Shown here in pieces: positions 1 through 64,000 of a stretch of DNA of 64,000 nt; position 1 is the stretch's first letter, and each line of letters starts with the position of its first letter. The notes under the pieces are model-generated. The model searched no databases and had not been told where the DNA came from. It worked only from the letters and a program-made list of their open reading frames with translations. Source of the DNA: Bryoerythrophyllum caledonicum (taxonomy: Eukaryota; Streptophyta; Bryopsida; Pottiales; Pottiaceae); contig OZ020526.1 of assembly GCA_963971425.1 (NCBI GenBank), forward strand, positions 6,661,976 to 6,725,975, given 5' to 3'. The position numbers and the translations under genes were made by a program.

Positions 1-306
1 TACTTGATCTGAAGGTTGAAAAAAAAATTAAAAGACAATTCTTGGATTTATTACCTACTATTTGTTTTATATCTCTGAAGCGTTTCATCAATAATTTGAT
101 TTTTAAAATTTGATTTTAGCAAAAATATTGGTAATAATTAGAAGTAATTAAAATAAAATTAGAAAAATATGTTTTTAAATATCATTTTATATTCATATTT
201 GTGTACTATCATTATAATTCTAAATTATAATCTAATACCACATTGATTTAAAGAGATCACCCTTATCTGTTTTGTAATTTGATCATCTATGTACTAAAAG
301 TGGTAG
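1..306. other. AT-rich flank, no gene seen
   Basis: Strongly AT-rich sequence with no open reading frame of note and no recognisable repeat end. It is simply the DNA into which the Mutator-like element inserted; its last bases run into the left copy of the target duplication. Confidence 0.6.
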
Positions 307-316
307 TAACTAGGAG
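307..316. repeat. Left target-site duplication of the Mutator-like element
   Basis: TAACTAGGAG lies directly before the left TIR, which begins CCCGGTCA. The identical ten bases follow the right TIR at 10316-10325. Mutator-like elements usually duplicate 8-11 bp. Perfect identity suggests a fairly recent insertion. Confidence 0.9.
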
Positions 317-932
317 CCCGGTCACTACAGTCAATCCGGGTTCGCGGTGTCAGGGCCCGGTTTTAGCCCTGTCACCGCGAAGACCGGCCCTTCTCCCCAA
401 GCGCCTTTTCGCCTCCTTCCCACGATAACTGCCACTCTCGCCCTCAATTATTTCGCGCTGCCCGTCTCTCTTTTCGGCACTTCTCGCCGAAAAGTCCCTT
501 CGCCCCCGCCTTCTCCGGATGACCGAAGTCACCTTCTCGCCCCCGCCACGTGTACTCTAGAATGACCCGCCCTTCTCGGCGGATGCCGACGCGAAGTGTC
601 ATCCACATCGTTTCGTACTGCGCCGTCTTTCGCACGATCTATTGTGCCGTGTAGCACCTTGCCGGAAGGGGAGTGCTTGTCTCCGCGTGAATGGAGTTCC
701 TCGATCTCAATCTCCCCATCCAAGACAGGCCGAATGGGAATTCTGGCGAGACGGCGGCACCAACCGTTGCCGATAACGGGGCAGCAGGGAGGAAATGGAG
801 GCGTCAAGGGAGAAAGAAACCGGCTGGCGTGCGTGAGAAGGGGGTGGAGGACCTTGATGCTGCGTTCCGGGAAGGCCAGCATGCAGACTACCTGAAGAAA
901 CACGGTCACAAGGTTCTTCGGATGCGCGATTC
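317..932 (+). repeat. Left terminal inverted repeat of the MULE
   Basis: About 616 bp that match the reverse complement of 9671-10315, from CCCGGTCAc/gTACAGTCAA at the tip to ATGCGCGATTC at the inner end, with scattered differences and small indels. The tip itself contains a nested palindrome-like stretch around GGGCCCGGTTTTAGCCC. The first ~80 codons of the transposase (from 691) lie inside this repeat. Confidence 0.9.
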
Positions 933-3711
933 ATTACAGAACCCTCATCCAGGGATTTTGACGTGGAAATGTCTTAGGTGGAACATGGAGGCCGAGAATG
1001 ATACGAGGTTCGTAGACGATCCGCAATCATCGAAGAGGAAGCAGTCCAAGCTTATCGCCTACATTCCCTGGGATAGGGTCTCGGATTTCGTGGAGGGTGA
1101 GCAGTCTGGCCGAAAGGATGTAGAGACTACCTTCGTCCGCGACAAGAACGACCCCACAAACGTCGGCGAGAAGACGCACTATCGGTGGAACTGCCACATC
1201 GAGTACCAGCGGTAAGTGAATCACGACCTCTGATATCACATTCAATATACACGGTAGATCTGCTTATCGGCTGTGCCATTACATCTCTTCAGTACCGCAC
1301 GTATCTCTGATGGTCAACGCCGATAAGCAGATGGCGTTGTCAATACGGTCCCGAAGACATCAGGGACAAGATCCAAGCTATCACGCCCGAAATGACACCA
1401 ACGCCATCGAAATACAATCACAAAGGGAAACAACTTACGTCCGGCGCTGGCCAGAAAGGCCCTCGTGCCACTGATGCGAAGGAGGGGGGCTCTATGAAAG
1501 TGGGCTGCCAATGTCGATTCTACGTAAAGAGGTACTATTTTCTACCATATATCGCCGAGATAGGGTACTTTTGCTCGGAACATGTCGACACACAGGGCCT
1601 CATCGTCCACGATAAAGACAATGTGCAGAGGGGAAAGCTCCGCTTTCGGAAGTACATATCGGAGGAAGTAAGGCTTTGGGTTCGTAGGCAATTTGAAGAG
1701 CAAGTTCCGATGGCAGCTATAATACAGAAGCACCAGAAGCTGGTACTGAAGGCACGGGATGAGGGCACTCTTACGCCTTCTCGGGATTGTTTCCTTAGCA
1801 TGGAGGACATCCGCAACATATGCGGAGTCCGTGCGCAAGAACTATACAAGAAACACGACAACGACGCTGAGAGTGTGAGAATGTGGGTCCGAGAAAACCG
1901 AGGTACGGTTTTTTACTACGAAGACCCGGGCAGCAAGGTCGACGGAGTGCTGAATGCCGATAACGTACCCTTCGTAATTGGGATTCAAACCCCATTTCAG
2001 ATGCACATGATGCTGAAATACAGTCACGATAACATTATTGCTATAGACGGGACATTCGCAACGAACAACAAAAAGGTACACATACCTTTAACGTGCTCCA
2101 TGTAGGGTCCGTATAAAAATTAGGAGCACTCACTCCCATACCGCTTAATTCCTTGCTTGCGTGTCCAGTATCCGCTCTTCACGATGATGGTATTCGACGA
2201 GTGGAGAAACGGTGTTCCAGTGGCTTTCGTGATCACTGCGAAATCCAAACAAGTAGATCTCGTCCCTTGGATGCGCGCTCTGAACCAGAAGTTGGTGCAG
2301 ATAAGGCCGGACTGGAGACCCACTGCCTTTGTACTTGACGACGCCGATAATGAGATCAACTCTCTTCGGTAAGCAAGTTAGCATTCTTACGTTATCGGGT
2401 GACGGGCTTCAGCGAGTTGTACTTATCGGCGTGTCGGGTTATCGCAGGGAGGTTTGGCCGCACTTGCATCTATTTCTATGTCTCTGGCATGTTCGTCGAG
2501 CGTGGCAGAAGAATGCATGTGCTAAGTTGAAAGACATGGAGACGAGGGCCGGAGCTTTGCGAATTGTGGGCTCACTTATGTACGTATCAGAGACACCTAG
2601 TGACTTCCAAGACCCTTCGGCGAGAGCTCCCGGCGATAAGGTGTGGAATTTGGTAGAGTGGGTGCGGCACGTTTACGGCGAAGCTAAGGCTCTCTTGCCA
2701 GACGCTGATGCATACTGGAAGTACTTCGACAAGGAATGGCTCCCGAAAATCAAAATGTGGGTTGTGGGAGACCGGAAAATCCTCCATGCTGGCCAGGACA
2801 CCACTGCAGCGATCGAATCATACCATTCTAACATGAAAGCAGTGCTCCGGCAATCCAAAAGGAAGCTTATCGGCCGAAGGATGGACTGGCTTATTTATGA
2901 GCTCACTGGAAATGTCATCGAGAAGTATGATTACAGTCACTGGTGTAAGCTAAACGGTTTTATAAAGAACAAGAGGCAGCGGCAGATCATGGTCAATGCA
3001 ATCAACCAAGCAAACACAATTCCCGATAATGTGGTCACCTTGCCCGAGTGGTCGGGAGGTCCTGCATACGTTAAATCCTCAAATAGGAGACACATTACGT
3101 ATGCGGTATACAATCCATGCACCGAATGGGCCGTCTGCCAATGTGTTCATTTCCAGAAAGGTAACATCTGTAAGCACCAGGTTAAGGTCCTGAAAATGAC
3201 AAGACCTGACCTGGCGGAGGGCAAAATTGCTAGATATCTGGGCTCCCTTCGCGGCACAATCCAAGGAGGAATGACGAATCTTCTCCGCCAAGACAATGGT
3301 CGACACCCGAATACCGAGGGCTTCCCCGATAATGATGTTCCCTCCGATACCGAAGCCGGAGATGTAACCCCAGTGACTTCCAACCTTCGAGAATTAGGGG
3401 AGACATGGGTATGCGACTTTGATCGTATGCATCAGCTTGTCCTGAAGCTACTCGAGAAGGCTTATCGCCAACCGTTGCTAGCAAGACACTTGGATGCAGC
3501 TTTGCGCAACACCGACGCCACCCTCTCAAGGTTGGAGGCTGAAATCGAAGCCGGAATGCTTCATCCACTCCAGGATATAGCTGCACCGCTCCCCACAAAT
3601 GAGGACGGTCTTGGAATGAGGCTCCGAAGGTTGCATGACTTCCTGGATTCCAGAGGTTTTCGGGTGAGGTCCGTTCCACCTAGCGAAAGACTAACTCAAG
3701 AAACGACTTAG
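691..3711 (+). CDS. MULE transposase (four exons)
   Basis: DDE transposase that would cut and insert the element by acting on its TIRs in the nucleus. Exons 691-1211, 1331-2075, 2169-2368 and 2448-3711 join in phase through GT..AG introns to give 909 residues with no stop. The start is the ATG at 691, opening with MEFLDLNL. A Cys/His cluster lies near C233, C235, C255 and H258 (WRKY-GCM1/FLYWCH-like, as in FAR1/MULE proteins). Catalytic candidates are D413 in AIDGTFAT, D479 or D480 in FVLDDADN, and E612 in AAIESYH. A SWIM zinc finger (CxC..CxH) sits at 719-732. All these are expected of the MULE family. The N-terminal ~80 codons overlap the left TIR, so the right TIR holds a decayed copy of them. 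Exon limits are predicted by eye. Confidence 0.88.
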
Positions 3712-4088
3712 GTTATCGGCTCCGATGTGGATGAGTATAAAGGGCAGAGGATTTCAGCTACAAAGCTGCACCGATAACCATTAGTAATCTTATCGGTAGA
3801 ATACTGCCGATAAGATGCTCTTAGATTAAGTTCCATGCATCGGCTGAAATTTCCACTGAAGTGATATTTCTTTAGTTTGAAAGTTAAAACTCAACATTCA
3901 ATATAATCGGCAAAGACTGGATTTTAAGTTCCGCTTACAAGCCTCTGCAAGGGGGTTCCAAAATCCGTTTATGTACGCTATCGAAAAAATTGTCATTTAC
4001 AATGAATGAAATATACAACATCGGCATCCTATTAAACTGTACAAATTCCTGGAGTCTATCGACTATGTACAACACCCCCCCTTATCGC
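3712..4088. other. Shared 3' region between the two convergent MULE genes
   Basis: Non-coding stretch between the transposase stop (3709-3711) and the ULP1-like gene stop (4089-4091, on the other strand). It holds four CCGATAA/TTATCGG heptamers within the first 100 bases and presumably both polyadenylation regions. No other gene is seen. Confidence 0.6.
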
Positions 4089-7000
4089 CTACTTCTTCGT
4101 CTTGGTGGTGCCCTTCGGTTTTCTCGTTTTTTTCAGGCTTTTCGGCGCGGTTGACTTTTTCCGCCTTCCTCGAGTCACTGGTGGGTTTGTGAGCACGTTG
4201 AAGCCCTGAAGATCACGATCCCCCACTATCTCCGAAATACCAAGAACTGGGACTTCCTTCTTCTTCACTGTCTCTGTACCGGCTTCCACGAAAACTACGT
4301 CCGGACTTCCGCTTCCGAACTCCACCGTATCCTGACCACATAGATTAAGGGCATCGTGGAACGGAAGCGGTGCGACAATCTCCGTATACAGCGCTTGCAT
4401 GAACCATCGGTACGCCTTCTTCTCGTCCCAGTCCAGATATTTGGTCTCCGTCACGGTCTTCTCCTCCGCCTCTTTGCGTCCACCGCGTGGGATCAGGTAC
4501 TGCCAGAAGCCCAAGCCTGCCATGAAACCACACTCCCAGCTTTTTTTCTGACTAGGCAAAGGCAACCTTATCGGCGATCGACTCTGCCATTCAGTCCAAC
4601 TCCGAGATCCGATCCTCACGCCCTTCGCGGTTGCCCATCCCATGTGCACAAGGAAGATGAAGTTGTTCACTTCCCGACCCTTGTGCATGCCTTTCGCTGG
4701 GTCCAGGTGATACGTTCGCCTTTGCTCCACGACGAATACGCTCCAGTGACCCTTATCGTGGTAAGGGACGAGAAGGGTATTCGGCGTCTTGGTGGTGCTA
4801 CGGAACGAGCGGCTGAGAAAGCTCACGATGTCATCCCAACCCTTCGCTTCATCCGCCAGATAGCACTGCAAAGTAGCCGATAACCAGTTGTGCGTGTGAT
4901 GATACTGGATTCGAACATGCTCCTTCGCACGGTAGACGACATGCCTAAGGATGAAATCCAGAAATGTGCCTTCCATTTCCCGCTTGTCCTTTAGCACGCA
5001 ATGCCAGTCCTGTAGTGCGAGCGAGACATCCACGGCTTGCCGGAGGTCTGGACCGAAAAACCTCATACCTCCAGTCAGGTCCTTCGGGTGAATAAAATGA
5101 GGCCTGCAATTCAGAAGAAAGCGGACGTTAGACAACAGGTGATGATAAACAGTAGGTGTCAGAGAACACGATAACATAGACGACGACACTCACCGCCGCA
5201 TTAGGACCTCTACAATAATGTCGAGGTTCTTCTCTATCATGGATGCGTCATGCTCCTCGGCTTCGTAGCAGAGCGAGGGCTCTTTCTCCCAGGACACACA
5301 GTCTGACGTACATACTCCGCGGTTCTCCTTCGACATGCACGTATACGCCGCCTTCTGTCCTTCCCTTCTGTTCATAACACGCTCTTCGAGTCCAGGATAA
5401 ACCCAAATACTAGACATCCCAGATTCCTGTGCTTCCTTGATAAAGCGCAATGCCGGTCTGATCTCCTCGGGGTCCATCTCCTTTGGAGAAGGGTTATCGG
5501 GCTCTTGCGGAGGAGGAGCCTGAACGGGTCCTGGCGGAGGAGCAGGCATATCGAGCTCTGGCGAAGGAGCAGGCTTATCGGGCTCAAATACTAGAACAGG
5601 GCTATCAGGATCTGGCACTGAAGCAGGCTCAACGGGTTCTGGCGGACTAGCATGGTTCTCGGGCTCTGGCGGGGTAGCAGGGTTCTCGGGCTCTGGCGGG
5701 CTAGCAGGGTTCTCGGGCTCTGGCGGGTTCTCGGGCTCTGGCGGAGGAGCAGGGTTATCGGGCCCTGGCGGAGAAGCGTAATCGGAGTCCGGAGAGGGAG
5801 CCTTCTCTGGGATTGGATGACTTTCGAAGGGTGTCACGGAAGGCGCCTCGGGAACCACCGGGGGACTGTCAATAGAGTCCAGGTTTTCAATACCTTGACT
5901 CGACAGAGGGAACGATAGACGGTGGGGTTTAATGCCGGGTTCCGTCTCCCCCGTACCCCCAAACACAACATGCTGAAGAGGGGTGTCGAATTGAGATAGC
6001 CCCATCAGCGACTGTGAAGACTCCGGAAAGCCGAGGGTAGGGTCATTCATAGCTTGTGTCCACGAAAACTCCATGGGAGATGGGTTATCGGCGGGACGGC
6101 TCGGTGACTTCACCGTTGTAGAAGCGGGCTCTTCCTGGACGCTATCGGGAACACCTCCCTGACGTATTTCGTCGCTAGGCCCCTCTTGTGCTTCCTCCGT
6201 AACTTCGTCCATACACTTGTCGGGGAATCCTTCGTCTTCGTTACTCCCCGGGAACCGATTCTGGACGCGGAATTCATTCGAGGTTCCTTCGTCCATGTGA
6301 AGGAGGGTGGCTGCACCCTCGAGGTCCCTTGTTCGGATAGACGTCTCCCGCCGAATTTCGTCATGTGAAGTCACTGGATGCCCTTCTCGCCGATCCCACT
6401 CTCTTTTTACCAGACGCGACACGGCGTTCTTGCAATCTGCCTCTGCAAGATCCCTTTTGCGTGCCCCGGTAGGATCTACAGTGCCTGCAAAAGCCTTGTC
6501 GTTAGTCACAGGAAAATAACGGAGATACCAAGAATGAGGAAGAAAACAGTTAGATGAATGACGGGGTTATCGGATAAATCTTACGTGGAACGTAGCCGGC
6601 ATACATGAAGTCCAGATCCTCCCTTGCCAAGCAGTTCTCGTCCAGGGTATTCCAGTGTTCGTAGGTACCCTTATCAGCAGCACACCACTGTCGAACGAAA
6701 TCCTCTGGATGACTCCTTGCCGTGTCCACGACAGTGCGAGCATGGACCATTTCGATGAAGCGCAACACAGAATCTTGCCCGCCGTTCTTATTATCGCGGA
6801 GCCGCGAGAACGCCGCCGAGAACGGGAGGTGCATATCGGATGCGTCCTTTCCGAAGAGGAAGGGACTCAGGACTTCATACATTTGAGACGGCCCATCCCA
6901 ATTTTCCACTGGAGCGTCCAAGTACAATTCAATGCTGGCAGGCCCGGGGATTACGCTAGGGTTGCACATATTCCGGCCCCTGAAAAACAACGGAGTCAAG

Positions 7001-9138
7001 TAAACCGATAAGGGACGATAAGAGACGATAAGAGACGATAAGGGACGATAAGGGACGATAAGAGACGATAAGGGACTATGAGAGACGATAAGGGGCGAGA
7101 AGACACGATAAGGGACAAGTTTGTGGCGAGAAGGAAAAACTTACACCCGCGAGAACCCGTTGCAAACGAAGTAACACTTCAACATCTTAGCTGGAGTCGG
7201 AGACGGGGCAATGTCGATTCTGATAGAAATTAGACGGTGCACGACATCTCGAGCCTCGTCAATGTTGTGCATCCATGGCAGTGGGGGCAGCAATGGTCAA
7301 AGAATCTTGTTCATCGCGCAATACCCGAAGAGATTGTTGAAGTCCCATCGAATAGCCTCTGTCTCGACCGCCCTTTCGGCATCAAATCTACTCATCTCCA
7401 TCGTGACTAACTTCTCCCTGCACCGCTTTTGTTTGTCGTTTTTGGCCTGCAAAGCCGCTTCTAACTTGACGCACTCCAACATATGCGTCATGTATGCCCA
7501 CGTTCCTCTCGATGCCTCTGTCCAAACCTCTTTCGTTGTACTGTAATCCGGATTCTTTGCTAGATTGCAAAGGCTTGACAACTGTTGAAGCGAAACAGGG
7601 TTATCGTCGAAGCCGACCCCTTCGGAAATGCAGGCACCGAGAGCCTGGTGGAACCTCCCCTGGCTGCCTCCAGACTCCACCAAGGACAAGACGTACTTCA
7701 ACAGCTCATCTTCGGAATGTAAACTCCCCATCGTGATACTGTCGAGCAGACCATGCTTGAGGAGTAGATATAGCGGCGTTATCGGTACCTTCCTCTCGGG
7801 GGTGGGCACCAATTTCAACGGGAAAAGGCGCGCAACGTCCTCCTGCACCTGCCGAAACATCTCGGCCCTCTCCGACTCCAAAGCTTGCTCCCTGCTACCT
7901 TTCGCCGGGAGAATGAGGCGCTTATCGGGATTCGCACCATCATTAGAGCCTAACCGAAGTATACTGGCCAATGTCAGCGGCGGTCGCTGTTCGTTCTGGG
8001 CCGAGGATTGGGGGGATTCGTGCGAGGTTATCGGCGTTCCTTCGTCAGAGTCGGAGGGTCTCTCGGCATTACTCGTCTCTCTGAACTGCTGTTGCACCGG
8101 TGGGGATCGATGCCTTCTCGCCATCGCGGTCTCTTCCACAGACATTCCCGTAAGCCTTTTCGCCGTTGCTGGGGGCCAGAATGCCTTCTTCGAGGACTCT
8201 TCAAATCTCGCCTTCTTCGTGGCCTCTTCAGCTTGTGCCACCTTCTTCGGTACATTCTGCTTCGCAAGCTCCGCCTTCCGGAGGACGATGGAGGAATCCC
8301 TCTTGGGCGCCGGCGCGAGTGCGGACTTCCGGACTTTCGACATCGGGTTCTCGGCACCGGAATTCCTAGAGGCATCATCCCCGGACGGAAGACCGCCCTT
8401 CTCGCCGTGCACAGTCAGAGTCCGTGCGTTATCGGCCTCATGATCTGTGCTGTGATCTCCTCCCGACTCTGCCGAGGAAGTATCGTCACTCGACATAGCT
8501 TTCGGGGGCGGAGGTCTTTTCCGAGAAGCCGCCGCGATACGCTTTTGCGGAGGGCCCTCCTCTGACAGCTTCTTCCCGCGCTTAATTCAACGTCGACTGT
8601 TCGGTTCCTCCTCATTATCGGCACCCTTCCGAGGCCTCCTCTTCGTGGCTATCGGCTCTATGGTGCCGAATACCTGAATTGCATCTTCAGCCGACTGGCA
8701 ATCCCGAAGTCGTGCCACAAAGTTCGCCACATCCCTGACGCCCAAATTGGGATACGACGGCATCTTCACGCCCTCCTTCCCCTTCCCTTTGCACAATGCA
8801 TGGTTCCGGTGGAGGTTGAACCTGTGCTTCTGGTGCGTCGTGTTGCAATGAATGCACAGTATCTGCTTGGGGCCGGTTTGTCCAGGCGGTACGATGGGCG
8901 AGTCCGGTCCATGCAGCTCCAGGATAAGGTCCCTCGCCTCCATCACCTCCCAGCTATCGCGCCAAATGTGGTCGTTCTCAATGACGAATAGCTGCTCGAT
9001 CCTCCCCGTTTTCTTGTTGTAGGTGGGCGGAATCCCTTTCCTGTTCTCCACCGGGATCTCATCAAACAGTGGCTTGCAGAAACACACCGGCCGCTTCGGC
9101 ATTTTTACGGTCGTGCGAGGAAGGACATTGCCGAACAT
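4089..9138 (-). CDS. ULP1-like cysteine protease gene of the MULE (four exons, two in-frame stops)
   Basis: Predicted exons (- strand) 9138-7145, 6979-6585, 6484-5194 and 5103-4089 join in phase through GT..AG introns, about 1,560 codons. The last exon has the C48/ULP1 catalytic set: His in DKGHWSVFVV (~1346), Asp in YHLDPAKG (~1361), Gln and Cys in QKKSWECGF (~1412 and ~1418). ULP1 proteases cut SUMO-type conjugates; the role in MULEs is unknown. Exon 1 begins MFGNVLPRTT and has a BED-like C-x2-C..H..C pattern (C95, C98, H113, C116). Exon 3 has a proline repeat. Exon 1 carries two in-frame TGA codons (8587-8589 and 7297-7299) with no nearby GT donor that would remove them. The gene may therefore be dead, or use internal starts such as the ATG at 8496. 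Confidence 0.75.
5500..5775 (-). repeat. Proline/glutamate repeat inside the ULP1-like gene
   Basis: A degenerate tandem repeat of roughly 24-33 bp. On the - strand it encodes blocks such as SPPEPENPA and TPPEPENHA, repeated about eight to ten times within exon 3. It lies between a low-complexity Ser/Pro region and the protease exon. It probably forms an unstructured spacer. Confidence 0.8.
7004..7119. repeat. 10-bp tandem array (CGATAAGRGA) in an intron of the ULP1-like gene
   Basis: Some ten to eleven head-to-tail copies of CGATAAGGGA or CGATAAGAGA fill most of the first intron (7144-6980, - strand). One copy reads GCGAGAAGAC, linking the array to the other recurring element motif GGCGAGAAG. 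The unit is a variant of the CCGATAA heptamer found throughout the element. Confidence 0.9.
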
Positions 9139-9670
9139 GAAACCTTATCGCAAGAAACGATTATCGGGAACCCTAAAACTCTTAAACCCTAAACCTGGAC
9201 GCTTTGCAAAATTTTCTACACCTTCACACAGCTTACTTTCCAACGCCCCACATTTGAAACGGAATGGAAGAAGGACCGCCCGTATGCATCACCAAAAAGA
9301 AATGGAAAGTAAGAATGACGGAGAGCTTACCGAAATGGAATTAAATAAAAAGCAAGAAAGGCAGGGAACTTACCGAAAAGTTTAGTCGGCGATCGTTGAC
9401 GCAGAGGCTTGAAAATCCTGGAGTTTTGAAGCAGCGATCGTTGACGCAGAGCTTGAAGATCCTGGATATGTCGCTAGAGGGCAAAAAACACTGTTCGAAA
9501 GTGCTGGAAATGGTGCCGCCACACAAAACTTTGCCATGCCTGGATTAGGGTTTCACGTTGATGGTGATGGTGATGGCGATGATGATTATTGCCTACGCCG
9601 CCTAAACCGATTAGCCTGGACCTACAATCTGAGGGAATATCAGCGATAAGCTTGGATTGCGTTACTCTTC
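9139..9670 (-). promoter_or_regulatory. Presumed promoter and 5' leader region of the ULP1-like gene
   Basis: No gene is evident here between the ULP1-like start (9138) and the inner end of the right TIR (9671). It holds AAACCCTAAA-type sequence near 9175, a trinucleotide tract GATGGTGATGG near 9560, and an imperfect direct repeat GCGATCGTTGACGCAGAG at about 9391 and 9435. The promoter role is inferred only from position. Confidence 0.4.
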
Positions 9671-10315
9671 GAATCGCGCATCCGAAGAACCTTGTGACCG
9701 TGTGTCTTCAGGTAGTCTGCATGCGGGCCAAACCCTAATCGCGGCATCAAGGTCCTCCAGCCTCTTCTCTTGCACGCCAGCTTCTTTCTTTCTCCCTTGA
9801 CGCCTCCAATTCCTCCCTGCTGCCCCGTTATCGGCAACGGTTGGTGGCGCCGTCTCGCTAGAATCTCCATTCGACCTGCCCTGTATGGGAAGATTGTGAT
9901 CGAGGAACTCAATTCAGGCACAGACAATCACTCCTCTTCCGAAAGGATTCTACACGGCACAATGATCGTGCCAAAGACGGCGCCGTACGAAACTGTGTGG
10001 ATGGCAGTTTGGGGCTGCCGAGAAGGGCGGGTCATTCTGGAGTACACGTGTCGGGCCGATAAGGAGACTTCGGTGATCCGAAGAAGGCGGGGGCGAGAAG
10101 GTGACTTCGGTGATCCGGAGAAGGCGGGGGCGAAGGGACTTTTCGGGGAGAAGTGCCGAAAAGAGAGACGGGCAGTGCGAAATAATTGAGGGCGAGAGTG
10201 GCAGTTATCGTGAAAGGAGGCGAAAAGGCGCTTGGGGAGAAGGGCCGGTCTTCGCGGTGTCAGGGCTAAAACCGGGCCCTGACACCGCGAACCCGGATTG
10301 ACTGTACTGACCGGG
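9671..10315 (-). repeat. Right terminal inverted repeat of the MULE
   Basis: About 645 bp, the inverted partner of 317-932. It includes a decayed copy of the transposase N-terminus on the - strand (for example GRMEILARRRHQPLPITG-like frame shifts of the left copy). It is slightly longer than the left repeat because it holds a second copy of the GCGGGGGCGAGAAGG block near 10070-10140. Confidence 0.9.
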
Positions 10316-10325
10316 TAACTAGGAG
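10316..10325. repeat. Right target-site duplication of the MULE
   Basis: TAACTAGGAG, identical to 307-316. Confidence 0.9.
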
Positions 10326-11593
10326 TATGTTAATTCAAAATGAGAAGTTGGTAGGAAGCACTAGATATAGACTCCAATACCATAATTGAAATAGACTTGA
10401 AACAATTCATTGAAATCCAATGTAGTCATGAGGAGTATGTAGTAATGTAATGGCACAAAACATAACACATAGAGCCAATAGTAGATCTAAAATAATATTT
10501 GATGTGGTCATAAGGATCATTCTACCGATACCATTATAGAAAAGACACAACTTCAAAAAAAAAGATGTTGATGAGTAGAAATTGTTACTTCTACAAATTT
10601 TTCTCCTAAAACTCATTCCACTAGTTCATTAAAATATGATTTGAACATGATTTGATCAAAACTGTACACTATTAGACAATATTTTGCAAGAATATCTTAG
10701 CCAATTAGTAGAAATTAACAAAAATTAACAATCCATTCAGACAAGAGAAGATAAGATTCTTTAATGCATATAAAACCAACTATCTATTTAGACAAGACAA
10801 GATTTTAAGATTCTGCAAGATTACATGATTAATGAGTAGAAACTAACAATCCATTCATATAAGAATCTCCAAGAATATCTGGGGCCAATGATTGGAAACT
10901 AACAGCCCTTTCAGACAAGACTCTATAAGATGACCTCCATGAATGAATGAGTAGAAACTAAAAGTCCATTCAGACGAGACTGTGTAGGAATATCTGGGCT
11001 ATTGATTGAGAAACAACATTCCATTCCCAAAAATTAGCAAACCATTCAGACAAGAATCTCTTAGAATATGTAGAACAATGTTTAAAAACTAACCTTGGCT
11101 AGGTAAGAAAAACTGATCATAAATTTAGCGATGTTGTCCTAAATATTAACTAGACACTTGTAATGCATTGTCCTAAATAGTTCAAAAAGATTAACTTGAT
11201 TTTGCGAGAAAAGTAACAAAATGGTTGTTTCTATTATAATCAGGGCAAATCTATGACCAATTTTTTGAATATTTATCCTCCCGAACCAAGGTGAAAGATG
11301 CATCTCTACCCCTCTTCAGGACTGTTACAGAATTCAAACAAAGTAACATGCAACAATTTAAGAGAGAGATGTTACATATTTGTACAAGCGTATCCATCAG
11401 AAGTAGCTCACATATCCTACTCAAATATTGTGTATTAGTAATTCTTATTCTGCTCGCCTATTTTTCCTTTCAATTTCCCCACCGCATAAATGAGAGTCCG
11501 TCTTTCCACAATATTCCACAAAATTCATTAATAATAATAATAATAATACATATTTGAAGTCAGTATTGAAAGAATCAAGACCTTTTCCCTACT
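10326..11593. other. AT-rich spacer with a degenerate tandem repeat
   Basis: No gene is supported. From about 10687 to 11095 a diverged repeat of roughly 60-70 bp recurs about six times; its core reads ACTAACARTCCATTCAGAC, followed by AAGAATCTC and AGAATATCTGG. The copies differ at many positions, so the array is old. The rest is plain AT-rich sequence with an AATAAT run near 11530. Confidence 0.6.
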
Positions 11594-11597
11594 TTAA

Positions 11598-12370
11598 CCC
11601 CCTACAGGACCAATTGTCCTCTTGGGGACAATTTGGATTCCAGGCATGTATCTTAATATTGAAAAAAAAATCATTTTTTATTGAACTTTTTATAAAAGAT
11701 AGCCTCTGATAAGAGCTTTGTGGAGGTGTTTTTATTATTTTTTTGGGATACGTGGTTTGAAAATTAGTACCACTCAAAGCCAAAAATGGGGACTCCAGGC
11801 AACTCCAAAAGTTTTGTTAGAAGTTTCTTTTGACATTGAGATTTTTCATACATGTGAAGAATATTACCTGGTTTGGAAATATTTTTAAAAAATCTTGTTT
11901 TTAGTGTAAAGAAGCAATCTATCCCAAGACAAACATTTTCACACATTGTTGGACAACAGGGAAAAAAAACTTCATCTTTTCCTCATAAAACCTAGAAATC
12001 TATATATTTTTCACTTTTCATTTTTACCACAAAAATATGTGGTGAAAACCTTCTTATTGACCTTTTGGATTATCATTCTAAAACATATTAAGCTCACAAA
12101 AAAATAAAACATGGAATGTCAATGTTTGAACCTCCACTCTTTGCACACTTGTTTTGAACATGCTACACCCCTTCTTTACTTTTGAAAATTGGTGTATTGT
12201 ACAGGGAGATAACATCATGCTAAAGACAATGGTAAAAGATTCAGACCTCGTGTAGTGTGTTTGATGCAAAGTGAAGTCAAAGTTTGTTGATCCAATCAAC
12301 GCAAGGAAGAAAATGAACCATTTTTCTTACTTTTAACACTATAATCTATCAATCTGTGCGGTGGATTGAA
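11598..12370 (+). mobile_element. TTAA-flanked non-autonomous element, copy A (right end lost)
   Basis: Starts after TTAA (11594-11597) with CCCCCTACAGGACCA, a variant of the family tip CCCCTAAAGGACCA. It then follows the family body seen at 52940-53583, including TCTGATAAGAGCTTYGTGGA and TGTGGTGAAAACCTTCTTAT. Similarity fades at about 12370, before the right tip. No coding capacity. At 12328-12331 it has an uninserted TTAA at the position where copies D and G carry inserted relatives. Confidence 0.75.
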
Positions 12371-13855
12371 ACCAATCAAATTAAATTAAATTAAATTAAA
12401 TTTAAAATAATTAAAATAATTAAAAAATTGCATAATGCCTACAATGATTTGCCACTTTGAATAGTTTAGGGAGTTTTGCTCTACGAAAAAATCTTCATCA
12501 AGAGTTAAAAGCTATAGCACTTTCAAATCATTTAGTGTGCATAAATTGAATGTCAATTTTAGTGTAATGGACATTATTCCCATTAGTCACCCATTGTTTA
12601 CCGTACGCAATGGTAACCTTGGATACCTAATTTTTATACAATGCGACTTCGGATTTTGTGTAAAAAATTACATACTTGAGTAGATTTTTATTGAGGTGAC
12701 ACTAACATGGGAGAACATATTGGGTCGGCATGCCAAAAACACTCAAACTTTGATTTTTAGTCTCTTTGACAAGTGGTCATTAGCACAACTTACTGTGGAA
12801 ATAGAGAGTTTTGTATGTCGAGGAATGGGTCACGACTTACTATCCACTTAAAAAATTTGTAGCAATTTCAATATGAAGAAATAAATGGTCACGGCAATTA
12901 CAATATTCATGAAATCCTATTTTGAATTCCCAAAAAAATTCTTACTCACATAAAAATGCTATAAATAGGTCAACAAGCTTAAGTTGGTGGTTATAGGTCA
13001 TCCAACCTTACCATTCAACAATTCCCATCCACCTTTTAATGGCAATTACAGCGTGCATTATGCTCTACTACAAGATGTCTTAAACTTCGGCTTAGCATAC
13101 TACCAGAAAGTTGACATAGAGATTATCCTCTTTTAGGAGGAGACGGCAATTGCAAACAGATCCACCAAGAACCCAAACAAAAATCGACAATACCTAATAG
13201 TATGACCTAAACCATTATGATTACAATCTTTGTAGATGCAAAAATTCAAAAAACAAACAAGTCTTCATTTGACAATATAAACAAACAAGTCAACACCTAA
13301 AAACAAACGGTTTACTGTTTGTGGTATATACTATTTTAGGTGTTATCTTGGAGTTTTCTCTTTATAACTTTGGTACACTACATATACATTGTTATTCTTT
13401 GATATTTCAAATAGATAGTTGAAATATATTAATGATGTGAAAATTTAATTATAGCTTGATACAAGGGTTTGAATTTATTAAATATTCAAAGATTCATATG
13501 ATTCAATTGAAAATTAAAGATCAATATTATCTATTTGAAAAATTTAAAATTAACAATGTTTCCAAATGACTTGCTAATAGAATTTTGGCCTTAAAGTACC
13601 CTTGGCCACCCCTAAGACCACTAACAACTACTAAAACCTTAGATATAACCCCTCTTATTCAATGTCATCTAGCAAGTCCTCTATATGGAAAATGAAGCAA
13701 TGCCTAAATACATGCTTAAAATGCTAAAACACATGAAAAAATGATTTAAAATATCTTATGGAAACAACCACTTTCATGTATCTTGATTTTTTTCCCCTAA
13801 ATTTTATAAATAAGGTAACAACGAATGCATAAACTTACTTGTATGTTGAGTTTTT
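12371..13855. other. AT-rich DNA with an old dispersed repeat
   Basis: No gene seen. A short (AAATT)n tract lies at 12380-12402. The stretch 12700-13010 is a diverged relative of 36830-37145; both contain ATGGRTCACGACTTAC and a CTATAAATAGG box followed by AAGTTGGTG. The remainder is unremarkable AT-rich sequence. Confidence 0.5.
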
Positions 13856-13856
13856 A

Positions 13857-15716
13857 TCAACCAAGTGTTGGTGGTTCCGTCTCGGAAGCTGACCTGGTCT
13901 CCTGGACCAAGTCCTTATAGCTTTTGGACGGACTCCTTGGTCCGGGCGCCAATCTCCTGGACACGGACTTCGATGGTACCGGGAGGTCGTCTCTTGCCGG
14001 AGGATCTAGTAGGCGCATGTTTGGTGGCGACAACAAATCCGGCAGCTTCTTCAGTATCTCATCCGTACTAGGGTTGGGAGATACGATGCCCTCCGCCGAT
14101 ATCCGAGATGACGGAGTATCCAGGGACTCCGGATTCGCTGAGGTGCCCGGAGCTGGAGTTGACTTGGGCTGTGGTGGTTCCGGAGGGGCCGTGGTCCGCT
14201 CCGGGGTCGTCACATCTTCCGATACTGGTGCTGCTGGATCTTCCGGAAGCACCTGGGTGATGTTGTCGACCAGTAGCTTCATCTACTCCCAGGTCCGACC
14301 CATCTTCTCCGCTTGGTCCAGGAGAAACCGAATGATGTTGGCCCTGATCACCTTCTTCTCCTTCTCCACCAGTTCGGTGAAGAATTGGCTCCGGTTGACC
14401 ACGTCTACCGGAACCTCCAAGGCCTTCCGGACCTCAATCAGGGCAGCCGCGGATATGTTGGCCTTTGCCTCCGCCTGTTTCCGGGCCACCACCGCCAGCG
14501 CTGTCTCCTGAATGTAGTTCTTTAACTTTTTCTCCATTTCCGTGCTGGCCTTGTATACATGGTGGAGATTTGAAGGTGCAATGCCTTCGTGTTGGTCTCC
14601 CTGCTCCGAAGTTCCTCCACCCTGTTGATGGCGTCCTCCAGCCGGTTGACTTCCAGACTCCGGAAGATCTATTCTACGCTGGTGGTGATGATGTAGTTGG
14701 TCTCCTTAAGGAGGCCAACTCTCCAGCCGAGCTCGCGCAGGAGATCGTCCATCTGCTTCAGTTGACCCTTGGAGTCCTCCCGGTCAATCTTCCTCCTCTC
14801 CTGGTTGGCTTCCGCTGAAGGTCCAGACTCGTCCTCTCCGGACGATGCGGATGAGCTGCGGACATCCGGACTCTCCGGCACTGGCTCCTTCCCCCGAGGC
14901 CTCTTCTGAGTCCTCCTGCCTTCCGGAGTATCTACGGTTGTCGCTTCCGGCACGGGCTCCTTCCCTTCGGATTCTTCCTCTGACTCTTCACCTCCGTACT
15001 TCTGGAGGCTGAGTACTTCGTCGTACAGTCTCACCTCTGCCGGAGTGAGCTGCTGGTGGTGACAGTAGAGGTGCACCACATATGAGGCCAGTGGTGTTGC
15101 CGATTTCTTCACCTTCTAGAGGTTGGCCACGAGACGGTTGATCATCTCGCTCATGAGCGTCCCCCAGTCTACAACGATCTTTCCCCGGAGTGCTCCGAGG
15201 AAAGTACATGCCTACTTTGCCACCACCCGCCTCGGCTTTTCCGGATGGAAAATAGGGTTTAAAAATCCTAGCACCAGTTGGTCATCGTGGTGTAGAAGGT
15301 CTTGCATGTTGTAACCCTCCTTTGGGTCGGCTTGTCCCCCGAACTCCTCCGCCAGGAACTCGTCCCGCCGTTCCACCACCTTGGTACGGCCGGCTCGGAA
15401 GTCGTATGCCTGGGACCATTCCGGAACCCCCCAGAGCTCCGGATGGGCTCGCAACAATCCTTTGTACTTTCGGTCTGGTGTGCCTACGAGCTCCTTGACG
15501 TAGACCTCCTCCCGGATGCCCCAGGCGACTTCAAGCAAACCTCTGCACCCCATCGTCTTCAGGCTCTCCTTCAGCATGTTGTACTCTTCCGGGCTGCTGG
15601 GATGTCCGGAATAACTCGTGTCAAGGAAGGGAGCGCAACGGCCGGCTCTTTGTCTCTCCGTCCGCGGCCATCTCTATCCGTTCTCTTCTTCTTTGCCATA
15701 GGGACCGTCTTCATGA
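13857..15716 (-). other. Coding remnant of element X (unknown protein)
   Basis: The - strand keeps protein-like sequence over nearly its whole length, with a few breaks. Order from the N-terminus: a Lys/Arg-rich start (MAKKKRTDRDGR), a compact region with LLRAHPELWGVPEWSQAY, then GKIVVDWGTLMSEMINRL and LTPAEVRLYDEVLSLQKY, an acidic Ser/Glu/Pro-rich linker, a predicted coiled-coil stretch (about 14280-14540) and a Pro-rich tail with LSPPNMRLLDPPA. No enzyme motif is recognised. Nucleic-acid binding or a structural role would be a guess. Confidence 0.5.
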
Positions 15717-16230
15717 GTCCTGCCTACGTCTCTCTCAGTCTCTCAATGTTGTCCCTGTACGCACCAACCTCACCAAAACCCTCCCTAACGAACGCACGTC
15801 CGTTCTAATAGTCTAAGCTCCAAACCCTAACGGCCAACGGTTAGAAAACCGCAAGAGTGAGAGAAAGAAAGAGAGAGAGAGAGTGCGCGCTGGATCGAAA
15901 CCTCAATATGCGAAGAAGAAACGAAAAGAAAGAGTTTTCCCTCGCACCACGGCCTTTTGTAGTCTGGCCGTTAGTACGGCCCATGATGACAGTTGATGGT
16001 GACAACTCCGGATGACGGTTCCGAATGACAGACTGTCCCAGAATTTCGTTAACTACTCAGGCTTTGCGTTTGGCAGCTTTAGGCTTATTTAGGGTTTACT
16101 GCGTTTGGCCACGTCCATCCGTCTTTATTCTTTCAAGCTGACTATAGGTTGTATTCTAGTACGAACTATCGTAACTATTTAACTAATTTTTTTGTTTTTG
16201 CCGGATTTTTAGGTTGACTTCCGGCACCAT
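13857..16230 (-). mobile_element. Element X, copy 1 (unclassified, CCGGA-rich, partial)
   Basis: A GC-richer block in AT-rich surroundings, dense in TCCGGA, TTCCGG and CCGGAA. Its - strand encodes a broken protein (about 15716-13857). About 600 bp (13880-14480) match 35457-36058, the edge of the second copy. Copy 1 stops abruptly at about 13856, and copy 2 at 36058, so each holds a different part of a longer element. The non-coding leader 15717-16230 includes a GAGAGA tract. Family unknown; a retroelement is possible, so it is treated here as a broken fossil. No TIR or LTR was found. Confidence 0.6.
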
Positions 16231-17565
16231 GTGGGAACGGAGTCCCACACTACTTCTTTGGATGCTCTTGGTACCCCAATTGCTTGTAAGCATCTCAGTG
16301 ATGAGTTGTACTTCTTTTCTGTGTCCAAGTTGCGGAATATTATTGATAGTATCGTATTGATAATATATATTTTATTAATGTTCATAATGTTATCAAGTCA
16401 TCAGCTCATAATGTTATCAAGTCATCAGCTCATGCCCATCTTCATGAACACAGGTTTAAAGCCAACATGGTATCTGGAGAGGAAGAAGAGTCTAGTGATG
16501 AAGAGGACTCTGAAGAGCCAGCTGCTCAATGGACTGCCACACTTCTTGGTGTGGATCCTACCACTCAACTGCAGGTAATTTAAAAACTTGGTTGTACAGA
16601 CATTTCTGCTTGTGTTAACACAAAGGTTTTGGAAGCAAAAATGACATTGCTCATGTTTTCAGGTGGTTATGAGGGTGGGACCCTATGGAGCATACGTACA
16701 ACTTGGAGAAGCTTCCAAAGAATAGACACCACGTCAAACTACTTTACCGAAGGTAAGCAAATTAAGAGTTTCATTTGCCGAGCTTCTTACTTGCTCAATG
16801 TGCATAAGGTGTACACTCGTAAGGAGACTTTTAAATTGAATTTTTTGCATGCTTTTGCAGGGTGTCAAAGCAGAGGAGGTTGATCTAAAGAAAGCGCTGG
16901 AGCTGTTGAGCTATCTCCGCGAGCTTGTAAGTGTCCTGAATGGTGCTTTAGTATGGTGCATACATACAGAATTTTCTGACTTGCCGGATCGTTCCTTGAC
17001 AGGGAAAGCATCTTGTGGAAGGGACCCCCATTACAATCGGTGTTGAAATTTTTGGATTCTTTCTCCGGCACGAGGCCATCATTGCGTTTGTTCCTCAGCT
17101 AAGAGTATAGTATGTATGTTTACTTCAAATAATTTTGAGTGATTGTATCCGACTGTGTTTTATGATTCTGGTTGCGTGTTACAGGGCATTAGAGTGGAGG
17201 ATTTGTCCGTGGACAAGGCAGTTGAGATATTGAAAGGCAAGCACATCTCAAGACGAGGGCGGCGGCCTCGGAAAGCCGCACCCGACGACACGGCCGTAGA
17301 GTCAAGCAACTCTTGTGAACCCTCTCATCGTGACGCTTGTGAAGCGTCATCGCCGGCAGTAGCACAGCCGCTGGGCACGGAGGTGAACTCCGAAGAGAAA
17401 CCAAAGCAAAAGTACGTCAAGAAGTCCAAACAGGATGCCACCAAGGTTGATTCTCCCCAGGGACCTGAGCAGCGATTCCAGAATCAATTTCTTAAAACTA
17501 TCAGAAATACTATATCCTGTACTTTCAAGGACTTTATTAAGCTGTTCAAGCACATAACTAGTTGA
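16231..17565 (+). pseudogene. C-terminal fragment of a plant type IA DNA topoisomerase gene
   Basis: Remnant of the bacterial-type topoisomerase I gene of plants, whose product relaxes negatively supercoiled DNA. Recognisable pieces, with clean GT..AG borders, are ~16426-16574 (acidic, EEEESSDEEDSEEP), 16663-16752 (VVMRVGPYGAYVQLGEASKE), 16861-16926 (GVKAEEVDLKKALELLSY), 17003-~17105 (TPITIGVEIFGFF) and 17185-17565 (GIRVEDLSVDKAVEILKG plus a basic tail). These are the repeated C-terminal DNA-binding modules (GxYGxYVQLG type). The toprim and catalytic core are absent; element X lies directly upstream. A TAG interrupts 16663-16752, and a 24-bp duplication (ATAATGTTATCAAGTCATCA...) lies near 16390-16430, so it is a pseudogene. 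Identity rests on motif memory, not a search. Confidence 0.72.
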
Positions 17566-18159
17566 GAGACCTAGGCCCATACCCCACAATATCTGTCACA
17601 TTCCTAGATAATATTATGCTCTACGTATGTCATACCAGTGGATATTGTATTTGAAGGTGGCTGAATACTCCTAATGCTTGTTATTCTGACTAAATTTTAT
17701 TATTTTCTTTATTTTTTCAATGTATAGATACGATCTCAATTTTTCTTGTAACTTCTCAGTTAATTGTTGCAATCTCAAAACTGGTTACGATTAAACTTGT
17801 CTAAACTTGTTTCTTAAAAGAGTTGTTCCAAGAAGAGTTAGGAGATACGTAAAAGAGTTGTTCCAAAAAGAGTCAGAAGGTATAGGAGGTTAAAACTTTC
17901 CTTAAGCCCCCTTTACACCAAGAGGTAGGTTGCAATGCTACACTAAAGATGACATTTAGTGTCATCCACACTAATTGATTCACTAATGCACTAACTATCA
18001 TGCGCTCAAAAAATCCACTTGGAGTTCATAGGCCCATGTTGTAATTAAATTATGTAATATAATTTAGTTAAGTATCTGCAGTAGTGTAGATGAGAATGTT
18101 CACATCATGTGTGGATTCCCTACATTCACTTACTAGTGGAGTAGTGAACCTTTAAATGC
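17566..18159. other. AT-rich spacer with a small MITE end
   Basis: No gene seen. At about 17938 the sequence TACACTAAAGATGACATTTAGTGT matches the tip of a small inverted-repeat family also seen at 45074, 46217, 59644 and 60297. Confidence 0.4.
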
Positions 18160-18860
18160 CGAAGATGCCAAAAAGTGGCTTCTTAGATGACATTTTATGG
18201 ATGATCTGCTATGAAAATGGTCGCTTTTCATCCTTTTTTTTAAGGAGTATTCATTAAATGTATAAGTATTTGATGATGATGAAACTTGCCTCATTTAATC
18301 TAAGAAAGACGATGTTTGTGACACGTATTTCAATGTAGTGGATTTGAGAAACTTCCATTAATAGCTTTAAATCTGAATTTGATCCATTAAATTGATGTTT
18401 TTTGAACTTGAGTCTACTAGTAAAATGAAGTTTCTAAAGTCTAGTTTCCATTCAAATTTGAAACTTTGAAAAATACGTAAAATTGAATAAGTTATTGCAA
18501 TTTGAATTTGGACCTGTAACCAATATTTTATATTTAGCTGAGAACGGAAGTTTCATTTACACCACAGGTTTTGGGACTATGATGTGCACCTTTAGAGAAA
18601 TTTTCAAAAAATTTAAGCACAATTTGTATTTAATGTGAGTTTTTTTCACGTTTTCTTCAAAAAAATCACAATAACTTCAAATCTCCACAAAAAAATCTGA
18701 GATTTTTGTGATAAACATGTGGTTGCATCTCTAAAAAATGAAATAAAAAAATTCACACTTATATGGAATGAAAAATTACAACACACGGTTGAAAGAAATT
18801 TGAGAATTTTCCACGGTCATAGACTCCCAACCTTTAAGGGTTAAGCTTGTCCATATGTCC
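18160..18860 (+). repeat. Dispersed repeat, partner of 43485-44225
   Basis: About 700 bp of diverged but colinear similarity to 43485-44225, sharing GTGGCTTCTT, TGATGATGATGAAACTTG, GCTRARMACGGAAGTTTCAT and a run of AT-rich blocks. It ends with CCTTTAAGGGTTAAG, which resembles a decayed right tip of the TTAA family (CCTTTAGGGGTTAA). Probably an old member or relative of that family. Confidence 0.5.
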
Positions 18861-19146
18861 AACAATACCTATTTGTTTATACTATTCATGGCATGCAACA
18901 AAACTATGGAGTGTACATTTATCAACACTCCACATCCTCTTCACCTGTCAAGATAACTCACTTACAAAGTAGGATGCTATGTCAGATTGGTAGTTACCAC
19001 CTTTTTGTGGTATGAATCATCATACACAAGCCGCTATTCTACCTTCACCATAACTTCCAACCAACTTGCTGGTAGAAATAGCGAAGTCCGTCCTTATGGA
19101 TGCTAACTAAGACTTCTCTTAGTCCTACTTCCATAAGTTGGATGTA

Positions 19147-21492
19147 CAATAGGGTGACATTCAAATTGGCCGTTTAGTAGTTCCAGGGATAGTGTCCTAC
19201 ACTGCTGCCAACTTTGACACCCTCCCCAAAGCTGAGAAATTGTTATTTTACCATGAAAATTTGGGGACAACATCATCTTTATGTTGAAAACATGCATACC
19301 AAATTTCAAGTCCAGGAGACTTATACAAAAAAACTTATGCAAGATCTACCAACATGGGATAGCTGTGAGAAAAGTGTCACAGCTGCCAACTTTGACACCC
19401 TCCCAAGAATTGAGGAAATTTTTTTGCCCATGAAATTTTTGGAGCAAATTTTTTTTTATGTTTTTTGCATGTGTGGAAAATTTCAAGTCCAAAAGACCCA
19501 TACAAAAATTAATATTCCAAATCTACCAACATGTGTAGTTTTGAGAAACAAAGGGGAAAACCATTTTACTACTTCCAACTTTGACGCCCTCCTTAGGATT
19601 GAGTTTTTGTTGATACATAGTGAAATTTTTGGCACAAGATCATCTCTACGCTGGTAACATGTGGGATAAATTTCAAAGCCAAAAGATGTACACAAAAAAG
19701 TTATTCCATATCTACCAACGTGTATGTCCTCCATTAGCGTCAATCACTGCTAGTAACCTAGAAGGCATAGAATGACATAGTTGAAGGAGCTTTGTACCAT
19801 TGACTAACTTCCACTCTCTTTCAAGAACTTCCTTCAATACATCTAAGCTTCTAGGGCATTGTTTGCCATGTTGCACAACATCTTTTAACATCCTCCAAAC
19901 GTTCTCGATTGGATTGAGATTGGGAGAGTTTGCAGGCCAGTTGAGCTTTTCGAGAAGGTGGCTTTGTCTCCATTCTTCACATATTTTGTTCCTATGGACG
20001 GGTGCTCCATCTTCCATAAGCACTCCTTGTGGAATTTGACCCATGAAATGAACCAATTTGGCATCGTAAACCACTTCTATAAAATCCTTAGCAGAACGTT
20101 GACCTTTAGGCATAAACACAAGTTCTGACTTTTGTCCTCCGGCAAATGTGCCCCAAATCATTAAAGAAGTCCTTCCACTTTTAAAAGTAGGAGCTAGACA
20201 ACTTGATGAATAACGCTCGTATGCACTTCTCCAAACATGAATTTGTCGAGAATTTTTTCCAATTTCAAAAGTAGATTCATCTGTCCAAACAACACGCTCC
20301 CACTCTTTTGCACTCCATCCACGGTGCTTCTGAGCAAAAGCTAATCGTTGAGACATGTGACGAGGTGTCAAAGAAGGTTTTTTTACTGCAATTCGACTAA
20401 ATATGCCATTTTTATGTAAGACCCTTTGAATAGTACGTCTACACACTTGAGTAGGACATGCATTGGTAATCTCTGAGAGTGAAGAGCAACGATGAATTTT
20501 TGAGTAATGCACAATACTACGAACATCTCTATCACTAATCTTTTTAGCGTGACTTCCACCGCAAGGTTTGCACTTGTAGGTTCCATCTTCTCTAAATGTT
20601 TTTACTAACCTTCTAACTGTTCTAATAGGAACTCCAATAGTAGCTGCAATTTGAACTCTTGTAAATCCTCCCTCACTCAAACCTATGATGCGAGCACAAC
20701 TTTCATCTGAAATTGCCATCATAAACTTATAGAGTGCGTGATGCTAGCTACAACAGTAGAATAGTGGTTAGAGTAGAGCAAGGGGGAGAGAAGGGGGCCA
20801 AGGGGCTAGAGCAGAGCAAAGGGGGTTGCAGGATTGACACGTGACAATTGGCAGAGGAAGGAGAACAAGGCTGGAGCAGAGCAAGGGGGAGAGAAGGGAG
20901 CCAAGGCGCTGGAGCAGAGAGGAGAGAGAAGGGTCGCCAAAACACAAGCCCATATGCATACATGAAAAATCGTTTTGCTCTTAATCACTCATCATGTATG
21001 CCCAATGTGAATCAACACTCATGCATCCCACTATACAACACTCTCTGTTTTGAGGATTGTCTCAACATTCAGTCTATCACAAATCACACAAACCATTCCC
21101 TTTACATAGTGTTCAATAGATATTTAGAAGAAAAAATTTGTCATGTGTCTAATGCACACTTTATGGCCAAGTGGATTCTTCTGCATGGAACACCTCTTCA
21201 CTTCTTCATTTAGATGTTATTGATCTTTTTGAGAAGCATTTATGTTTGGTGGCTTACTCACATGATTGAGTTCAATGAAAAAGCATGAGGTGTCAAAGAT
21301 ATTTTGGCATTTTCAATATGACCTTCAAATTGTTTATCATAGTTACACATGTTGATAGATATGGAATAACTTTTTTTATGTATGTCTTTTGGCTTTGAAA
21401 TTTATCCCACATGTTACCAGCGTAGAGATGATCTTGTGCCAAAAATTTCATTATGTATCAACAAAAACTCAATCCTAAGGAGGGCGTCAAAG
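19147..21492 (-). mobile_element. Tc1-like transposon, copy 1 (right end lost)
   Basis: Begins CAATAGGGTGACATTC after a TA at 19145-19146. It matches 53586-57724 almost base for base, apart from the CACTA element in that copy. The left TIR is about 579 bp (19147-19725). Only ~150 bp of the right TIR remain, because a hAT-like element begins at 21493. The complete length deduced from copy 2 is about 2.78 kb. Between gene and right TIR is a purine-rich direct repeat (GCAAGGGGGAGAGAAGG at ~20780 and ~20885). Very low divergence between copies implies recent activity. Confidence 0.88.
19712..20722 (-). CDS. Tc1-type DD34E transposase, intact
   Basis: Cut-and-paste transposase of 336 residues, uninterrupted. 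An N-terminal helix-turn-helix region (about residues 10-105, with FTRVQIAATIGVPIRTVRRL as the first) would bind the TIR. Catalytic triad: D148 in VVWTDESTF, D238 in LMEDGAPVHRN, and E273 in NSPNLNPIENVW, with exactly 34 residues between the second Asp and the Glu. That spacing is the DD34E signature of the Tc1 group rather than the DD39D of usual plant mariners. The gene reads toward the left TIR and its last codons overlap that TIR slightly. The ATG pair at 20722 follows the purine-rich leader. Confidence 0.92.
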   Translation of the reverse strand: MMAISDESCARIIGLSEGGFTRVQIAATIGVPIRTVRRLVKTFREDGTYKCKPCGGSHAKKISDRDVRSIVHYSKIHRCSSLSEITNACPTQVCRRTIQRVLHKNGIFSRIAVKKPSLTPRHMSQRLAFAQKHRGWSAKEWERVVWTDESTFEIGKNSRQIHVWRSAYERYSSSCLAPTFKSGRTSLMIWGTFAGGQKSELVFMPKGQRSAKDFIEVVYDAKLVHFMGQIPQGVLMEDGAPVHRNKICEEWRQSHLLEKLNWPANSPNLNPIENVWRMLKDVVQHGKQCPRSLDVLKEVLEREWKLVNGTKLLQLCHSMPSRLLAVIDANGGHTRW

Positions 21493-22076
21493 CAGGGTTG
21501 TTCGGTCGTCCGTCCGTCCGGTAGTGTCCGTCCGTCAAGATGTCCGTCCGATAGAGGCTGCTGTCCGTCCGATAAGGGTCAACCCTAGTTTGACCATGAC
21601 TCGAGGTAAATTAATTTACCCACTGCCACGAAGGCGACTACGTGGCTGACACGTCGTCAACAGGGTCGCGCGCGTGCGGACAGGGGGCGGGCGCGTGAAG
21701 GGGTCGGGCGCGTACGGAGATGGGCCGGGCGCATACTGAAGGGGCCGGGCGCGTGCGGAGATGGCTGGGCGCGCACTGAAGGGGTGGAGGACTAGGCGCG
21801 CACTGAAGTGGGGGAGGATTAGGCGCGTTCGTGGAGGGGGTTGGGCCTGGCGCGTGGCCTTTGGGGTCGCGCGCGTATGGGTATTGAATTTAGGGGTCGC
21901 GCGCGCTCTCTCACTTCTTAACATGCATGAGCTTCATATCGCAATGTGTATGAAAAATGTTAATCTTATATTTATCACGAGATGGGCAAAAAGCACCGTT
22001 ACATTACAATGCTAGTACGTATTGCAAAATGATCAACAATTGAAACCTTCACTATGAATACGCTAAGTCAAAATAT

Positions 22077-23164
22077 CTATATCTCATAGCGGAAGCAAGC
22101 GTCCGGAACTTCAAAGTTGAATGGTTTAGCCATAAGCTCGTCAACCACTTTGCAGAGTGTTGGACGTTTGAGGGGATCTCGCTCCAGTAATTTCTCGATC
22201 TTCACTTGAAAAGCTGCGTAGTTGACGATTGATTTGAAGAATGTTGAGTAAGATTCTTTCTCCCAAATTGCTCTAGCCATCCACCCAACGGAGTACGAAT
22301 CGGCGAGCTGTGTGTATTGGTGACGCCGCTACATCACATCCAATGCCGTTTCCGAATCTTGTGAGCCAAATTTGTAAAACAACTCTGGAGCTACCCAATG
22401 TCGTCTACGGCGTTGATTGTCCAGCTCCGTGTCTGTCCGAAATCCATATTTTGATGGCTCTTCGTGTGATACTCGGCTCGTAATTCCCCATCACAAACGC
22501 CTATGAAGACGGATCCTGGTTTCTCTGGAGAAAGTGGGAAGCACGTTTGTGGGAGCGATGTCATTGTGAATGACATTTGCCTTGTGAAATTGGGCCATGG
22601 TGCACATCAAAGCCCAGGCAAGTCTTGCTCTATTCTTCCGGAAGGCTAAGATTTGTGTTGTATCCTCCGCCGAAATATATGGAGCTGAAAGGATTGAGTT
22701 GCTCGAAGCCGCCGGATTTGCCTTTGAATCGACGGTTTTTAAATGGGCCCAACTACCACCATTCCACCACAATGTCTACGCCTCCATATTCTTTGTATTC
22801 TCCGCCCAAAACTTTATAACTCCTGGGTGTGCAACATGACATATCATGGCCTCGTGAGACCGTTGTCTAAATTTCTCCTTCGGATGAGACGCCGTTGGCA
22901 TTTTCCCGGCAAATCCATGTATGCCGAAAAGGCTCGCACACCCGCGATGCGGACCTTCCGAACCTTTCCGTATCCACCAACGGCGTCATATCCGGAAAGT
23001 CCATAAACTCCGATATCTTCTGGAAGAAATTGCACGCTGTGCAACATATGCGCCTCCTGGCTGACTTCATCGCTTGTTCCTTCCAAAGGCATACCTCTGG
23101 ACGAGAAACTTGAAAACCTACCGATGGTGGTCTTCACACCTTCGAGGAACTTGCGGAGTTCCAA
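22077..23164 (-). pseudogene. Captured protein kinase domain fragment
   Basis: On the - strand, in several frames, pieces of a eukaryotic protein kinase can be read in the right order: a catalytic loop HNDIAPTNVL (normally HRDxxxxN, ~22660), a DFG-position WGITSR (~22480), an APE segment HWVAPELFY (~22390), SYSVGW (~22290) and the C-lobe RDPLKRPTLCKVVDEL (~22170). The N-terminal side (23164-22850) is less clear. Stops and frame changes show it is not functional. Its place between the two inverted repeats indicates capture of a host gene segment by the transposon. Confidence 0.65.
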
Positions 23165-23252
23165 GTCTCGTGGCTGATGCTGGCCCCCCGAGGTTTTTTC
23201 ACCTCACAATCAAACTACCTGCGGCCTGCCAATAAAACTCGTCAACCTTGAG

Positions 23253-23452
23253 NNNNNNNNNNNNNNNNNNNNNNNNNNNNNNNNNNNNNNNNNNNNNNNN
23301 NNNNNNNNNNNNNNNNNNNNNNNNNNNNNNNNNNNNNNNNNNNNNNNNNNNNNNNNNNNNNNNNNNNNNNNNNNNNNNNNNNNNNNNNNNNNNNNNNNNN
23401 NNNNNNNNNNNNNNNNNNNNNNNNNNNNNNNNNNNNNNNNNNNNNNNNNNNN
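23253..23452. other. Assembly gap (200 N)
   Basis: Exactly 200 undetermined bases, likely a placeholder of unknown true size. It lies inside the hAT-like element, so the join across it is uncertain. Confidence 0.98.
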
Positions 23453-23646
23453 GTATGCGCCCGCCCCCTTCACGCGCCCGCCCCTCTGTCTGCACGCGCA
23501 TGGCCATGTTGACAACGTGTCAGCCACGTAGTCGCCTTCGTGGCAGTGGGTAAATTGATTTACCTCGACTCATGGTCAAACCAGGGTTGACCCTTATCAG
23601 ACGGACAGCAGCCTCTACCGGACGGACGAACAGCCGAATAACCCTG

Positions 23647-24480
23647 ATTTTCAGTTGTTTTTTTTGTTTTTTTATTAAAAAAAATAATTTTTTTAATTTT
23701 TTCTTTTTCTTTTTCTTCTGTTGGTTGTATATAAATTGTAGATTATGGCTATTTAAAATGAGAAAACGTAAATTTTAGTGAAATTAGAAAAATGAATTAT
23801 GTCACATTTCACTCATGGTTCAAAATAAGCGAGGCCTTAAACATGATGTGCGATATTAATTGTTATAAACTCACTTTCTTAATATCTATTTGTATAAACT
23901 CACATTCTTGATATCTATTCTCACAAACTTGGATTCTCAATATTTATTATTATAATCTTAAATTGTTAGTTGATGTTGGAGAGAAAACCCGTCAACATAA
24001 CTTCAAAATTATTTATAACAAATATGATGAGTCCAAATCCTACAACTGTTGTCTTCACATTGATACTTACAACTTTGTTTCATACATCATCTCCATTTGC
24101 TAACAACTCTTTGATTATATTTTTGAATCGGGTTGGTAAAGAGTTAACGTGAAGGACAGGCTTGGAGTTTATCTTCTTGTCATTTTTAAGATGAAGGAAG
24201 GTGATATCAAGTAATATGATACAACAAATGCGACATTTTGGAATTATATTTAGAACAAAAGATTTTAGGATGACTGCCATTGCAAAATGCAAGGGGCACA
24301 AGAGGTTTTATTTAATCATTCTTTATTGTAAGTGTAGATATGTTTATGTTATTTGCTTTAAGGATTTTAATACTGTGTATATTGGAGAATTTTTGCGTTC
24401 AATTTAATTTTCTTATTGTATTTTTATCAATTCCCTTCATTTTATGGGAATTTTGGCGGTTTTATATTATTTTCCTTGAA
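23647..24480. other. AT-rich spacer, nothing recognised
   Basis: T-rich tract (about 23650-23720) followed by AT-rich sequence without a supported gene. It does not match the Tc1 right TIR that would be expected here had the hAT-like element inserted cleanly. Confidence 0.5.
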
Positions 24481-24494
24481 GTGGGTACCGTGAA

Positions 24495-24911
24495 ATGGAA
24501 TTGAGCGAATCTTTCAATATCTTCACTCAAGGCGTGGAGAAAATGGTCCGTATGCTTAGGGTTGTTTTAGTAAAAATCGGGGTAGCCAGCGCCTGTCTCG
24601 GGGTGTGACTGCTTTATACCGCCAATCTCCTTCGTGGCGCAGTCGTGTGTTGTTTTGCTTAACGTAGTGCGGGAAGGTCTGGTCTGCGCAAAATGGATGA
24701 GGTGTTGACATGATAGAGACGACGTTGCAGCAGGTTACGCAACTTAGCTTAGGAACAGCATTGGGTGCGAGCAGCGTCGGGAGCATCGTCGGTCGCTTTA
24801 GCATGGGGATAGTCAGGCTAGTCGTGGAGGAGCTCCTATCAAGTCTACGACGACAGCATGGACACAAGTGAGTGATAGGAACGACACCAATGATGGGACA
24901 ATTTGTGTGAA
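24495..24911 (+). other. Possible short exons upstream of the unknown gene
   Basis: GC content rises here. Two short open stretches are present: one from the ATG at 24495 (38 codons, MELSESFNIFTQGVEKMV...) and one from the ATG at 24711 (54 codons, with LSLGTALGASSVGSIVGRF), which runs into a good donor AA|GTGAGT. They could be 5' exons of the gene at 25090-27400 or of a captured gene. No family recognised. Confidence 0.25.
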
Positions 24912-25089
24912 AGACTTTGCACATTATCAGGGTTTAGCTTTCTTTTCCGCACGTGTGTCGTCGACTCCGCGATTCTTGAATCGTGGTGTCGGGGAGGTAA
25001 GTGTAGCGCCTGGAATTTGGTCTAGGGTTTAGTGATGGAGGCGAATCTTTGATGGGAGTTTCTTTGTGTAGGGGGGAGCGGGTTAATGG

Positions 25090-27400
25090 TGGAGCTTTGT
25101 CATCCCGTCGACGCAGTGAATAGAAGCTCGGAGTGTAGTGGCAGAAATTTGTTCTCGCGTAGCTTCGTTTAGTAGGGGTTTGGTTGTATTCCGGGTGCCG
25201 TTAGCCATTTTGAATGTGAGTCTCCTGTCACATGGGTGTATTGTAGATAATGAGCTTCGGAGAGTTACAAGGGCGCAGACGCAACAGGTGCACGCGAAGG
25301 AAACTAGTATAGACCCCTCGGTTAAACCATTGTTGCGGCTACGAGACGGGGCGCAGGATGATAGTGATACTTCGACCAATTCAGACATTGTGCTTCATGC
25401 AGATGTGCAACGTCGGCCACGTCGAAGCAAGAGACGTAATGGGGAAAATGAAGACATCATACCGCATGTGGCTACAACCATTACTACGGGCTCCAAGTCT
25501 TTGCCCGGTGTAGGTGTGACCGGTCCGAGAATGATCATTTGGGTAGACGACAAATTAATCGTCAACGAGGACAGGCGTCTCATAGACGGGCTGGGATTTG
25601 AGACATGGAAGACGTTGTTGTTGAACGGACGACAGGGCTTGCAAGAGGTACGTACAGAGGAGCTTTTGGTTGTTGGTGTAGTATGTATACGTAATCTTTC
25701 TCCATCAATTTTTTAACGGTCTGTAAACCTCTGCGTTCTCCCTTGCAGGGGTTTACGGTTGGAGGCAAGAGGCTCTATAGAGCTGAGTTGAAAGAGGATA
25801 GTGTTCCATGCGCATGTCTGCATACAGAGCAGGAATTCAAAAGTCTTATAGTCGAGGCGCACTACACCTATCGTTGTCACTTCTACGCGAACACGGTAGG
25901 GTCCAAGAAGCGCTATCACTATTAGTGCAAGCATTTTCATGAAGACTTTGCCGATAAGAACGCGCTTTCTTATTATCGTTACAAGGATCAGTGTGATATG
26001 TGGAAGGAAAATGGTAAGGGTGTTTTGAAAATGTATCCAACGTTTTCTCAGAGCGATCAACATGTGCTTAAGAAAATTCTCCATGAGGTTGGTTTGACAT
26101 TCCTTGAGAGAGAGGGTCATCGTCCGTGGAACCCATGGGTTGAGAGAGCTTCTGTAGTGCAGCCAAAAACTCAAAAAGTTAGAAACTCTTCTAAAGAATC
26201 CTTTCGGGGGACAGGTAACGAAGTAGATATTCCCAAAGAGAGGGCACGGAAGAAGGGTTCTTCTTCTACTCAGCAGCCCCATCAATCAAAGGTGTCCATA
26301 AAAAAAGATAGGGTGTTGAAGGATATTATAGAGAGAGACAGAAACACGATAGTGCAGGACGCAGTTCCAAGTGAGAGGAACACATTAGTGCAAGACAAGG
26401 TTCCTAGGGAGAGGTCCACCGAAGTTCATTGCAAGGGTCCCAGTGAGAAGAACACGCTTATAAAGGACAAGGTTTTGAAGGAGAAGAAGACTGTAGTGCA
26501 GGACAAGGTTCCTGTAGTAGCACTGGAACCCTCTCATCTGAAAGAGCCGATTTCTCGAGGTGCATATTCTAAACGAGGTTGCGAAGGGTCGCCGGTAGCT
26601 TCGGAACGTCCGAAGAGAGATCTCCAAGGTTTTGGCAAGAAGAAGACTACTTCGTTGGCGGACACACGGAAGAGGAAGAAGGACCAAGCTCTTGGAGAGG
26701 AGGTGCTCTCACGGGTGAGAGAGAATTGCAGCTCCGGTAATCTGCAGTCGAAAGATCTCAAGGACGTTGCAGTATTCCATACCTCCGTGCATGTACTGGC
26801 GGGAATGGAAACCCCTCAGTCGAACGTAATACAGGAAGACGTGCCTTTATCCTCTTTTACGTTCTCAGCTGATTCTATACGCGATGGAGTACTGGAGGAA
26901 GCTGAACGTCACGCAGCGTCTCTGACGGCGGATAACACTTTTCCATACATTGCCCCCCCCTCTGGCTCAAAGCAGTGCCGCACTGTACCAACGGATACAA
27001 GAATCACCTGCGAACGATATCATTGATCGAAGACTTCTACACAACCACGTGGAATGTATGGTTGAGCTTCGGCGACTAGAATCGCACGACGAATTGGGAG
27101 GCCGTATACAAGCCTCAATAGGCCCGTGGGTGGCATAGAAGGAACTACAGGTACCACCTTGCATGATCGGCGTTGACGTCGGGGATATTTTCTGTCACTT
27201 AATCTTATAATCTTGCAAGCTTACGATGCAACGCTATTTGTATTGCAAGCTAAGGGGGAATCTAACGCTCGTCATTCAGAAGAGGTGAACTTTGTCTTGG
27301 AGGCTATAAAGCCATGGAATCCTTACATTGAGGTGGTAGACTGTTACTTGGCTACAGGCTCGGGCAACCAAGGAAACCACGGCTGCCGAGGAGTACCATA
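25090..27400 (+). CDS. Unrecognised gene with 12-residue tandem repeats (interrupted)
   Basis: Protein-like sequence on the + strand over about 2.3 kb. The first part (25138-25646) has a basic patch (RRPRRSKRRNGENED) and ends at a donor GAG|GTACGT; the acceptor TTGCAG at ~25748 leads into GFTVGGKRLYRAELKED. Next come CACLHTEQEF and YRCHFYAN, a possible Cys/His cluster, and KNALSYYRYKDQCDMW. A lysine-rich low-complexity region (26270-26520) holds five or so 12-residue repeats of the type SERNTLVQDKVP. The C-terminal part includes RLLHNHVECMVELRRLES. The reading is broken in a few places. I do not recognise the family; it may be a decayed host gene or an accessory gene of a mobile element. Confidence 0.45.
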
Positions 27401-27950
27401 GCACAGGCAGGGTGGCGGAGTTTTAGGGCAAATACATAGTATAAAAGGAGAGTAGACAGTATAGAGTAGACACTTCCATGTTCAGTAGTATTGCGTGCTT
27501 GGGTTTCAGGGTTTTTTCTTCCGTGCCTTGTAATCGCAGAGCCTAGACGGTCTGCTGCATCCTACATTAACACGGACTCCCACTCTCTCTCAATTCGGTG
27601 TACAACACTTATCCTCTTTGACTGCCTTCTTCCTTACGCTCTTGCTTTACTCTGCCTTTGAATGCTGAATACTCTCCTCGCCTTGAACCATTGAGTTGTT
27701 CACTTGCCGTAGATCTCAGGGAAAACAGTGCCTTAGGCACCTTGAATAGTACCTTGGAGGACGAGGTCGCGGCAATAAGATTTATCCACGAGGTTAAGGC
27801 ACGGGGAACCAAGGTAACCCCTGTCCCGAGCTCAAATCTGCTCCTTGCCTAGGCAAACTCTGACTTAAAATCTCTTCCCTTTCTTCCCTTTTCTTCCCTT
27901 GACACTCCCTTGTAACCTCGAGCATCTCCATGGATTTAGCCGGCTAATAT
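27401..27950 (+). repeat. Putative 5' LTR or leader of the Ty3/gypsy fossil
   Basis: A TATAAAAGG box at 27440 is followed by a pyrimidine-rich leader, and a primer-binding-site-like TGGCGACCGTGCTCGGGA starts near 27953, as in some plant gypsy lineages. No second LTR is present in the window because the 3' part is lost, so the outer limit is a guess. Confidence 0.35.
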
Positions 27951-28114
27951 TTTGGCGACCGTGCTCGGGATGGAATGCTCAGGTGAACGACAACTCTCTC
28001 AACCTCATCACTACGACTCACACTCACCATGCCTCCTAGAAAAGCTGCTGCGGATAAGACTGCGGAACCTGCCGCGGACAAAGCCGTGAAAATAGAAGAT
28101 AATGCTCAACAAGA

Positions 28115-29781
28115 CACTATAAGAAAACCATGTTTTTGGTGTCGTCAAGGCTGTTACGTGTTGTGTTTTTTGTGATGTCACACGTTAGTCAAAAAATTGC
28201 TACAGTACCTCGAATTTAGTTTGACGTTGCATCGAACATGTTCCTGTTAAAGACAAAACGCGTTGATGTCACCGTAGACATAGACGTTTATGGTGACGTC
28301 AAAAGAAACGTGACCACGTCAGAGTGTGACGTCATAGAAAACACGGGATGTCCACGTCAGCCACAGTTGCATTTAATTTCACTGTGGAATGATTGCAACC
28401 CGCTGCCCAAAAGCCAAAAATTGAGGAAATGGGCAGCTTTCATCCGTAGTGGATGAAATATGTTGCAAGGAAGGAAGAGCCGAAGGGCAACTTACACAAA
28501 AGCAACCTCCACAGCATCTACACTTTACTTTTGGGAGTGTGTGTGAGAGCAAATTGAACTTAGATGATAGAAGTGGGAGGTGGGTAGCGGCGAAGGTCAC
28601 TTCAACACTAAGAGGAGGGAGATTAGGAGAACAACAAGGAGTAGAAAGAGGCAACTTGAAGGTGATGGAGCAAAGCAACGGCGGCTATGGCGGTGGCTAT
28701 GGCGACGGCTATGGCGGCAGCTATGGCGGGAGCCATAGAGCGGTGACGACGGAGCTAGCTGGGAGCAAAGAAGGGGATCTACGGGAGATCAAGACGGCAA
28801 GGGGAGAGCTCAAAGAGAAGAAGAACGATGGCAGGGGGAGCTTTGGCCATAGCCGGCTAACCCCAGCCATAGCTGATCTCAGCCATGGCCAGGAAACCCT
28901 AGCCATAGCCAAGTTCAGTATTCGCCACCGCGGAGAGGCGCTGCAGCAGCATGGCCGGTATGTCCTCCACTTTCTTAGAACTCGTGAAGCATGTCGTGAG
29001 GTCTTCGCATCGAACTGCAGGTACGTGGTTCTAACACGAACTTGCGCGGAGCTCCACCTCGCAATCATCTTCGCGCCGAATTCCTCCTCGTGGCGCAGGT
29101 CGCGCCAAGCTGCAAACCGCAGCTCTTTCATCCACACAGCGCCGAATGCCCATGCTCGTTCATCAATTGCCCTAGCAAGCGCCAAATCACACATTAGGGT
29201 TTTGATCATGTTTAGAAACATGTTTAGAAAAATGTCCAAAAGAACATGCTAGATGTTCAAGTGAACATGACCTCCAGCATAAAAAAGGTCAATGACAACA
29301 TATAGGCAGAACGCGCCAACGTCAGGATTGATGTCCTCAGCAACACGAGCATGTCAAAACGAACGTCAAAACTAACAGCCTTGTGTGGACGAAAAATGTT
29401 CTAAAAGCATGACGTCAGCTGACGTGGGTTGTCCACGTCATAATTCTTCGAGTCCAAGTCAGCAATTTTTAAAATTCCACGTCACTGCCCGCTCAAAATG
29501 GAGTTGGATGAAAAAAATCCCGCGTGGCGCTGCCCAAAGGAAAACATAGCTGATGTGGACATGGGCCCGCCTCCACGTGGAGCCCTTTTCCACACATTTC
29601 AGGCCACGTTCAGTTGGATGTCAAGAGGTTGACAACCATGTTACGGCAAAAATTTTGACGTTTTTGGCCTCTTCATCTTGACGGATTTTAGGTGACATCA
29701 GCATTGACGCAACAACATGTTACTTTTGACGTTCAGGCATGTTTTTCACCGCGTTACAAAAAACACGGGTTTCTTATAGTG
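28115..29781 (+). mobile_element. Non-autonomous CACTA element 1, inside gag
   Basis: 1,667 bp with tips CACTATAAGAAAACC and GGTTTCTTATAGTG, flanked by a 3-bp duplication AGA (28112-28114 and 29782-29784), as expected for the CACTA/EnSpm superfamily. Subterminal regions are dense in TGACGTCA and ACGTGG-type motifs on both strands, like the TnpA-binding repeats of CACTA elements. The GC-rich centre (28449-29250) is unlike CACTA-2 and may be captured sequence. No transposase is present. Confidence 0.9.
28449..29252 (+). other. GC-rich insert of CACTA-1 with an open frame of 267 codons
   Basis: An open frame runs through the centre of CACTA-1 and includes GGYGGGYGDGYGGSYGGSH at about 28677-28735. 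The same DNA motif GGCTATGGC recurs in inverted form (GCCATAG) at 28848-28915, so the frame may reflect an inverted tandem motif rather than selection on protein. The - strand also has a long open frame (29239-28721). It could be a captured exon of a glycine-rich protein; not established. Confidence 0.3.
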
Positions 29782-30769
29782 AGAAGACGAAACCAAGGAA
29801 TTTCTACAATGGATGAAACAGCAAATGACAGACCTCGCTGCCAAGAATGATGCTACGAATGCAAAGCTGGAATTGCTAAGCGTTCAGTATCAAAATCTCC
29901 AGGGCAACGGAAATCCCGAGATCATAGTAACAACTCCTCAAACCTTGGTAGACCCCCTAGAAACACTAAGGTCTACCACACTGCCCCAAGAAAATCACAC
30001 AGCCGCTACGTCAAACACATCGGGGATACCTGCGCCTGCACCAGGAGTAATACCTGTAGTGGTACCTGCTACATCACACATCACTGGAAACCCAGAAATA
30101 CACACCAAGCTACCCAAGATACCTTACCCTATATTTGATGAATCTAGAGATCCGGATTGGCACGTAAGGCGTTTTAAGGTAATTGCACTGACAAATGGTG
30201 TTATCAACGCCACCGATTTACAAAACATCTTTAGAACCACGCTCCAAGGAAACCACATCAAGTGGTACATTGACTTTGAAACCGAGCACACCAATGCCAG
30301 CTAGGAGGAAATGGAGCGTAGTTTTTTACACAAATTCCGCAAACTCAAGACCAGCTCCAAGGTACTCCGAGCCCTAGGAACTATTACCCAAGAAAAGAAT
30401 GAACCCGTGGACAAGTTTTACGATAGATTCAAGCAGTTAGCAGACAAACTTAGCCAGCGTCCAGAAGAGGATTATCTATGTGAATGGTTTAAGAAGGGAT
30501 TGTTGCCATGGATCCAACAAGGCATTGTTATCCGTGGAGTGAAGACATTACATGACATTCTCACTGCAGCAAATGATATCAGCCGCAAGCTGAGTGCATT
30601 GAACAGAATACAGACACCCCTGTTACCCTTGACCACGACACGGCCGGAAATACGAACTGCCCCCCAGCTTTGCGAAACTTGTGGAAAAGCACACCATGGC
30701 AGGTGATGGTTTTCCACCAACACCGCTCGTCCCGAAGATAACAGACGACCACACAACACCACGGCGGCA

Positions 30770-33700
30770 TTGTACCCTGAGGAAGTAAATGTAGATGCTT
30801 TTCAACCAGGCCGTAGTGATGCATGTTGGAAATGCGGATCCTTTAATCACAGGAGGAGCCAGTGCCCTGTACTAAAACAAAGGTGGGCACAGGGTAGGAC
30901 ATCCTCGGACCCAAATACTTCCTCGTCACCAACAGATACAAGCAAAACCACGGCAAGCAACCGGAGAGGCGGTGTTACACTCACGGAAGTTCATGGATCC
31001 GAGACCAATGTTTCGACTATCACCGCTGCCGCGGTAACGACAAGATCTAAGTCTACTCCCACGAACCATGTCGTAGAACATAGAAAACCATTTCCAGAAA
31101 AACACTGGGAACGACTCCACGCGTTAAGAAAAGATATGCAGAAAGAATTAGAGACTACACCCATGGATCAAGGTATACAACAGATCCTCAACGACACCAA
31201 CGTAACCATAACATTGTCCAAGTTACTACAACTAAGCTCCGAGCTGCAGAACTATCTACAAAAGGCTACCTTGACAAATACCAGGCAAGACCCCACGTTT
31301 ACAGAAGTAAACTCCACTACCCTTGACCCAGATGCCGCGGTCATACATCTCCATTTAGGGAATCACAAACTCACAAACGTTTTGGTCGATGGAGGCTCAA
31401 GTGTTAACGTTATGAGCAACCATCTACGGAAACATCTGGGGTTACCTCAACCAAGAAATGCACAGTTTATTCTACGGATGGCCAACAATGCCCTAGTGAC
31501 ACCCTTGGGTATTTTAACCATGGTAGGGATAACTACACACGGAGTATCAACTCCTGCAACTTTTGTTGTTATTGAAATGCCACACAGCAGTAGTTTCCCA
31601 GTCATCCTAGGTCGACCTTGGTTACGCGACACGAATGCTATCCACGATTGGTCTCGAAACCAAATCAAGATTCAGCGACAAGGAAAGACCGTGGTTATTC
31701 CCGTGGATAGTTGCATCACCCGAGCCAAGGTAGATCAAATCAGGACCAAGGCAGGAACCAATTGGGTAAACGGTCTCTCCAGCGAAGAGGAAGCTTTGGT
31801 TTTTCACGCCCACCCAGATCTAGTACCTTTGGCAGAAATTCACTTAGCTAGCTTGATTCCCGAGGAAGAAAAAATAGACATCCCGGTGCATTTCTCCCAA
31901 GAAGTAGTAGAATCAGTTGTGGTTATGGCAACACCAGCGTCTCAGGCCCTGCACAAGAAAGTTGTCACCGGATGGACGCACGGGGCCAAGGAAAAAGTAG
32001 AATTGGTTAACCTTGGAACGGTGGAAGAACCCAAGTACATTAAAATCAACACCGATGCACCCAAGTCAATCAAACAAGCTACAATTGTGCTGTTCCACGA
32101 ATACCATGACATCTTCGCATGGAACCACGAGGACCTCAAAGGGATCCCCAACACTTTGGCAGAACACACCATTGACCTTGTTCCCAACACAACCCCGGTA
32201 CAACAACGAAGATACAGGATGAATCCAAACTACGCAGCAAGGGTCAAGGCAGAATTAGACAAGTTACTACAGGCCAAATTCATATCACCCGTGGACGCGG
32301 CACCATGGTTATCCCCGATGGTTATCATTCCCAAGAAAAATGGTACACTACGGATCTGTGTAGATTTCCGAAAACTTAATGCAGCGACCAAGAAGGACCA
32401 CTATCCCCTACCATACATGGAGGAGATCATTGACGAGGTTGCAGGTCACGAAATGTACTCATTTCTGGACTGTTTCTCTGGTTACTACCTAGTAACCATA
32501 GCCGAACAAGACAAGGGTAAAACCGCGTTTTCCACGGAATGGGGACCATACCAGTTCGAACGCATGCCCTTCGGGGCAAAGAACGCGCCTATGACATTCC
32601 AACGGGTCATGGAGCTGATTTTCAGACCATATTTGAAGCAGTTTTTTAGAATATACTTGGATGATGGTACGGTATATGGAAAAATGAGAGACCATGTTAC
32701 ATACTTACGACAAATCTTCCACGCTTGCCGAGCAAATGGGGTCAGCCTCAACGCAGAAAAATGCATGTTTCTGTTTTTTGCCGGGGTTATCCTTGGATAT
32801 ATTGTATGCAAATACGGCAAACTGCCTGACCCTCAAAAAATCAAAGATATCTTGGATATGACGCCCCCCACCAATCAGAAAGGTGTACAAAGGCTCCTTG
32901 GATTGTCACAGTTTAATCGAATCTATATCGAGAAACTAGCACACATCACTGCCCCGATTACAGCGCTTAACCACGCCAAGTATAGATATCCACAGCACTG
33001 GACACCCAAGGCCCAAGCTGCCTTGGAAAAGATAAAATTGCGTATTCCAACGCCCCCATCCTCATTGCACCAAATTGGTCCAAGCCTTTTCATGTGCATA
33101 CAGACGCTTCAAATATCGCAGTGGGAGTTATGTTGGCACAAAATATCAACGGCAAGCACGATCAGCCTGTGGCTTATGCCAGTCGGCTGTTAAACCAAGC
33201 AGAACGTAATTACTCCACGACAAAACGGGAGGCTCTCGCCATGATCTATGCAGTCAAAAAAATTTGGCATTACTTATTAGGTAACTAATTCCGCTTTATG
33301 GTAGATCACCATAGCCTTTCTTACCTCGTCAATCAATCCCTCGTAATCGGTAGAGTAGCCAGATGGATTATGATCTTATTGGAGTATGATTTCGAGGTAG
33401 TATATGTCCCAGGGAAAAGGCACATTGTAGCCGATTACCTTTCCAGGGATACTAATGCAACCGAGGAAGGCATCGATGATTCATTTAACGAACCATATAT
33501 CCAAGCCGCCAATATTACTACCGAGGTTTCCAGTGACTGGCGAGGTGACATACTACGGTACCTTACGGAGGGAGTAAGTCCAGTTGACCTTACTGGAACA
33601 CGCAAAATCAGTTTCGTAAATACTACCTTGCCATATACCGCGGTCCAAGGGCAACTGTACCGACGGGGCCCAGATCATGTAATCCGTCCATGTGTCCCCA

Positions 33701-33893
33701 AGTAAAAACAAGCAGAAATTATCAATCATCTCCACGATGGACCTGCAGGAGGACACCAAGGCCCAGACACAATGATAAAAAAGATATTATCTGCAAAATA
33801 TTGGTGGCCGACACTTTACAAGGATGTATACTCTTACATCAAGAATTGCCATGCGTGCCAAGTTTCCACAACAAACTTCCAACACCAAGGTAG
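30770..33893 (+). other. pol region of the gypsy fossil
   Basis: Contains, in order, a zinc knuckle (CWKCGSFNHRRSQC, ~30817), a retropepsin-type VLVDGGSSVNVM (~31383), the reverse transcriptase with RICVDFRKLNAATKK and the YLDDG box (~32655), RNase H (VHTDASNIAVGVMLAQ, ~33093) and the integrase HHCC zinc domain (HLHDGPAGGHQG..CHAC, ~33727-33860). Catalytic integrase is missing. A broken fossil. Confidence 0.88.
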
Positions 33894-33959
33894 AGTACCC
33901 CTCAAATCTATTGTTGCAGTTCGTAGAGACAGTATCCCTCCGGAATGCACCCAATCGTC

Positions 33960-36058
33960 ACTAAGTGCTTCCAAAGTAACCGCTCCGATTTCGTTCCCAC
34001 ATAGACCTAATGTTCTTTTCCAAATATTCCTTACTTATCTTACTTATTACAACAATCATTTACAAGTTAGCTATCTTCTTGACTTTAGTAGAGTAGATCC
34101 GGATCCTTCCGAAGTCCGGATTATGTACAATGATTTCCGGAAAGTAATTTCCGGAAGTCGGGAGGTTAATTTGATTTGTCTTTGTTCCTCCTCAGAGGGT
34201 CTCCTGGAGTTTTTAAACGAGTGGCCGAAGTCCACTGATCATGTTTTGTATAAGTGGCTGGATTTCCCACTGCCTTGTGACTTAAAGTGGCTAGACCCCC
34301 ACTGTCCCGAACTTATAGTGACCGAATACCACTCTCCCTATTCTACTAACTGGTGATTTGATTGTTGATGCCAGACATAGACTCTCACGACATCCGGAAG
34401 ACCTTCCGGAGGCGGTCACACAGAGACAAGTCCGGACTACAACGACATTCCGGTGGGTACGGTTGCAATTCTCCGGAACAGAGGCTCACTTGTTCACTAT
34501 GGTTATTCCGTCTAGATAATGATATCTGGCTTTTTCCTATCTTAGGGGAGGATTCCGGAAATGACCGGAATCCAGTTTATCACGGATTCTGCCGTGAACT
34601 AGAGATTACCAGGAATACCTCTGCAGTTCGTCTCTTCCCCTCCTAGCTACTTCCGGACCCTGGCGACTACCAGGAACACCTCTGCAATAGCTCTCTCCAG
34701 CTCTCCCGGGCGATCTCCTCACACCGACCTAGACAGCCTCCCCCTCCGGCAAATCAATTGAGCTACACTATTCCGGAAGAATCACTCATACAACCACACC
34801 CACAAGAATGGACCCGTCGCTCACAAGTTCCACACGTCACACCAAGACACAAGGTAGCAAGTCTAATGCAAATATGTAACGTATATTTCCAAGTCAGAAG
34901 AACAAGATAAAAGGGTTTTGCCCAAAACCCAACTACTAAGTACTAACTAAGTTCTGTCTAAACTTGGCGTTCCTCCTAGCCGTCTACGGGAAGTCCGCTA
35001 GATCTTATCTAAAAAGATCCGAAAAACCCGGAAAAGCCCAGATCGGATCTCAGATCCAGAAATCACGGAACAGTTCCATTTCCGGAATTCCTACTCTAAC
35101 TACAAAACTGGCTCTTGATTCCGGCAGCAGCCGGGTGCACTTGGGGCCCCATCATTAGTCGTTGTTGATCCGGAATCTAACCTTGAGAAAAGAAGAAAAA
35201 GAAATACAAAACCTAAGTAATCCTAAGTTGGAGCTCCTGGGCCCCGATTTCTCCCACTCCGGCGGGAGGGGGAGATCTCCACCGGAACGCGCTGCTTGCC
35301 CTTTGCCTTCTTTGACGTTGCAGGCGAAAGATCGGTCTTCCGGGTCAAGGGTCCGGTTGCGGGAGGGACATCAGCCACCGGAGTCCTAGCGTCCGGCGGT
35401 GGAGGGGGTTGTTCCGGTGATCCTTCCGGGACCGGAAGGTGCTGGTGTTTTCATAGCGGAAGCTGACCCGGTCTCCTAGACCAAGTCCCTGTAGCTTCCG
35501 GACGGACTCCTTGGTGCGGGCGCCAATCTCCGGGACACGGACCTGGGTGCAGCTGGGAGGTCGCCTCCCGCAGGAGGATCCGGCAGACGCATGTTGGGTG
35601 GTGATAGGAGATCCGGAAGCTTCTTCAAGATCTCACTCGTACTCGGATTGGGGAGTACGATACCCTCCATCGGCGTCCGTGGTGACGGACTGTCCAGGGA
35701 CTCCGGATTCGTGGAGGTCCCCGGAGCTGGAGTGGTTTTGGTCTGAGGTTCTGGAGGGGCCGTGGTCCGTGCTTGGGTCGGGGTACTTTCCGGTCCAGGT
35801 GCTGCTGGTTCCTCCGAAAGCTCCACAACGATGTTGTCAACCAACATCTTCATTTGCTCCCAGGTCTGACCCATCTTCTCCGCTTGGTGGAGGAGAAATC
35901 TGATGATGTTGGCCTGGTGACCTTCTCCTTCTTCTCTACCAACTCGGTGAAGAGCCGACTGCGGTTGATTATATCAACCGGAAATTGCAGGGCCGCCCGG
36001 ACCTCCGTTAGGGCCGCTGCGGACGCAAGGGCCTTCGTCTCGGCCAGCTTGCAAGACT
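33960..36058 (-). mobile_element. Element X, copy 2 (the complementary part)
   Basis: CCGGA-rich block that abuts the gypsy fossil on the left and plain AT-rich DNA at 36058. Its right ~600 bp (35457-36058) match 13880-14480 of copy 1, encoding the Pro-rich tail LSPPNMRLPDPPA on the - strand. The remaining ~1.5 kb has no counterpart in the window and represents sequence downstream of that gene. Fossil; breaks are present. Left boundary approximate. Confidence 0.55.
34030..34356 (+). other. Open frame in element X copy 2, unknown
   Basis: About 110 codons on the + strand read like a real protein fragment, with VDPDPSEVRIMYNDFRKVI, LLEFLNEWPKS and LVTEYHSPYST-like end sequence, upstream of further CCGGA-rich DNA. 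It is fused in frame to integrase-derived sequence on its left only by the junction. No family recognised. Confidence 0.3.
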
Positions 36059-37397
36059 AAAATAATCCATTCATAATAATAAACTATACCGCATGCTTCT
36101 CCATGTATTGTATGGTTATTACTATATTTTGCTTTTTGTAATTGTTTATTGGGGCGTTTTTTACTTTTTGCATATTTGTATAAGGAGATTTATGTGTTAT
36201 TATGTAATGATTTGAAAGCACCATAGTAGTACAAGTTATATGTGAAATCACTTATAAAAGCAAGGTGGACATGGAGGGGTTCTAACAAATGGTGCATCTT
36301 GTAAGCTATATATTCAATTTCATGTTTTTATAACCTCTCGTGAAATCCTAATGTTGCATTTTTTTAACACCTCAAAAGACATTATCAAAAAGAATAACCA
36401 ATAAATAATTGTTGACCAATCCCCTTATTGTGTATGATGGTTAGGAAACTAAGACGTAGACAATGAACCCTCTACTAGTTTCAAGAATAAACTTGTTATT
36501 ACCGACTTACAAAATAACATGCATTCTTAAATTTCCACTAGATCATTCATGGAAATTAATATAACTTTTCTTTGGGGAAAAACAATATCCTTGCTATTGC
36601 ATGTCCTTATTGTAAATCCATAGAATCTAATACATGTGTTTCTTAAATGTCAGCAACATCACACCCATAGTTTTTATTGAAGCGCACTTGTTGTATCACA
36701 ATTCACTACAAGTTGTGGACAAATATTTGTCTTTCACGTTGATGGTTTTATGACATCTATTGTATGGTTTCAAGTTGGGCAACCACCAAAAAGGTGGCCG
36801 CCAACAAGATTGTCGATATTGTCATTGCCACTGATAAGGTTCTCGAGTTAGTTATTATTTTTTGGCATCTCCAATGCTTGATTGGAGAAGTTTTTAATGT
36901 TGGTTTTAAGGAGATGCAAGGCCAATATTGGCACAATTATTAGTGGATACATGGCAAATTCTTCAACAAAGAATGGATCACGACTTACCTTATACTTTGA
37001 AAATTTGTAACTATTTCAATATTGGAATATTATATCTCAAAAAAATAGCCAAAATCATGACGTTCTATTTCAATAATTGGAATTTAAAATATATCCTTAT
37101 ATACCACTTCTATAAATAGGATAAGGAGCTTTAAGTTGGTGATTTCACTATTGAAATATTTGTAGAGACAAAAATAGAAGTTTTTTTTCTTCTAATTTGG
37201 AGAGTTACAAATTCATCTAGAAAGAGATTATAAACCTTGAATCAAAAACCAAAAACTAGAGTAAATTGTTCATGTTTTGCATTAATCATATGCTCATGTT
37301 TTACAAATAGGTTCATGTAGAGTGAAATATACATCATAACTTTGAGTTTTATTGGATGTAAAGAGATTTTTTTTTAAAAGCACATAAATTATGGTTG
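36059..37397. other. AT-rich spacer with an old dispersed repeat
   Basis: No gene seen. The part 36830-37145 is the diverged partner of 12700-13010, with ATGGATCACGACTTAC and a CTATAAATAGG box. The promoter-like box in both copies suggests an old element end, but no family can be named. Confidence 0.45.
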
Positions 37398-37545
37398 TTA
37401 GTAGCCCTTTAACATTGGGTTGGCTATGCCACGACCATCAATCTATGAGTGTAGTTGATAATACATTTTAGAATCTATTACGCTCGTAGATGATGGTTAC
37501 ACCATAGCCAACCCAACGTTAAAGGATTAAAGGGCAAGGATGATT
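37398..37545. repeat. Foldback repeat (small inverted-repeat MITE)
   Basis: Two arms of about 45-50 bp around a ~45-bp loop: CCCTTTAACATTGGGTTGG at the left pairs with CCAACCCAACGTTAAAGG at the right, and ATCAATCTATGAG pairs with CTCGTAGATGAT. No clear target duplication. Confidence 0.75.
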
Positions 37546-38630
37546 TTGGACTTGGAGAAATTAACGGATACCAATCCATCTATGAATCCATGATATGGAT
37601 CCATGTTTTTTCTAGATCTTTGATGAGGAATACAATTCAAATTCCTGACAATTTGTTTGACTTGAGACCACCATTATATTTTCTAATGATTCGTATAATG
37701 TTGTTAATTGGAAAATCAGCGCCACAGTAATTGTAGAGGAAAGGATAGTATTTTTTGATCCGGTAGAGGCAGGATGAAAAATGTAGCTCGATGAAATTGC
37801 AATTGTAGATGAAAGTTGGAACTAAGGATGAAAATTGGACTATGGATGAAATCCGACTTAGGGTTATGGTGGTTAGAGTTTAGAGGGTATGAGGGCAAAT
37901 TCCCTCATTTTATTGTTCTCTTTTATATTTTAGGTGGTGTGTGTCGATAGAAAGGAGTAGGTGTGTAGGAGTGGTTTTGTGTGCAGATGAGTGTTTTGAG
38001 GTGAAGTTAGGGCTAGATTGTATAAGTGTAAAGTAATATAAATCTTTGTGTGCAACACTAATGTGTATATTGAGCAAGATCAGCCTTCCAAGTGATTTTT
38101 AGGTTGTTTTGAGTGTTTTTTGCAAATTTGAAGCTTTGGATTGTGAAGATTGGGACTAAACATTACTAGATCTGACCTAGATCTAGCCGATCTCCATAAC
38201 CCTAATTCTTTTTTAGCATACCTAGGCTTTGTAGCATCAAGGGTTATATGCATTGGTGCCTAAAACTACCAAAAATCCGCTTAGAACCTCCCGATTTCTT
38301 GAAAGAGCCATAAAACCCTAAAAAAGTGAAACCTTGAGTGGTCGGGATAAGTAACAAGTGTTGGTCCACGTGTTGGACCCGACTCAAATGCACTTGGAAC
38401 CTCAAATCTAATCCAGTTCAATTTTAATACCCAGAAATTAACAAAAGAAATTTGAACAAATGATCACTTGAGCAGCGCTATCTTGTAAACACTGAGTTTA
38501 AAACAATATAAGAAAAAATAATTACTTGGTATTTTTTTCAAAAAGTATAAAATTATTGCCTAATACCTTCTACTATACCATAAATTTTTAATATAAACTC
38601 TAAACCCCAAAGTTTATTACTCAATGCTTA
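37546..38630. other. Spacer with AGATCT-rich repeat sequence
   Basis: No supported gene. Parts of 37700-38340 resemble, in inverse orientation, 49650-50210: both have clustered AGATCT (CTAGATCTGACCTAGATCT), nearby AACCCTA and similar GTGTGTGTAGG-like tracts. An old LTR or other dispersed repeat is possible. Confidence 0.35.
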
Positions 38631-38944
38631 TTGCTTGAAGATAGCATTCCTCAGCTATGTAATGTGTAGTGCAAAATTATGCCATTATCTTGAGACAAAG
38701 TACGTCGACCATGTCCACACGGGGAAATCAAAGAATTATATTGCACTTTTTAAATGCATGTATCTTATAATTTGTGCACTCAAAGTTTACGGAAATTTTT
38801 TAGTGTCTAATTGCAATAGTTAAATTGAATATGATTATGCTAAAATTATTTTTAATTCTATTTAAATCAGTCTTGCAACATCTCATTGTAGAGATGCAGT
38901 TTTGAGGTGGTTTTGGTAGAGACATAGTCTCCATCCTTTAGGGG
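38631..38944 (+). repeat. Decayed right end of a TTAA-family element
   Basis: The tract ends GTTTTGAGGTGGTTTTGG..CATCCTTTAGGGG followed by TTAA (38945-38948), like the right ends at 58953 and 61968. The left part is too diverged to delimit. Confidence 0.5.
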
Positions 38945-38948
38945 TTAA

Positions 38949-39985
38949 AAAACTCAATGTTTATAGGAGGCCTGAGGGTGTAGCTATACTTTGGAAGTTG
39001 TCCAATGCATGGTTGATTTCACTTATAATAGCATAGCTTTCTTTTTGGAGGTCTTGTATTAAAATTTTATATTTGCATGAAACTACTCAATTATCTATCA
39101 TAATACTAAAATTTTAGAAGTTTGTGATGATAAATTGACATCATAGAAATCCTACCAAAATGCCAAGTTTTGCTTCTAGAGATGAGTTGACCTTTACCAA
39201 TTTAACCCTTTAGTGCCAAAAAAACCCAAATGTGGTCCCTAGATGTGTCAAACCTCAACTTACATGACATCCGCATGGAATTAGGTTGTGAAATTTGAGG
39301 AATACATTTGCGTGCACGTTACTGGTACACTTTGTAAAAATCAAATCACAATTCGGATTTATAGAACTCATGGAAAAGCTAGGAATACATCGCAAAGTAC
39401 ATTAAATACAATGGATATCCACAAATACCATGCCACATGCTATGTTGTATTTCATACACATGCAAAATGATTTGGTCTTAAACGTTGATTGAAATTTGTC
39501 CCTAAGAGACTCTTCATTTTTTTGTAATTGTTGATCTTTGTCATAGCATACAATACTTCCGTTCGGTTTGTATAAGTTTTGAAATTTTTTTGTATACAAC
39601 AAGGTGAACAAAAGTAAAAAATCCATCAATAATCATGTTCACTTGATTGCGTTACATATGGTATGTCAATGTGAAGCTATCAACCTAATGCACATACAGT
39701 GGCAAACATAAATAGTTGTACAAGAGAGGCTTTTTTAGAAAATCAACTACCAAATCTACATGAACTCTCATAAAATAGCAAGGACACAATCACAAGAGTG
39801 TATAGTTGCAACAAGCATAAAGCACAACATTTTCAATGAAATTATGAACCAGAAAAATACACAATAATTCAAATGTGCAATAAGCCTATATTATTTTTTA
39901 TGCTCAAACTGGTTTTTATTGCATATCAACTATAGAAAACAAGACTACGGATTACAAAACACCTTTACAACTCAATGATTCAACT
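38949..39985. other. AT-rich spacer, no gene
   Basis: Contains TTAACCCTTTAGTGCC near 39205, reminiscent of a TTAA-family left tip, but no matching body follows. Otherwise nothing recognised. Confidence 0.4.
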
Positions 39986-41000
39986 CATAAGCACTCACAA
40001 ACACTACCCTTGTGTGTAGCCCCTTCTTGCTTGGTAGACATCAATAGCTCTTAGAGGCATTGAGCGTATCAACTTCCTAACAACATCAAGCTCTTCAATG
40101 TACCAAATTTCTTGGATCTTCTTCCAAAATTCACTTTTACCAATGGGTTTCCTCTTAGACGGCGATCGACGTCATTCCAAAGATGTTCTATTGCATTGTG
40201 GTCAAGTGATTCTGGAGGGTGTCCAATAAGGAGAAATCTTTGGCACGCAACCAATCTACAACATATTGTGCATTGTGTTTTGGGTCATTGTCATGTTGGA
40301 AAATAACATGATCATCTTCTAAACCTTGCATTTGTATAGTGCCTAGAAGTTCCGTCTCTAAAATATTACGGTATTCATATTTATCCATCTTCCCTTCAAT
40401 GAGATGAAACTCGCCAAATCCTTCCCAACTCATACAACCACAAACCATTACGCCTCCTCCCCCAAGTTTGACCGTAAATTGCACATGCTAATTTAAAAGA
40501 CAGTGTCCACTCTTTCTCCAATAATACTGATGCCCATCTAAGCCAAAAATATCGAATTTGGACTCACCAGAAAAAAACAACATGAGCCCAAAACTTCCAA
40601 TTTGCATGCTTGCACTTCTTTGTCCAGTACGATCAACGTGCTCAAAGTTTTTTTGTCAAAAAGGCTTCTTGGTCTTTACACATGCTCTCAACCCTTGCCT
40701 CCGAAGACTCCTTTTGATTGTATCATCACTCAATTGTATGCCCTTGGATCGTAATGCTCTTCCTATAGTTCCCGTTGTACTAGTATTTTGATCATCTAGC
40801 CTCCTCACGATGTCATGGTCACCAAGTTCTTCAAGAATTCTAGGTCTACTCGACAAAGGTTTGTCTTTCAAACTCCATTTCTCACAAAACCTTCGCACTA
40901 TGTTAGAACAAGTGCTTCGAGGAAGATCCAAAGCTACTGAAACCTTGCCATATGAGTAGCCTCGCTCATCAATCTCAAATTTGCCCAACATTGATTCTCA
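39986..41000 (-). pseudogene. Decayed Tc1-like transposase, second family
   Basis: On the - strand from 40991: helix-turn-helix region (YSYGKVSVALDLPRSTCSNI, IGRALRSKGIQLSDDTIKRS), then FFSGESKFDIFGLDG, GGGVMVCGCMSWEGFGEF, VIFQHDNDPKH and LDHNAIEHLWNDV. These are the blocks of a Tc1 transposase of the common Tc1 type, clearly different from the one at 19712-20722. The first catalytic Asp is replaced by Gly (FSGES where FSDES is expected). The second Asp (QHDNDPKH) and the Glu (NAIEHLW) remain. Several stops and frame changes are present. No TIR was found. Confidence 0.8.
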
Positions 41001-43484
41001 AACCATCTAAAAGCCATAACAAATCACCAAAGGCCTCTCCAAAACAAAAAAGCCTCACAAGTGCATTTGTATTGAAAGATTGTGGTGTGCCCAACTTGTG
41101 TGCATATTTAGTTGTACACACATCTTCATGATATTTGCATGTATATTCTCTGCAAGTGGCATATTTTGAGGGAGTTAATTTTCTTGCAAGAATGTATTCC
41201 ATCAAGTGTTGGATGTTGTGCAAATTTTCTCCAAGGTTTAGGTCATGGTTTGAGTTCAATGTTGTAAGGTTAGATACTAAATTAGACATTTTATTTCCAT
41301 CAAAGTTAGTTCAAAGAAAAAAATCAACTCAAATCTTGGTTTTGCATGAACATGCACTAGGCACTAAAGGGTTTGTTGATGTCTCTTAGAACTCAATTTT
41401 ATTTAAGAGAGGTTCTCAAAGATGAGCACCTCAATAATGCCATGGTGTTGATAATTTACTAGTGAAAAATAGTCACATATTCTTGACAATATATTGATTC
41501 ATCTATTAGAAAGAATATTATTTTATTAAATTGAAATATTAAACAAAAAGAAAATTTATAACTCTTAATTTCATCTAAACTCAAATGTTTATGATTCACT
41601 TTATTTAATTAATATATATACATTTTTATTTGGTAAAGACTTTAAAATCACATATCATAACATGTAATGTCTTTTTCAATAGTCCTTGGTGTTTTTGGAG
41701 GTCAAATATAGATGGGATATTAGATGGTACATCACTTTTTCAATATCAACTTCCACTTTTGACCTAAACTTCATCCACACTACTCCAATACAACCACTCA
41801 AAGTTGTTTAATATTCTTTTAATTCGTATTGGACAATTGATTTTAAAGTGGGCTTTTGACAATTGAGTCAAGTTCCTACAATGATAACTATTAATAGTTT
41901 AAAAAATTTATTGAAAAAGGTAAATCATTTTTTGAGTGTCTTGGTCACTTTTCATAGTGTAAAGTGGATTTGGACCCGGACAAGTATGGGCTGATTTTTT
42001 AATGTATATTAACAAATCCGGGAAAAAACTTAATTTAAAATAATAAATAAATAAATTTCAGCCAATCATTGATTTTTAGCTCAAGGGTCTCCTTGATTTC
42101 CGTCGAGTCGGCCTATTTGCCTTGACCCAACTAAAAACCCGTTGGACCAAGACACATTATCCACTCGGCAAAAATAGCATACTTAGGTAACCTCAAACTC
42201 CGTGGTCAATCTCCTTTTTTCAAGGTAGTGTAAAGCGAACTTGGACCGGGACAACTTCCTTGGCTAATCACAGATTTAAGAGGGCCGTGGTCAATCTCCA
42301 TAGTCCGTAATGTAAAGCGCCCCTAAAATGCAAGAACTTTGTTGGTGTTAAAGTGTATGAGTTGTGTAGTTGTTACGGCATTGTGAATAGATGAGGTAGA
42401 TTTAGAGGAGAAAGCAAAGGGGAGAAAATGGAGAGAGGTGAAAGGAACTTCAAGTAGTCCCATATGTACTGGCAAAGGTTGTTATCAATCGGTATTGTAA
42501 GTAAAGGCCTTTGAAAGAAGGTAAATCTCACTCTAAGTATTGTTTGTAATACCTTGTGTGATTTATTTGCTTGTGCAACCATTTCTCTACTTCTATTGAA
42601 CGTCAATAGTGAGAAATTGATTTTTTTAAACCAAGATTTTGATGAAAGATTTATGCTAGTAGAGCAATTTTATGTGAAGTTGCAGAATTTGAGCTCTTTA
42701 TTAAAAATAAAACTACTAGCTTTGAAATTTGTACACGAGTAATCAACATAAATTTCATTGTTTTTGCCAAAAAAATATATTGTAATTCAAAAATTCTATT
42801 TCAAGAAGAGCCAAAGTCTTAGGGTATCTTGTAAAAACAACTTTCCTCCTTCCACATATATAAATTTTGAGATTTTTCTTGTTTTTTGTTCTTTCCTTTC
42901 ATCTAGAGATTAGAAACATATTCTATGCACAATATTTGGATGAAGATTCCATAATAAAAATTGACATTGCAAGAAAACAAAATGTGCTTTCTTTGACTTC
43001 AGACCCCTTCCCGTTGCAACATTGTTCAAAATGTGCTAAAAAACTAGACTACATCTGGATTTCTTGACATCATTTGAATGTGATTGCAAAGGGTTGCAAA
43101 TTTGAATAGTGTGAGGATTTTAGATCAACATGAAGGAAACATAGTCAGTTGACCTTGTAAAATCAAGGAGCGGAGTGTTTATCGATTCTCTTAAATGCTA
43201 TTATCTTCAAGTCCATGTGGTCAAAACTTCTATAAAAGATTATCTATTTTCTTACAAGATCTTAAAACTAAGAGTTAAAAATTATCATTAATTTCTAATT
43301 TTTTATATTGGATCTATGAACAATAGTTTATAAGTGTACTTTTTGAAAACATAGCACCTTAGGGATACATACTTGAGAAATGAGGCACCCAAAAAGGGTG
43401 CGGGAGAGGTGTAGCCACTCCAAGTCTAAATAACCCTTCAAGATGGGTCTTAATTAGTTACCATAGGCTCTTTGGAACGTCCAA
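41001..43484. other. AT-rich spacer, no gene seen
   Basis: About 2.5 kb of AT-rich sequence with only short chance frames. A pair of related phrases, AAAGTGGATTTGGACCCGG (~41961) and AAAGCGAACTTGGACCGGG (~42232), suggests a small duplicated repeat. Nothing else recognised. Confidence 0.5.
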
Positions 43485-44225
43485 GGAGGCAAAAGGTGGC
43501 TTCTTGAATGACGTTGAATGACGCATGATATTGGATGAAGGATTGTGATTTTTCATTGACTTATTTTTGGAGAGTTAGTTGAATGTATAAGCAATAGATG
43601 ATGATGAAACTTGACTCATTGAGGTTTAGGTTTTTTTGGAAGAAATAAATTGTTACACATATCTTAATGTAGTAAATTTTTAGAAATTTAAAGCTTTTCC
43701 TCTAAATCCAAATTTGAGTCATTAAAACAATATATTTAGAATTGGAGTCCACTAATGAAATGAAGCTTCTCAAGTTTGGTTTCCAATCCAATTTGAATTT
43801 TTTAGATTAATAAAATTGAGTAAGTTATTGCAATTTAAACATTAGGCCTATTACTGTGGTTGACCATTTTTAAAATTTTAGCTAAACACGGAAGTTTCAT
43901 CAACCCACAATTTCTGGCACTATAATTACACCTTTGGCAAAAAAATTAATATTTTCAAGCATAATTTGTATTTGATATAAATCATCTCTACTTTTTCTTC
44001 AAAAACTCACAGTAACTTTACATTTTCACAAAATAATATGTGGATTTTGTGACATACACAAGACATGTGATCTCATTTCAAAAATAAAATTAAAAAAACT
44101 TCCACTTATACCTAATGAAAAATTAGAGCACACAATAGAATAGAAACTAAGATTGTTGCTATGATCATAGGCTCTAACATTCTAGGGCTAACCTTTGGAC
44201 TTGCCATTACATTGGATGATTTTGT
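43485..44225 (+). repeat. Dispersed repeat, partner of 18160-18860
   Basis: Colinear and diverged; see the partner entry for shared words. It ends ATTCTAGGGCTAACC, again resembling a decayed tip of the TTAA family. Confidence 0.5.
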
Positions 44226-44640
44226 ACCCTTATTTAAAGCTCCCAAATAATTTTCTCTAAATCATTGCTACAAGTATTTCATTAAAGGGGGGTGTGGACA
44301 AAACCTACCCCCTTTTTTATGTGTTGGTGGAGCCTTTTTTTCTTAAAAATAAACCACTATTGGTGTTAAATTACTATGGTAGGCCCCCTTAGATAAATTT
44401 GTGCTGTAGGCCCCAAAATTGGCATAAATTTTTCCAATTTTTTTATAACCCCCCAAAATAAGAGAGCCAAGGAAATGAAGTGCACCCTCCAAAACATCCA
44501 TAGGAAAGAAATGATGAGGTCCATCCTAAACACATTTTTCTTCTTTCAAGTGCCAGTTTTTAATCCCTAATGGGCCAAGAGTCTATTTCGGAAACAATTT
44601 TTTTCACTTTGACTACAATTATCTTTCATTTTATATGGTC

Positions 44641-44905
44641 AAATTATTTAAAATTTACAATTTTTTTAAAATTTGCAATTTTTTTAAAATTTGCAATTTT
44701 TTTAAAATTTACGATTTTTTTAAAATTTACGATTTTTTTAAAATTTACGATTTTTTTAAAATTTACGATTTTTTTAAAATTTACGATTTTTTTAAAATTT
44801 ACGATTTTTTTAAATTTTAATTTTTTTTAAAATTTACAATTTTTTTAAAATTTACAATGTTTTTAAAATTTACAATTTTTTTTAAATTTACAACAATTTT
44901 TTTTA
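44641..44905. repeat. 18-bp tandem array (AAAATTTACGATTTTTTT-like)
   Basis: About 13-14 head-to-tail copies of an 18-bp unit, of which most central copies carry ACGATT and the outer ones ACAATT or GCAATT. Because 18 is a multiple of three it creates a meaningless open frame of FLKFTI repeats. Central copies are nearly identical, indicating recent expansion. Confidence 0.9.
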
Positions 44906-45047
44906 AAATTGACCACAAAAATTATCACATCGTCTCATATAAGTTTAGAAGAAGATCATACGGTTACATTCTCAAGAAGTTCATCTTAGTAGTTTTTAAT
45001 CGATGGAGTAGAGGTTTTCTAAAATGCCCTGGTCCCTTAGAGGTAAA
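44906..45047 (+). repeat. Remnant right end of a TTAA-family-like repeat
   Basis: GATCATACGGTTACATT..GGTCCCTTAGAGGTAAAA resembles the last 150 bases of the TTAA family (GATCYTACGGTT..GGTCCTTTAGGGGTTAA). Low confidence because the tip is altered. Confidence 0.35.
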
Positions 45048-45073
45048 AAACTCAAATTCACGCAAACACATGA

Positions 45074-46217
45074 CTACACTAAAGTTGATATTTAGTGTTT
45101 GCAACACTAATTACAAACTCAAATACTAAATGTCAATACCTACTAGTATAACAAACATTAAATGTCAACTTGAACACCAATTGTCTATAACAGTAAAGTT
45201 TTGGTTGTTGTTACATTTTACATGCTGAAATTAGTGTTAGATTTCACACACACATACTTGGATTACATACACACAAGCATACTTAGATTACACACACAAG
45301 CATACTTAGATTACACACACAAGCATACTTAGATTACACACACAAGCATACTTAGATTACACACACAAGCATACTTAGATTACACACACAAGCATACTTA
45401 GATTACACACACAAGCATACTTAGATTACACACACAAGCATACTTAGATTACACACACAAGCATACTTAGATTATACACACGCACACACATACTTAGATC
45501 TCATACATAAATAGGAAGCAATTGAAACCTAAAACGACCGCAATGCATCAAACATGAAAACCTACCACAATTTCAATTTCAATGCAAATTAGAGTAAGAT
45601 TGCACCAAAAAACCCTCAAATATCCAACCTCAATTTTCTACCGTCAAAAAATTCCAAGTTTGAGAATTCCACGAAGACTCGCTTCTCTTCTCAGGTTCTA
45701 TTTCTCAGGTTTATTGTTCTTTAAATTGGGAGATTTCATCTTATACATTTGGTGGATCATGAGCAGAGAGCGTTCATTTGCTCTAAATTTCTTCTTCAAG
45801 TGTGTGTAAGAGCGTTATCGTTTGTAATAGAGGAGAGTGAGTTGTGAGGGATGGATCTCTTATGAATTTGGCGCGCCTTTGAAGCATGCAAGTCAAGAGG
45901 ATGTAGAGTTGAGAGTCATACTTGATGATATTTGTGCCTATCTGAATGGGATAAAAAAAACATGGTTTATTGCAAGTACAGAGGTGAAACCCAACAAAAC
46001 CAAAAATGCAACAGCTTCCATCCTCCACATCTCAGCAATAGATCTCACTCAAGGCGGCAACAATCCATGTTTGCAACAAAACCAGAGAATGAGCAATTGT
46101 ACTCATGTCAAACTCAACAACAATCAGTACACTTCTTGTCAACAAATTTGTAAAACTAAGGTAGTAGGGGTAACAACACTAATGGTCACACAACACTAAA
46201 CATCAACTTTAGTGTAG
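45074..46217 (+). mobile_element. Small inverted-repeat element with TA target (Tc1/mariner-type MITE)
   Basis: Left CACTAAAGTTGATATTTAGTG after TA and right CACTAAACATCAACTTTAGTG before TA form inverted tips of about 30 bp, suggesting a TA target duplication. It encloses a 23-bp tandem array and an open frame of 120 codons (45837-46199) without a recognised family. Confidence 0.5.
45255..45500. repeat. 23-bp tandem array
   Basis: About ten copies of CTTAGATTACACACACAAGC followed by ATA, almost identical to each other, inside the small inverted-repeat element at 45074-46217. The array degrades into CACACA dinucleotides at both edges. Confidence 0.92.
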
Positions 46218-46924
46218 GGACCATGTGGTGCACCACCGCATCCAATAGCAACCTTGCATCGAGGGCATCCAGTCTGTGATGCCCGGATGTGTGTTGCCCA
46301 TCATTGGGCTCAAACCTCGTGAAATGTGTCCCCTCACCATTGCAAGATGCCCAAGGCACCACATTCGTCAGATATACGCGCACTCTTCTATGTCCTCGTA
46401 CGAGTCAGCACACACGTGCAACTAGTGAGGGAGGATCTAGGTTTGGACATGGTTCCATTCTGGGCTGCACATGCCATTGGACTCTGCCAAGCCCCCACAG
46501 GTGTCCATTGGCCGGGGCAATCCTTCCTCAGCCTCATCAGCACACGTCCCCAGCCTCATCAGCATGCATGCCCGGTCTCCTCAGCATGCATTCCCCGCCT
46601 CATCAGCAGGGCATGAATCAATACACATCATGGCCACACCTGCACAACCTGTAGCGCCTGCAAGTTGTGAATTCCAAGAATTTCAAGGATTTCCTAAAAT
46701 TTCCAATAATTTGTTTTTTATTTTTTTGTGTAGTTTTATTTTTTTTTATTTTTTTTTTGGCACAAAAATAAAACAAAGTTTGAATTGCAACCAACTGAGG
46801 AACCAACAGAAAAAAGCGCGCCATGGCCGGCTGCAGAGAAGCCAAAAAGAACCAGGACACTAATGAAACTCTCTAACCCACTCAACCCGGTTATCCACCC
46901 TCGTACACATTTCCAATAATTTGG
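46218..46924. other. GC-richer patch with degenerate tandem repeat
   Basis: A change to balanced base composition with no convincing gene. Near 46530-46610 a unit of about 27 bp recurs imperfectly (CAGCCTCATCAGCATGCATG). Open frames here look like by-products of that repeat. A T-rich tract follows at about 46710-46765. Confidence 0.4.
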
Positions 46925-48396
46925 AGCACACTTAACCCTTAAACATAAGTCAGGAACCATATATACAGGCATGCATTTTCCTCTCTAGAATATATTTAAT
47001 GAATTGTAGCTTAGCAAGACTTACACCCCTGGATTGGAGATTCTCCAACTGAGGTAAGGCCCCCCATAACCAACAAAAACCCATATCCAACGCCTGTAAA
47101 GTTGGGGTATATCCAACCCTCTTCCATCCCATTACCACCAACTCAGTTCCAAATGGAGGTTTGTTATTGATCAAGACCCTCACTTTTGGTCAATGGTTAT
47201 GGGGGGTACCTACTACTGGCCACCCACTAAACATGGCTGCACAGTTTGAAAATTCATAACTAATTCAGTTTTCATTAAAAAAAAATGAAATCACTTGGGT
47301 TGGAATTGTAATTTTATTGGCTATCACTGAAAAATAATAGTATAATGATCTCCTCTCTCCATATATGCACATTCCTTAACTTGTCCGTTTTAGGGGGGCT
47401 TACCTTAACATCTTTCTTTTGGAAGCCAACTCAATATGCAGAGTATTGTGGCCACAAGTGGCACCTTGTGACATTAAGGATTAATTTAAGTCCCTCCTTC
47501 CATTTTTTTTCTTCCGAATCCAACATTGTGCTTAGACTAGTAAAATCAAAGGACATTACACTTGTTTGCTTACTTTAATCATTATTATCATTAGTGTGCA
47601 ATTGACAATGTGTACAACCTACATTGATTTGGAATTTTGTGTCAAGCATAGTAAATGAATTATAAATGCTATAGGTTTTTACTCTAGATAAATATTTTTA
47701 CCAAATATATCTACGACAATCCCCCTCTTTGAATTGTGTTGATAATTGTGCTCTTAGTAAAAATCTTCAACAAAAGTTATAATTAATAGCATTTTCAAAT
47801 CAATTAGTGTGGTAACACAAATTCCAAAATCAATGTAGTGGACTCTAGTGTGATGAAGCTGATTTCTAAGTGTACATAGGATTTGTCAACGTGGAAAGAT
47901 AAGTTTGTCTTTTCCTTGCTATGACATAATAGAAATTTTTTCTTGCTACCAATGCATAATGGAATGAGATAGCAATTATTTTGTTAGAAGAAGATTATCG
48001 TTTAAAAGTGATGTTTTTCCCTTATGTAGTCTACTCCAATAACCAAATCTTATCACACTATTTATCCCTAAATGATAAAAGTCCTGAGGTGGATTTTTGC
48101 AAATCTTGGGCACGTTTCCATTGTTGCAATTTATATTTACAATTCTTGAAATTTTGTACAAAGATGCAAGAAGACAAGAGGTACATGGGATGTAATTTTT
48201 ATTCTCATTGGAGGTCTGGAAAAGAAGTCATGCCATCCTAAAAAAAAACTTCTCTAGTGCGGGCACGTTGGGCAACTCCTAAAACTATTGCGAGGACACT
48301 CTTTTAAATGTGGGATTTTCAATACGAGCAAGTACTATTATTTGTTTCCATACAATCAAAAACAATTCTTGATAGTGAAATAAAGCATCTTAACCC
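46925..48396. other. AT-rich DNA with dispersed repeats
   Basis: 47090-47330 is a diverged copy of 51536-51760 (shared GTATATCCAACCC, TTCCATCCCATTACCAC, AAAACTCATAACTAATTCA-like words). 46930-47040 resembles 52715-52815. 47745-47830 resembles 12470-12560. No gene is supported. Confidence 0.45.
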
Positions 48397-48972
48397 AAGT
48401 TAAACATATACACACATTATCACGCAGGTATCAAATTGATTTCTCCTTTTCCACATAAAATTTAGAGATTTTAATCTTTTTTCTTTTTTCTTTTTTCTTT
48501 TACAAGATGTGGTGTAAACCTTCTTATCAACCATTTGGGTTATCATTCTAAACAAATAAAGTTCACAAAAACATAAAACATGAATGGGTAAATTTTGAAG
48601 CTCCACTTCTTGCACAGTTGTTTTGAATATGTTACACCCCTTTTCTACCTCTAAACATTGGTGTGCAAGGAACTATTGTCATGCTTGACATGACCGTAGT
48701 GCAAGAATTTGACACCTAGTGAAGTCAACATTTGCTGATCCACTCAACACAAGGAAGAAAATAGACCGTTTTCTCTACTTCAAACACTATAATTTTTCAA
48801 TTCGTGTGGTCAAAGTTTATGAAATTTTTTGAGTATGTTACTTGATGGGTTTTAATTGATATCCTAAAGTTAAAAATGGTAATAAAAGTTTTTGTTTCCT
48901 TCCATACTCATTGCAAATATATATGCAGTTTTGAAGTGATTTTGGTGTGAAATTGTCAAAGAAGTTTAGGGG
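48397..48972 (+). mobile_element. TTAA-family element, copy B (left end lost)
   Basis: Right portion of the family, from about AACATATACACACATTATC to GAAGTTTAGGGG before TTAA (48973-48976). It shares with copy D the stretches AAACCTTCTTATC and AGTGAAGTCAACATTTGCTG. Non-coding. Confidence 0.65.
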
Positions 48973-48976
48973 TTAA

Positions 48977-50389
48977 CACCTCTGCTCATGGAAAAAAGAG
49001 AATTCTTGTAATAACTTTGCATTCTTTCTAGAAACAACACAAATAGTACGACATACAAGAGCCAAATTCTGCTAATAGGCTTAAACCTCCTCGCGATACA
49101 ATGTGCAAAAATCCCATGTTTCCAAATAAGATCAGGACCCTGGATACTAATGATTAGTAGGTTGCTACCTCTTGGTGTCGCTAGCTATACCTTTGGTGGA
49201 CGAAGATGTATGACGTGAAGGATGAGGCATCCGGTTGTCTTCGGACCGGCAATGTTGGGATAGAATAGGCATATTGTGGGAACACGCTAAAGCAACACGA
49301 CTATAATCTTTGCCCACCATTGCCATGCAAGGTGAGCAGAGGGACATTCCCACAAGCCATGAAGAACCAATTCAAGGGTGCGTCAAGACCAAATAGGGCT
49401 TGTTCTCTATGTTCACGGCTTGTTCATTGAGAAACATGTGTTTGTTGTATGCATTTCATGTACCAAAATAGAGAGCAAGCATGTTCTCTAGGAAACAAGA
49501 AGAAGACACAAACCTTTTTCGTTGCAATTTGGTATATGTTAAAGGGGGATTCCACCTCAAGTTTAGGTGAAAGACAATCTTTTCTACGCTCCATCAAACT
49601 AACGTTTCAAGACAGTAGACAAAAGTCCGGAATAGGACTTTTACTGAGTCTAAAACCTTAGATTCGACCTAGATCTGAATCTAGATCTGAATTCAGGGTT
49701 CGTTAGGACTTCGTTTCTGTGGTTTTTCTTACGTTTAACACAAAGATCTAAAGTTTCTGCACTCAATTACAGCAAATCAGACCATACCCACAACAGATCC
49801 GGACTTGTTTCTAATTCTAACACATTAGATTTGGTCAGGGTTTAGTAGATCAAGCTAGATCTATACCAGATCTAGTGTATTTAGGCCAGATCTACAATAC
49901 CCACAACCAAGTTGCACCACAATTGCTCTTCTAACCACCAGATCTACGCACACATTCATAATTCTAACACAAGCACGCAAGAAGTAGTATCCAATTCATG
50001 CTTTACTTCCTCAAACCTTCACAAATCTCTTCCATACTCACTACAACTACAGATCCGCACATTAGCTTCAGATCCTAACTCTCTAACCACACGTCTACAA
50101 TCTAGTCTAACACACACGAGAGCTCCACACACACACACACGAAGAGAAGAGAATGAGCCTCCAAACCCAAGAGGGCGGCTCTCTACCCCCTCCAAACCCT
50201 AATCTGCCATAATGGATGAGAGGTGTCCGGATGGATGACATCCAGGTCCGGACAGTTTCATCCAAAATCCAGACTGTTCATCCACTATCATTCAGGACAG
50301 TTTCATCCATAGTCCGAATTCATCCACTGGTTTATTTTTTAACCATAACTACTTAGTAATTTCAAAAAATTACTACCGAGACCTTATAA
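48977..50389. other. Spacer with AGATCT-rich repeat
   Basis: No gene supported. 49660-49900 is dense in AGATCT (CTAGATCTGAATCTAGATCT) and, with sequence to about 50210, resembles 37700-38340 in inverse orientation. 50215-50330 holds a small repeat of GGATGGATGACATCC / TTCATCCA words. Confidence 0.35.
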
Positions 50390-51184
50390 TAAGCCTAAAT
50401 CTCCGGTTAACAGTGTATCTAGACAATTTTTGTTCTCAAAGCATCCGCATCCTTCACCCGCCGAGGCGGTGGATGGGTGATTAGGCGGGACAATATAAAA
50501 TGTAGTGTTGCAGTTGCATCGAGTCAACGATGTGAGGTCGTCAGGCCTTGTGAAAAATCCTTTTAAAACGGGGTAATTGACGCATGTGCCATGACCACTC
50601 ATAGTGTATTCACCAAGAAGATATTCTAACTTTGTTTGTGTGTCGCTAACGTGGCAAAACGTGGTTGACTAACCAGGACATGGATGTTTGTCATAGGTGC
50701 AGAGTTGGGCCCGGCCCGCAAGGAATTACCTTTCCAAAATGCATTGTAGACACGGCATATTGCACCCGCCGTGGCAGTTGGCCATGCCTTCGGTGTGGAT
50801 GCTCTCAATTGATTTCTTCATGTTTCCTCTCTAATGTCAAACAATCCACCAATCCAGTCTCCATCAAGGCTCGGAATTTTAATCAAACATTTCGAGTCAA
50901 GAAGTGCAAATTGATGCAAGTAAAGTTCTTGATTCCAACAAGAATGTACCAAAGAATAAACAACCCATGTTAAGGTTATTGTAACACCTTGATGGATTTT
51001 TGGCCCGTTCATTAAGGAACACATCTCCGTATACAACATCTATTCCGACTAGGGTTCGAGAATCTCCCACCAAAAATCCCTCTCGCTCAAAATCTTGGAC
51101 AACAAGCTGAACTATTGGTATATCCCATAGTAATTGTCCATACCATATAGGCATCTGTAAATACATAAATACAAGTGTACACAT
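50390..51184 (-). pseudogene. Possible cysteine-rich gene fragment
   Basis: The - strand shows protein-like pieces: 51184-50990 with IVQLVVQDFEREGFLVGD and GIDVVYGDVFLNERAK; 50808-50626 with WPTATAGAICRVYNAF; and 50602-50390 with SGHGTCVNYP, LTRCNCNTTF and GEGCGCFENKNC. The last has an EGF-like spacing of cysteines. They could be exons of one decayed host gene, but I do not recognise it and exon borders are not convincing. Confidence 0.3.
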
Positions 51185-51787
51185 AGTTTCAGTATTCTAC
51201 ATATCTCCCAACTGCAATTGGCTGAGTGCTGCCCAAACCTAAGGAACGTATTAACTTGTTATGCGGGTAACGCGCAATCCCACCCATCAAGGGTATTATA
51301 TCGTAAGAGGCCCTCTCGTGCAGGCCTCACATGAAGGAATGCACCCGACATGGAAGGTTGCCCTCCTCATCAGGTGCCTCCCTTCCTGCAAAGCCTGCAT
51401 ATGAGGGCTTCTCCCTATAAATACATATTATACTCATGATCCCTACAAGCTTTGATCTTCATGATCCAAGAGTGTGAGATGTAATAATGGGTTACAATAA
51501 CCCCCTTAGTAATTAAACAAAATCTATGACTGACAGCTATAAAATTGGAGTATATCCAACCCACTTCCATCCCATTACCACATATTCACCCATCCAAACA
51601 AAGGTTCATTATTATTCACAACCCCTTACTTTTAGTCAACGCTACCTCCTATAGGCATCCTTCCATTAAACATGGCATCACAATTTGAAAACTCATAACT
51701 AATTCACATTTAATCGGAAAAATATAATATCACTCGGGTTGAAATTGACTATCACTCTCCATTTACGCACATTGCTTAAGTTCTCGG
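51185..51787. other. Spacer with dispersed repeat
   Basis: No gene seen. 51536-51787 is the diverged copy of 47090-47390, cut at 51788 by the insertion of TTAA-family copy C. Confidence 0.45.
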
Positions 51788-51791
51788 TTAA

Positions 51792-52711
51792 CCGCTACAG
51801 GACCATGATAATTTCACACCAAAAACACTTCAGAAATGTTGATTCTAGTGCAATCAGTAAGGAAAGAAATATAAACTTATATTTATAGTTCTGACCGTAG
51901 GATCTCAATTAAGACTTATCAAATATGATACTCACAAAATTTCAAAAACTTTTATCACATGGATTGAAAGATTATCGTGTTTGAAGTCAAAAAATGCTTC
52001 ATTTTCTTCCATTTGTTGAGTGCATCAGCAAACTTTGACTTCACTTGGTATCCGATTTTTGCACTACGCCAGGTCTAAATCTTTTACCATTGTGTTAAGC
52101 ATGATGTTAGTTCCCTATACACCAATTTTTAAAGGTAGAAAAGGGGTGTAGCATATTCAAAACAAGTGTGCAAGGAATCTAGGTTCAAAAATTGCCATTT
52201 CACATTTTACTTTTTTGTGAACATAATATGTTTTAGAATGATAATCCTCACGGTCAATAAGAAGGTTCTCACCACATATTGATGTTGAAAAAATAAAAGT
52301 GAGAAATATGAAGATCTCTAGGATTTATGTAGAAAAGATGAAGTTTTTTCCCATGTTGCCCAAAATGTGTAAAAATGTTTGGCTCATGTAAAAATGTAAG
52401 TTTACACTAAAGACAAGATTTTTTTTAAGAACCTTCAAAGAAGGTAATATTCTCTATATGTATGAAAAATCTCAATGTCAATAGAAACTTCTAGCAAAAA
52501 ATTTACAGCTGCCCGAAGTACTCATTTCTAACTTCGAGTGGTACTTACTTTCAAACCATGAATCCAAAAATAGTGATAAAAACACCTCCACAAAGCTCTT
52601 ATCAAGGACAATCTAGTATAAAATTTTCAAAAGAAAAGATTTTTCTTCAAATTTAAGGAACCTGCCCAAAATCAAATCGTCCCCTCAAGGGGACACTTGG
52701 TCCTTTAGAGA
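51792..52711 (-). mobile_element. TTAA-family element, copy C (full length, 920 bp)
   Basis: Flanked by TTAA on both sides (51788-51791 and 52712-52715). Tips: CCGCTACAGGACCA at left and, reversed, TCTCTAAAGGACCA at right. Body in inverse orientation to copy D, with CACACCAAAAACACTTC, TTCTTCCATTTGTTGAGTG and GGGTGTAGCATATTC. No coding capacity. Tip decay indicates greater age than copies D-F. Confidence 0.8.
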
Positions 52712-52935
52712 TTAACCCTTAAACGTCAATAGGGAACCATGCACGTAGGGACGTATTTAACTCTATAGAATCCCAAAAAGTACTAAAGTGTAGCAAGCAC
52801 CTATACCTATGGATTGAAAATTCTGCAACTAACATCTTTCATGTGGAGGTTATTTCAATATCTCAACCTTATCATGTTCAAATACGACATTCTACGTGTA
52901 GAATACGGTGGCCACCAGCACCACCTTCTGACGTT
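52712..52935. other. Short spacer between TTAA elements C and D
   Basis: Dispersed repeat related to 46930-47040; no gene. Confidence 0.4.
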
Positions 52936-54150
52936 TAACCCCTAAAGGACCAGAGTCTCCTTCGGGGGGATTTCTGATTTTGGGCAAGTTCCTAAAATTC
53001 GGAAAAAAATCCTTTTTCTCTAAAATTTTTATTCTAGATTGCCTCTGATAAGAGCTTCGTGGACATATTTTTATTATATTTTTTGGATTTGTGGTTTGAA
53101 AGTTAGTACCACTTAAAGCCAAAAGTGGGGACACCGGACACCTCCAAAATTTTTGACAAAATTTTCTATTGACATTGAGATTTTCACACATATAAAGAAT
53201 ATTTCCATTTTGGAAATTTTCAAAAAAAAATCTTGTCTTTAGTGTAAAAAGGCATTATATTCCAAGTCAAACATTTTCACACATTGTCAGGCAACAGGGG
53301 AAAAAAACTTCATCTTTTCTACATAAAACCTAGAGATCTTCATATTTTTCACTTTTTATTTTTCCAACAACAATATGTGGTGCAAACCTTCTTATTGACC
53401 GTCTGGATTATCATTCGAATACATATGTAGTTCATAAAAAAATAAAACGTGAAATGGCAATTTTTGAACCTCCACTCTTTGCACACTTGTTTTGAATATG
53501 CTACACCCCTTTTTTACCTCTAATAATTGGTGTGTTGGGAAATAACATCATGCTTAAGACAATGGTATAAGATTTAGACCTTGTATAATAGGGTGACATT
53601 CAAATTGGCCGTTTAGTAGTTCCAGGGATAGTGTCCTACACTGCTGCCAACTTTGACACCCTCCCCAAAGCTGAGAAATTGTTATTTTACCATGAAAATT
53701 TGGGGACAACATCATCTTTATGTTGAAAACATGCATACCAAATTTCAAGTCCAGGAGACTTATACAAAAAAACTTATGCAAGATCTACCAACATGGGATA
53801 GCTGTGAGAAAAGTGTCACAGCTGCCAACTTTGACACCCTCCCAAGAATTGAGGAAATTTTTTTGCCCATGAAATTTTTGGAGCAAATTTTTTTTTATGT
53901 TTTTTGCATGTGTGGAAAATTTCAAGTCCAAAAGACCCATACAAAAATTAATATTCCAAATCTACCAACATGTGTAGTTTTGAGAAACAAAGGGGAAAAC
54001 CATTTCACTACTTCCAACTTTGACGCCCTCCTTAGGATTGAGTTTTTGTTGATACATAGTGAAATTTTTGGCACAAGATCATCTCTACGCTGGTAACATG
54101 TGGGATAAATTTCAAAGCCAAAAGATGTACACAAAAAAGTTATTCCATAT

Positions 54151-56522
54151 CTACCAACGTGTATGTCCTCCATTAGCGTCAATCACTGCTAGTAACCTAG
54201 AAGGCATAGAATGACATAGTTGAAGGAGCTTTGTACCATTGACTAACTTCCACTCTCTTTCAAGAACTTCCTTCAATACATCTAAGCTTCTAGGGCATTG
54301 TTTGCCATGTTGCACAACATCTTTTAACATCCTCCAAACGTTCTCGATTGGATTGAGATTGGGAGAGTTTGCAGGCCAGTTGAGCTTTTCGAGAAGGTGG
54401 CTTTGTCTCCATTCTTCACATATTTTGTTCCTATGGACGGGTGCTCCATCTTCCATAAGCACTCCTTGTGGAATTTGACCCATGAAATGAACCAATTTGG
54501 CATCGTAAACCACTTCTATAAAATCCTTAGCAGAACGTTGACCTTTAGGCATAAACACAAGTTCTGACTTTTGTCCTCCGGCAAATGCGCCCCAAATCAT
54601 TAAAGAAGTCCTTCCACTTTTAAAAGTAGGAGCTAGACAACTTGATGAATAACGCTCGTATGCACTTCTCCAAACATGAATTTGTCGAGAATTTTTTCCA
54701 ATTTCAAAAGTAGATTCATCTGTCCTAACAACACGCTCCCACTCTTTTATACTCCATCCACGGTACTTCTGAGCAAAAGCTAATCGTTGAGACATGTGAC
54801 GAGGTGTCAAAGAAGGTTTTTTGACTGCAATTCGACTAAAAATGCCATTTTTATGTAAGACCCTTTGAATAGTACGTCTACACACTTGAGTAGGACATGC
54901 ATTGGTAATCTCTGAGAGTGAAGAGCAACGATGAATTTTTGAGTAATGCACAATACTACGAACATCTCTATCACTAAGCTTTTTAGCGTGACTTCCACCG
55001 CAAGGTTTGCACTTGTAGGTTCCATCTTCTCTAAATGTTTTTACTAACCTTCTAACTGTTCTAATAGGAACTCCGATAGTACACTATAAGAAACCCATGT
55101 TTTTTGTGACAGGGCAACTAACGTGCAATTATGTTTTGTGCAGCATCCGGCACGTCAATGTTGACGTCCAAAAAAATCCGTTATAATTGACATGCAAAAA
55201 ACATGCCAAAATCTCAAAAAACAGGCCCACGTTTTTTAAAACGTCACAAAAACTTGGGGGTTGAAGGTGTTAAAAATCTGCCATGTGGCTACCACGTCGC
55301 GTCCACGTCATCGCCACATGGACGGGCAGTGCCACATCCCCAACTTTTTCATCCGGGCCCTTGGTAATGTGGCCCATGATGTGGCGCATGACATGGCATA
55401 TGATTGTGACTAGGCTTGCATACGTGGACCCGCCATTTTATGACGTGGCACCTTTAAAATATGACGTGTCACTTTTAAAATATGACGTGGCATGTCCAAT
55501 CAACATAGTTTAATGCAATAATTAATTGTGGACAGTGTAAATTGGGACGTCATTTCTAACACGGTATGTTTTTTGTGACATTCATTATGACGTTTGTTGA
55601 GATGGAGGTCACCAAAAGCAAGCACCAAGTCAGCAAAAGCAAGTGCCATGTCACCAAAAAAAAGCGCCATGTCATCAAAAAGTACCGTATCACTTTAAGT
55701 TTCAAGGGTAATTCAAATTCATCCAAATAGATGGATGAAAGTGAATCACTCTTGATTCAAGTGTGATGAGATAGGAGAGAAGGCCTTACATATATATACA
55801 ATGGGATGCACAAGTGGTGACAATCCATATGGGATTATTGGATTTGTCATGGTGTTAGCCTCGTGTTAGCATAAACATTAAAATGTCAGAGTACACGTCC
55901 ATCCAGACGTCTGTTCCAACATCCTCTTTGCCTACGTGGGAGCTGATTTCAACCTTGCCTACGTGGCACCAACATTTTAAAAAGAATCCAATTTCTACCT
56001 TGCCTACGTGGCTCAAACATGTTTTTTGTGATGTCAGTAAGGACGTCCACGTTTTTTGTGACGTCAGTAACGACATCCACGTTTTTATTTTTGTAGGGGT
56101 CAGCCCATCTCCATTGTGTTTTAACCGTTGGGCAGTGTTTTAGGGGAGGTTGCAGTAACAATCTCGAAGTTACTCACAGTGAAGCTAAACCCCCCTGCCG
56201 ACGTGGCATTGTCACCTTTCTGAGGACGTTGTCTAAAACATGACTATGTTCACTAGGACGTCCCGCAAAACAATTACGTTTATGTTAACATCTCTGCGTT
56301 TTTCCGCCAATTTTTCCATGTTTGGTGCAACATCCACCAGAATCCGAGAGCCCAAGGCTCGGCCCGTTCGCAAAAACATGTTTTGAAAAACACACTTGAT
56401 CACAGCTAACGTCACAAAAATCACGGGTTTCTTATAGTGGTAGCTGCAATTTGAACTCCTGTAAATCCTCCCTCACTCAAACCTATGATGCGAGCACAAA
56501 TTTCATCTGAAATTGCCATCAT
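54151..56522 (-). pseudogene. Tc1-type transposase, copy 2, interrupted by CACTA
   Basis: Same 336-codon gene as 19712-20722, reading from the ATG at 56522 to 54151, but split by the CACTA element within the codons of the first helix-turn-helix (around IAATIGVP). Catalytic Asp, Asp and Glu are all kept. A few substitutions differ from copy 1, such as VVRTDEST for VVWTDEST. Confidence 0.9.
55082..56439 (+). mobile_element. Non-autonomous CACTA element 2, inside Tc1 copy 2
   Basis: 1,358 bp with tips CACTATAAGAAACCC and GGGTTTCTTATAGTG and a 3-bp duplication GTA (55079-55081 and 56440-56442). The first Tc1 copy keeps the empty site ATAGTAGCTGC at ~20637. Subterminal DNA is dense in TTTTTTGTGACGTCA, ACGTCCACG and CTACGTGG motifs. 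No transposase; it needs one supplied in trans. Confidence 0.95.
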
Positions 56523-57813
56523 AAACTTATAGAGTGCGTGATGCTAGCTACAGCAATAGAGTAGGGGTTAGAGTAGAGCAAGGGGGAGAGAAGGGGGCCA
56601 AGGGGCTAGAGCAGAGCAAAGGGGGTTGCAGGATTGACACGTGACAATTGGCAGAGGAAGGAGAACAAGGCTGGAGCAGAGCAAGGGGGAGAGAAGGGAG
56701 CCAAGGCGCTGGAGCAGAGAGGAGAGAGAAGGGTCGCCAAAACACAAGCCCATATGCATACATGAAAAATCGTTTTGCTCTTAATCACTCATCATGTATG
56801 CCCAATGTGAATCAACACTCATGCATCCCACTATACAACACTCTCTGTTTTGAGGATTGTCTCAACATTCAGTCTATCACAAATCACACAAACCATTCCC
56901 TTTACATAGTGTTCAATAGATATTTAGAAGAAAAAATTTGTCATGTGTCTAATGCACACTTTATGGCCAAGTGGATTCTTCTGCATGGAACACCTCTTCA
57001 CTTCTTCATTTAGATGTTATTGATCTTTTTGAGAAGCATTTATGTTTGGTGGCTTACTCACATGATTGAGTTCAATGAAAAAGCATGAGGTGTCAAAGAT
57101 ATTTTGGCATTTTCAATATGACCTTCAAATTGTTTATCATAGTTACACATGTTGATAGATATGGAATAACTTTTTTTATGTATGTCTTTTGGCTTTGAAA
57201 TTTATCCCACATGTTACCAGCGTAGAGATGATCTTGTGCCAAAAATTTCATTATGTATCAACAAAAATTCAATCCTAAGGAGGGCGTCAAAGTTGGAAGT
57301 AGTGAAATGGTTTTCCCCTTTGTTTCTCAAAACTACACATGTTGGTAGATTTGGAATATTAATTTTTGTATGGGTCTTTTGGACTTGAAATTTTCCACAC
57401 ATGCAAACAACATAAAAATGTTTTTGCTCCAAAAATTTCATGGGCAAAAAAAATTTCCTCAATTCTTGGGAGGGTGTCAAAGTTGGCAGCTGTGACACTT
57501 TTCTCACAGCTATCCCATGTTGGTAGATCTTGCATAAGTTTTTTTGTATAAGTCTCCTGGACTTGAAATTTGGTATGCATTTTTCAACATAAAGATGATG
57601 TTGTCCCCAAATTTTCATGGTAAAATAACAATTTCTCAGCTTTGGGGAGGGTGTCAAAGTTGGCAGCAGTGTAGGACACTATCCCTGGAACTACTAAACG
57701 GCCAATTTGAATGTCACCCTATTGTACAATGCAAAAATTTGATACAAAGTGAAGTCAAAGTCTACTGATCTACTCAACGCAGGGAAGAACTTGAACCATT
57801 TTTTTGACTTTAA

Positions 57814-58759
57814 CCCCTAAGGTACCAAGACAGTTTTACACCAAAAACACTTCAAAATTAATGGATTCTAGTGCAATGAATAAAGTAGGTAACAAAAACT
57901 TTGATTTTTAGTTCTGACCGTAAGATCTCAATAAAGGCTTATTAAGTAGTACATGTACAAAATTTCATAAACTTCAACCTCACGGATTGAAAGATTATAG
58001 TGTTTGAAGTCAAGCAAATGGTTCATTTTCTTCCATGCGTTTAGTGGATCAACAGACTTTGACTTCAGTTGGTGTCAAAAATTTTCACTACACAAGGTCT
58101 AAATCTATTACCATCTTGTTAAGCATGATGTTAGCTCCTTACACACCAATTTTTAGAGGTAGAGACCGGGTGTAGCATATTCAAAACAAGTGTGCAAGGA
58201 GTGGAGGCTCGAAATTTGTTAATTCACACTTTATTTTATTTTGAACTTAATATGTTTTCGATTGATAATCGGAATGGTTAATATGAAGGTTTACATTACA
58301 TAGTGATGTGGAAAAAATAAAAAGTGAAAAATATGAAGATCTCTAGGTTTTATGTGGAAATGAAGAAGTTTTTTTGGTACCTTGCCCGACAATGAGTGAC
58401 AATGTGTGAAAATGTTTGACTTGGGTTGGTATGCTATTTTTCACTAAAGACAATAATTTTTTTTTGACAATATGAAGGGAAATAATATTACTTGCAAGTA
58501 CTGAAAATCTCACTTTCAATAGAGTGTCCTATCAAAAGTTTTTGGAGGTGCCCGAGGGGCCCGCCCTCGCCATTTAAAATTCAAAACCCTATAACTTTTT
58601 CATCAAATGTCCAATTTAGGAAAAAATTGTTTTCCCACTAAGGTCTTGGTAATGTCTTTCTATGGTAAAAATTTCAAAGAAGAATGTTGGAAATTGACAC
58701 CATAGGAACCTGACCGAACTTTCAAAATGGACCTTTTTGGACACTTGGTCCTTTAGGGG
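57814..58759 (-). mobile_element. TTAA-family element, copy E, inserted in copy D
   Basis: 946 bp between TTAA at 57810-57813 and TTAA at 58760-58763. Tips CCCCTAAGGTACCA and, reversed, CCCCTAAAGGACCA. Opposite orientation to D. Copy A, uninterrupted at the same place (TTTTAACACTATAATC, ~12326), shows the empty TTAA. Confidence 0.88.
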
Positions 58760-58957
58760 TTAAACACTAAAATCTATCAATCCGTGCGATGGATTGCAAC
58801 CAAAATTTTATGGCATGTTTATATAGAAGTCTATTTTAAGATCTTACGGTTGAAAATCCGAAATTCACTTTAAAATGTGATTTTCATGTCTCTTTTTGGC
58901 AGTGGCAGTTTTGGACTGGTTTTAGAGCGAAAGTGGTTGTGGTCCTTTAGGGGTTAA

Positions 58958-59430
58958 GGGTGAAGGGGGAGGTTGTGACGGAGCTGGTGATGGATAGATG
59001 CCAATGCGAGGCAGTGGCGTTGAGACAGCAACAAGCGCTGGCATTTCCGTCACGCCTATCAAGGAGAGAAGAGGGAAAAAACGAAGCGAGGGAGCAAAAC
59101 GAGGCTTGGACTCTCGCCCAGAGACAAGCACGCGCCCGCATGGCAGCCCAGCGCCTTGAAATAGAGATGCTCATCGATAGGTGGGGGATGCGAGCGTGGG
59201 TGGCGAAAAGCGAAAGCAGGAAAGCAGGAAGGTGCACCCTCGGCAAAGGTGCGGAGCAGACGCCGGGAAAAGATACGCGCATGGCGCATGGTGCACAGCG
59301 CAAAGCGCACAGCGCAAAGGCGAACCAAATCAATTGCTGCCGTCTGCCCTGCCCCGCTCCCGGCGCCCGCCTTTCGCCCGCCCTCCAGTCGGTGCCACCT
59401 CCGCCCCCACCGCTACCGGCATCCCCACTG
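58958..59430. other. GC-rich island with an open frame, origin unknown
   Basis: About 470 bp much richer in G+C than both neighbours, directly after the right end of copy D. The + strand is open for about 160 codons (58960-59440) with EQNEAWTLAQRQARARMAAQ, followed by a short 12-bp repeat (CGCACAGCGCAA) and Pro-rich codons; the - strand is also open. No family recognised. It could be a captured or relocated host fragment. Confidence 0.3.
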
Positions 59431-60620
59431 CTCTACAACTCATGTTTAGTGTATCCACACTCAATGATTTGGAAGTGCTCTCTAAGTTTTTTACTTTCCA
59501 TGAAGGTTTTTACCAAGTGCACAACCTTTCTATACTCCTCAAAGAGGCGTTTCGAGGAAACTGTGATCAATCCTAATTGTTGATCGAATACTGACCTGGC
59601 GGGATCCACAACAACCACACGGAGGACAGAGCAGGCGACGGTACACTAAGAATGACATTAAGTGTATCCGCACTATATAACTTGGGAGTGCTATAGGTTT
59701 TTTTTACTTTCCATGAAGATTTTTACCAAGTGCACAACCTATCTATACTATTCTAGAATTGATGTTTAGTGTATCCACACTCAATGATTTGGATGTGCTC
59801 TAAGTTTTTTACTTTCCATGAAGATTTTTACCAAGTGCACAACGGCCAGGGGGAATTGACCCTCTCATTGGGGTCGGTGGATGGACGGAGGTGGACAAGG
59901 TCATCCCCTCCCGGTTCCCTTGCTTGTTCGTGCAGCCGCGTTCTCCTACCCGTTTCCCTAGCTTCATTCAAACTCTAAACCCTAAATACCACCTATAAAT
60001 CCTAAACTCTACAAGGTGAACCCTAACTCCTAAACCTAGAACCCTAAAACCCTCTCGAGGGTTCTCTAAACTCTAAAACTAGGTTATAGGGGGAACAAGG
60101 AGGGAATGGTCCTTGTCCACCTCCGTCCATCCACTCACCTCTCAATGAAGGGGTCAATTTGCCCTAGCCGTGCACAACCTCTCTATTCTGCTCAAAGTGG
60201 CATTTCAAGGAAACTGTGACCGATCCTAATCGTTGATTGAAAACTGACCAGCTGGGATCCACAACAACCAGGCGGAGTACAGAGCAGGCGACGGTACACT
60301 AAGAATGACATTTAACTTGGAAGGGTTTCAAAATTAGGGTTTGTACTCGTGATGAATTCATTTCTACCAACTATGTCTACAATGATCCGCCTCTTTGAGC
60401 AGTATAGATAGTTGTGCTCTTAGTAAAAATCTCATCAAAAGTAAAAAAACATGTAGCACTTCCAAGTTAAATAGTGCGGATACACTAAATGTCATTCTTA
60501 GTGTATCGTCGGCCGCTCTATCCTCCGCTTGGTTGTTGTGGATCTCGAGCGGTCAGTTTTCAATTAGCGATTAGGATTGGTCACAGTTTCCTTGAACGTC
60601 TTGCTTGAAGCGGAAACATT
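59431..60620. repeat. Cluster of foldback repeats (TACACTAAGAATGACATT family)
   Basis: The block TTTACCAAGTGCACAAC, GGAAACTGTGAYCRATCCTA, GGATCCACAACAACCA and GGCGACGGTACACTAAGAAT occurs at 59510-59650 and 60170-60300 and, inverted, at 60495-60600. The sub-element 60297-60503 has tips CACTAAGAATGACATTTA next to TA on both sides. Non-coding. It looks like partial copies of one TA-target MITE family, piled up and partly inverted. Confidence 0.6.
59844..60169. mobile_element. Mutator-type MITE 1 (326 bp)
   Basis: Tips GGCCAGGGGGAATTGACCC and, reversed, GGCTAGGGCAAATTGACCC, similarity running ~60 bp inward through GGATGGACGGAGGTGGACAA. Flanked by a 9-bp duplication GTGCACAAC (59835-59843 and 60170-60178). 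The centre has AAACCCTAAA-like repeats. Nine-base duplications are typical of Mutator-type MITEs. Confidence 0.88.
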
Positions 60621-60716
60621 TTATAAACTTGGGGATGAATACAAAAATGGAAGCTAGAGTTTCTTATAAGTCTTTATTTAAGAGGAAAGAAATGAAGAAG
60701 GCAAGGTGAGGATTAA

Positions 60717-62160
60717 ACCTCTAAAGGATCAATGCATTTTAGAGGAATTACTTCATCCCAAGTCAAACATTTTCACGCATTGTTGAGCAAGGTATCAAAA
60801 ATACTTTTTTTTCCATATAAAACTTAGAGATCTTCACACATTTTACTTTTTATCTTTTCGACAACAATATGTGATGCAAACCTTCTTTTTTGACCATCCG
60901 GATTATCAATCAAAACAATATTAAGTTCACAAAAATTAAAATAGAAATTGGCAATTTTCGAACCTCCACTCCTTGCACAATTGTTTTTAATATTCTACAT
61001 CCCTTTTCTACCTCTAAAAATTGGTTTGTAAGGAACTAACATCATGCTTAATACAATGGTAATGGATTTAGACCTTGTATAGTGCAATAACACCAAATGA
61101 ACTCCAAGCCTGCTCATCCACTCAACGTAGGGAAGAAAACAAACTATTTGCTTGCTTTAACCCCTAAAGGACCAATGTCCCCTCGGGGGACATTTTGAGT
61201 TTAGGTAAGGTACCACGTTCTCAATTCTAGGCATTATTTTCTGAGATTTTTATATTGAATGGACAACTTTTGATTAGCTTTGCGTAGGCACAAATTTCGT
61301 AGAATTCCGACTTACGATTCAAAAGTTACAATTTATTTTCACTTACATCTACAAATAGTGCAGCAGTTTAGTGTGACATATCACAAATACTGTCACCAAA
61401 CTTTAATAACTTCTAAATTCAATAGAAATTCGAGTTTTTGTCCATTTAAAAGAAAGAAAATGTCCTCTTGGAAAGGAGATTGAGATCTTTGCATCTACTG
61501 TACGGATTTGTGAATTTCAAATATTTGAGAAGGATATGATATATGCAAAATGTAAAGTGTATTGTTGATTCTCGGCACATAGTTGCCTTGCAGGATTTTT
61601 TAGAACATCTCCTACACCTCTTCTACTTCTAAAATTTGGTGCACATGTGCCTAACATGATCCTTTTCAAGTTAACACAATAAATACACGGCCCGTAGCGC
61701 AAAAAGTTGCCATAGAAGGTGGTCGAAGTTTGTTGAAGGTGTATAGTATGACCTGAAAAAGAGATTATGTCGCACTTCAAAGGCTAATATCTTTTAATCC
61801 GTGCGGTCAAACTTACCAAAATTTTCACCACACACTTTCATACAAGTCTAGTACAAGATCCTACGGTTTAATTTCAAAAAAAATATTTTGTATCATTTTG
61901 TGTTGAATGTGCTGAAAATGGCAGTTTTGGAGTGTTTTTGAGGAAAAATTGCTTTGGTCCTTTAGGGGTTAAACACTATAATTTTTCAATTCATGTAATC
62001 AAAGTTTATAAAACTTGTGAGTACGTTACTTAATAAGTCTAAATTGATGTCCTACGGTTAAAACTAAAAATAAAAGTTTTTATTTCTTTCTTTATTCATT
62101 GTACTAGAACCCAACAATTTTGAAATGTTTTTGGTGTGAAACTGCACGGTACCTTTCGGG
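60717..62160 (+). mobile_element. TTAA-family element, copy G (host of copy F)
   Basis: Starts after TTAA (60713-60716) with ACCTCTAAAGGATCA and ends CGGTACCTTTCGGG before TTAA (62161-62164). It lacks roughly 300 bp of the left half compared with D. It is interrupted at 61157 by copy F. Non-coding. Confidence 0.75.
61161..61968 (+). mobile_element. TTAA-family element, copy F, inserted in copy G
   Basis: 808 bp with perfect tips CCCCTAAAGGACCA and TGGTCCTTTAGGGG, flanked by TTAA (61157-61160 and 61969-61972). The body is a diverged subfamily: only a few words (CTACACCTCTTCTAC, CCTAACATGATCC, CCGTGCGGTCAAAC) recall copies A-E. It lies at the same internal TTAA of G as E does in D. Confidence 0.88.
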
Positions 62161-62164
62161 TTAA

Positions 62165-62667
62165 AGAATTAACGTACAATCAAATTCTTTTTATCTTGTT
62201 TTTTCTCTCAGTTTTTCCCCTTGTGTGGATCTGCTTCTTCTTCATTTTAATTTATTTTAATCTTGTAGTGCTGTCAATAGTCTTGTTTCCATGATGGGCA
62301 TGGTACAGTCTTGTCACTATGGACATTTCCTCAGCTGAGTTGGCGGCGTCTCAAGTATGTAAGATGATGGTTGGTGGGGTGACCTTGCTTTGGATAGGGG
62401 TAAGTTTTCCAGGACATTCAATAATAGTGCAGAGGGAGTGTGACCAGGTCATTGGACCAACTACTGCAGCTAGCATCCATCAATGGAAGTTGACATTGGG
62501 GAGGTTTTTCCCCTCCAACAATGGTAGAAATTGTGCTTTTTGTAATGTTGCACACGGAGGAAGCGTAAAAAATTGTAGGAAATTGGGAGTTTGATAGTCT
62601 TCAAATAGTCAAAGTTGTCTTGTATTTACCATTCAAGTACTATCAAAGAAGCAGGCACTTTCTTGAG
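62165..62667 (+). other. Spacer with a possible short gene fragment
   Basis: A T-rich stretch is followed by an open frame of 91 codons (62319-62594), MDISSAELAASQVCKMMVGG onward. It has a possible donor GGG|GTAAGT near 62400 and a late RNCAFCNVAHGG with two close cysteines. Not recognised; weak. Confidence 0.25.
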
Positions 62668-62946
62668 GCCCAGGGCGAATTGACCCTCTCATTCGTACTT
62701 ACCCGAAGTGGGCCCATCTTAATTGCATGGGGTCATTTTTCTGTCCCTCTTATTTTGGGGGGTCGAGAGGCTTTTTTTGGTTTTTTTGGGGATAAATTTG
62801 GGGCCTGCGGCTATTGTTCACCCTAGTAAACCCTCCTTTGCTATAAATAGGGCCCCATCCAAAAACAAAATAGGGGCCAGGTTTGACCCCACCACCTCGT
62901 GACCCCCTCGGGTAAGTACGAACGAGGGGGTCAATTCGCCCTGGGC
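62668..62946. mobile_element. Mutator-type MITE 2 (279 bp)
   Basis: Near-perfect inverted tips GCCCAGGGCGAATTGACCC, extending through GAGGGGGTC and CGTACTTACCCGA. Flanked by a 10-bp duplication CTTTCTTGAG (62658-62667 and 62947-62956). Same tip family as MITE 1, but the internal sequence is different. Confidence 0.9.
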
Positions 62947-62989
62947 CTTTCTTGAGAATTGTGTAATTTTACCATAAGAAGGGACCACC

Positions 62990-63160
62990 AGACGACTAAG
63001 GGGAATGACCCTCAAGGGATGGACGGAGATGGATGGGATCATCCCACTTCCCATTCCCTTGCCCACTCCCGCAACCCTATTCCCCTCACCGTTCTCATAG
63101 CCTTACACAAACCCTAAACCCTAATTCTTTGGAAACTTAGCCCTATCCAAAGTATCGTCA
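62990..63160. mobile_element. Partial third Mutator-type MITE
   Basis: CTAAGGGGAATGACCCTCAA followed by GGATGGACGGAGATGGATGG matches the left ~70 bp of MITE 1, then AAACCCTAAACCCTAA. No matching right arm or target duplication was found. Confidence 0.5.
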
Positions 63161-64000
63161 CCCCCTACTTTATGGTCTAATGTAGTAACTAGCATATCTC
63201 CCCCTACTTTATGGTCTTATGCTAGTAATTGGGACCACATGCACATGATGACTTCGCTTGGGAACTACCAATCAACTCTTTGAGAACTCGAGATTTTACG
63301 AGGTACCCATTTAGCTTGCATCGGGTAGGGCCTAAGAGCATTGATTAGCATGCATTTCATTGGTGCAGAGAAAGAGAGCATAAATCTTTCTTTCCATATT
63401 TAAATCTCACCCTACCTTTTTAATTTCTTTCCTCTTCGGGAAGGACTTTGAGAAAAACTCTAATACCTCCTCAAGCTACGTCGAGTTTGGTATTTAGAGT
63501 TGTGCAAACCAAATGACTTGTACATACTATAAATTTTTAGAGCACAACAATCTGTATTACTCAAAGACGGGAATCATTGTAGACATAATTGGTCAAAATA
63601 TTAATTGAGAGTAAACATGTACAAGTCATTTAATGTGCATAACACTAAATACCAAAATCAGTGTATCGTACGCATCGGTATAGTTCAAACACCCTTAACA
63701 CGAACCAATTTTTTTAACAGTCATTTGGACACAATGGGTATCACCTAGGTATTACATGAGTATTGCCTAGATATTTTATATTTTTTCCAAAATTTTGAAC
63801 TCCCTCTATTTCAAATTAATTATGTATCAACCCAACTAGCACGTAGAAGAGTGAGTTCTCTTGGGACCTAGGACCTCTTCTCAAGAGTCTTAAGTTCAAG
63901 CGGGGCAATTTACCTTTTTAAGCTACTGGTTGGGATCTCACTAATTTGGTTGCTTGAGCCATTGGAGGGGGGTGGGGCAAAACATGGCCCCTATATTATT
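63161..64000. other. AT-rich spacer, nothing recognised
   Basis: Includes a short direct repeat ATCTCCCCCTACTTTATGGT (about 63198) with a nearby copy CACCCCCTACTTTATGGT (about 63160), and a Stowaway-like phrase CTCCCTCTATTTCAAATTAA near 63803 without a partner end. No gene. Confidence 0.45.

Follow-up and report, generated by a model that had tools for sequence, protein, structure and literature searches.

Introduction

Transposons that encode a protein for many copies of one short word in their own DNA are exemplified by Spm/En (protein TNPA) and Ac (its transposase), where the bound words crowd the element ends and where TNPA also influences methylation. Mutator-like elements (MULEs) are marked by target duplications of 8–11 bp and often by long terminal inverted repeats (TIRs), and those with an Ulp1-type gene go by the name CUMULE. 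Plant transposons countering silencing with a sequence-specific protein of their own are known from the Arabidopsis VANDAL families. As set out in the portions of PMC5735166 used here, VANC21 binds YAGTATTAY and the targets of VANC6 carry AGTTGTCC/AC, each word being repeated in the protein's own elements, and DUF1985 is the named VANC domain. Some VANDAL relatives do have TIRs, according to an excerpt of PMC6446971. A 2026 review (PMC13317346), in the sections drawn on, says that Ulp1-carrying VANCs act likewise, reports Ulp1-gene MULEs also from melon, rice and grapevine, and describes KIU-carrying Vandals as recognising motifs in non-coding regions. Here we describe a moss MULE in which a short word is repeated over the full length of the element, coding exons included.

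Results

Element and genes

The window, meaning the whole 64,000-nucleotide stretch of Bryoerythrophyllum caledonicum DNA analysed, contains a complete element of 9,999 bp (317–10315, plus strand) with 53 copies of CGATAA, 30 of them in the form CCGATAA. Identical copies of TAACTAGGAG lie to its left (307–316) and right (10316–10325), a perfect duplication of 10 bp and hence within the 8–11 bp range of MULEs. The TIR arms are long (~620 bp) and alignable in pieces; the left (317–932, plus strand) runs into the beginning of the transposase gene and has CGATAA at 423 and 771, and the right (9671–10315, minus strand) has it at 9828, 10057 and 10205. From the transposase domain together with target duplication and TIRs, the element is classed by its sequence features as Mutator-like. 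The transposase gene (plus strand) is modelled with exons at 691–1211, 1331–2075, 2169–2368 (MULE domain PF10551, E 0.011, under the Pfam cut-off) and 2448–3711 (SWIM-like, E 0.054, likewise under the cut-off). Joining the four yields an uninterrupted frame of 909 residues. The host genome has at least 99 transposase matches, and whole-transposase tblastn matched 19 of 20 loci from the PF10551 search at E ≤0.001 (best 3e-38).

The second gene (minus strand) is modelled with a first exon at 7147–9102, followed by 6592–6978, 5195–6482, which includes a proline-rich repeat, and a last exon at 4089–5104; its matches in the host genome number at least 112. The window copy is broken by two in-frame stops in the first exon, and the model may be wrong near 7299 because the stop there is common to two diverged copies. 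Close to the N terminus, a putative zinc finger (C2HC/C2H2) was recognised by eye; it had no Pfam match. The last exon is weakly Ulp1/C48-like, with an H...D...Q...C pattern seen by eye, a Pfam E of 0.018 (under the cut-off) and a SENP2 match at E 0.05; a three-row profile matched SENP2 at E 0.15 only, and the corresponding domain of one relative (a piece of L044) had no Pfam match at E 1. Among 36 loci, not all of them distinct copies, GHW is present in 31 and ECG in every one. The predicted structure of this exon (pLDDT 33.7) is too low in confidence for use. Pfam at E 1 found no DUF1985 in the second-gene pieces scanned, outside which 7147–7297 lies.

An over-represented word in every compartment

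The original prediction held that CCGATAA/TTATCGG occurs about 30 times in the element and twice elsewhere in the window, against one or two by chance, and exact counting agrees with it: 30 copies fall within 317–10315 and 2 in the remaining 54 kb (21569 and 25951), with a mean of 1.06 and a maximum of 6 in 300 dinucleotide-preserving shuffles of 500-bp blocks. The highest count of any 7-mer within one such shuffle is 11. Under a trinucleotide Markov model CCGATAA is the 7-mer of highest z in the element (expected 1.27), and no other 7-mer is equally enriched. With the count restricted to copies separated by over 60 bp, it reaches a -log10 P of 23.0, and the best 7-mer in five 10-kb pieces of the remaining window reaches 4.0–7.6. 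The core hexamer CGATAA is present 53 times against 4.2 expected from the shuffle control, with 7 copies in the other 54 kb. In the transposase exons 11 copies, and in the second-gene exons 14, stand against a mean of 2.9 in synonymous-codon shuffles of either gene (0/1000 reach the observed count in each). Chance and codon use are thus ruled out as the source of the word by the dinucleotide and synonymous-codon shuffles.

The idea of a single heptamer proved too narrow. CCGATAA does rank first, but the base preceding CGATAA varies (C30 A15 G8 T0, n = 53), and the base after it is G or C in 46 of 53, so that the real motif is wider, approximately S-V-CGATAA-S. The second over-used word proposed earlier, GGCGAGAAG, does have 9 copies and yet fits the same pattern, with G in place of the motif's T. 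Short duplication, also suggested, accounts for two local arrays only: a 10-bp tandem array of CGATAAGRGA (7006–7116, plus strand) within the modelled second-gene intron 6979–7146, and a 27-bp tandem repeat of proline-rich units (5485–5777, minus strand) with CCGATAA in some units and CCGAGAA in others. A pure duplication origin is rejected outside these arrays, since the 41 remaining CGATAA copies have flanks unrelated to each other. The combination of a context preference beyond the hexamer with unrelated flanks is as expected for a binding motif. Among the papers searched, CCGATAA as a whole word came up in only two, both on bacterial flagellins.

The spread of the word over TIRs, exons of both genes, introns and leaders, as first noticed, is real. 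CGATAA is found in all of these, including each of the four transposase exons, and in the intergenic 3'-3' region (3712–4088; copies at 3713, 3772, 3790, 3808 and 4082). Introns (8–17/kb, with transposase introns at 17/kb) and intergenic DNA are the densest compartments, the 79-bp intron at 2369–2447 alone having copies at 2392, 2423 and 2439; exons, at 3–4/kb, are still several-fold enriched, and the left TIR with leader and the right leader with TIR have 2.6/kb and 4.9/kb. Both orientations are used. Over the element, sites or clusters of sites occur roughly every 220 bp and are spaced in the window copy more evenly than random (P 0.0018 by CV; P 0.012 with a 30-bp minimum spacing); by CV, even spacing is not significant in the relatives L043 (P 0.27) and L046 (P 0.060).

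Keeping and turnover in relatives

The window copy was compared with three relatives of 87–93% identity (L043, L044, L046). Retention tests left out both arrays (7006–7116 and 5485–5785), and one comparison of sites with relatives left out the array at 7006–7116 only. Outside the arrays, 29 sites are kept, 9 lost and 9 gained relative to L043 (permuted gains 2.2), 25, 1 and 3 relative to L044 (permuted gains 1.1), and 29, 7 and 9 relative to L046 (permuted gains 1.4), so that the CGATAA total is level across the three despite losses and gains. Gains are in excess of permutation for both L043 and L046, but for L044 they are not (P 0.12); in L043, other hexamers match or exceed CGATAA in raw copies gained. 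Where a relative has a site that the window copy lacks, the two sequences are separated by one or two substitutions of various kinds.

CGATAA is retained at 29/40 against 1238/2574 for hexamers with one CpG in L043, at 25/26 against 799/1412 in L044, and at 644/692 against 26248/29991 in 29 near copies, whose counts are not independent because of their common history. The difference from CpG controls is not significant for L046 (P 0.21) or L001 (P 0.29), nor for L002–L005 against a stricter control (P 0.14). Among hexamers with at least 12 copies, CGATAA ranks 8/54 (L043), 1/9 (L044) and 8/47 (L046) in retention, which is high, yet not unique. We conclude with moderate confidence that the motif is kept up in diverged copies. 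The two commonest types of loss are C-to-T at the motif CpG, and some copies therefore do get methylated. CpG observed/expected is 0.91–1.00 in five family members or parts of members, a high value that may simply reflect recent spread.

A feature of the family

The family members examined retain the word, and single loci from three deeper sister MULE families of the same genome lack it, with 1, 4 and 1 CGATAA in 9.5–9.9 kb; the word is therefore a feature of the family and not general to MULEs. Neither refuting outcome named with the original prediction is seen: the family members examined have the word, and no other 7-mer is as enriched. CpG observed/expected in the three sister loci is 0.51–0.74. 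Two of them have other candidate words, AGGCCA in L068 (21 separated copies, -log10 P 5.8) and CCTAAAC in L067 (10 copies, -log10 P 7.2), and the third, L069, has no word above its own shuffles. In pieces of the remaining window the highest values are 6.6 (6-mers) and 7.6 (7-mers), and we therefore claim no second dispersed-word family. A different repeat with paired CCGATAA was seen by eye in at least 7 places among the matches listed. Its example L045 contains 3 CCGATAA over 8 kb and does not resemble the element in DNA (E 1e-4) or protein (E 0.01) comparison; it is rejected as a family member, its CCGATAA pair lying inside another repeat.

Discussion

Among the readings offered at the outset, protein-binding site and anti-silencing tag are the best supported, and they become one if the protein is VANC-like. 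The S-V-CGATAA-S copies would then be recognised by a single DNA-binding protein specific to the element, and the most likely source of that protein is the second gene (4089–9102, minus strand) of the element itself. Binding over the full length might leave the element unmethylated and in open chromatin, which would allow its genes to be expressed and the element to move, as a VANC-like form of sequence-specific anti-silencing. In its favour are the enrichment beyond chance and codon constraint, the context preference with unrelated flanks, the use of both orientations, the level total under turnover, the retention in L043, L044 and the near copies, the even spacing in the window copy, the high CpG ratio and the VANC precedent. 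The lack of a DUF1985 match in the pieces scanned, the weak Ulp1-like match, retention that is not unique to CGATAA, the C-to-T losses and the broken second gene of the window copy weigh against it. To this explanation, with a probably second-gene-encoded binder, we give about an even chance. A bolder version, which we regard as somewhat unlikely in its entirety, is that selection has rewritten the whole MULE body, exons included, into a near-regular lattice of putative protein-binding sites, about one per nucleosome-length, read by the element's own putative zinc-finger/Ulp1-like protein, of a type without a match to the VANC domain, so that anti-silencing would cover genes and non-coding DNA alike.

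The strongest competitor, though an unlikely one in our judgement, is that a transcription or chromatin factor of the host (GATA- or MYB-like) recognises the motif and is exploited by the element to remain active, with no part played by the second gene. GATAA cores are known host sites, and enrichment, context, compartments and turnover speak for this as well as for an element-encoded binder. However, in the DNA examined the motif is hardly seen outside this MULE family, given its scarcity in the sister loci and the rest of the window, and AGATAA, GGATAA and TGATAA, which are near the usual host-factor forms, have only 1, 3 and 3 copies in the element. Less probable still is a transposase-binding site that has spread past the ends in the service of transposition or self-regulation. 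The transposase frame is intact, and TIR sites do lie at corresponding places (423/10205 and 771/9828), but the TIRs with their leaders are not enriched over the interior, and transposition alone gives no reason for 25 CGATAA in coding exons.

We consider it distinctly improbable that the word is functionless, having grown by repeated short duplication, conversion or coding preference for Asp-Asn and Asp-Lys in linkers. Two true tandem arrays exist and most exon sites are in the D-N/D-K frame (8/11 in the transposase, 10/14 in the second gene); against this stand the unrelated flanks outside the arrays, the synonymous shuffles below the observed counts, the highest density in introns, where no peptide is encoded, and the varied substitutions by which relatives' sites differ from the window copy. 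A role in RNA (splicing, stability), to which the sense bias of exon sites (8/11 and 13/14) might point, is the least credible because strand use differs outside exons, with 4/5 transposase-intron copies antisense, the array at 7006–7116 antisense to the second gene and both strands used in intergenic DNA, and because the exon bias may merely mirror tolerated peptides.

If the preferred explanation of an element-encoded, VANC-like binder is correct, the footprint of such a system would be readable from DNA alone, at very high contrast and in a large family, and would here extend into coding sequence. The outcome is a candidate protein–word pair open to testing. As a method, the search for a dispersed family-specific word could reveal candidate anti-silencing systems in genomes that lack epigenetic data.

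Regarding the described systems, the present element differs from Spm/En and Ac in that its entire length is tiled, whereas their words are at the ends. With the Ulp1-gene MULEs of Arabidopsis (Kaonashi/KIU) it has in common a MULE transposase and a second gene, here with a last exon that weakly resembles Ulp1/C48; it is set apart by the weak domain match, the putative N-terminal zinc finger and the long TIRs. The likeness to VANC/VANDAL (Arabidopsis VANDAL21 and VANDAL6), as far as the portions of PMC5735166 and PMC10398659 used here describe these elements, comprises a MULE with one more gene in addition to its transposase gene, a short word specific to the family that recurs through the element and in part forms tandem arrays, and sister families without the word. 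By PMC5735166, VANC proteins have DUF1985, which was not found in the second-gene pieces scanned (Pfam, E 1). VANDALs have no TIRs or short degenerate ones as opposed to the long TIRs seen here, and the present word contains a CpG. The VANDAL word is described as residing in non-coding regions, with exon probes bound much less, whereas here the sites tile the entire element and 25 of the 53 CGATAA (11 in the transposase, 14 in the second gene) are inside modelled exons.

Results

The 9,999-bp element at 317-10315, in the 437-Mb genome containing the window, is a complete MULE with matching ends, terminal inverted repeats (TIRs) that match piecewise across roughly 620 bp, and a perfect 10-bp target duplication, TAACTAGGAG at either flank. 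Its transposase gene (+ strand) is modelled with four exons and a joined open frame of 2,730 bases (909 residues); the product matches the Pfam MULE domain weakly (E 0.011) and aligns with 19 of the 20 loci chosen from a genome-wide PF10551 search. Convergent with it on the - strand lies the second gene (4089-9102; four modelled exons, 4,647 bases), broken in the window copy by two in-frame stops. Among four other copies examined, neither stop is present in two and one of the stops recurs in the other two, so the gene model may be wrong at the stop site. Its leader holds two telo-box-like CCCTAAA (9171, 9187). Elsewhere in the window, two nearby tandem arrays occupy 44647-44893 (18-bp unit, 13.8 copies) and 45237-45481 (23-bp unit, 10.7 copies). 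The best MULE-domain scores in the genome come from two small contigs (L047, G000:C340; L048, G000:C165), possibly foreign DNA within the assembly, whose CpG observed/expected (o/e) ratios of 1.3-1.4 exceed those of the other 18 MULE loci compared.

The original prediction that CCGATAA/TTATCGG crowds this element holds: 30 copies lie inside it and 2 in the remaining window, with a mean of 1.06 and a maximum of 6 in dinucleotide-preserving shuffles (500-bp blocks, 300 runs). The core hexamer CGATAA occurs 53 times inside and 7 times in the remaining window. When only CCGATAA copies more than 60 bp apart are counted, -log10 P is 23.0 in the element; by the same spaced count, the best 7-mer in each of five 10-kb pieces of the remaining window gives 4.0 to 7.6. 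The motif extends beyond the hexamer. Across the 53 aligned sites the preceding base is C (30), A (15) or G (8) and never T, the following base G (26), C (20), T (6) or A (1), and the next bases outward are mostly G or C, the farther flanks being unrelated. Among one-base neighbours in the element, ACGATAA (15), GCGATAA (8), CCGAGAA (12) and CCGAAAA (9) are enriched, with zero copies of TCGATAA. Outside arrays, CGAGAA has the same S-V-word-S context in 18 of 25 cases, and the second over-used word noticed initially, GGCGAGAAG, is therefore accommodated as the motif's G form. That word also occurs within and adjoining a 10-bp array (7094, 7125).

Sites span the whole element, at CGATAA densities per kb of 17.2 in transposase introns, 13.3 in the 3'-3' intergenic part, 8.2 in second-gene introns (array collapsed), 4.9 in the right leader and TIR, 4.0 in transposase exons, 3.0 in second-gene exons and 2.6 in the left TIR and leader, about 0.4 per kb (4.2 per element) being expected. 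The excess claimed for coding DNA survives codon-preserving control, as none of 1000 synonymous shuffles per gene attains its observed count. The 45 array-collapsed sites are spaced more evenly than random (coefficient of variation, P 0.0018), the longest site-free gap being 595 against 962 expected (P 0.011). With sites ≤30 bp apart merged, P is 0.012 in the window copy, 0.060 in L046 and 0.27 in L043; partial sequences of the close, non-independent copies L002 and L003 give 0.033 and 0.006, respectively. Tandem duplication has enlarged two places, the 10-bp array in a second-gene intron and a 27-bp coding repeat; the latter carries three CGATAA in the window copy and, in L046, eleven sites at consecutive 27-bp steps.

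The family comprises at least 99 scored transposase and at least 112 second-gene matches. Genome-wide, CCGATAA pairs ≤30 bp apart in the same direction number 574, compared with 90 for the reversed pattern; among the pair matches listed, all on one contig, most are by eye flanked by the family's surrounding words. The copies compared were L002-L005 (96-98% identical, 5.2-9.4 kb aligned), L043 (87%, 9.8 kb), L044 (91%, 5.7 kb), L046 (93%) and L001 (81%, 3.1 kb). CCGATAA ranks first, joint first or second among 7-mers in all 7 long copies, with counts of 23 (L002), 22 (L004), 16 (L005), 28 (L043), 21 (L044) and 38 (L046); in L003 its 28 copies stand below the 29 of the overlapping CGATAAG.

Measured against hexamers likewise holding one CpG, retention of CGATAA is raised in L043 (29/40 versus 1238/2574, P 0.002), L044 (25/26 versus 799/1412, P 1e-5) and 29 near, non-independent copies (644/692 versus 26248/29991), less clearly in L002-L005 (120/128 versus 6655/7666, P 0.017; P 0.14 under a stricter control), and not clearly in L046 (29/37 versus 1650/2425, P 0.21) or L001 (5/8 versus 323/786, P 0.29). 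Lost sites are replaced: losses and gains number 9 and 9 in L043, 1 and 3 in L044, and 7 and 9 in L046, with gains of 2.2, 1.1 and 1.4 under shuffled substitutions, the L044 gain not being significant on its own (P 0.12). To check the shuffled-substitution model, common hexamers were also ordered by retention, CGATAA coming 8th of 54 in L043, 1st of 9 in L044 and 8th of 47 in L046, or 2nd of 22, 1st of 5 and 4th of 21 among those holding CpG; in raw gained copies, other hexamers match or exceed it in L043. These retention, gain and rank results together give consistent, though moderate, evidence of motif upkeep, a steady total being better backed than individual sites. The commonest two loss types are C-to-T at the motif's CpG and therefore suggest that family copies do become methylated.

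Three sister MULE families, one locus each, share 31-37% transposase identity with the element over the longest aligned segments. Their loci hold 1, 4 and 1 CGATAA, and none has a word of comparable strength. Two of the three carry opposite-strand open frames beyond the transposase, one with a C2H2-like finger (PF13894, E 0.089). BLASTP of these frames against the second gene is marginal, with E 0.002 over a proline-rich stretch that may be compositional and E 0.013 and 0.069 over a colinear middle part, against E 1e-49 to 1e-104 between the transposases; if the frames and the second gene are homologous, the second gene would evolve far faster than the transposase. No intermediate families appeared among the best-scoring candidates, the only ones the searches score. 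In the sister locus L068, AGGCCA/CAGGCCA shows a moderate, dispersed excess, with 21 separated copies of AGGCCA, and is a possible family word of that MULE. The sister locus L067 (G000:C11:7082300-7092200) has a long (ATTTGC)n/(ATTTCC)n array, several hundred bases in length, at locus positions about 4,690-5,390, between the transposase and the opposite-strand frames. CCTAAAC is among the top dispersed 7-mers of both loci.

Discussion

We propose that a protein would recognize the motif over the full length of the element, with the second-gene product as first candidate reader, since the word is family-specific, its partner gene may be fast-evolving and a zinc finger is putative. The reader would hold off or remove silencing, an effect proposed because CpG o/e is 0.91-1.00 in five family members or parts of members, above the 0.51-0.74 of the three sister loci and the 0.67 of the remaining window. 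Such ratios would fit reduced germ-line methylation but also recent spread.

Within its scope, the literature search turned up no account of the CCGATAA word, or of a MULE with exons full of such sites. Precedent for an anti-silencing word reader is found in VANC21 and VANC6 of Arabidopsis (PMC5735166) and, according to a review (PMC13317346), in Ulp1-bearing VANCs. By analogy, the element looks as if it were working in a VANC-like manner; membership of the VANC system is not claimed, because DUF1985 was not found in the scanned pieces of the second gene and, in contrast to that system, the sites extend outside non-coding DNA and the TIRs are long. VANC genes are described in PMC5735166 as evolving faster than the neighbouring, more conserved VANA, and a fast second gene beside a conserved transposase would, if the sister genes are homologous, resemble that arrangement.
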